A stretch of 33,798 bases of DNA, taken from the NCBI GenBank assembly GCA_016929295.1, contig JAFGJB010000269.1, positions 1 through 33,798 on the forward strand, given 5' to 3'. Numbering within the stretch: the first letter of the stretch is position 1; each line of letters starts with the position of its first letter. The stretch is from Candidatus Zhuqueibacterota bacterium. Lineage in GTDB: Bacteria > Zhuqueibacterota > Zhuqueibacteria > Residuimicrobiales > Krinioviventaceae. Positions 1 to 33,798 of this stretch are shown piece after piece. The position numbers and the translations under genes were made by a program. The notes below the pieces were generated by a model, which saw nothing but the letters and a program-made list of their open reading frames with translations, had not been told where the DNA came from and searched no databases.

Positions 1-612
1 AATATTTTTAAACTCGGCGCTGTAATGCCTTGAATCGAGGAGGATGATTTTATCACTGAATTCGGTGAAAACCTCGTTGGCTCTGGCGATGAAATATGGC
101 GACAGACACCCCGGCACTTGCTGATTGAAAATCAGAGCGTCGCACGTTGGCAAGATGCGTCGGAGATTGTCGATGATGATGTCATCGGTCTCTTTTGATC
201 TTTTGTTAAAAAAGCCAAAGTCGATTCGCGGTTGTTCGACATCGTTCAAATAGCGCTTGCTGAATACGACGGTGTCATAGTTCTCTTTTTGCGTGACGAG
301 CCTTTCTGTGTCGACATGCAGGGCGTGGAACTGCTGCCGCATTTCGCGTCCAAAAATATCATCGCCGATCACGCCGACGAGGCTGATGCTCCTGGGGCGC
401 AATGCCGCCAGGTTGGCGACAACATTGGAGGCGCCGCCGAGCGAGTAATATTGTCGACGCACAGCCTCAGTCTGCAGGCCGGTTTCCACGGATATTTCAC
501 CCCCCTGCGGGTCGAGAATCCAGTAGGCGTCAAGACAAAAATCGCCATAGACAGCGACCGTCACAGCATGGATGGCGTCGAGAATCGATTCGAGCTGCTC
601 ATTTTTCATCAT
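1..612 (-). CDS. PfkB-family sugar kinase, RfaE/HldE-like (partial, C-terminus beyond window)
   Basis: The minus strand is open from an ATG at 612 (a second in-frame ATG lies at 609) to the window edge, giving about 204 residues of the N-terminal part. An in-frame stop lies a few codons upstream, which fixes the start region; no good ribosome binding site is visible. The N-terminus reads VYGDFCLDAYW, followed by LGGASNVVANLAAL and GVIGDDIFGREM. This is the substrate-binding lobe of PfkB kinases and is closest in style to heptose-7-phosphate kinase RfaE/HldE, which has a GD-DrYW start and a GGAaNVA motif. The ATP-binding half lies outside the window, so activity cannot be judged. The gene follows tenA by 63 bp on the same strand and may be the last visible member of the thiamine operon. 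Its substrate is not decided; a sugar phosphate is more likely than a thiamine intermediate. Confidence 0.8.
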   Translation of the reverse strand, partial: MMKNEQLESILDAIHAVTVAVYGDFCLDAYWILDPQGGEISVETGLQTEAVRRQYYSLGGASNVVANLAALRPRSISLVGVIGDDIFGREMRQQFHALHVDTERLVTQKENYDTVVFSKRYLNDVEQPRIDFGFFNKRSKETDDIIIDNLRRILPTCDALIFNQQVPGCLSPYFIARANEVFTEFSDKIILLDSRHYSAEFKNI

Positions 613-675
613 GCCAGAGTGGTTGGTTCAACGGCAATCGATGTTTCCGTCAACATAGTGAATTTCCGCCTGAAA

Positions 676-1335
676 TCAAAATGCAAAGTGGGGCCATTTT
701 TCCTGTCTGTAGGCTGCGTCGCAGAACAGATATTCCAGATGCGTTGAATGGATGAATGCTCGCCGCATTTTAGATTTTGTCGTCTCGGATGCTCTGCGTG
801 AGATCTGTTCGGTGATCTCGATCATGCGGTCGACAATCCCGCTGTAGGTTTCATCTGCATAGGTATCGATCCATAACTGATATGGATTGTCATCATTCGC
901 CTTGTGCGCGATCGACTCGCCGAGCTCGCGATAAATCCAGAAACAAGGTAAAATCGCCGCGATGCCAATTTCAAAAGGTTGGAGAGCAGCCGTGGCGAGG
1001 AGAAAATTGGCATAGGCAAAACAGGCGGGCTGCTGTTCGGATGCCGACTCTATCCTGAATATGATGAAAAAATGGTCATGCAGGTTTCGCTCGATGGTGA
1101 CGCCATCCCGAGCATAGCTCAGCAAATCATTGGCTATATCGAGGGACGGCGATTTGGCAGCCAGGAGGGCGAGGGCGCGAGTATAATCCCGGATGTAGAG
1201 CTCGTCCTGCTGCATGTAGTAGGCAAATTTATCCAGCGACAATGTCCCCGCTGCGAGCTCCATGTTGAACGGGTGCGACAGTATGCGTTGGTAAATAGTC
1301 TCGATGCTCTGCAAGAGTTGGTCGGCAAATGTCAT
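676..1335 (-). CDS. tenA: TenA-family aminopyrimidine aminohydrolase (thiaminase II)
   Basis: The 219-residue protein is predicted to hydrolyse the amino group of aminomethyl-HMP and related thiamine breakdown products, giving HMP for ThiD. Active-site residues of the cysteine-type TenA class are visible: Asp44 in MQQDELY, the nucleophile Cys131 in ILPCFWIYRELG, and a C-terminal HLEYLF segment with the expected Glu. The length matches the family (about 220-235). The reading frame stays open well upstream into thiD, but homology begins at MTFADQ, so the ATG at 1335 is chosen. It lies 7 bases after the thiD stop, with a purine-rich GGGAATGAG inside the thiD end as possible ribosome binding site. 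Translation is therefore probably coupled to thiD, and the gene is presumably under the TPP riboswitch of this operon. Confidence 0.9.
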   Translation of the reverse strand: MTFADQLLQSIETIYQRILSHPFNMELAAGTLSLDKFAYYMQQDELYIRDYTRALALLAAKSPSLDIANDLLSYARDGVTIERNLHDHFFIIFRIESASEQQPACFAYANFLLATAALQPFEIGIAAILPCFWIYRELGESIAHKANDDNPYQLWIDTYADETYSGIVDRMIEITEQISRRASETTKSKMRRAFIHSTHLEYLFCDAAYRQEKWPHFAF

Positions 1336-1342
1336 CTGTTGC

Positions 1343-2164
1343 TCATTCCCATAAATTATAAAAATGGTGTACGGGACCGTGGCCATGGCCGATTTGATAC
1401 TCGGCGCCCGCGCGAATGGCGCCGCTGATATACCTTTTCGCTCCTTTGACAGCATCGAGAATGCTGTTTTTTTTCGCCAGGTGCGCCGCGATTGCCGACG
1501 ACAGGGTGCAACCTGTGCCGTGCGTGTTGGGCGTGTCGATGCGCTCGCCTTCCAGCCAGTAGACATGTTGCTCCCCATTATTGTGAAAGAGCAGACAATC
1601 ATTGCTGTCAGCGCCCGAAAAATGGCCGCCTTTGAGGAGCACCGCGGTTGATCCATAGTCGAGAACTATTCTGGCAGCGTCTTCCATATCAGCCACTGAT
1701 GTGATTTGTCGGCCGGTCAGCACCTCCGCTTCGGGTATATTGGGCGTTACAATGGTCGCCAGGGGCAGCAATTCATTTTTCAATGTTTCGATGGCATCAT
1801 CGCGCAAAAGCTGGTCGCGGCTCTTCGACACCATCACCGGATCGAGGACAATGCGCTCGACCTGATGTGCTCTCAGTCTCTCGGCGACTGTCGCGATGAT
1901 GTCCGTTGAGGACAGCATCCCTATTTTCACGGCGTCGACACCGATATCGCCAATGACGGCATCCAGCTGTTTGGCAACGAAATCGGCCGGTGCTTCCAAT
2001 ATGGCGGTGACCGCGGATGTGTTCTGCGCGGTGAGTGCGGTGATGACGGACATGCCGTAGCAGCCGAGCGCTGCGAAAGTCTTGAGATCGGCCTGAATGC
2101 CGGCGCCGCCGCTGCTGTCCGAGCCGGCGATGGTCAATGCCCTGAAGTACTGTTTATTGGACAT
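1343..2164 (-). CDS. thiD: Hydroxymethylpyrimidine / phosphomethylpyrimidine kinase
   Basis: ThiD phosphorylates HMP to HMP-P and then HMP-PP, the pyrimidine substrate of ThiE. The 273-residue protein has the family's usual length. It opens with ALTIAGSDSSGGAGIQADLK, the HMP-binding start of ThiD, followed by GCYGMSVITALTAQNT. It later has VLDPVMVSKS, TPNIPEAEVLTG and the anion-hole/catalytic segment NTHGTGCTLSSAIAA, whose GTGC holds the catalytic cysteine. It is a stand-alone ThiD, not fused to ThiE or TenA. It starts 18 bp after thiL, with a weak CGGGAT upstream of the ATG. Together with TenA downstream and ThiM upstream it completes the salvage branch. Confidence 0.95.
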   Translation of the reverse strand: MSNKQYFRALTIAGSDSSGGAGIQADLKTFAALGCYGMSVITALTAQNTSAVTAILEAPADFVAKQLDAVIGDIGVDAVKIGMLSSTDIIATVAERLRAHQVERIVLDPVMVSKSRDQLLRDDAIETLKNELLPLATIVTPNIPEAEVLTGRQITSVADMEDAARIVLDYGSTAVLLKGGHFSGADSNDCLLFHNNGEQHVYWLEGERIDTPNTHGTGCTLSSAIAAHLAKKNSILDAVKGAKRYISGAIRAGAEYQIGHGHGPVHHFYNLWE

Positions 2165-2182
2165 GGTTATCCCGTTAGTTTG

Positions 2183-3193
2183 TCATTTCATCCTAAAATG
2201 ATCCCAGCCGTGTCTGGCAAAATGAATGAGCGTGCTATTTTGATAATAGGCCAGAGCGCCTTCCTTTTCTATAATGCCGATTTTGAAGAGGGGCCTGGCG
2301 AATTTTTTTTCAAAATGACGGGCAATCACTGGAAAATCCCGCGGACAGATTGTGCACAGCAGGCAATAATCCTCGCCACCGGTCGCCGCGATCTCTATGG
2401 CATTCCAGCCGAATTGTTCTGCCAGCGAGCGCAATGCAGTTGATATCGGTATATCATCGACATTGATTCGCGCTCCAACCCTGGACTCTTCCATAATGCG
2501 TCTGATATCCGACTCGATGCCATCGGATACATCGAGCATGGCGTGAACAGCGTCGTATGTCGCCAGCCATGCCCCTTCCTGCAGTTGCGGATCTGGCTGA
2601 CAGTGCGCCTGCACGAGTTGGCGGGCGTTTGGATTCATTTCAGCATTTATATCCTGGAGGATAATGTTTAATCCACCTCCAGAATCACCGAGAAAATCGG
2701 TCACACAGATGACATCGCCGATTTGCGCTGTTGATCTGTACTTGATGCGATCAGAACGAGCCCTGCCCAGAACAGCGATATTTATGATAATACGATCCAT
2801 GGATTTCGTTGTGTCGCCGCCTAACAATGGCGTGCAACTCTTTTGTGACAACTCTGCGAGTCCCGCAAAAAAATCATCCAGCCATTCAACGGGAATGTCC
2901 TCGGGCAGTCCAAAGGACAAAAATGCTGCTGTCGGTGAGCCGCCCATCGCCGCAATATCACTGAGGTTCACGGCAAGCGATTTATACCCCAGTTGTCGTG
3001 CGGTAATTCCATCTCGCAGAAAATGAATGTCTTCGATGAGCATGTCAGTGGTGATCAACTGCGATTCAGTCTCATTGAGCGGCAGCACCGCGCAGTCATC
3101 GCCAATGCCACGAACGTCATCCGGCTGATTTTGCAGAAAGTGCGGGGCAATTCGGTGGATCAAACCGAATTCGCCAATGTCAGACAATTTCAT
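2183..3193 (-). CDS. thiL: Thiamine-monophosphate kinase
   Basis: ThiL phosphorylates TMP to the active cofactor TPP. The 336 residues match the family (about 320-340). Visible motifs, in order, are GIGDDCAVL near residue 30 (Mg-ATP binding), TTDMLIEDIHF, the LAVNLSDIAAMGG motif, LLGGDTTKS, DSGGGLN, MLDVSDGIESDIRR, and ATGGEDYCLLCT near the C-terminus. All are hallmarks of the PurM-like ThiL fold. The ATG directly abuts the thiE stop codon (TAAATG), with GGAG a few bases upstream, so the two genes are probably translated together. It catalyses the final step of the operon's pathway, and its product is the ligand of the riboswitch at 5466-5541. Confidence 0.95.
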   Translation of the reverse strand: MKLSDIGEFGLIHRIAPHFLQNQPDDVRGIGDDCAVLPLNETESQLITTDMLIEDIHFLRDGITARQLGYKSLAVNLSDIAAMGGSPTAAFLSFGLPEDIPVEWLDDFFAGLAELSQKSCTPLLGGDTTKSMDRIIINIAVLGRARSDRIKYRSTAQIGDVICVTDFLGDSGGGLNIILQDINAEMNPNARQLVQAHCQPDPQLQEGAWLATYDAVHAMLDVSDGIESDIRRIMEESRVGARINVDDIPISTALRSLAEQFGWNAIEIAATGGEDYCLLCTICPRDFPVIARHFEKKFARPLFKIGIIEKEGALAYYQNSTLIHFARHGWDHFRMK

Positions 3194-3838
3194 TTAACGC
3201 TCCGTTTTGGCTCTGGCGACAATCTGTGCCAGCTCTCTTGTCGCTTTTTCAGGATCCTCGGCGCAGCATATGGCGGAGACGACTGCCACGCCATCGGCGC
3301 CGCTCTTGATGACCGTCGCGGCATTGGCAGCGTTCAGGCCGCCAATGCCGACAAGCGGGTGTCGCGAAAAAGATTTGATCTGGCGCAAGCCATCAAGTCC
3401 CAGCTCACGCTTGAGGTCCCTTTTTGTCGGGGTGAAATAAATCGGGCTGACGCCAAGATAATCAACATCGAGGAACTCGGCATCGCGCGCGTCCTGAACG
3501 GACTCGACTGACAGGCCGATAATCTTGTCCTCTCCCAAAAGAGCGCGCGCGATGTCGCATGGCATATCCTCCTGGCCCAAATGCACACCATCGGCATCGA
3601 CGGCCAAAGCAACGTCTATTCGGTCATTGATGATGAGCGGTACATTGGCGGGCGCCACTATTTCTTTTAAGCGCTCGGCAAGATGAATGAACTGCCGCGT
3701 GGAGCACGTCTTTTCTCGCAACTGAACGATCGTCACGCCGCCTCTGACCGCCCCGGCCACTATCTCTTCAATGGGACGGCCCTGGCAGAGGTCGCGGTCT
3801 GTGACCAAATAAATGTCCAGAACAGGTTTCACTTTCAT
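3194..3838 (-). CDS. thiE: Thiamine-phosphate synthase
   Basis: ThiE joins HMP-PP and thiazole phosphate to thiamine phosphate. The 214-residue TIM-barrel protein shows the expected series: YLVTDRDL at the N-terminus, IVQLREK, LIINDRIDVALAVDADGVHLGQEDMP (pyrophosphate and Mg binding), YLGVSPIYFTPTK, VGIGGLNAANA, and GADGVAVVSAI at the phosphate site. The start overlaps the thiM stop by 4 bases (ATGA), a standard coupling arrangement. Length and motif order are normal, and nothing suggests a fusion or damage. Confidence 0.95.
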   Translation of the reverse strand: MKVKPVLDIYLVTDRDLCQGRPIEEIVAGAVRGGVTIVQLREKTCSTRQFIHLAERLKEIVAPANVPLIINDRIDVALAVDADGVHLGQEDMPCDIARALLGEDKIIGLSVESVQDARDAEFLDVDYLGVSPIYFTPTKRDLKRELGLDGLRQIKSFSRHPLVGIGGLNAANAATVIKSGADGVAVVSAICCAEDPEKATRELAQIVARAKTER

Positions 3839-4638
3839 TTCAGCCGTTTGACGATCTCCTCTCTGGATAAATTATAGAGAGCGTCGTAGAAATGCAATTG
3901 CAAAGTGCCGGGACCAACTGCCTTTTCAGCGGCCATTTCGCCGGCAATGCCCATCACGGCCATGCCATGAGCGGCGGCGTCGAGAGGATTTGGATTGACA
4001 GCGGCGAATGCAGCGATGAGCGCTGTCGCGGTGCAACCCAGGCCTGTCACTCTGGCCATCATGGCGTGGCCGTTCCGGATCGTGACATGATCGCTGCCGT
4101 TGGTTATGATATCCACCTCGCCGCTGACGCAGACGACGCAGTGATAGCGCGCGGCCAACGCTTTGGCGCTGTCTAATGCCAGCGGCGCTCCTTCTGAGCT
4201 ATCGACACCCTTGGTCTGGATGTGCGAATCGAGCAATGCCATTATCTCCGAGGCATTGCCGCGAATGATGGTTGGGCTGACATCACCGAGCAACTTGTGA
4301 CAGGTGTTTGTGCGCAGCGTCGTCGCGCCGGCGCCCACGGGATCGAAGACGATCGGAACGTTCAGCGTCTTCGCCGCTCGCATCGCTGCCGACATGGAGG
4401 CGATCCACTTTTGGCTCAGAGTGCCGATGTTGATCACCAGTGCGCCGCCGACGGAGCGCGTCAGGCCGATCATTTCTTCGACCTCTTCGCCTGCATGGGC
4501 CATCACCGGTGAGGCGCCGATGCACAAAAGGGCGTTTGCCGTCGTGTTCATGACGACATAATTTGTGATATTGTGTACCAGCGGTGCTCTTGCGCGGATG
4601 GATTGAACATCCAGCCATATTTTTGCCGCTTCTATCAT
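3835..4638 (-). CDS. thiM: Hydroxyethylthiazole kinase
   Basis: ThiM phosphorylates 5-hydroxyethyl-4-methylthiazole, giving the thiazole phosphate that ThiE needs. It is the salvage alternative to de novo synthesis by ThiG/ThiH/ThiS. The 267 residues match the family. Motifs are APLVHNITNYVVMNTTANALL near residue 20 (substrate pocket), GASPVMAHAGEEVEEM, VFDPVGAGATTLR, IRGNASEI, and TGLGCTATALIAAF with the catalytic GxGC near residue 195. It follows the methyltransferase by 42 bp with no clear terminator between them. Its presence, and the absence of thiazole synthesis genes here, points to a salvage route. Confidence 0.95.
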   Translation of the reverse strand: MIEAAKIWLDVQSIRARAPLVHNITNYVVMNTTANALLCIGASPVMAHAGEEVEEMIGLTRSVGGALVINIGTLSQKWIASMSAAMRAAKTLNVPIVFDPVGAGATTLRTNTCHKLLGDVSPTIIRGNASEIMALLDSHIQTKGVDSSEGAPLALDSAKALAARYHCVVCVSGEVDIITNGSDHVTIRNGHAMMARVTGLGCTATALIAAFAAVNPNPLDAAAHGMAVMGIAGEMAAEKAVGPGTLQLHFYDALYNLSREEIVKRLK

Positions 4639-4680
4639 GGACTGTTCTCGGTCATGTGATAAAGTGAGCCATGCCGCCGA

Positions 4681-5388
4681 CTATTTCGTCGCGCAGATGC
4701 AGACATAATCGCCGCGGTCATAGCCTTCAACCGGCTCTTCTTTTACGTCATTGGAATAGGCCGGATGTTTGGTGAGCGTTTGAGCAAATTGAAACGCACG
4801 GAAACCAATCTGTTGCAATAATGTCACCTTTTCCGGCGTTGAACGCCAATGCGCGGCCTTGACAAACTCCACTGGATAGACAGACTTTGGCGTTGTGCCG
4901 ATAAAACAGGGGTGATCCCATGAGCCGATCTCTTTGCCCAGCGTGTAGAGCAGGCCATAGGAGCTCTCTTTCGGAACGTCGAGCAAGAGCAATCGTCCCC
5001 CAGGCTTGATGGCGTTGAAAGCGTTCTCGCACGCTTTTTTCAGATCCTCGATATAGCTGGCTGTGCCGTTAAAAATGACGGTGTCAAAAGAAGCGGGCGC
5101 CAGCTCAACGTCTTCCGCCGTCCCTGATCGCACCTGCAGGCCTCGTTTGCCGGCGATGTCGCGCATTTTCTCCGCCGGCTCGACGCCTTCCTGGATGTCA
5201 ATGCCGTAATCCTGCCGCAACAGCGCTTCAAACAGGCCGCTGCCGCATCCGATTGAAATGGCGCGTCCGGGACTGGTCAAAAAGTGGGCGAGCAATGCGA
5301 CTTCCGAATCAAGGACGTTTTTATTTTTCAGGAACCAGCTGTCATATTGCTCTGCGTATTCATCAAAAGCGCTATTGTGCATGCTCAT
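4681..5388 (-). CDS. SAM-dependent methyltransferase (class I), first gene of the TPP-riboswitch operon
   Basis: The protein has 235 residues. Near residue 45 it has the SAM-binding motif AISIGCGSGLFEALL, then a GVEPAEKM acidic-loop segment, FDTVIFNGTASYI and IKPGGRLLLLDVPKES, which is the motif order of class I Rossmann methyltransferases. The substrate is unknown. The frame is open to a TTG at 5406, but AGGAAAGGA lies just before the ATGs at 5388 and 5382, so one of these is the real start. It is the first gene after the TPP aptamer and terminator and is followed by thiM, so it should be turned off by TPP. This suggests a role in acquiring or repairing a thiamine precursor, or in methylating a related compound, but the sequence does not prove it. 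Confidence 0.75.
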   Translation of the reverse strand: MSMHNSAFDEYAEQYDSWFLKNKNVLDSEVALLAHFLTSPGRAISIGCGSGLFEALLRQDYGIDIQEGVEPAEKMRDIAGKRGLQVRSGTAEDVELAPASFDTVIFNGTASYIEDLKKACENAFNAIKPGGRLLLLDVPKESSYGLLYTLGKEIGSWDHPCFIGTTPKSVYPVEFVKAAHWRSTPEKVTLLQQIGFRAFQFAQTLTKHPAYSNDVKEEPVEGYDRGDYVCICATK

Positions 5389-5404
5389 TCCTTTCCTGCA
5401 AAAC

Positions 5405-5437
5405 AAAAAAAGCCGTTAGCGTAATGACCAACGGCTT
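5405..5437 (-). terminator. Intrinsic terminator of the thi leader (riboswitch expression platform)
   Basis: On the minus strand AAGCCGTTGG (5437-5428) pairs with CTAACGGCTT (5419-5410) across an 8-base loop. The stem is 10 bp with one G-T pair and is followed directly by a run of T. It lies between the TPP aptamer and the methyltransferase start, as expected for a riboswitch that stops transcription when TPP is bound. Confidence 0.85.
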
Positions 5438-5465
5438 GACTTTTTGCAGCCACAATTGTATTCCC

Positions 5466-5541
5466 GTTTCCCTACGCTAGCATGATCTAGATCAGGTCAT
5501 TAGGGTTTATTCTCAGGTCCGGCTGGACCACCCCTAACGGC
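5466..5541 (-). promoter_or_regulatory. TPP riboswitch aptamer (THI element)
   Basis: Read on the minus strand, the region contains the conserved THI-box parts in order: TTAGGGGT, a short stem GTCC-AGCC-GGAC, CTGAGA, AAACCCTAA (pairing with TTAGGG), GACCTGATCTAGATCATGC and AGCGTAGGGAA. These match the TPP-binding consensus closely, including the CTGAGA pyrimidine-sensor bulge and the CCTGATCTnGATnATGCnAGCGTAGGGAA arm. It is followed by the terminator at 5437-5405 and by a thiamine gene operon, which supports its function in repression by TPP. Confidence 0.96.
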
Positions 5542-5546
5542 ATCAT

Positions 5547-5575
5547 AATGTAAGATTATCATCTGTCATCTGCAA
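5547..5575 (-). promoter_or_regulatory. Possible promoter of the thi operon
   Basis: On the minus strand TTGCAG (5575-5570) and TACATT (5552-5547) are separated by 17 bases. The match to the housekeeping consensus is modest, but a start about 7 bases downstream would place the first transcribed base at the 5' end of the TPP aptamer. It diverges from the DUF4254 gene promoter region. Confidence 0.4.
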
Positions 5576-5608
5576 CTTGTTTTTGAATGAGCACCTCTCA
5601 AAAAGGCT

Positions 5609-5637
5609 TTGCGTTTTATTTTTTGTATTTATACATT
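5609..5637 (+). promoter_or_regulatory. Possible promoter for the DUF4254 gene
   Basis: TTGCGT (5609-5614) and TACATT (5632-5637) are 17 bases apart in an AT-rich stretch, about 30 bases before the AGGAGG ribosome binding site at 5660-5665. The match is only partial. Confidence 0.35.
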
Positions 5638-5669
5638 GCTCATCCGAATTCAACTGCACAGGAGGACGA

Positions 5670-6290
5670 TTGGCTTCATTATCAGAACTGCTGATACCTT
5701 TTAATGGCGCTCGACTCATCGAGTGGTTTGACGATCTGACCGAACTCTGGCATGAAACCGCTCCCTTAAAGCCCAATGATATTTCTTCGCCAAAGGGTTT
5801 GACGCAATGGATTCACTACAAGAATTTTGTCGTTTGGCACCTTGAGGAGCACGTTCGGCATGAAAAAAGCTCCAATCAGGAAATTGTTGACGCTGAAAAA
5901 ACGATTGATCTGCATAATATGAAGCGCCTCGCGGCGATCGAACAAATTGATATCTGGATCGATAATGTTTTGCAGGCGGCTGATATTTCACCGCAAGGTG
6001 AGATATTGGCGAATTCAGAAACACCTGGCAGTATAGTGGATCGCTTATCCATCCTGGTATTGAAAATTTATCATATGCGCCAGTATTTAGCGGATAAAAG
6101 TCTGGATAAAGACCTGCGAAAAACTTTGAACCTCAAAATACACATTTTGCAGGAGCAGCGAGATGATTTGGCCCGGGCAATGGACAGACTCCTGCTCGAT
6201 ATCCGGCAAGGAAAAAAACGGCATAAAGTCTATCGCCAGTTCAAGATTTACAATGATCCCAGTTTTCATCATGGGGACTATGAAGGATAG
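5670..6290 (+). CDS. DUF4254 family protein
   Basis: The 206-residue, highly charged, mostly helical protein has no signal peptide. The frame is open to 5577, but AGGAGG at 5660-5665 sits 4 bases before a TTG at 5670, and family-like sequence begins there (ASLSELLIPFNG), so TTG 5670 is chosen. Typical DUF4254 signatures are the middle segment NFVVWHLEEHVRH, the DLHNMKRLAAIEQID segment (family pattern ID-x-x-NQxRND-x-IExID) and ETPGSIVDRLSIL followed by KIYHMRQY. The family has no known biochemical role. In other bacteria it is often found beside glycosyltransferase genes, but none is visible here. It diverges from the thi operon and precedes the LarA-like gene by 27 bp. Confidence 0.85.
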   Translation: MASLSELLIPFNGARLIEWFDDLTELWHETAPLKPNDISSPKGLTQWIHYKNFVVWHLEEHVRHEKSSNQEIVDAEKTIDLHNMKRLAAIEQIDIWIDNVLQAADISPQGEILANSETPGSIVDRLSILVLKIYHMRQYLADKSLDKDLRKTLNLKIHILQEQRDDLARAMDRLLLDIRQGKKRHKVYRQFKIYNDPSFHHGDYEG

Positions 6291-6317
6291 CGGGACTGGT
6301 TGATTCGTAAATTATTT

Positions 6318-7568
6318 ATGGAAATTAAATTCCCCTACAGAGAGCATGGAGTTGCTTTTCGCCTCCCCGAAGACGCCGAGGTTTTTCATCCGGCCGTTCG
6401 CACACCCATCACCGGAACCTATATAGCAATCATAAAAAATCTGCTCAGACCTCTCGGCTACAAGCAGACGCTCTTTGACCTGGCGAAGAGATGCAAGACC
6501 GCATGTGTCGTGGCGGATGCATACTGTCCTCCGCCGGCAAACAGGCAAATTCTCAATCCGATTGTAAAGACCCTTCACGCCGCCGGCATGTCGCATGATG
6601 ATATCACCATACTTGTGACCTCCGAGTACCCCGCCGAATTCTCGCCGGAGCTCGTTCATTCCATGTTTGACGAAGAGTTTTCCCGGCGCTATCATGTGGG
6701 GGCGCACGACGTATTTGCACACTCCCAGCATGAGTTGATTGGTGAGACGTCAGGAGGAATTCCGGTCTGGCTGGACCGGCGACTCAAAATGGCCGACATC
6801 AAAATCATCACCGGGGGAATCTATCCGCATTACCTGTTTGGCTATGCCGGTGCACCGCTGCTGCCGCCTTTCGCGGTCACCGGCCTCGAAACAATCCAGG
6901 CTCTCTACGATATTGCCGATCTTGACAATGTGGATTTTCAATGGTTCGATCAAAAATCCAAATTGAGCAGCGAGTTGCTTGAAATCGTCAACCTCGCCAG
7001 GCTTGATTTTATTGTGAGCATTTCTATTGACAACTCGTTCCGCTTTATTGACATTTTTTCCGGCAAACCTTTCAGTGTCATGAAAGCGATCGGCCAGAGA
7101 CATATTGCCGCCGAATACGATGTGCTCCGCGGCAAAGCCGATATCGCCATTTCCTGTACGGGTCATTCGCACTGTGAAATGAGCTGGTATCACAATTTGA
7201 TGGGACTCTGTCTCGCGCGCACCTTTCTTAGAAATGAGGGAATTTTGATTTATATCACTCCGCTGTTTGATCAGGTCGGCGCCCGGATACGCAAGATACG
7301 AAATAAAGCGGCTTTGATTGATTTTCTGTCCACTCATAAGATGATCGACAGCACTCGAGATCGAATATTTTCTTGCCTGCAAGATGGCGTCACTGTTTTT
7401 GTCTCACCCAAACTGGGTGATGCGACGCTGAAAGATCAGTCCCGGGATGTTTTTTTCTGTTCTTCTGTAGATTCCGCACTCGCTTTTGCTGCTCAACGGA
7501 GTAAAGTCACACCACATCTGGTTTTACTGCCCGATGGTCTCTTCACTTTTCTCAGCATGTCATCGTAA
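6318..7568 (+). CDS. LarA-fold (DUF2088) protein with altered cofactor and catalytic residues
   Basis: The 416-residue protein aligns by eye with nickel-pincer lactate racemase LarA over its full length. It starts MEIKFPYREHGVAFRLP like LarA's N-terminal strands, has a VVADAY segment where LarA has its DHTRP loop, then GGIYPHYLFGYAGAP where LarA has the HFFAGFSGGRK segment, then DIAISCTGH and a C-terminal LVLLPDG. Key residues differ. The His of DHTRP is Ala68, and the lysine that binds the pincer cofactor (10 residues after the retained His171) is Leu181. It is therefore probably not a lactate racemase. The frame is open to a TTG at 6300, but homology starts at the ATG at 6318. No lar maturation genes (larB, larC, larE) are in the window. 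Confidence 0.75.
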   Translation: MEIKFPYREHGVAFRLPEDAEVFHPAVRTPITGTYIAIIKNLLRPLGYKQTLFDLAKRCKTACVVADAYCPPPANRQILNPIVKTLHAAGMSHDDITILVTSEYPAEFSPELVHSMFDEEFSRRYHVGAHDVFAHSQHELIGETSGGIPVWLDRRLKMADIKIITGGIYPHYLFGYAGAPLLPPFAVTGLETIQALYDIADLDNVDFQWFDQKSKLSSELLEIVNLARLDFIVSISIDNSFRFIDIFSGKPFSVMKAIGQRHIAAEYDVLRGKADIAISCTGHSHCEMSWYHNLMGLCLARTFLRNEGILIYITPLFDQVGARIRKIRNKAALIDFLSTHKMIDSTRDRIFSCLQDGVTVFVSPKLGDATLKDQSRDVFFCSSVDSALAFAAQRSKVTPHLVLLPDGLFTFLSMSS

Positions 7569-7718
7569 AAGATTGTCACCGCTTCGGAACATTCATTTAG
7601 AGCAGGCGTTTAATATCCGCTTGAAAACAAGACGTCCTTTGACATCGAATAAAGCGTCTGATGCACCGACGGCTCGACTATGGAAATATGAGTTGTCAGC
7701 GTTTTGTTCTATCTAGTG

Positions 7719-7735
7719 ATCCCCTTTAAGGGGAT
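7719..7735. repeat. Perfect palindrome just before a ribosome binding site
   Basis: ATCCCCTT and AAGGGGAT flank a single T, forming a perfect 8-bp dyad that ends one base before the AAGGAGG ribosome binding site (7737-7743) of the ferritin-like gene. It could be an operator or an RNA hairpin affecting translation. No T-run follows, so it is not a terminator. Confidence 0.55.
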
Positions 7736-7749
7736 GAAGGAGGTGCGTG

Positions 7750-8247
7750 ATGCAAAAGATCTTCACGGTTGATCCAATAGACGTTTTGAAAATTTCCATG
7801 CAATCTGAAAAGGAAATGCGGGAATTCTATACAAAAGCGGCATCTCTGACGACGGACGATGATGCGAGATCAATAATGTCCGGACTGGCAAATCACGCTG
7901 ACGCGCATCAGCAGAATTCTATCAACATGTACACAAGGCTCAGCGGCAAAAAAATACTTTTTCTCAATCTTGACAAGAGATATAAACTGATGACGTTGCA
8001 GCGTTGTGCCGATGAATTACACGAGGCCGTTCGCGTGGCCAAGAGAAATGAAAAAGAATTGAGCAGTTTTTATTCCATGGTCGCACGACGATTTATGGAA
8101 CCGGATTTGCGGATTTTTTTTCGTAAATTGGCGACAGATCATTACCAGCACCTGACATTGTTGGAAGCATCATTCGAAGAGACGTTTGAGGATGACGAAG
8201 AAACCTCGGAAAGTATATTGGATCAAATCACTCACGAGAGCGAGTGA
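7750..8247 (+). CDS. Ferritin-like / rubrerythrin-type four-helix protein
   Basis: The 165-residue protein is all-helical. AAGGAGG at 7737-7743 is 6 bases from the ATG at 7750, which is better spaced than the in-frame GTG at 7747. Two half-repeats of the ferritin-like fold can be seen: SEKEMREFYTKAA with LANHADAHQQ, and NEKELSSFYSMVA with LATDHYQHL. The E-x-x-FY helix pattern is that of rubrerythrin-like diiron proteins. The first EExxH-type motif reads NHADAH, so one or two carboxylate iron ligands appear replaced, and no C-terminal rubredoxin domain is present. A role in iron storage, peroxide defence or sensing is possible but unproven. The neighbouring Fe-S assembly and flavodiiron genes fit an iron/oxygen-stress setting. 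The acidic tail ends just before a terminator. Confidence 0.65.
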   Translation: MQKIFTVDPIDVLKISMQSEKEMREFYTKAASLTTDDDARSIMSGLANHADAHQQNSINMYTRLSGKKILFLNLDKRYKLMTLQRCADELHEAVRVAKRNEKELSSFYSMVARRFMEPDLRIFFRKLATDHYQHLTLLEASFEETFEDDEETSESILDQITHESE

Positions 8248-8251
8248 TGAG

Positions 8252-8290
8252 AAAAAGCCCGCATCATATCCTGGATGCGGGCTTTTTTTT
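8252..8290 (+). terminator. Strong intrinsic terminator after the ferritin-like gene
   Basis: GCCCGCATC (8257-8265) pairs perfectly with GATGCGGGC (8274-8282) across an 8-base loop and is followed by eight T. The A-run on the 5' side extends the stem. It begins just after the stop codon at 8247 and separates this group from iscS. Confidence 0.93.
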
Positions 8291-8314
8291 GCAGTGGCGC
8301 TGAACAGACAAAAC

Positions 8315-8343
8315 TTGATTTTCACCTTTAAATGCTGTAAGTT
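8315..8343 (+). promoter_or_regulatory. Possible promoter of the iscS-iscU unit
   Basis: TTGATT (8315-8320) and TAAGTT (8338-8343) are 17 bases apart, between the preceding terminator and the iscS start. The -10 match is weak. A promoter must lie somewhere in this 90-base gap because a strong terminator precedes it. Confidence 0.35.
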
Positions 8344-8382
8344 AGTGGCGGAAAATGTCCAATTGTGGATGAAACGACAGCG

Positions 8383-9603
8383 ATGAATTTAATATATATG
8401 GATCATCATGCCACAACACCTCTGGATGCGGAAGTGCTTGCGGCGATGATGCCCGCATTGACCAGTGAATATGGCAATCCATCGAGCAATACGCACGCCT
8501 ATGGACATGCTGCCCGTTATATGGTCGACAGCGCGCGCGCCCAGGTCGCACAACTCGTGGGCGCGCCACGTCCGGATGATATCATTTTCACCAGCGGCGC
8601 CACCGAGGCGGATAATCTGGCTCTCAAAGGCATAGCCCATGCGAAGGATTACATGCCGGCGAGGAATATCGTCACGCTGGCGATTGAGCACAAGGCGGTG
8701 CTTGATGCTGCCAGACGGCTGCAAAAGGAGAATGTCGAGATTCGCTTCGCAGCAATTGATCCATACGGCGTCGTTGACCTGGATGACCTCGCCGCAAAGA
8801 TAGATAAAAACACGATTCTGATCTCTATACAGACCGCAAACAGTGAAATCGGCACCATCCAGCCGATCAGAGAAATTGGCGTCATCGCCAAAAAACATGG
8901 CGTGCCATTTCATACGGATGCTGTGCAGGCGCTGGGTCGCTATGAAATCGATGTCATGCGGGATCATATAGATATGCTGTCAATCTCGGCTCACAAAATG
9001 TACGGTCCAAAAGGTATTGGCGCGTTATACGTCCGACGCGGACTCAAGCTGACGCCAATCATCGATGGTGGCGGGCATGAGCGCAACATGCGTTCAGGAA
9101 CACTCAATGTTCCCGGCATCGTCGGCCTGGGGAAGGCGGCCGAGATCGCCAAACGTGATCTCAAATCCGAAAGTGAGCGCCTGCTGAAACTGCGTAACCG
9201 ACTTGAAGATGGCATCCTGCGTCGCATTGAGCATGTCAGGATAAACGGTCACCCGACAAACCGTCTGCCCAATAACTTGAATGTCGCTTTTGCCTATGTC
9301 GAAGGAGAATCGTTGATTTTAGCCTGTCGAGGGGTGGCATTATCTTCCGGATCAGCGTGCACGTCGACATCCCTGCAATCATCCTATGTGCTCAAGGCGA
9401 TCAATGTGCCCGATTTTTTGGCGCATGGCTCACTGCGATTTGGTCTTGGCAAGAGCAACAGCGAAGAACACGTTGATATCGTGCTCGATTTATTGGAGAA
9501 AGGCGTGCGGCGGCTGAGAGAGATGTCGCCTTTGTATGATATGGCCAAAGAAGGCGTCAGCATCGAAAGTGCTCACTTTTCTCGTCATGCGCGGGGCAAA
9601 TGA
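8383..9603 (+). CDS. iscS: Cysteine desulfurase (IscS/NifS type, group I)
   Basis: This PLP enzyme removes sulfur from cysteine and passes it to the IscU scaffold. The 406-residue protein starts MNLIYMDHHATTPLD, the usual NifS/IscS opening. It has TSGATEADNLA (PLP phosphate), HTDAVQALGRYEID, the PLP lysine in SAHKMYGPKGIGALY, RSGTLNVPGIVG, and the mobile-loop catalytic cysteine in LSSGSACTSTSLQSS, which is the group I (IscS-like) form. An in-frame GTG at 8365 is possible, but 8383 is the first ATG and fits the family. The start overlaps with iscU at the 3' end by 4 bases, so the two are co-translated. The C-terminus runs about 20 residues past the conserved core. Confidence 0.93.
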   Translation: MNLIYMDHHATTPLDAEVLAAMMPALTSEYGNPSSNTHAYGHAARYMVDSARAQVAQLVGAPRPDDIIFTSGATEADNLALKGIAHAKDYMPARNIVTLAIEHKAVLDAARRLQKENVEIRFAAIDPYGVVDLDDLAAKIDKNTILISIQTANSEIGTIQPIREIGVIAKKHGVPFHTDAVQALGRYEIDVMRDHIDMLSISAHKMYGPKGIGALYVRRGLKLTPIIDGGGHERNMRSGTLNVPGIVGLGKAAEIAKRDLKSESERLLKLRNRLEDGILRRIEHVRINGHPTNRLPNNLNVAFAYVEGESLILACRGVALSSGSACTSTSLQSSYVLKAINVPDFLAHGSLRFGLGKSNSEEHVDIVLDLLEKGVRRLREMSPLYDMAKEGVSIESAHFSRHARGK

Positions 9604-10004
9604 TGGATGCCTGGGACGATTATTCGGAAAAGGTGATGGATCACTATGAAAATCCGCGCAATGTTGGCATCGTCGAAAAAGCCAACGGCACGGGTGTCGT
9701 CGGCAATCCCGCTTGCGGTGATGTGATGAAATTAACCATCCGCGTTGAGAATGACATCATTGTGGACGCCAAATTCAAAACTTTTGGCTGCGGCGCTGCC
9801 ATTGCGACCAGCTCCATGGTCACCGAAATGGTCAAAGGCAAGAGCCTTGCGGATGCGCTGGAGATCTCCAACAGAGGAGTGATGGAAGCGCTCGGCGGCT
9901 TGCCAAAGGTCAAACGACACTGCTCTGTCCTGGCGGAAGAGGCCCTCAAAGCGGCCATTGCTGACTATGAAAAAAACCGGCGCGATATTTCCCCTGCCGC
10001 ATGA
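9600..10004 (+). CDS. iscU: Fe-S cluster assembly scaffold (IscU / NifU N-terminal type)
   Basis: The 134-residue scaffold holds the three conserved cysteines in GNPACGDVMKL, FGCGAAIATSSM and KRHCSVLAEEAL, plus the adjacent Asp of ACGD, and starts with YSEKVMDHYENPRNVG. It receives sulfur from IscS and builds [2Fe-2S] or [4Fe-4S] clusters. It lacks the bacterioferredoxin and Nfu domains of full-length NifU. Two successive ATG codons (9600, 9603) overlap the iscS stop, so the exact start is uncertain by one codon. No iscA, hscA, hscB, fdx or iscR follows, so this is a minimal ISC pair. Clients nearby include LipA. Confidence 0.93.
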   Translation: MMDAWDDYSEKVMDHYENPRNVGIVEKANGTGVVGNPACGDVMKLTIRVENDIIVDAKFKTFGCGAAIATSSMVTEMVKGKSLADALEISNRGVMEALGGLPKVKRHCSVLAEEALKAAIADYEKNRRDISPAA

Positions 10005-10065
10005 CAGAATAGAAGAGATCTATTTTTACAAATTCACCGAGCAAACTGGCTCTTGAGAGGTCTTG

Positions 10066-11247
10066 ATGAAACCCTTTGCAATAAAAAATAATGTCTACTG
10101 GATCGGCGCCCTGCATCCCGATCTGCGCGTATTCGACATCATCATGACGACGAAAAATGGCACAACCTATAACAGTTACCTCATCAAGGATGAAAAGACG
10201 GTCGTGATTGACACGGTGAAAGAGAAATTTGCCGAACAATACATTGAGCATATCGCGACTTTAATCGATATAAAAAAAATTGACTATATCGTCGTCCAGC
10301 ACAGTGAGCCGGACCATTCCGGCAGTCTGCTGGCACTTTTGGACGCAGCACCAAACGCCAGAGTGGTGTGCGCCAAGGCGGCGGTCAGATATGTTGAAAA
10401 CATCACCAACGCTTCCATCGATATCGAATCGGTCGCAAACAAAGACATTCTGGCACTCGGATCACGGTCACTGCAATTTTTCACCACGCCATTCTGCCAT
10501 TGGCCGGATACCATGATGACCTATCTCATCGAAGAAAAAATGCTGTTCCCCTGCGATATCATGGGATCTCATTTTTGTGACAGTCGGATGTTCGACGATC
10601 TGATCGCTCGCGATTTCTGGCCGGATTTCAGATACTATTTCGATTACATCATGCGCCATTATAAGAAGAATGTCGGCAATGCCCTGCAGAAAACACGGGA
10701 TCTGCCGCTTGAGATCATCGCACCATCGCACGGTCCGATCTTGCGAATGAATGTGCATCGCTACATCGATGCTTACGAGGAATGGTGCCGGCCTCTGGCG
10801 GCGAATGAGCCGCGCAAAATGCTCATCTATTTTGCCTCGGCATATGGTTATACCGGCATGATGGCGAAAAAAATCGCCGAGGGCGCACGCTCCGCAGGAG
10901 TGCAGGTTGACATCTTTGATGCGTGTGAAATAGATGTCCAGCAGCACATCGACCTGCTGGAGCAGGCGGATGCCGTGCTGCTCGGCTCGCCGACGATCAA
11001 CAATAATGTCGTCAAGCCCGTATGGGATGTTTTGAATGCCATGATCACCATTGATGTCAAGGGAAAGATCGCGGCGAGCTTTGGCTCTTATGGCTGGAGC
11101 GGCGAGGCCGTCGAGCAGCTGGATGGGCGGCTGCAGGCGATGAAATTTAAGGTCCCACATGAAGGCATAAAGGCGATCCTGGCGCCAAATGATGAAGAAC
11201 TGCAGGCCTGTTTTGATTTTGGCTGCAAGATTGCCAGTTCGATGTGA
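10066..11247 (+). CDS. fprA: Flavodiiron protein (A-type flavoprotein, O2/NO reductase)
   Basis: The 393-residue cytoplasmic enzyme reduces O2 to water and/or NO to N2O in anaerobes. The N-terminal metallo-beta-lactamase domain carries the diiron ligands His79-x-Glu81-x-Asp83-His84 (QHSEPDHSG), His145 in FCHWPD, Asp164 in FPCDIMGSH and a His in PSHGPI. From about residue 250 a flavodoxin domain begins (IYFASAYGYTGMMAKKIA) with FMN loops at GSPTINNN and FGSYGWSGEA. There is no C-terminal rubredoxin or flavin reductase extension, so it is class A and needs a separate electron donor. GAGAGG lies 5 bases before the ATG at 10066. It sits 61 bp after iscU, consistent with protecting Fe-S enzymes from oxygen. 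Confidence 0.94.
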   Translation: MKPFAIKNNVYWIGALHPDLRVFDIIMTTKNGTTYNSYLIKDEKTVVIDTVKEKFAEQYIEHIATLIDIKKIDYIVVQHSEPDHSGSLLALLDAAPNARVVCAKAAVRYVENITNASIDIESVANKDILALGSRSLQFFTTPFCHWPDTMMTYLIEEKMLFPCDIMGSHFCDSRMFDDLIARDFWPDFRYYFDYIMRHYKKNVGNALQKTRDLPLEIIAPSHGPILRMNVHRYIDAYEEWCRPLAANEPRKMLIYFASAYGYTGMMAKKIAEGARSAGVQVDIFDACEIDVQQHIDLLEQADAVLLGSPTINNNVVKPVWDVLNAMITIDVKGKIAASFGSYGWSGEAVEQLDGRLQAMKFKVPHEGIKAILAPNDEELQACFDFGCKIASSM

Positions 11248-11256
11248 AAGTGGTTC

Positions 11257-11964
11257 ATGGATAGCATGGAAAGGCAAAGTGTGGAGTCGGCGGAAACGCA
11301 GGTGCTGGATTTCGGCCTTGTTCGGCTGGTTGATTTCATGGGAGGCGATGCGGCTGTCGTACAATCCGCGCGAGTTTCATTCGGCAAAGGAATTACCGAT
11401 GATGAGCGCGACAGGAAACTTGTTTTTTTCTTATTGGCGAATGGTCACGAAACGCCATTTGAACATTCGGTTTTCAAGTTTCATATCAAATGCCCCATCT
11501 TTGTCGCGCGGCAATGGTTTCGTCATCGCATGGCAAGCTATAATGAAATTTCCGGTCGCTACACCGAAATGAAAGAGGAACTCTGTCTGCCGGAGCGATT
11601 GCGTACGCAAAAGGCGAGGAATTATCAGTACGATGAGCTCGATGCGGATCTCAATGACGAGCTCAAACAAAAAATCAGCGATCACTACGATGCGTCATTC
11701 CGGCTCTACCGCGAACTGCTGGAAAAGGGTGTGGCAAAAGAACAGTCGCGTATCGTGCTGCCGCTGTCGCTTTATACCCAGTTCTACTGGACCATAAACA
11801 GTCGTTCATTGATGAATTTTGTCAAACTGCGCATCGAGGCGCACGCGCAATATGAAATACGCCAGTACGCCGAGGTTATCAATGAGATCTTCAGAGAAAA
11901 AATGCCCTGGACGCACGCAGCCTTTCAAAAATATGTCATATCCGGAGAAAAATGGTGCGAGTAG
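11257..11964 (+). CDS. thyX: Flavin-dependent thymidylate synthase
   Basis: ThyX methylates dUMP to dTMP using methylene-tetrahydrofolate with FAD and NADPH. The 235-residue protein carries the ThyX signature RHRMASYNEISGRY at residues 89-102 (consensus RHRxxSxNExSxR), preceded by NGHETPFEHSVF and followed by the C-terminal SRIVLPLSLYTQFYWT and IEAHAQYEIRQYA segments. It begins 9 bases after fprA with no clear ribosome binding site and overlaps lipA by 13 bases, so it is part of the same transcript. Using ThyX rather than ThyA avoids producing dihydrofolate and is common in anaerobes. Confidence 0.95.
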   Translation: MDSMERQSVESAETQVLDFGLVRLVDFMGGDAAVVQSARVSFGKGITDDERDRKLVFFLLANGHETPFEHSVFKFHIKCPIFVARQWFRHRMASYNEISGRYTEMKEELCLPERLRTQKARNYQYDELDADLNDELKQKISDHYDASFRLYRELLEKGVAKEQSRIVLPLSLYTQFYWTINSRSLMNFVKLRIEAHAQYEIRQYAEVINEIFREKMPWTHAAFQKYVISGEKWCE

Positions 11965-12881
11965 AGGGTGTTGAAAAAGTCAAGAGAGGCCGAAAACCCG
12001 ATTGGCTGAAAGCCAAATTGCCTGGCGGCGCTGAATTCATCAAGGTGAAAAATCTCGTGGCAGCCGGCAGCCTGCACACGGTGTGCGAAAGCGCGCGGTG
12101 CCCCAATATCGGCGAGTGCTGGCGCCGTCAGACCGCGACGTTCATGCTGATGGGCGACACGTGCACGAGAAATTGCCGATTCTGCGCTGTGCCAGGCGGG
12201 CCGGTCGCACCGCTCGATGCCGAGGAGCCGCTGCGCATCGCGCGAGCGGTCAAAAAGCTCGGGCTGAGCTATGCGGTCATCACATCCGTCACTCGAGATG
12301 ACCTTGCCGACGGTGGCGCCGGCCATTTTGCCCGCACGGTCAGAGAGATTCGCAGTTTATGCCCTGCGTGCAGAGTGGAAGTGCTCATACCGGACTTGAA
12401 AGGATCGCAACAGGCGTTGAAAACCGTTCTCGAGGCCGCCCCTGATGTGCTCAACCACAATGTTGAGACCGTGCCACGGCTCTATAAACAGGCGCGACCG
12501 CAGGCGGATTATCAGCGGTCGCTGAATGTGCTCATACAGGCCCGCGCGCTCGGCGCCCGGACGAAATCGGGGCTCATGGTCGGACTGGGAGAACGGTTCG
12601 ATGAAGTCCTCCAGGTTATGAATGACCTTCATCGGCATAGCTGCAGCATGCTCACCATCGGTCAATATCTGCAGCCTTCGAAAGAACATTTGCCGGTCGA
12701 TCGATACGTTTCGCTACAAGAGTTTGCTGAACTGAAGCGGATTGCATTGGACATGGGATTTGCGCATGTCGAGGCGGGACCGTTGGTGCGCAGTTCCTAT
12801 CACGCCGATCAACAGTTCGGTGCGCTGGAGAAAGAGCTTTGCGGCCGAGGCAACCGGCGGCGAATGATCGAGAGAGAATGA
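11952..12881 (+). CDS. lipA: Lipoyl synthase
   Basis: This radical SAM enzyme inserts two sulfurs into protein-bound octanoyl chains. The 309-residue protein has both iron-sulfur cluster sites: the auxiliary cluster Cys45, Cys50 and Cys56 (VCESARCPNIGECW) and the radical SAM cluster Cys71, Cys75 and Cys78 (CTRNCRFC). It also has ITSVTRDDLADGGAGHF, NHNVETV and the C-terminal RSSYHAD, whose serine is a cluster ligand in the family. The start overlaps thyX by 13 bases with GGAG just upstream. No lipB or lipoate-protein ligase gene is next to it. It depends on Fe-S assembly, which is encoded upstream. Confidence 0.96.
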   Translation: MVRVEGVEKVKRGRKPDWLKAKLPGGAEFIKVKNLVAAGSLHTVCESARCPNIGECWRRQTATFMLMGDTCTRNCRFCAVPGGPVAPLDAEEPLRIARAVKKLGLSYAVITSVTRDDLADGGAGHFARTVREIRSLCPACRVEVLIPDLKGSQQALKTVLEAAPDVLNHNVETVPRLYKQARPQADYQRSLNVLIQARALGARTKSGLMVGLGERFDEVLQVMNDLHRHSCSMLTIGQYLQPSKEHLPVDRYVSLQEFAELKRIALDMGFAHVEAGPLVRSSYHADQQFGALEKELCGRGNRRRMIERE

Positions 12882-12908
12882 ATCAGGGAAAAGGAGACAA
12901 GCGATAGA

Positions 12909-13490
12909 ATGGCAGTATTGAAAGTGATCAAATATGGACATCCGACGCTCCGCAAAGTAGCGGCGCCCTATACACAAGATGAAGTGGATGAAAAATTCAT
13001 CGATGACATGCTCGACACCATGTACACCGAGGATGGCGTCGGTCTGGCGGCGCCCCAGGTCAATGTGTCCAAGCGACTTATCGTCTGTTCGGATCGCGAA
13101 AATGAATTTGTGATTTTCAATCCCAAGATCATCGCCCATAGCGAAAGCGTGAAAGCCGATCTTGAGGGCTGTTTGAGCTTGCCGGGACTGCATGCGAACG
13201 TCGAGCGCTATGACAAAGTCATTGTCACCGGTGTAGATGCAAGCTGGCAGAATATTGAGGTGACCGCAACGGGTCTGCTGGCAGTTGTCTTTCAGCACGA
13301 AATCGATCATCTGAATGGCACATTATACATCGATCGCGCTGATTTGACCACGCTGGCCTGGACCGATGCGGTCACTGTTGATCCGGCTCGGCGAGAGCAG
13401 CCGGCGACGGTTGAGATAGTGCAACAAATATTCAGGCAACAATATCACACAAATGCCGATGTGCTGGTTTTTGAGAAAAATCTTATTTGA
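12909..13490 (+). CDS. def: Peptide deformylase
   Basis: The enzyme removes the formyl group from nascent protein N-termini. Motif I GVGLAAPQV (43-51), motif II EGCLSLPG with metal ligand Cys88, and motif III QHEIDHLNG with ligands His130 and His134 and catalytic Glu131 are all intact. The protein has 193 residues with a C-terminal extension of about 45 residues beyond motif III, somewhat longer than many bacterial forms. AAGGAGA lies upstream of the ATG. It follows lipA by 27 bp in the same run of genes. Confidence 0.95.
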   Translation: MAVLKVIKYGHPTLRKVAAPYTQDEVDEKFIDDMLDTMYTEDGVGLAAPQVNVSKRLIVCSDRENEFVIFNPKIIAHSESVKADLEGCLSLPGLHANVERYDKVIVTGVDASWQNIEVTATGLLAVVFQHEIDHLNGTLYIDRADLTTLAWTDAVTVDPARREQPATVEIVQQIFRQQYHTNADVLVFEKNLI

Positions 13491-13502
13491 CAGGAGGTCG
13501 CC

Positions 13503-13808
13503 ATGGACAACGAGCAGGCACTATATATTCGGAAATTATCTGGCGAAGAAGCTCTCAAACGCTATATCTTGGTCGTGAGGGAAAGCTTGAAAATATTTCC
13601 CAAACCCGGCACGACGTTCACTCTCAAAATTGGCGACAAACAAATTGAATCCGAGGTCACTTTGGTGGATGTCTGGAATCAAGGTGGCAACAAGCCGAGC
13701 ACAGAGTACCACATCGACCTGTCGCGGCATGCTGATGTCTTTCGACCACATTATGGCCAAAAAGTGAGGCTGACGCATATCAAAGATAAGCTGTACGAAT
13801 TGACCTGA
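13503..13808 (+). CDS. Small protein of unknown function
   Basis: I do not recognise this 101-residue protein. Its start is well supported: AGGAGG lies 5 bases before the ATG, just 12 bp after def. It has no signal peptide, membrane segment or cysteine. The first 30 residues look helical ([19 protein letters not shown]) and the rest is predicted to form beta strands with many charged residues ([20 protein letters not shown], then [14 protein letters not shown]). This could be a small barrel. Composition matches its neighbours, so it is a genuine resident gene rather than a shadow frame. Its position after def gives no firm functional hint. Confidence 0.75.
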
Positions 13809-13926
13809 TCTGTCATCGCGCCAGGACAGTTGCGCACAGCTGGCGGAAGGCGGAGCTGAAGAAAGTGTCATAGCCGTCTTTCCCCGCTCGACTCATCACC
13901 CGTCGAATGTACTGTTCAAGGATACA

Positions 13927-14673
13927 ATGAAAGCTATCATTCTGGCAGCCGGTTATGCAACGCGACTCTATCCGCTGACCAAAGACAAGCCAAAACCATT
14001 GCTCACGATTGCCGGCAAGCCGATCATTGAGTATATGCTTGACGGCTTTCGCACCATTTCGACCCTTGATAAGGTCTGCGTTGTGACCAATGCCAAATTC
14101 GCTCCGGCATTTGAATCGTGGGCGCAGGACGTCGCGACCGGCGGCGCCTACGACTTTGACATTGCCATCGTGAACGATCAGACGACGAGCAATCAAACTC
14201 GGCTCGGCGCCATCGCTGATGTTCAGTTTGCCATTGATCATGAAGAGATAAAAGATGATCTGATCGTCGCAGCCGGTGATAATATATTCCGCTTTGAATT
14301 TGCCGATCTCGTCAGTTTTTTTCAACAAGTGCAGAGCGATGTCATTATGGCGCAAAAGCTGCAGGATCCGGCGCGCTTGCGAACGCGCGGCGTGGTGCAG
14401 TTCGACGAGAATCATCGCGTCATCGGCTTTCAGGAAAAGCCGGCCGTACCGCGATCAAATTTTGTCTGTCCTGCGCTGTACATTCATCGATGTGAGAACA
14501 TCCATTTTTATCAGGAATACCTGCGTGGAAAAAATAATCCCGATGCGCCGGGATATTTTATCAGTTGGCTCTTCCCGCAGGTTCCTGTTCATGTTTTTGT
14601 TTTATCGCAACCCGCCATCGATATCGGCACGCTGGCGACGTATGAGCAGGTCTGCAGGGAGTTTTCGCGGTGA
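13927..14673 (+). CDS. Sugar-phosphate nucleotidyltransferase
   Basis: The 248-residue protein is of the NTP-transferase fold. It starts [18 protein letters not shown] with [18 protein letters not shown], the nucleotide-binding G-x-G/A-TRL and PKPLL motifs. It then has VAAGDNIF (metal-binding Asp), [18 protein letters not shown] (sugar-binding Glu-Lys-Pro) and a C-terminal [12 protein letters not shown] segment. Together these fit a glucose-1-phosphate thymidylyl-, mannose-1-phosphate guanylyl- or similar transferase. Length is close to short RfbA-like forms without a hexapeptide domain. AAGGA lies 4 bases before the ATG. The 118-bp gap upstream holds no clear terminator. The specific sugar and nucleotide cannot be read from the sequence. 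The ROK kinase downstream could supply a sugar phosphate. Confidence 0.88.
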
Positions 14674-14774
14674 ATTTTTGCAGACATGAACAGGATTTCG
14701 TTTGCACGATGGAGAACTTGCTTTCAGCTGCAATTAAAAGGTTCAAGGTATCGCATCAATTACGAGGATGATGA

Positions 14775-15725
14775 ATGGGAACAGAGTATTTTGCCGGCCT
14801 GGATTTGGGCGGCACCTTTTTGAAATATGCCCTTGGAACAGCGGATGGAAAAATTCTTAAAAAGGGCAAAAGACCAAGCCGGGCCGATGAGTCGCAGGCA
14901 GATGTATTCAGCGTCATGTTTGACGCCATTGCGGAACTGCAGCAAGAGGCCAGTAAGCGAAAGGGCGATCTCGTGGCCATTGGCGTCGGCAGTCCTGGCG
15001 CCATTGATTTTGACAAAGGACGACTGATTGGCAGCACTCCCAATATCGCCTGTTGGGCAAATGCGGATATCCGCGGCAAAATCGCTGATAAATTTCACCT
15101 TCCGGTATGGGCCGATAATGATGCGAATATCATGGCCTTTGCCGAATCGCGCCAAGGTGCGGCAAAAGGCTGCCGAAATGTGATCTGTACGACCCTCGGC
15201 ACCGGCATTGGCGGCGGCATCATCATCGATGGTGAACTCTATCGCGGAACCAACTATGCCGGCACAGAGATCGGCCATATGATGATCGTGCACGACGGCT
15301 TACCGTGCAATTGCGGCGGCCGCGGATGTTTTGAGAAATACGCATCAGCCCCGGCCATGGTGCGGCACTATGTGAGCTTGTTGACCGAGAGCGGCAAAAA
15401 AGTTCCGAAAAATGTATCAACGCTGACGATTTTCCAAAAGGCGGCTGAGGGACAATCCGAAGCAAACGCCGCCATCGACATCACACTCGGCTATTTGGGG
15501 ACAGGATTTGCCAGTCTCGTCAATATCTTCAATCCTGAACTGCTTGTCGTCGGCGGCGGCGTTGCGGATGCCGGCGATGATTTCATCGCTCGAATTCACC
15601 GTGCTATAAAAAAACGCGCCATGAAACCGGTCCTCAAGGGCTTTAAAGTTGTTCGAGCTATCCTCGGCAACGACGCCGGATTTGTCGGCGGTATACGTTT
15701 GGCCGCCGAGATGCTGCATAAATAA
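14775..15725 (+). CDS. ROK-family sugar kinase (glucokinase-like)
   Basis: The 316-residue cytoplasmic kinase has the ROK pattern: phosphate-1 loop GLDLGGTFLKYAL at the N-terminus, GVGSPGAID, ADNDANIMAFAE with catalytic Asp, TTLGTGIGGGIIIDG, the sugar-binding ExGH (GTEIGHMMIV) and the zinc motif CNCGGRGCFEKYAS. It ends with VVGGGVADAG. Full-length glucokinases of this family have the same size. The substrate is probably glucose or another hexose. GAGG lies 7 bases before the ATG. It is the last gene before the his leader and lies about 100 bp after the nucleotidyltransferase. Confidence 0.9.
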   Translation: MGTEYFAGLDLGGTFLKYALGTADGKILKKGKRPSRADESQADVFSVMFDAIAELQQEASKRKGDLVAIGVGSPGAIDFDKGRLIGSTPNIACWANADIRGKIADKFHLPVWADNDANIMAFAESRQGAAKGCRNVICTTLGTGIGGGIIIDGELYRGTNYAGTEIGHMMIVHDGLPCNCGGRGCFEKYASAPAMVRHYVSLLTESGKKVPKNVSTLTIFQKAAEGQSEANAAIDITLGYLGTGFASLVNIFNPELLVVGGGVADAGDDFIARIHRAIKKRAMKPVLKGFKVVRAILGNDAGFVGGIRLAAEMLHK

Positions 15726-15734
15726 AATAAAATG

Positions 15735-15763
15735 TTGCTTTTTTGCCATTTGCGCATTATCTT
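15735..15763 (+). promoter_or_regulatory. Possible promoter of the his operon
   Basis: TTGCTT (15735-15740) and TATCTT (15758-15763) are separated by 17 bases, just after the ROK kinase stop. Transcription would start near 15770 and give a leader of about 160 bases before hisG. Confidence 0.45.
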
Positions 15764-15837
15764 TGTTGGATTTTAAGCTATGCAGCGTCTTCAAACCTCA
15801 AAGTTCGTTGTTTAAAAGGCTCTTTTTCGGGAGGTCG

Positions 15838-15903
15838 ATGATCTGCATCTGTTCCATAGAGTCATATAAAAGCCTTCCGAACCACGGAGGGCTTTTTTTT
15901 TAG
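15838..15903 (+). other. Possible short leader ORF before hisG
   Basis: GGGAGG at 15829-15834 is 3 bases from an ATG at 15838 that opens a 21-codon frame, ending in TAG at 15901 after running through the terminator. It contains only one His codon (CAC, in the terminator loop), unlike classical his leader peptides. It may be a leader peptide or merely chance coding. Confidence 0.3.
15871..15901 (+). terminator. Intrinsic terminator or attenuator in the his leader
   Basis: AGCCTTCCG (15871-15879) pairs with CGGAGGGCT (15885-15893) over a 5-base loop, with one G-T pair, followed by nine T counting the last stem base. It ends about 30 bases before hisG. TTCGGGAGG at 15826-15834 can pair with CCTTCCGAA (15873-15881) as a competing structure. 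It could simply end transcription from the ROK kinase gene, or act as an attenuator. Confidence 0.85.
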
Positions 15904-15931
15904 CTGAAAAATTCGAACAAGAGGAATATAA

Positions 15932-16828
15932 ATGAAGAGTTTGACCCATTGTGGCGATGATGTCCTGAAAATGGGATTGCCCAAAGGCAGTCTGCAAGAC
16001 GCCACCTTTCGGCTTTTGGCCAAAGCCGGCTATCACTTTTCAGTCAGCAACCGTTCATATTTTCCTTCCATTGAGGACGATCGTATTCAGGCTATTCTGA
16101 TTCGGGCGCAGGAAATTGCTCGCTATGTTCAGGACGGCGTGTTCGACGTTGGTCTGACCGGCAAGGATTGGATTCTGGAGAATCGCGCCGAGGTCGTCGA
16201 GATTGGCTCATTATCCTATTCGAAAACGACGATGCGTCCCGTTCGCTGGGTGCTGGCGGTGCCGATCGATTCAGACATCAAGAGCCTCAACGACTTGAAA
16301 GGAAAACGCATTGCGACGGAAATCGTCAATCTGACGACCGATTGGCTGCGCGATAAGGGCATAGTGGCCGATGTCGAGTTTTCCTGGGGCGCAACGGAGG
16401 TGAAGGCGCCAACGCTCGTTGATGCCATCGTCGAGGTGACGGAGACGGGCAGCTCGTTGCGCGCCAACAACCTGCGAATTGTGGAGACACTGCTCGAATC
16501 GCATACCATGCTCATCGCCAACAGGAACAGCTGGCAAAATTCGGCCAAGCGCGAGAAAATAGAAAACTTATATTTGATGCTGCAGGCGGCCATCGACTCT
16601 GAGGGCAAAGTGGGCATAAAAATGAATGTGCCAAAGGATAAACTCGACACCATTATGGCAACGCTTCCGGCGATGAAAAAACCGACCATCTCGCCCCTCT
16701 ATGGCAGTGACTGGATGGCGGTTGAAATTATCGCCAACGAAGCGGTGGTGCGTGATCTGATTCCGGCGTTGAAGAGAGCGGGCGCCCAGGATATTATCGA
16801 ATATCCATTGAACAAGGTGATTCACTAA
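15932..16828 (+). CDS. hisG: ATP phosphoribosyltransferase, long form
   Basis: HisG condenses ATP and PRPP in the first step of histidine synthesis. The 298-residue length and a C-terminal ACT-like regulatory domain (from about residue 215, [20 protein letters not shown]) identify the long form, which is feedback-inhibited by histidine and does not need HisZ. Motifs are [13 protein letters not shown] at the N-terminus, [24 protein letters not shown] and [18 protein letters not shown] (PRPP binding). AGAGGA lies 8 bases before the ATG. It is the first gene of the his operon and lies behind an attenuator-like leader. Confidence 0.96.
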
Positions 16829-16845
16829 CAAGAATGGCATGAGCA

Positions 16846-18129
16846 ATGCACATTTACCAGGACAAGGACATTTCGCGCTATATCGAGCGGTTTGAGTCGC
16901 GTCGCAGTAGTGTGTCAGCTCAAGTCGAGCGTTCGGTCGCCGACATTCTCGTACAGGTGCGCGACAAGGGTGATGAGGCGCTGATTGAATATGGCAAAAG
17001 ATTTGACGCCGTCGATTACAGCCGCCACCCCTTGCGCATCTCCGTTGAGGAGCTTGTGAGAGCGCATGCCGAACTGGACAGCGAGCTATTGCAGATCTTG
17101 CGCCAGGCGCGTCAAAATATCAAGAGTTTTCACGAAAAAGGCGTGCCGCAGTCGCGATTGCATTGGGAGGAGGATGATGTGCTGTTAGGCCAGCGCGTGA
17201 CGCCGATAGAACGCGCTGGAGTCTACGTACCCGGCGGACTGGCGGCCTATCCCTCATCACTGCTCATGGGTGTTGTGCCGGCTCAGGTGGCCGGTGTGAA
17301 AGAGATTGTCGTCATCACGCCCTGTGATGCCAATGGTCGGGTCAATCCAGTCATCCTTGCCGCCGCCCACGAACTGGGCATCGCCAGCGTGTTTCGCGTC
17401 GGTGGTGCACACGGCATCGCTGCGCTGGCTTACGGAACCAGTACCATCCCACGCGTTGATAAAATCGTTGGACCGGGCAATATTTATGTGGCCACAGCAA
17501 AACGACTCCTGTACGGGCAATGCGGCATCGATATGATCGCCGGGCCGAGCGAGGTGCTGATCATCGCGGATCAGGCTGCTGATCCCGTTTACATTGCTGC
17601 GGATCTGCTGGCCCAGGCTGAGCACGATCCGCTCGCCGCCGCGATTTTGCTGACGGATTCCGCCGAGCTCGCGGATGCGACCGCGCAACAGGTGTTGCTG
17701 CAGACAAAAGAGCTGCCGCGCGCGGCGATCATCAATCAGGCGCTGGATCATTATGGCGCCATCATTCTGCTGCACAACATGAATGAGTGTTTCGACCTGT
17801 GCAATCGACTGGCGCCCGAACATCTCGGCCTGCACCTGGATGATCCCTGGAAGGCGCTTGGTCACATCCATAACGCCGGGGCGATTTTTCTCGGTCGCTA
17901 TTCGCCGGAGGCTATCGGTGATTATTGGGCCGGGCCGAATCATGTGCTGCCGACAAACGGTTCGGCGCGCTTTTTCTCGCCGCTGCGTGCTGAAGATTTT
18001 CTCAAGGTGAGCAGCATCATTGCCTACAGTCAAGAGGCCATCCGTAAACATGGCCGCAAAATAGCGGCGTTTGCTAAAAATGAAGGTCTGGAGGCGCACG
18101 CCGCGGCGATCGCCAAAAGAATGGATTGA
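16846..18129 (+). CDS. hisD: Histidinol dehydrogenase
   Basis: HisD oxidises histidinol to histidine in the last two steps. The 427-residue protein shows ERAGVYVPGGLAAYPSSLLM, GAHGIAALAYGT, VGPGNIYVATAKRLL, DMIAGPSEVLIIAD, AQAEHDPLAAAILLT (zinc-binding region), APEHLGLHLDDP and NHVLPTNGSARFFSPL. These are the full run of family motifs at usual spacing. It starts 17 bp after hisG and ends directly at the hisC ATG. A long antisense frame (17257-18363) is a coding shadow of this gene and hisC. Confidence 0.97.
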   Translation: MHIYQDKDISRYIERFESRRSSVSAQVERSVADILVQVRDKGDEALIEYGKRFDAVDYSRHPLRISVEELVRAHAELDSELLQILRQARQNIKSFHEKGVPQSRLHWEEDDVLLGQRVTPIERAGVYVPGGLAAYPSSLLMGVVPAQVAGVKEIVVITPCDANGRVNPVILAAAHELGIASVFRVGGAHGIAALAYGTSTIPRVDKIVGPGNIYVATAKRLLYGQCGIDMIAGPSEVLIIADQAADPVYIAADLLAQAEHDPLAAAILLTDSAELADATAQQVLLQTKELPRAAIINQALDHYGAIILLHNMNECFDLCNRLAPEHLGLHLDDPWKALGHIHNAGAIFLGRYSPEAIGDYWAGPNHVLPTNGSARFFSPLRAEDFLKVSSIIAYSQEAIRKHGRKIAAFAKNEGLEAHAAAIAKRMD

Positions 18130-19206
18130 ATGCAGAACTTTATTAAAAAATCGGTGCTGGAACTGCGCGGCTACAGCTCGCCGCCGCAAAGTGAGTACAG
18201 GATTAAACTGAATCAAAACGAGAGTCCGTTTGATGTACCGCAACATCTCAAAATCGAGCTGGCTGAGGCAGCTGTTACGCTGCAGTGGAATCGTTATCCG
18301 CTCAACGAATCTCCGGCGCTCATGCAGCGCCTGGCGATGCGGCACGGTGTTTTTCCGCGGCACATTCTCCTGGGAAACGGTTCCAATCAGCTGTTTCAGA
18401 CATTGCTGACAGCGACGCTCGAGCCCGGCGATGCGGTCGTCTGTACGCAGCCGACATTCTTGCTCTATGATTTATACACCCGCATTTATGACGGCCGTCT
18501 CATCCAGGTCGAACAGCCGCCGGGCGCTGACTATCCCCTGCATCAGGTTCTATCAGCCATTAAGGAGTATAATCCAAAGCTGGTTTACATCTGCTCACCG
18601 AACAATCCGACGGGCTGGGAAATTGATCTGACGAGTGTGCGGCGCATCTGCCAGGCCACAAGAGGACTTGTCTTTTTTGATGAAGCGTATGGCGAATTCA
18701 GCGGCCAATCAGCGGTGCCGTTGCTGGATGAATTTGATAATCTGTTGATATCCCGCACGTTTTCCAAAGCGTTCAGCATGGCAGGGCTGCGCTTTGGCTA
18801 TTTTATCGGCGGTGAAGCGGTCATCGATCAACTGCGCAAGGTGAATATTCCATATAACATCAACCTGTTCACCGAACTCGTGGCAACGCGCCTGCTCGAG
18901 CACGAGAAGGAAATGGCCGAACAGGTCGAATTTCTCAAGAAAGAACGCGATCGCGTTTTTAGCGCGCTGCAGCTCATGGATGGAATCACCGCATTCCCTT
19001 CAGTTGCAAATTTTATCCTGATGAGAGGACCGCATGATCTTGATCTGTTTGCCGCGCTCAGAGAACGCGGCATTCTGGTCCGCGATATGAGCGGTTATCC
19101 GCTGCTGGCTGGATTTCAGCGAATCACTATCGGTTTTAAAGATGAAAACGATATTTTCCTGCAAACCCTCAAACAAATTATAGATCAATATATGGGGAAA
19201 AAGTGA
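18130..19206 (+). CDS. hisC: Histidinol-phosphate aminotransferase
   Basis: HisC is a PLP enzyme that transaminates imidazole-acetol phosphate to histidinol phosphate. The 358-residue class I/II aminotransferase has LNQNESPFDVP, ILLGNGSNQLFQTLL, YICSPNNPTGWEID, FFDEAYGEF, the PLP lysine in ISRTFSKAFSMAGLRFGYFIG and ILVRDMSGYP near the C-terminus. The ATG follows the hisD stop with no gap, so the genes are coupled. Length is typical. Confidence 0.95.
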   Translation: MQNFIKKSVLELRGYSSPPQSEYRIKLNQNESPFDVPQHLKIELAEAAVTLQWNRYPLNESPALMQRLAMRHGVFPRHILLGNGSNQLFQTLLTATLEPGDAVVCTQPTFLLYDLYTRIYDGRLIQVEQPPGADYPLHQVLSAIKEYNPKLVYICSPNNPTGWEIDLTSVRRICQATRGLVFFDEAYGEFSGQSAVPLLDEFDNLLISRTFSKAFSMAGLRFGYFIGGEAVIDQLRKVNIPYNINLFTELVATRLLEHEKEMAEQVEFLKKERDRVFSALQLMDGITAFPSVANFILMRGPHDLDLFAALRERGILVRDMSGYPLLAGFQRITIGFKDENDIFLQTLKQIIDQYMGKK

Positions 19207-19796
19207 TGGCGCGCACCGCACATGTCATAAGAAAGACAAAGGAGAGCGAAGTAACAGTCGAGCTGAACATCGACGGCTCAAATGAGAGCGCCATCGATTC
19301 GGGCATCGGCTTTTTTGATCACCTGCTGGATGCGCTGCAAAAGCATGCGAGATTCGATTTACGACTCAAGGCGAAGGGTGATCTGCACATCGACGGGCAT
19401 CATACGGTTGAAGATGCTGGAATTGCCCTCGGAGAGGCGCTGCTCAAAGCGATCGGCGATGGGCGAGGCATCACGCGTTTCGGACATGCTTACTGCCCCC
19501 TGGATGAATCCCTGGCGCGAGCTGTCGTCGATATCTGCGGACGACCCTTTTTGCATTACAAATGCGCTGTCTCGCCTGGACGCGTTGGCGATTTTGATGG
19601 TGAGCTGTTTGAAGAATTCCTGCGCGCTTTGGCGATGAATGCGAAAATCGGATTGCATGTCGAATTGCTGTACGGCGTCAACCAGCATCACGCCATGGAA
19701 GCGATGATGAAAGCGACAGCACGAGCGCTCAAGATGGCCCTGGCTATCGATAAAGGCGAGAGAGACATCCCGTCCACCAAGGGAGTGCTGCTTTGA
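19206..19796 (+). CDS. hisB: Imidazoleglycerol-phosphate dehydratase
   Basis: HisB dehydrates imidazole glycerol phosphate to imidazole-acetol phosphate using manganese. The 196-residue single-domain enzyme has the metal-binding motifs FFDHLLDALQKHARFDL, DGHHTVEDAGIALGEAL and YGVNQHHAMEAMMKATA. It lacks the N-terminal histidinol-phosphate phosphatase domain found in enterobacterial HisB, so that step must come from another gene. The ATG at 19206 shares its first base with the hisC TGA (TGATG); an in-frame GTG at 19203 is less likely. Confidence 0.96.
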   Translation: MARTAHVIRKTKESEVTVELNIDGSNESAIDSGIGFFDHLLDALQKHARFDLRLKAKGDLHIDGHHTVEDAGIALGEALLKAIGDGRGITRFGHAYCPLDESLARAVVDICGRPFLHYKCAVSPGRVGDFDGELFEEFLRALAMNAKIGLHVELLYGVNQHHAMEAMMKATARALKMALAIDKGERDIPSTKGVLL

Positions 19797-20392
19797 TTTA
19801 TATCATCGACTATAATGCCGGCAACTTGCGCAGCGTACAAAAAGCGGTGGAAAACTGTGGCGCCGCGGCGAGGATCACCTCGGCGCCTGATGATTTGAAA
19901 AAGGCGGACAAGGTCATTTTTCCGGGCGTGGGTGCATTCGGCCACGCCATGGAGGCGGTTGAGGAATTTGGCTTTGTCGAGGCAATCTGCCGCTTCATTG
20001 ACAGCGGCAAACCCTTCCTGGGCATTTGTCTGGGCATGCAGCTCATGTTGGAGGCGAGTGAAGAAAGTCCGGGGGTGACCGGCCTGTCGCTTTTCAAGGG
20101 CGCTGTCAGGCGATTTGCGAAAAATATCAAAGTGCCGCATTTGGGCTGGAACCAAGTGCGTCACGTCGGCACATGCCCGTTGTGGGAAAATATCCCCGAC
20201 AGTAGTTACTTTTATTTTGCCCACTCATACTTTATTGATCCGGAGAATCGCCATGTCGTCGTGGGTGAAACCGACTATTTTGGCGCTGTGCCGGTGGCAA
20301 TTCATTTTGACAATGTGTTTGGTCTGCAATTTCATCCGGAAAAATCGCAGCAGCTCGGTCTGCGCATTTTGAAGAACTTTGTCAATCTGTGA
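19793..20392 (+). CDS. hisH: Imidazole glycerol phosphate synthase, glutamine amidotransferase subunit
   Basis: HisH releases ammonia from glutamine and channels it to HisF. The 199-residue class I amidotransferase starts IYIIDYNAGNLRSVQKA and carries the nucleophile Cys79 in FLGICLGMQLM, with FHPEKS near the C-terminus supplying the catalytic His and Glu. It starts at a TTG that overlaps the hisB stop by 4 bases (TTGA). No ATG fits the homology start, so TTG is accepted. HisF follows after hisA. Confidence 0.95.
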   Translation: MIYIIDYNAGNLRSVQKAVENCGAAARITSAPDDLKKADKVIFPGVGAFGHAMEAVEEFGFVEAICRFIDSGKPFLGICLGMQLMLEASEESPGVTGLSLFKGAVRRFAKNIKVPHLGWNQVRHVGTCPLWENIPDSSYFYFAHSYFIDPENRHVVVGETDYFGAVPVAIHFDNVFGLQFHPEKSQQLGLRILKNFVNL

Positions 20393-20406
20393 GGATCTCA
20401 TCGCCA

Positions 20407-21180
20407 ATGATCATTCTGCCGGCAATTGATTTGCTCGACGGTCAGGCGGTCCGGCTGAAGCAAGGCGTCGAAAAGTCAAAAAAAGTGTACAGTGAAAATC
20501 CGCTGCAGATGGCGCTGCACTGGCGTTCCCAGGGTGCGTCTATGTTGCATGTCGTCAATCTGGATGGTGCTTTCGGCAGATCGCACAAAAATGTCCGGGT
20601 CATTCGACAGATCGTTGATGTCCTGGATATTCCCGTTCAGCTTGGCGGCGGCATCAAAACCCTTGACGAGGCGCGGCAATGGCTTGACCTCGGCATCGCG
20701 CGCGTCATTTTCGGCACCATCGCGTTGACGCATCCGGAGATCGTCGCCGCCGCACTGGCGCAGTGCGGCGCGGGCAAAATTGTCATCGGACTTGATGGGC
20801 GACATAATAAAGTGGCGATTCGCGGCTGGCAGGAACAGACCGGGACCGATGTCCTGGAATTGGCTCGGCGCATGCGAGATCTGGGCGCCGAGCGCGTCAT
20901 TTATACAGATGTGCAGCGCGATGGGGAGCTCATCGGCCCTGACATTGAAAGCACCGCAGAGCTGGCACGCTTGTCAGGCATGACTGTCATCGCTTCCGGT
21001 GGATTTTCGCAGATTGAGCATTTTGAACAGCTGGCTGCCATGAACAATCCTCTCATCGAAGGTGCGATTGTCGGCACGGCGCTCTATGAAGGGACGATCT
21101 CACTGCCGGATTTAATCAGTCGCTTCCAGCCGCCAGCTATTGCAAACCAGCGTCCGGATCCCTCGCGGGCTGGCGAATGA
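20407..21180 (+). CDS. hisA: Phosphoribosyl-formimino-AICAR-phosphate isomerase
   Basis: HisA catalyses the Amadori rearrangement of ProFAR to PRFAR. The 257-residue TIM barrel starts [20 protein letters not shown] with the catalytic Asp in PAIDL. It continues with [55 protein letters not shown] (second catalytic Asp) and [12 protein letters not shown]. The ATG at 20407 fits homology; an in-frame GTG at 20389 would add six residues. It overlaps hisF if the upstream hisF ATG (21177) is used. A C-terminal tail of about 15 residues is unusual but harmless. Confidence 0.95.
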
Positions 21181-21188
21181 AGGAGAAA

Positions 21189-21947
21189 ATGTTAGCAAAG
21201 CGAATTATACCATGTCTTGATGTCAAGGGCGGCCGCGTGGTCAAAGGCATCAACTTTTTGAATCTGGTGGACGCCGGCGATCCGGTTGAACAGGCGCGCT
21301 ATTACGACGAGCAGGGAGCGGATGAGCTGGTCTATCTTGATATCACCGCCTCGCACGAAAAGCGCGACATCATGCTCGAGGTCGTGCGACGAACGGCGGA
21401 ACAGGTTTTCATGCCCCTGACAGTTGGCGGCGGCGTCCGAACGGTCGAGGATGCGCAGATTCTTCTGAAAAACGGCGCGGATAAAATAACCATGAACACG
21501 GCCGCTGTCCTCAATCCGGATTTGATCAAAGAGTGCTCGGAGCGATTTGGCGCCCAAGCGACTGTTTTGGCCATCGATGCGAAGCGCTGCGGTGACCGCA
21601 AATGGCAGGTCTATATTTACGGCGGGCGCGAGCCTTCGGCGCAAGACGCCCTCGAATGGGCGCAATATAGTGAAGAACTTGGCGCCGGAGAGATCCTGCT
21701 CACATCCATGGACCGGGATGGCACCAAAATTGGATTCGATATCGAATTGACCCGAACCATATCTCAGGCGGTGACCATTCCGGTCATCGCCTCCGGCGGC
21801 TGCGGCGCCCTCGAACATTTTGAACAAGTGTTCACTGCCGGGGCTGCCGATGCGGCATTAGCTGCATCCATTTTTCACTATCGAAAAAATTCCATTCATG
21901 AGGTGAAGGCTTTTTTGACTGCGAGGAACATCTGTGTCAGAAATTGA
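21189..21947 (+). CDS. hisF: Imidazole glycerol phosphate synthase, cyclase subunit
   Basis: HisF uses ammonia from HisH to close the imidazole ring, giving IGP and AICAR. The 252-residue TIM barrel opens [20 protein letters not shown] with the catalytic Asp in CLDV. It has [45 protein letters not shown] (second catalytic Asp) and [13 protein letters not shown]. The ATG at 21189 matches the family start, with AAGGAG 3 bases away. An earlier in-frame ATG at 21177 overlaps the hisA stop by 4 bases and is the alternative. It overlaps hisI by 14 bases. Confidence 0.95.
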
Positions 21948-22284
21948 AAAAATGAACTTGAAAGAGTGGCTGGGCCGCGTTAAATTTGACGATGGAGGTC
22001 TGGTGGCGACAATCGTTCAGGATGTTGGCGATAATACCGTTCTCATGCTCGGCTATATGAATGAAGAGAGCATTCGGCTGACGCTCGATACAAAAAAAGT
22101 GACATTCTGGAGTCGCTCTCGACAGCAGTTATGGACAAAAGGAGAGACGTCCGGGCATTTTTTGCACATCGTTGACATCTACCTCGATTGCGATGGTGAT
22201 GCCATTCTCGTCAAAGCTGCGCCGGTCGGGCCGACCTGTCATACAAATAAACGGTCGTGTTTTTCCTGGCAGCTGGTAGAGTGA
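21934..22284 (+). CDS. hisI: Phosphoribosyl-AMP cyclohydrolase (HisI domain only)
   Basis: HisI opens the adenine ring of phosphoribosyl-AMP. The 116-residue single-domain protein has [43 protein letters not shown], the metal-binding DCDGDAILV and the zinc cysteines in [12 protein letters not shown]. It lacks the fused HisE (PR-ATP pyrophosphatase) domain. Translation starts at GTG 21934 with GAGG just upstream; an internal ATG at 21952 is possible. It is the last recognised his gene. Confidence 0.95.
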
Positions 22285-22295
22285 GGTTTCTCAGA

Positions 22296-23159
22296 ATGAC
22301 GAAAACGCATCGGTTGGAATGTCTGAGCGCGGCGCTGCTCTTTTATTTGTGCAGCCATCAATCATGCCTGGCCCAGGACCGGCAGATATTTTTTCTCGAG
22401 TCCACATTCGCCGAGTTCGCTTATCCGAACGGCGAACTGGACGAACAATTCACCCGCATGCTGGAACAACAATCATTTGGACAATTCCCAAAAGCCGGCT
22501 TGCGCATGGTCGCGAGCTATATCACGATCGACAAACCCAGAAGAGTCGTTTCATACTATTCGGGCTTGTGCGGCAAGCGATTTCAAAAAAGAGGTGAGAG
22601 ATTCACCTATATTTTTTCAGAGATGGGCGATGTGCCGGCAAGTCGAATAGAGATATATCCTGTAGTGATGGGGCGAATTCATCATGAATTCTGGCCGACA
22701 CGCATCGATATCTATCTGATACGATTTCCAATATCGATCGATGCAACTTTGCCCATAGGGAGATCAGCGGAAAATCTGGCGCAGCGCATCGGTTCATTTT
22801 ACTACCCGGGCGTTCTTCGCGAGGACATCGCTTTAATTGATATGGAACAGTTTGGTGCAAAGTCAGAAGTGTATGTCATCGAAACGACGGATGAGTTTGA
22901 TGTCGTTTACCAATTTTTCCGACGGCAATACGGCGGTATCGCCGTTCGTCCTGCTCACGATGGCGACATGCTGACGCGGAACTTTGAAATCGATATCAGT
23001 AGAGCACTGGGAGAAGGAGATCAGGATAAATTGCTGTACCTCTACGTCGAGGAAAATCCGCTGGTCACTGATCGCACTGGAAATTCGCAAATTTATCGGG
23101 GAAAGGTGTTCATGCGCTACGTTTTCTGGCAAAAGTCAAAGGAAGACTATATCGATTGA
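22296..23159 (+). CDS. Secreted protein of unknown function at the end of the his operon
   Basis: I do not recognise the family. The 287-residue protein starts 11 bp after hisI, with GAGG about 9 bases before the ATG. The frame is open to 22257, but the signal peptide starts at 22296. Residues 1-26 are a Sec signal peptide with a hydrophobic core (LSAALLFYL) and a likely cleavage after CLA at 26. The mature part is rich in beta strands and aromatic residues (VVSYYSGL, RFTYIFSEMG, RIDIYLIRFPISID, KVFMRYVFWQ). A periplasmic or extracellular role is likely. It has two weakly similar halves around YYSGL and FFRRQYGG, which may be repeats. Co-transcription with histidine genes may be only positional, since no promoter is visible between hisI and this gene. 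Confidence 0.7.
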   Translation: MTKTHRLECLSAALLFYLCSHQSCLAQDRQIFFLESTFAEFAYPNGELDEQFTRMLEQQSFGQFPKAGLRMVASYITIDKPRRVVSYYSGLCGKRFQKRGERFTYIFSEMGDVPASRIEIYPVVMGRIHHEFWPTRIDIYLIRFPISIDATLPIGRSAENLAQRIGSFYYPGVLREDIALIDMEQFGAKSEVYVIETTDEFDVVYQFFRRQYGGIAVRPAHDGDMLTRNFEIDISRALGEGDQDKLLYLYVEENPLVTDRTGNSQIYRGKVFMRYVFWQKSKEDYID

Positions 23160-23447
23160 CTATATGTCAACATCGTCATCGGTGGGGCTATGGGAATGGC
23201 GTTGAACGTCATGGACAATGACAGTGGCCGCGGTCACGTGTTGCGCTGGGCTTCGGACACGTTGCGCTATCGGGAGGTTTTTTTGGGGATCGCTGCAGCA
23301 ACTGAAAAAATCGTCTGCTATTCTGCTTTTTTAGCGTAGTAAACAGTGGCCGTTTATCTAAGCTCCATCCCTCGACGGCGGATTCAGCCGGCAAGCGGCA
23401 CAATTCATCTCTTTTGCAAACTATTCATATCTTTTTTATGAAAGTAC
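23160..23447. other. Intergenic region upstream of the protease gene, with no convincing gene
   Basis: This stretch of about 290 bases follows the secreted protein. It contains a partial dyad (GTGGCC-GC-GGTCAC near 23225), two near-copies of CACGTTGCGCT around 23236 and 23259, and a 49-codon frame (23190-23339) without good support. A weaker promoter-like pair, TTGCAA (23414-23419) and TATGAA (23437-23442), lies at its end. No clear terminator was found. Confidence 0.4.
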
Positions 23448-23476
23448 TTGATTTTTTCTCAATATTAATATATCAT
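23448..23476 (+). promoter_or_regulatory. Promoter of the C11 protease gene
   Basis: TTGATT (23448-23453) and TATCAT (23471-23476) lie 17 bases apart in an AT-rich stretch, 20 bases before the coding start. The -10 element matches five of six consensus bases. GGAGG follows at 23488-23492. Confidence 0.6.
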
Positions 23477-23496
23477 CTGTAAACCACGGAGGAGAT

Positions 23497-25083
23497 ATGA
23501 ATAGGATCGCTGTTGTCATCGTTTTCTGCTGCTGCAGTCTGTTGCTTTTTCAATGCGGCAAAAAAGGTACGGAACCCGGATCAGAACGGGAATGGACCAT
23601 CATGGGCTACTTTGACGGCAATAACAATCTGGATGTGAGCCAGGCGGGCACCAGTTACATCATCGAAGATGTCCAAGAGATGGAAAAAGTCGGCTCGACG
23701 GATGCAGTGACGGCCGTCGTCATGGTCAGCTCATTGAAGACCGGCGGCAACTCGAACTATTATCTTGTCGGAAAACATCCGGACGAGTTGCCGGACAAAA
23801 TCAGCTCCACCAAGCTGAAAGATCTGGGGACAAAAGATATGTCAGATCCCCAATGTTTGAAAGATTTTATCACCTGGGCGTCGACAACCTATCCCGCCAA
23901 ACGCTATGCCCTCATTATCAATGATCATGGCGGCGGGTGGCGCGGCGTATGCGAGGATGAACAGAATGGCGCGGGCGCCCTCATGTCGATGCCAAATGTT
24001 CGTCAGGCGCTGGCAGGCGGTCTGCATTTCGATGTCATCATCTTTCATGCCTGTCTCATGAGCATGGTGGAAGTGGCGTATGAACTCCAGGATGTCGCTG
24101 ATTATATGGTCGCGTGCGAGTTCACCATGCCGATGTTGAGCATTCTGGGAGCCGACGCGTGGATGGCAGAGTTGATTCAGAATCCACAGATGGCTAACCT
24201 CGATCTGGCGACAAAGGTGGCACAAGCCGTCTATAATAAAGGCAATGAGGCGCAGAAAATCACCCACATGGCCGTCACCGACTTGAGTAAAATCGGCACC
24301 CTCGGGGCAAAAGTGTCAGATCTCGGCAATCGCCTCATCACCGAAACCCGCGGTCATTGGGACGAGGTGGGTCATGCGTGGGGCATGACGCACTATACAG
24401 ATCATGACGATCCGGCTTTTGTCGATTTGCGCGAATTTGTAAAAAAGATTCAGCAGGAAGAGCACTTGAAAGAGATCAATCTCATCAACAATGTGGCGAA
24501 CGAAGTCATCTCGGCTGTCAACGCCGCTGTTCCTTTCACAAAGACGAACGCTCCTGGTTTGTCCCGAGGTGGATTGACAATTCACTTCCCTTACACCGCG
24601 CAACAATTTGACTCGACAAATTATGTAAAGCTGAGATTCAAAGAGACAAATTGGTATAATTTTGTGTCAACTTTTCTCAAGAGCATACAGCAGGCGACGG
24701 CCAGCACCGTTGTATCAGGACGAGTGACATGGCCGAACCACACGCTGAGCAATCGTTGTATCGCCATGCTCGATTCGTCGCATACCGATGATATTGTGGC
24801 GCTCAGCAATGTGAGCGTCAATCCGGCGGACGGCAGTTTTCGGTTCAATTTGAACCTGCAGAAAGCTGTTGAGGTGTATGTCGAAGGATACGATGATGCG
24901 AACGGCAACGGGAATTGGGATGCTGGTGATGGTATCGGCTGGTGGGACATTGATGGAGATGGCAACTGGGATGATATGTTTTTGCTCAAGCCGGGTGACC
25001 AGATCACCAATGCCCAGGTCGTGCTCAACACCACTCAGGGAGCGGTAAATCTGGCAAAAAAGCGGATGCGAAATCCACAGTAA
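23497..25083 (+). CDS. C11 (clostripain-family) cysteine protease, lipoprotein, with Asp/Asn/Gly-rich calcium-binding-like segment
   Basis: The 528-residue protein has a lipoprotein-type signal: a hydrophobic segment to LLLFQC, with the lipid-accepting Cys20 followed by GKK. The protease domain starts with WTIMGYFDGNNNLD. The catalytic dyad is His144 (INDHGGGW) and Cys186 (FHACLMSM), both in the clostripain family context. GLTIHFPYTAQQFD marks the end of the domain near residue 370. From about residue 405 a beta-rich region follows, then DANGNGNWDAGDGIGWWDIDGDGNWDD is visible as an Asp/Asn/Gly repeat of EF-hand/dockerin style near residues 468-494 that probably binds calcium. The protein is likely anchored in a membrane and acts on external proteins, preferring Arg by family analogy. 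It has its own promoter and GGAGGAG site and seems to stand alone. Confidence 0.87.
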   Translation: MNRIAVVIVFCCCSLLLFQCGKKGTEPGSEREWTIMGYFDGNNNLDVSQAGTSYIIEDVQEMEKVGSTDAVTAVVMVSSLKTGGNSNYYLVGKHPDELPDKISSTKLKDLGTKDMSDPQCLKDFITWASTTYPAKRYALIINDHGGGWRGVCEDEQNGAGALMSMPNVRQALAGGLHFDVIIFHACLMSMVEVAYELQDVADYMVACEFTMPMLSILGADAWMAELIQNPQMANLDLATKVAQAVYNKGNEAQKITHMAVTDLSKIGTLGAKVSDLGNRLITETRGHWDEVGHAWGMTHYTDHDDPAFVDLREFVKKIQQEEHLKEINLINNVANEVISAVNAAVPFTKTNAPGLSRGGLTIHFPYTAQQFDSTNYVKLRFKETNWYNFVSTFLKSIQQATASTVVSGRVTWPNHTLSNRCIAMLDSSHTDDIVALSNVSVNPADGSFRFNLNLQKAVEVYVEGYDDANGNGNWDAGDGIGWWDIDGDGNWDDMFLLKPGDQITNAQVVLNTTQGAVNLAKKRMRNPQ

Positions 25084-25118
25084 TCCGAACAACTCACAAC
25101 TGCAAAAGCTGATATTCT

Positions 25119-25158
25119 GCCCTGACACTTGTCCGCTTTGTCGGACAAGTGTCGGGGC
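25119..25158. repeat. Long hairpin between the protease gene and queD
   Basis: The 17-base arm 25119-25135 (GCCCTGACACTTGTCCG) pairs with 25142-25158 around a 6-base loop with a single G-T wobble. No T-run follows, so it is not a standard intrinsic terminator on either strand. It could stop transcription by another route, protect the upstream mRNA's 3' end, or be a mobile-repeat remnant. Confidence 0.8.
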
Positions 25159-25236
25159 TGCAGAGCAGTTTCTGAGGCGAGTTCACACATCCCCGGACAT
25201 CCGTCACGGGATGATGATTTAAATCAGGATGATGCG

Positions 25237-25596
25237 ATGTACAAGCTAAAGGTCGTGTCAAAATTTTCCGCCGCACATCGTTTGATCGATTACCCCGGCG
25301 CGTGCGAGCGCATACATGGCCATAACTGGACGGTGAAAGTGACGGTCAGCGCTCAGGATGTTGATGACAGCGGCATGGTGATGGATCTGGTGCAACTGAA
25401 AAAGCATATTGATGATTGCGTTGCACAATTTGATCATCGCGTGATCAACGATGTGCCGCCGTTTGATCAGCTCAATCCCACCAGTGAAAATCTGGCAAAA
25501 TATTTGTACGATTATGTCGCCGCACGCGTCGATGTGCATGTGCGATCGGTGCGGGTGGCTGAAGTTGAGGACTATGCGGTCGTCTATCAGCCTTGA
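25237..25596 (+). CDS. queD: 6-carboxytetrahydropterin synthase (QueD/PTPS family)
   Basis: This 119-residue enzyme converts dihydroneopterin triphosphate to 6-carboxytetrahydropterin on the queuosine precursor path. Zinc ligands His14 (SAAHRL), His27 and His29 (RIHGHNW) and the catalytic Cys23 four residues before His27 are present. FDHRVIN supplies the Asp-His pair and PTSENLAKYLYDYV the C-terminal pterin-binding Glu region. The small QueD form is the likely identity; a pyruvoyltetrahydropterin synthase role cannot be excluded. The frame is open back to 25129, but AGGA and the homology point to the ATG at 25237. The other queuosine genes (queC, queE) are not here. Confidence 0.9.
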   Translation: MYKLKVVSKFSAAHRLIDYPGACERIHGHNWTVKVTVSAQDVDDSGMVMDLVQLKKHIDDCVAQFDHRVINDVPPFDQLNPTSENLAKYLYDYVAARVDVHVRSVRVAEVEDYAVVYQP

Positions 25597-25605
25597 CAAA
25601 TTTTC

Positions 25606-25635
25606 TTGATTGTTGATAAAAAAAATAGCTATATT
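25606..25635 (+). promoter_or_regulatory. Promoter of the aromatic amino acid operon
   Basis: TTGATT (25606-25611) and TATATT (25630-25635) are separated by 18 bases. The -10 matches five of six consensus bases. A perfect TTGACA at 25593-25598 overlaps the queD stop, but the sequence 17-18 bases later (ATAAAA) fits less well. Either would give a leader of about 160-190 bases before the first gene. Confidence 0.6.
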
Positions 25636-25661
25636 TTAACATCATCTTTTACGAACGGTTC

Positions 25662-25739
25662 ATGCATATATGTTTTGCTGTTATCACAATTTTTATTTTT
25701 ATGCCAATTATAACGGGAGGAGTTAGCAGTATCAGATGA
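25662..25739 (+). other. Possible 25-residue leader peptide of the aro operon
   Basis: The frame opens at ATG 25662 and ends with TGA at 25737-25739. It holds three Phe codons (all TTT) at positions 5, 11 and 13 within a hydrophobic run, reminiscent in principle of phe-type leader peptides. The ribosome binding site (ACGG before the ATG) is poor. It ends inside the TTAGCAGT/ACTGCTAA hairpin (25723-25755) that precedes the terminator. Confidence 0.35.
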
Positions 25740-25759
25740 TAAAGTGAACTGCTAAATCC

Positions 25760-25792
25760 GCCCACTGCGTTGTCAGAGTGGGCTTTTTTTTT
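25760..25792 (+). terminator. Intrinsic terminator or attenuator before the chorismate mutase gene
   Basis: GCCCACT (25760-25766) pairs with AGTGGGC (25777-25783) across a 10-base loop, followed by nine T. It ends 15 bases before the chorismate mutase ATG and lies downstream of the likely promoter, so it must be read through for expression. This favours an attenuator over a simple queD terminator. Confidence 0.9.
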
Positions 25793-25807
25793 GTCTACGA
25801 GGCTAGG

Positions 25808-26086
25808 ATGAAACTGTCTGAATATCGTCAAGCCATCGATGACATTGATGATCAATTGTTGGATCTGTTAAATCAGCGCGCCAGGCTGGCGATTAAAATT
25901 GGCCAGGAAAAGTTTGATCATCGAATTGCGGTGGCGGCGTCGGGTCGAGAGGATGAGATCTATAAACGGCTGTGCGAAAAAAACAGAGGTCCGCTGCGCG
26001 AGCAGCATGTTCGCGAAGTCTTTGCTGCCATCATGTCGACGTCAAAAAATTTACAGCATTTGTATCAGTCATTTCAGGATGTATAA
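25808..26086 (+). CDS. aroQ: Chorismate mutase (AroQ type, free-standing)
   Basis: The 92-residue helical enzyme converts chorismate to prephenate. The AroQ pattern is visible: LSEYRQAIDDIDDQLLDLLNQRARLAIKIGQEK, in which Arg, the ID-x-ID/DQ-LL pair, the second Arg and the Lys mark the first helix. RIAVAASGREDEIYKRLCEKN follows with the active-site Arg. It is a stand-alone domain rather than fused to DAHP synthase or prephenate dehydrogenase. The frame is open to 25778, but GAGG (25799-25802) and homology select the ATG at 25808. It lies first in the aro operon, next to DAHP synthase. Confidence 0.88.
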   Translation: MKLSEYRQAIDDIDDQLLDLLNQRARLAIKIGQEKFDHRIAVAASGREDEIYKRLCEKNRGPLREQHVREVFAAIMSTSKNLQHLYQSFQDV

Positions 26087-26133
26087 ACGTCCGGCGCTCC
26101 ATGTATTCACTCTTTGCAAAGTGAGGTGTTATT

Positions 26134-27150
26134 GTGGTAATTGTCATGCGTGAAAATGCTACTGATCAGCAGATCAACGACGTAGCGGAAAAGTTACATG
26201 AATATGGCTTGGATGTCCACAAGGTCGTCGGCACGCAACGCACCATTCTCGGCGCGATCGGCGATGTCGGTAATGTCGATCACCGTGCATTCAAGATTAT
26301 GGATGGCGTCTTCGAGGTTCATCGAATTTCAGAACCGTACAAACTGGCGGGCAGGATATTCCACGCAGATGATACGGTCATTCAGGTCGACAACGCTGTT
26401 TTTGGCGGCAACCAGGTCACTGTTATAGCGGGACCCTGCTCAATCGAAAGTGCGGAGCAACTGTTGACGATTGCCAAGGCTGTCAAAAATGCGGGCGCCA
26501 AAGTGCTGCGCGGCGGGGCTTTCAAGCCTCGCACCTCTCCATACGCTTTCCAGGGGCTCGGCGTGGAAGGACTGAAAATACTCAAGGACGTGTCAAAAGA
26601 GTGCAATATACCGACGATAAGCGAAGTCATGCGCGAGAGCCAGCTGGATATTGTCGCAGAATATGTCGATATTTTGCAGATTGGTGCGCGCAATATGCAG
26701 AATTTTCCTCTGCTCAGCGAAATTGGCAAAACGAGAAAGCCGGTGCTGCTCAAGCGCGGCATGTCGGCTCGTATTGAGGAGCTGCTCATGGCCGCCGAAT
26801 ATATCATGGCCGGCGGCAATTATCAGGTCATTCTGTGCGAACGAGGCATTCGAACATTTGAGAACTATACGCGAAATACACTCGATATTTCGGCCATACC
26901 GGTTGTTAAAAAACTGAGCCATTTGCCGATCGTCGCTGATCCCAGCCATGGCACCGGCCTGCGAAACAAGGTGGCGCCCATGGCGCGCGCCGCCGTGGCC
27001 GCTGGCGCGGACGGACTGCTCATCGAAGTGCACCATGATCCTGATCACGCGCTTTCCGATGGCCCGCAATCACTCCTGCCGTCGCAATTCTCCAGGCTGA
27101 TGGAGGAGGTTCGCATGATCGCATGGGCTATCGGACGAAAAATAGACTGA
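26134..27150 (+). CDS. aroF: 3-deoxy-7-phosphoheptulonate (DAHP) synthase, type I-beta with regulatory N-terminus
   Basis: The enzyme joins PEP and erythrose 4-phosphate, the first committed step of the shikimate pathway. The 338-residue protein closely resembles the Thermotoga enzyme. A ferredoxin-like regulatory domain fills residues 1-66 ([16 protein letters not shown], then [15 protein letters not shown]), followed by the TIM barrel with [10 protein letters not shown] (metal-binding Cys), [55 protein letters not shown] and [13 protein letters not shown]. The regulatory domain should give inhibition by Tyr and/or Phe. It starts at GTG 26134 with GAGG about 8 bases before, and the homologous start MIVVL agrees. 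Chorismate mutase lies 47 bp upstream and may interact with it. Confidence 0.95.
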
Positions 27151-27160
27151 GAGGAAGAGG

Positions 27161-28270
27161 ATGGCATTCAGCGGTTTCAAGACGGTTGCAGTCGTGGGCA
27201 TGGGGCTCATCGGTGGTTCGTTTGGCCTGGCACTGAAGAAGAAAGGTTTCAAAGGAAAAATCATCGGCGTCGATCGTCCCGGCAATTTGGAAAACGCCGT
27301 GCAGCGCGGCGCTATTGATGAAGGATACAATCGAGAGCAGATCAGAGAAGGATTGCAGGAGGCGGATCTTGTTTTTCTGAGCGCGCCAATTCATATCATT
27401 CTCAAGCAACTGCAGGAAATCGGCGACTATATCAAACCGGGAGCGATCATCACCGATGCCGGCAGTATCAAGCGGCAAATTGTCGCAGCGGCCGATGAAC
27501 ATCTGCCGCAACAGTGCGATTTCATCGGCGGCCATCCAATGGCCGGCTCCGAGTTCAAAGGCGTCGCCGCCGCCGATCATTTTTTATTTGAAAACGCCAC
27601 GTGGGTGCTCACACCCAATCACCCTGTCGCCCAGCCAAAGGTTAAGGCGCTTGTTGAACTGATCGAGATGACTGGCGCCAATGTGCTCATCATGGATCCG
27701 CGGTTGCATGATGAGATTGCGGCAGCTGTGAGCCATCTGCCGCAAATGGCGGCCCTGGCGCTGATGAATCTGGCAGCGGGCAAGAATAAAGAGAGCCAGC
27801 ACTTTTTAAAAATGGCCGCCGGCGGCTTTCGCGACATGACCAGAATCGCTTCGAGCCCCTATGGCATTTGGGAGTCCATCTGTCGCATCAACGCGGACAT
27901 GATCGGTTCCTATATTGGTCATTATATCGACGAACTGAAAAGAGTGCAGGAGCTGATTGATAAGCCGGATGAGCTGGAAAACTATTTTGGCAAAGCGGCG
28001 GCCAGCCGCTTGTCCATACCAATGGATACAAAAGGATTTTTGCGTCCGCAGTATGAAATTTCTGTGACCGCTATCGATCGTCCCGGCGTCATTGCATCGA
28101 TTGCCACAATACTGGCTGAAAACAAGATTAACATTAAAGATATTGAAGTATTGAAAATTCGCGAAAATGAGGGGGGCACTTTCAGGCTGGCATTTTCATC
28201 AGCAGACGATCAGCTCAACGCCATTGATCTCTTACGCGCCGAAGGCTTTGACTGTCGAAAACGAGGATAA
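27161..28270 (+). CDS. tyrA: Prephenate dehydrogenase with C-terminal ACT domain
   Basis: TyrA oxidatively decarboxylates prephenate to 4-hydroxyphenylpyruvate for tyrosine. The 369-residue protein starts with a Rossmann motif VVGMGLIGGSFGLAL and GVDRPG, then has ITDAGSIKRQIV, the substrate/catalytic His in FIGGHPMAGSE and SHLPQMAAL. Residues from about 290 form an ACT domain (ISVTAIDRPGVIASIATIL, NIKDIEVLKI), expected to bind Tyr for feedback inhibition. A GAGGAAGAGG stretch precedes the ATG by one base or a few. It begins 10 bp after the DAHP synthase gene. An arogenate preference cannot be excluded. Confidence 0.95.
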   Translation: MAFSGFKTVAVVGMGLIGGSFGLALKKKGFKGKIIGVDRPGNLENAVQRGAIDEGYNREQIREGLQEADLVFLSAPIHIILKQLQEIGDYIKPGAIITDAGSIKRQIVAAADEHLPQQCDFIGGHPMAGSEFKGVAAADHFLFENATWVLTPNHPVAQPKVKALVELIEMTGANVLIMDPRLHDEIAAAVSHLPQMAALALMNLAAGKNKESQHFLKMAAGGFRDMTRIASSPYGIWESICRINADMIGSYIGHYIDELKRVQELIDKPDELENYFGKAAASRLSIPMDTKGFLRPQYEISVTAIDRPGVIASIATILAENKINIKDIEVLKIRENEGGTFRLAFSSADDQLNAIDLLRAEGFDCRKRG

Positions 28271-28271
28271 C

Positions 28272-29555
28272 ATGGAAGATAAAAAATTGCATCGAGTGAA
28301 CTCGCTACAAGGTGCGGTCGAGGCGCCGGGCGATAAATCGATCTCCCACCGCGCCCTGATTTTGAGCGCAATTTCTGACGGAGTGTGCCGCGTTTCGGGG
28401 CTGTCCGGAGCGCTGGATGTCCAAAGCACGGCAGCGTGCCTGCGAGCGCTCGGCGTCAAGATCAACAAGGCAAAAAACGGCGCGATAGTCCACGGCGTCG
28501 GCATGAACGGTCTGCGCGCCCCGCAAAAAATCCTCGACGCCGGCAATTCCGGCACTACTATTCGTCTGCTCTCCGGCGTGCTGGCCGCACAGAATTTTAC
28601 CGCGACGATAACAGGCGACGAATCATTGAGAAATCGCCCCATGCGTCGAATCATCGAGCCACTCGACTTGATGGGGGCGCGAATTAACAGCGATGATTTC
28701 AAAGCGCCGCTGACCATCACGGGCGGGCCGCTGCGCGCCATCGATTATGCGTCATCAGTGGCCAGCGCGCAAGTCAAATCGTGCATTCTGCTGGCCGGTC
28801 TGTACGCCCGCGGCGTCACTCGCGTCACCGAACCCTATCATTCGCGGGACCATACTGAATTGATGCTGCAAGAGATGGGGGCAAACATCCGGTCTTCGGA
28901 AGCGCTGGCCGCCATCATCGGGCCATGCGAATTGCATGCCCGCGATATTGATATCCCCGGCGATATTTCCGCAGCGGCCTTTTTTCTTGTCGCTGGCGCG
29001 CTGATCCCCAATTCCCAGCTGGTCATGCGCAATGTCGGAGTGAATCTGTTGCGCAGCGGCATTCTGCATACATTGACATCGATGGGCGTCAATTATCAGC
29101 TGAGCGATCAGATCGAGTTGAATAATGAACCCCGCGCCAGCATCACCGTGAAAACATCAGCATGGCACGCGACCACCCTCGGCGGCGCCCTGATCCCGCG
29201 CATCATCGACGAGATTCCCATCCTCGCCATTGCCGCCACACAAGCCGAGGGCGTCACCACCATCAAAGATGCGCGCGAATTGCGGGTCAAGGAATCCGAC
29301 CGCCTGGCCGCGCTGGCCAGCAATCTGAACAAAATGGGCGCCAAGGTTCGCGAAAAAGAAGATGGACTCGTCATCAGCGGCCCGACTGTTCTGAAGGGGG
29401 CTGAACTGGACAGTCACAATGACCATCGCATCGCCATGGCCTTTTCCATCGCCGCGCTCATCGCCGAGGGCGAAACGACCATTCAGAATGCGGAATGCGT
29501 CGATATTTCATTTCCAGGTTTTTATGACATTTTAGAGTCGGTCATTCATGATTAA
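28272..29555 (+). CDS. aroA: 5-enolpyruvylshikimate-3-phosphate synthase
   Basis: AroA transfers the enolpyruvyl group of PEP to shikimate 3-phosphate. The 427-residue protein carries GDKSISHRALILSAI at the N-terminus (Lys22), the PEP/glyphosate loop LDAGNSGTTIRLLSG, RPMRRIIEPL, SAQVKSCILLAGL, LRVKESDRLAA and DHRIAMAFSIAAL near the C-terminus. The GNSGTT form of the PEP loop resembles the Bacillus-type enzyme rather than E. coli's GNAGTA. The frame is open from 28167, but the true start is the ATG at 28272 with GAGG just upstream, right after the tyrA stop. Confidence 0.96.
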   Translation: MEDKKLHRVNSLQGAVEAPGDKSISHRALILSAISDGVCRVSGLSGALDVQSTAACLRALGVKINKAKNGAIVHGVGMNGLRAPQKILDAGNSGTTIRLLSGVLAAQNFTATITGDESLRNRPMRRIIEPLDLMGARINSDDFKAPLTITGGPLRAIDYASSVASAQVKSCILLAGLYARGVTRVTEPYHSRDHTELMLQEMGANIRSSEALAAIIGPCELHARDIDIPGDISAAAFFLVAGALIPNSQLVMRNVGVNLLRSGILHTLTSMGVNYQLSDQIELNNEPRASITVKTSAWHATTLGGALIPRIIDEIPILAIAATQAEGVTTIKDARELRVKESDRLAALASNLNKMGAKVREKEDGLVISGPTVLKGAELDSHNDHRIAMAFSIAALIAEGETTIQNAECVDISFPGFYDILESVIHD

Positions 29556-30429
29556 CGCTTCCACCGCCTTATACGGCGTCATCGGCGATCCAGTCGCGCA
29601 TAGTCTGTCGCCGACCATGCAAAACTGGTTCATCGACCAGTTCCATCTGAACGCTGTTTATGCTGCCTTTCGCGTTAAAAGCGAGAAATTGGGCTCCTGT
29701 ATCGACGGCATGCGCGCCATGGGAATCGGCGGCCTCAATGTCACCGTCCCGCACAAAGAAAAGGTCGTCGCATTTGCTGATGAATGGAGCGATGATGTCA
29801 GACTGATCGGCGCCGCCAACACATTAAAAAATACCGGCGGATTCATCAGTGCGCATGTCACCGATCCATACGGATTTATCGAATCACTCGGTGACAATGA
29901 GCAACGCTTCCGCGGCGCTTCGGTATTCATGTACGGCGCCGGCGGTGCGGCAAAATCGGTCGCGTATGCGCTGGCGAAACTTGGCGTCGATCAGCTGTTG
30001 ATCGTCGATAGTGCCGCAGAAAAGGCGGTCGAGTTGGCCGAGCAGGCGGTGAAATCCTTTGGCATAAAGAACGCGTCAGCGCTGCAAAAGCCGCTCGCGC
30101 CGGTGAAAACGATTCTCACGCACACGCATATCGTCATAAACGCCACCCCCCTCGGGATGCATCCCTGGCACGATAAAACCGTGGTGGAATATCCTGATGT
30201 CATCACCGCTGACCACTATTTCTATGACCTTGTCTACAATCCGGGCAAGACCAGATTCTTGCGCGAAGCGGAGGAGCGGGGAGCGACGATCCAGAATGGA
30301 CTTGATATGCTCATCTTCCAGGGGCTGCAATCCATGCGCCTGTGGACCGAGCAGCCGTTGGCGCTCTCTGCGGCGCGATTAAATGATCTGAGATCCATTA
30401 TGAACAGGCAGCTGGGACTGAATGAATAA
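29548..30429 (+). CDS. aroE: Shikimate dehydrogenase
   Basis: AroE reduces 3-dehydroshikimate to shikimate with NADPH. The 293-residue protein has the substrate motifs GVIGDPVAHSLSPTMQN, GLNVTVPHKEKV (catalytic Lys) and GAANTLKN, then a Rossmann motif FMYGAGGAAKSVAYALA, INATPLGMHP, DLVYNPGKTRFLREAE and NGLDMLIFQG. It overlaps aroA by 8 bases and aroC by 8 bases. Its substrate would come from the missing dehydroquinate dehydratase step. Confidence 0.96.
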   Translation: MINASTALYGVIGDPVAHSLSPTMQNWFIDQFHLNAVYAAFRVKSEKLGSCIDGMRAMGIGGLNVTVPHKEKVVAFADEWSDDVRLIGAANTLKNTGGFISAHVTDPYGFIESLGDNEQRFRGASVFMYGAGGAAKSVAYALAKLGVDQLLIVDSAAEKAVELAEQAVKSFGIKNASALQKPLAPVKTILTHTHIVINATPLGMHPWHDKTVVEYPDVITADHYFYDLVYNPGKTRFLREAEERGATIQNGLDMLIFQGLQSMRLWTEQPLALSAARLNDLRSIMNRQLGLNE

Positions 30430-31612
30430 AATAAGATTTTTAACCGCCGGCGAATCACACGGCCAGGCGCTCACGAGCATCATTGAAGGGATTCCGGCGG
30501 GTCTGCCCTTGAGTGAAGATGATATCGCCGCGCAGCTCGTCCGCCGGCAACGCGGCTATGGCCGTGGCGGTCGCATGAAAATTGAGCACGACCGCGCCCA
30601 AATAATGAGCGGCGTGCGCTATGGCCAAACGCTCGGCAGTCCGATTTCGCTTTTACTTTTCAACCAGGACTGGCCAAACTGGACGCACAAGATGTCCGTC
30701 ACTGCCGTGGACGAGGCGGCGGCAAAGCTGCAGATGCCGCGTCCCGGTCACGCCGATTTTGCCGGCATGGTGAAATATCGAACGGATGATGTGCGCAACA
30801 TTTTAGAGCGCTCCTCTGCTCGCGAGACGGCGATGCGCGTCGCAGCCGGGGCTGTTGCCCGGCGATTGCTGGAAGAATTCAATATCCGCATCTATGGACA
30901 TGTGCTGCGCATCGGTTCCGCGGCAGCCGATTTTTCGGCCGTCGCCTTCACCAGGCAGACGCCCGCGAGCGAGCTGGAACTATTTTTCGCCCGCGCCGAA
31001 GCATCGCCCGTGGTTTGCGCTGATCAGGTCGCCGAAAGGAAAATGATCGCCCTCATTGATCAGGGCAAAGAAAAGGGTGACTCTCTCGGCGGACTGTTCG
31101 AAGTGGTGGCCACGGGATGCCCCGTCGGCCTGGGCAGCCATGTTCATTGGGATCGCAAGCTCGATGCGCAGATCGCCGCTTCCATGATGAGCATCAACGC
31201 GATGAAAGCGGTGGAGATCGGCCTCGGCCGCGATGTCGCAACTCTTTTTGGCAGCCAGGTGCATGACGAGCTTTTCTATGATGAAACGAGAGGCTTTCAT
31301 CGAGTCCGCAATCACGCCGGCGGCATCGAAGGCGGCATGACCAATGGCGAACCCGTCGTCGTGCGCGTCGCCATGAAACCCCTGCCGACCATGCCGACTC
31401 CCCTGCGGTCGGTCAATGTTGCGAGCAAAGAAGCGACCGTCGCTCACTATGAGCGCGCTGATGTGTGCGCTGTCCCGGCAGCTGTCGTCGTGGCCGAGGC
31501 GATGCTGGCGTTCGTTTTGGCGAACGCCCTCGTCGATAAGGTTGGCGGCGACTCGATGAGCGAAATGAAGGCAAATTTCGACAGGTTGGCGAATGCTCCC
31601 CTGGAATGGTAA
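30422..31612 (+). CDS. aroC: Chorismate synthase
   Basis: AroC eliminates phosphate from EPSP to make chorismate and needs reduced FMN. The 396-residue protein has TAGESHGQALTSIIEGIPAG, RRQRGYGRGGRMKIEHDRA, MSGVRYGQTLGSPI, RPGHADFAGMVKY, ERSSARETAMRVAAGAVAR, GLGRDVATLFGSQVHDE and NHAGGIEGGMTNGEP, all in order, and ends with family-like LANALVDKVGGDS. It is full length and of the larger Gram-positive/cyanobacterial style. It overlaps aroE by 8 bases and aroK by 20. Confidence 0.97.
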   Translation: MNKIRFLTAGESHGQALTSIIEGIPAGLPLSEDDIAAQLVRRQRGYGRGGRMKIEHDRAQIMSGVRYGQTLGSPISLLLFNQDWPNWTHKMSVTAVDEAAAKLQMPRPGHADFAGMVKYRTDDVRNILERSSARETAMRVAAGAVARRLLEEFNIRIYGHVLRIGSAAADFSAVAFTRQTPASELELFFARAEASPVVCADQVAERKMIALIDQGKEKGDSLGGLFEVVATGCPVGLGSHVHWDRKLDAQIAASMMSINAMKAVEIGLGRDVATLFGSQVHDELFYDETRGFHRVRNHAGGIEGGMTNGEPVVVRVAMKPLPTMPTPLRSVNVASKEATVAHYERADVCAVPAAVVVAEAMLAFVLANALVDKVGGDSMSEMKANFDRLANAPLEW

Positions 31613-32126
31613 AAATATTTATTTCATCGGTTTTATGGCGTCGGGAAAATCGTCCGTCGGCAAATCCTTTGCCCAATTTTTGGGTTGGCCGTTCTATGAC
31701 ACCGATGAACTCGTCGAAAGAAAAGCCGGCAAGTCGATCAGCCACATTTTTGCCCAGGAGGGCGAAGCGGCGTTTCGCGAACTGGAGTCAGCCGTCATAA
31801 TAGAGCTATCAGAGCTGAAAAATAGCGTCGTCGCTCTTGGCGGCGGCGCCGTCATGCGCGATGAAAACTGGCGCTATCTCAAGCGCTCGGGAGTGACGAT
31901 CAACCTTTCCGCACCCGTCGAGATATTGGCCGAACGGATCGGCAGAAACAGTGCGCGACCGCTTATGGCACAATTGTCGCGAGAGGAGCGCGTGCGCAGA
32001 ATTGAGGAGATGCTCAATGAGCGCCAACGCTATTACGATCGCGCCGATTTTCATTTCGAAAGTTCGGACCGCCCGGTGCCGGAGTTCATCGATCACATTT
32101 TTGAAACCCTGCTGGAAAAACTATGA
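31593..32126 (+). CDS. aroK: Shikimate kinase
   Basis: AroK phosphorylates shikimate at its 3-hydroxyl. The 177-residue P-loop kinase has Walker A GFMASGKSSVG (residues 13-23), FYDTDELVERKAGKSISHIF (shikimate-binding DxD), EAAFRELESAVI, the VVALGGGAVM glycine motif and NSARPLMAQLSREERVRRIE with RxxRY-like lid and ERQRYYDRADF. The ATG at 31593 overlaps aroC by 20 bases; an internal Met at position 15 lies inside the P-loop, so it cannot be the start. It ends with a 4-base overlap on aroB. Confidence 0.95.
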   Translation: MLPWNGKNIYFIGFMASGKSSVGKSFAQFLGWPFYDTDELVERKAGKSISHIFAQEGEAAFRELESAVIIELSELKNSVVALGGGAVMRDENWRYLKRSGVTINLSAPVEILAERIGRNSARPLMAQLSREERVRRIEEMLNERQRYYDRADFHFESSDRPVPEFIDHIFETLLEKL

Positions 32127-33208
32127 CCACTGTCACTGTTGACCTGGGTGAACGCAGCTACCCGATCTGCGTCGACGCTGGTGCACTGGCACAGTTAGGC
32201 GAGCACCTGCAAAAGCATCACCTGACCGAGAGACTCTTTATCATTACAGATGACAATGTGCGCCCTTTGTATGGCGACAAGGTGCGTCATTCGCTGGCTG
32301 CAGCCGGGATGCCGGTTGAGATGTTGTCCGTCCCTGCCGGCGAGAGTTCGAAATCTTTCGAGCAGCTGCAGCTGCTCTATACAGGATTGCTCGAAAAAAA
32401 AGCGGACAGGAATTCAATCATCATCGCGCTTGGCGGCGGCGTCGTCGGCGATCTGGCCGGCTATGTCGCCGCAACGTTCATGCGCGGCATCCGGTTTGTG
32501 CAGGCGCCGACAACGATATTGGCGCAAGTGGACAGCAGCGTGGGCGGCAAGGTCGGCATCAATCATCCTTTGGGAAAAAATCTCATCGGCGCATTTCACC
32601 AGCCGCAATTTGTTCTCATCGATGCCGAAACATTGACCACGCTGCCGGAGCGCGAGATTCGCGCCGGATGCGTCGAGATTTTAAAGTATGGCTATATCTC
32701 TGATGCCGTTTTTTATGAACAGATCGCCGGCAATTTGCCGGCGCTTTTTTCATTGAAAGAGACAGCGCTGCTCGAATCGGTTCTCCGCCGCAGCTGCTCG
32801 ATCAAGGCGGAAATCGTATCAAAAGATGAGAGGGAATCGGGTCTGCGCGCCATGCTTAATTTTGGTCATACGATCGGGCATGCCATTGAAGCGGTGACCA
32901 ACTATGGCTCATTTTTGCACGGCGAAGCGGTCCTCTATGGTATGAAAGCAGCGCTCTATCTTTCCTGGCGCCGAGGGACATTGACAAAAGAGTGTCTGGA
33001 TGAAGCGGTGGCGATTCTCGCGCAATTCAACGCGCCGGCATTGCCCGATTTGGACCATCGTGCGCTCTTGTCCGCCATGCAAAAGGACAAAAAGCGCTCA
33101 TCGATGGGACAACAATGGGTGCTGTTGCACGATATCGGCCGCGCCTATCTGACGCGCGACGTAAAAGAACAATGGGTGGAGGAGGCGATTGATTTTATGA
33201 AGAGCTGA
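32123..33208 (+). CDS. aroB: 3-dehydroquinate synthase
   Basis: AroB closes DAHP to 3-dehydroquinate with NAD and zinc. The 361-residue protein has VPAGESSKSFEQ, ALGGGVVGDLAGYVAATFMRGI, QAPTTILAQVDSSVGGKVGINH, KNLIGAFHQP, AGCVEILKYG, KDERESGLRAMLNFGHTIGHAIE and LHGEAVLYGMKAALYL with the zinc-binding Glu and His residues. It overlaps aroK by 4 bases (ATGA) and is the last gene of the operon. No terminator with a T-run follows; instead the palindrome cluster at 33240 comes 31 bases after its stop. Confidence 0.97.
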   Translation: MTTVTVDLGERSYPICVDAGALAQLGEHLQKHHLTERLFIITDDNVRPLYGDKVRHSLAAAGMPVEMLSVPAGESSKSFEQLQLLYTGLLEKKADRNSIIIALGGGVVGDLAGYVAATFMRGIRFVQAPTTILAQVDSSVGGKVGINHPLGKNLIGAFHQPQFVLIDAETLTTLPEREIRAGCVEILKYGYISDAVFYEQIAGNLPALFSLKETALLESVLRRSCSIKAEIVSKDERESGLRAMLNFGHTIGHAIEAVTNYGSFLHGEAVLYGMKAALYLSWRRGTLTKECLDEAVAILAQFNAPALPDLDHRALLSAMQKDKKRSSMGQQWVLLHDIGRAYLTRDVKEQWVEEAIDFMKS

Positions 33209-33239
33209 TGCGGCGAAGAGTGCTCTATTCTCAAACGAT

Positions 33240-33345
33240 CGTCCAGGGATTCAATCCCTGGACGCGGAATGTCTGAGGGCTTCAAGCCCTATACGGACTG
33301 GAAGTCCTTATCCATTTAGCGCCAAGGATTAGGAAATCCTGGGCG
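33240..33345. repeat. Cluster of four related palindromes
   Basis: Four GC-rich dyads follow each other: CGTCCAGGGATT-C-AATCCCTGGACG (33240-33264, perfect 12-bp arms), AGGGCTT-C-AAGCCCT (33276-33290), GGACT-GGA-AGTCC (33295-33307) and an 11-bp imperfect dyad 33320-33345 (CGCCAAGGATT with AATCCTGGGCG, one mismatch). Their centres are spaced about 31, 18 and 31 bases apart. The shared core type is GGG(A/C)TTCAA(T/G)CCC. The look is that of an interspersed extragenic palindromic element rather than a terminator. Confidence 0.8.
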
Positions 33346-33482
33346 AACTTTTTCCTGAGCTAACTGGATAATAAAAACACTAATATGGTCAGAGTGTCAA
33401 AATTATTGCACACAGGCGTTAATTTTTTCATTCTTCCAAAGTATCTTTCAATATCTATTATAAGCCAGGCAGAGGACTAAAA

Positions 33483-33713
33483 ATGGAACTTATCGGTGCA
33501 AAACAATTTTTACTTTTGATTGGGATGGCATTTTTCAGTTTATTTTTAAGCCAGCTTTTGGTGTCATCAGGGAAAACAGTTGTTCCATTTTTTCGGAAAT
33601 TTCTCCTCATTAGCTTTGTTTTGTTGTTCCTTTTGCCTTATAATATTTTTTCGTCTTATTCAACAATCTGTTTCTCGCGAGTTAGGCTTTTTACCATATC
33701 AGAAAAGACATAG
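33483..33713 (+). CDS. Short AT-rich membrane-protein ORF of unknown function (possibly a remnant)
   Basis: The 76-residue frame begins at ATG 33483 with GAGG about 8 bases upstream. It contains two hydrophobic segments, roughly residues 8-27 (FLLLIGMAFFSLFLSQLLV) and 38-56 (FRKFLLISFVLLFLLPYN), so two membrane passes are likely. The base composition is clearly more AT-rich than the rest of the window, and the last 20 residues look less structured. It may be a true small membrane protein, or the start of a longer gene broken by a frameshift after about residue 56. I do not recognise it. Confidence 0.45.
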   Translation: MELIGAKQFLLLIGMAFFSLFLSQLLVSSGKTVVPFFRKFLLISFVLLFLLPYNIFSSYSTICFSRVRLFTISEKT

Positions 33714-33798
33714 CCCCAATGTACCAAGATTAGTGCAAAAACGGACAATTTTAGGATGAAAATAGTGCTAAGCTATTGTTTATTAGTACGGCGACTCA

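Follow-up and report, generated by a model that had tools for sequence, protein, structure and literature searches.

A LarA-derived protein without the nickel-pincer nucleotide site in a conserved gene slot of candidate division KSB1

Results

Gene organization and homology to LarA

The window, that is, the whole stretch of 33,798 nucleotides analyzed here (contig JAFGJB010000269.1), comes from a candidate division KSB1 genome and carries a slot with the gene order DUF4254–LarA–ferritin-like–NifS. Its features are listed below; LarA residues follow the numbering of LarA_Lp, which was verified on the 5huq alignment, and features within the LarA-like gene were located by alignment.

5577..6290, + strand: DUF4254 protein, slot partner directly upstream; its true start may be further in (Pfam PF14063, E 3.9e-37; slot in 12 genomes of the order)
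6318..7568, + strand: LarA-derived protein without the nickel-pincer nucleotide (NPN) site (P0001), 416 aa plus stop (ORF, Pfam, PDB, and profile-profile matches)
6516..6533, + strand: DAYCPP, residues 67-72, replacing CDITRP (D72 to A68, R75 to P71)
6624..6632, + strand: EYP, residues 103-105, replacing G-x-H (H108 to P105); common to all three site-less copies
6828..6830, + strand: H171, the retained catalytic H174
6840..6860, + strand: GYAGAPL, residues 175-181, replacing GFSGGRK; NPN lysine K184 to L181
6906..6908, + strand: Y197, replacing nickel ligand H200; Tyr in all three site-less copies
7155..7202, + strand: C280 to M295, CTGHSHCEMSWYHNLM; Y294 retained (Y291), Q295 to H292, K298 to M295
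7747..8247, + strand: ferritin-like (rubrerythrin-type) protein, slot partner downstream (PF02915, E 1.2e-8)
8365..11964, + strand: NifS/IscS, NifU/IscU, flavodiiron-type protein, and ThyX; conserved downstream block

The coding frame is open from 6318 to 7565, with the stop ending at 7568, and encodes 416 amino acids. The ATG at 6318 agrees with the alignment to the gene of a congener; an in-frame TTG lies at 6300. The product matched Pfam Lar_N with 75.8 bits (E 3.5e-21), while LarA_C by itself reached 12.4 bits, below the 25-bit cut-off. The best PDB match was 9eid (E 1.1e-33), one of the entries (9eia, 9eid, and 9eif) for LarA_Ip, a short-chain 2-hydroxy acid racemase of Isosphaera pallida that shares homology with the window protein in both domains; LarA_Ip was also the closest PDB entry to a syntenic LarA with a full site (E 5e-144). 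A profile-profile comparison with LarA spanned 410 columns, including both domains, at 100% probability. Judged by sequence, the window protein is thus homologous to LarA, the family of NPN racemases, along its full length and far above chance. It shows both marks of the LarA superfamily, Lar_N and homology to the C-terminal domain, and the LarA architecture proposed in a preliminary description of this DNA was borne out by the Lar_N, 9eid, and profile-profile matches. Its scores against the NCBIfam LarA equivalogs NF033504, NF052593, NF052595, and NF052525 (106, 108.9, 108.1, and 88 bits) were below the respective cut-offs (460, 500, 462, and 540 bits). AlphaFold2 run on a two-sequence input (the window protein and its congener) gave a mean pLDDT of 42.2, too low for a usable model.

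Replacement of the NPN-binding and catalytic residues

The window protein was aligned first with 30 homologues; a second alignment took in the full set of 101 LarA-family places of the phylum. Passages of PMC11770544, PMC7583248, PMC12611868, and PMC11851776 supply the residue roles: R75, K184, and H200 hold NPN, and H108 and H174 are the catalytic histidines (PMC12611868). The window protein departs from LarA at seven of nine functional positions. All three NPN-binding residues are gone (R75 to P71, K184 to L181, H200 to Y197), as are three of the catalytic set (D72 to A68, H108 to P105, K298 to M295), and Q295 has become H292; only H174 (H171) and Y294 (Y291) are retained. From D160 to D198, the alignment with full-site relatives has no gaps and there is no lysine near the K184 position, indicating that the lysine was not merely displaced along the chain. 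In LarA_Ip, the substrate carboxylate is contacted by Arg73, Gln295, Lys298, His107, and His173 (described in part of PMC11851776), of which the window protein keeps only the His173 equivalent. Taking Lys183 and His199 into account as well, it retains the equivalents of His173 and Tyr294 alone.

The preliminary description was therefore right that the NPN site is lost, that GFSGGRK reads GYAGAPL with Leu181 in place of the lysine, and that His171 is kept, and it even understated the loss: it overlooked R75 to P71, H200 to Y197, Q295 to H292, and K298 to M295. Its reading of Ala68 as the replacement of a catalytic His was mistaken. The A68 column corresponds to D72, the DHTRP loop carries D72 and R75, and the catalytic His that was lost is H108, now P105. 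The NGGYPLD segment is indeed replaced, but in a register one residue later than proposed, pairing with TGHSHCE.

Distribution of site-less LarA proteins

A survey of 82 genomes of the phylum yielded 101 LarA-family places at E 1e-5 or better, including a second place in the window's own genome at E 1.3e-5. All six of D72, R75, H108, H174, K184, and H200 were present in 88 places, and at least one was missing in 13. Three of these 13 are the window gene, the gene of the congener (69% identical to the window gene; record RQOI01000659.1), and a gene of a sister genus (34%). A scan of genome contigs for relatives matched RQOI01000659.1 only, and viral contigs scanned for relatives or further alignment rows gave none. 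The congener carries the same changes as the window gene, which led us to reject chance or the misassembly of a single genome as their origin. The other 10 places belong to families f12 and f13. Like the window protein, they lack the NPN lysine along with further residues of the site. The FastTree analysis sets them apart from the window trio in a clade of their own that branches with another LarA type, and theirs is apparently an independent loss.

The Cys/His-rich loops had been proposed as a metal-binding site (C70 with C280, H283, H285, and C286). C280, H285, and C286, together with H292, are conserved in the congener, which nevertheless has Ser at C70 and Asn at H283, and the sister genus has none of the loop residues. 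Such a site would be conceivable for the window's genus only, and weakly so, and we regard a metal-binding protein of this kind as very improbable.

Conserved neighbors of the slot

In the order, 12 genomes have LarA between DUF4254 and ferritin-like genes. Nine of them carry a full-site copy there; the other three, namely the window genome, the congener, and the sister genus, carry a site-less one. NifS was found within the flank sequence of 11 of the 12 copies and was absent from that of one (L006). The suggested link between the substitutions and these neighbors holds for all three site-less copies but is not specific: all nine full-site copies share the neighbors, and the neighborhood is thus no marker of site loss.

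Nearly all DUF4254 slot copies strongly conserve a C-terminal stretch, KRHKxYRQFKxYNDP. ExxH motifs are the mark of a ferritin-like diiron site. In the ferritin-like partner (7747-8247) and its slot homologues, two clear ExxH motifs are, by eye, missing from most copies, and the diiron site of the partner may be incomplete.

Availability of NPN synthesis genes

None of larB, larC, and larE was found over the cut-off in any of the three site-less genomes, so the co-occurrence that would have spoken for NPN loading of the window protein was not seen. Across the 82 genomes, most of which are incomplete or draft assemblies, LarC (PF01969) was detected in 33, LarB in 25, and LarE in 26. Access to NPN as judged from these genes is similarly missing in many carriers of the full site: a full-site LarA occurs in 61 genomes, of which 37 had none of the three genes, 17 had all, and 7 had some. 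Among 24 carriers of the CDITRP/CDVTRP type, 21 had none. The window genome itself encodes a second LarA with a full NPN site (DHTRK, GFGGGPK; L002:817-2118, − strand), and larB, larC, and larE were not found there. Full-site LarA proteins in such genomes suggest that NPN is scavenged or made by another pathway, or that a different cofactor is used. With 37 of 61 full-site genomes lacking the genes, absence of the pathway is a setting for the loss of the site and not proof of its cause.

The window protein might still work with NPN and bind it in some way other than through K184, R75, and H200, as one reading of its kept His171 would have it. However, the phosphate-binding Arg, the nickel-ligand His, the catalytic His108, and Lys298 are all gone together, and the genome lacks detectable larB, larC, and larE; we give this reading hardly any credence.

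Phylogeny and history of the loss

In an LG+C20 PMSF tree of 44 of the 101 rows, the site-less trio formed one clade (support 100/100), in agreement with the expectation that homologs with the same substitutions group together. The trio joined the nine full-site slot LarAs at 100/99 on a very long stem branch (2.19). FastTree, run on all 101 rows with a simpler model, grouped the trio with LarAs of other types (support 0.77); this placement was put aside in favor of the site-heterogeneous model. AU tests rejected neither a topology that unites all 16 full-site LarAs of that type to the exclusion of the trio (p 0.059) nor one that does so for the nine slot LarAs (p 0.237), so that the nesting of the trio among the slot LarAs is suggested by the tree and not formally secured. 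A tree of eight neighboring proteins from 11 genomes recovered the same three genomes as sisters (100/99).

The nine slot LarAs are identical to one another at 140 columns; all three site-less copies retain the residue at 39 of these, and the congeneric pair does so at 48. Twelve of the 140 have changed to one common new residue in all three copies, including D68A, H105P, H197Y, and G103E (window numbering), and thus the positions of D72, H108, and H200. These common residues favor one ancestral event. The site was probably lost once, before the two KSB1 genera split, and convergence appears less likely.

Selection on the window gene

The window gene and its congener are intact, with no frameshift across 416 aligned codons. 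Their dN/dS was 0.103 (NG86) or 0.082 (YN00) at a dS of 1.88, which is near saturation; 16 neighboring genes gave 0.070-0.202 (NG86). Codon positions 1 and 2 differ at 0.175 and position 3 at 0.522. A dN/dS of about 0.10, like that of the neighbors, and the contrast between codon positions indicate that the gene is maintained in the window's genus, where it is under purifying selection.

A decaying pseudogene, left after access to NPN was lost, would fit the long stem branch, the lack of detected NPN synthesis genes in the three site-less genomes, and the sister-genus copy (L033:8098-9366), which has an in-frame TAG after 373 amino acids followed by about 50 further homologous codons. That TAG would reflect either a recent truncation or an assembly error. 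Against decay, both congeners are intact and have a dN/dS like that of the neighboring housekeeping genes; for the window's genus, the dN/dS and the open frame led us to reject this explanation, and overall we rate it as most unlikely.

Purifying selection would also fit a new enzyme whose pocket was rebuilt for an NPN-free reaction around H171, E103, Y197, and Y291, plus H292 in the window's genus. E103, Y104, P105, H171, Y197, E287, and Y291 are invariant in all three site-less copies, and in the congeneric pair H292 replaces Q295 at a carboxylate-contact position of LarA_Ip. On the other hand, the sister genus has Leu in place of H292, and in the congeneric pair the former pocket shows no significant excess of conservation over the remaining protein (39 of 51 positions identical versus 246 of 365 elsewhere, p 0.26), unlike in four full-site pairs, where it is clearly more conserved (p 0.019 to 0.00013). 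Because selection no longer protects the old pocket in particular, we prefer a binding or structural role; we consider a neofunctionalized enzyme unlikely, though the likeliest of the alternatives.

Discussion

The nearly complete loss of the site in a gene kept by selection most likely means a different, cofactor-free job. On balance, and with moderate confidence, we propose that the window protein is an NPN-independent protein of the LarA fold that no longer works as a racemase and is retained for a binding or structural function. Full-site LarA-type racemases would be the positional orthologues of the window gene, whose own nickel-pincer site would have gone in one episode, in an ancestor shared by the two KSB1 genera. 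The site-less protein would then have ceased to use NPN while probably retaining the two-domain LarA fold, and it may partner with its operon neighbors in a role that is non-catalytic in the LarA sense, such as ligand binding, regulation, or structural support. We infer the single event, the binding role, and the partnership with the DUF4254 and ferritin-like proteins; for the role and the partners, position in the slot is the guide. In a broader scenario, which we put forward tentatively and think rather doubtful, the slot LarA of a lineage without NPN synthesis genes lost its site once and was rebuilt free of NPN with a new activity or ligand, its operon partners remaining unchanged.

NPN-less relatives of LarA were already known in kind. 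In the portion of PMC7583248 drawn on here, LarAH groups 12, 13, and 16 were put aside in 2020: their catalytic and NPN-binding residues are unconserved, and NPN use was judged unlikely. The window protein resembles these groups in the same respect, a likeness drawn from that description only, and differs in that a full-site type can be traced in the same chromosomal slot. An altered active site is also known from single-histidine LarA proteins. PDB entries 9q2u, 9q3j, and 9q3k are probably structures of this subfamily. As far as passages of PMC12611868 describe it, the sole replacement there is Asn for the second His, and these proteins still use NPN, whereas the window protein keeps that His and has lost the NPN residues.

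The open-licence literature returned no paper linking lactate racemase with pseudoenzymes or with KSB1. What is new here is the replacement of a full-site gene in place, with evidence that the altered protein is kept by selection. The case also points to the many KSB1 genomes that have a full-site LarA yet no NPN synthesis genes. Since the same slot holds a full-site LarA in close relatives and a site-less one in two genera, the change can be dated and could be tested by gene swap. For the window protein, an annotation as lactate racemase would be wrong.
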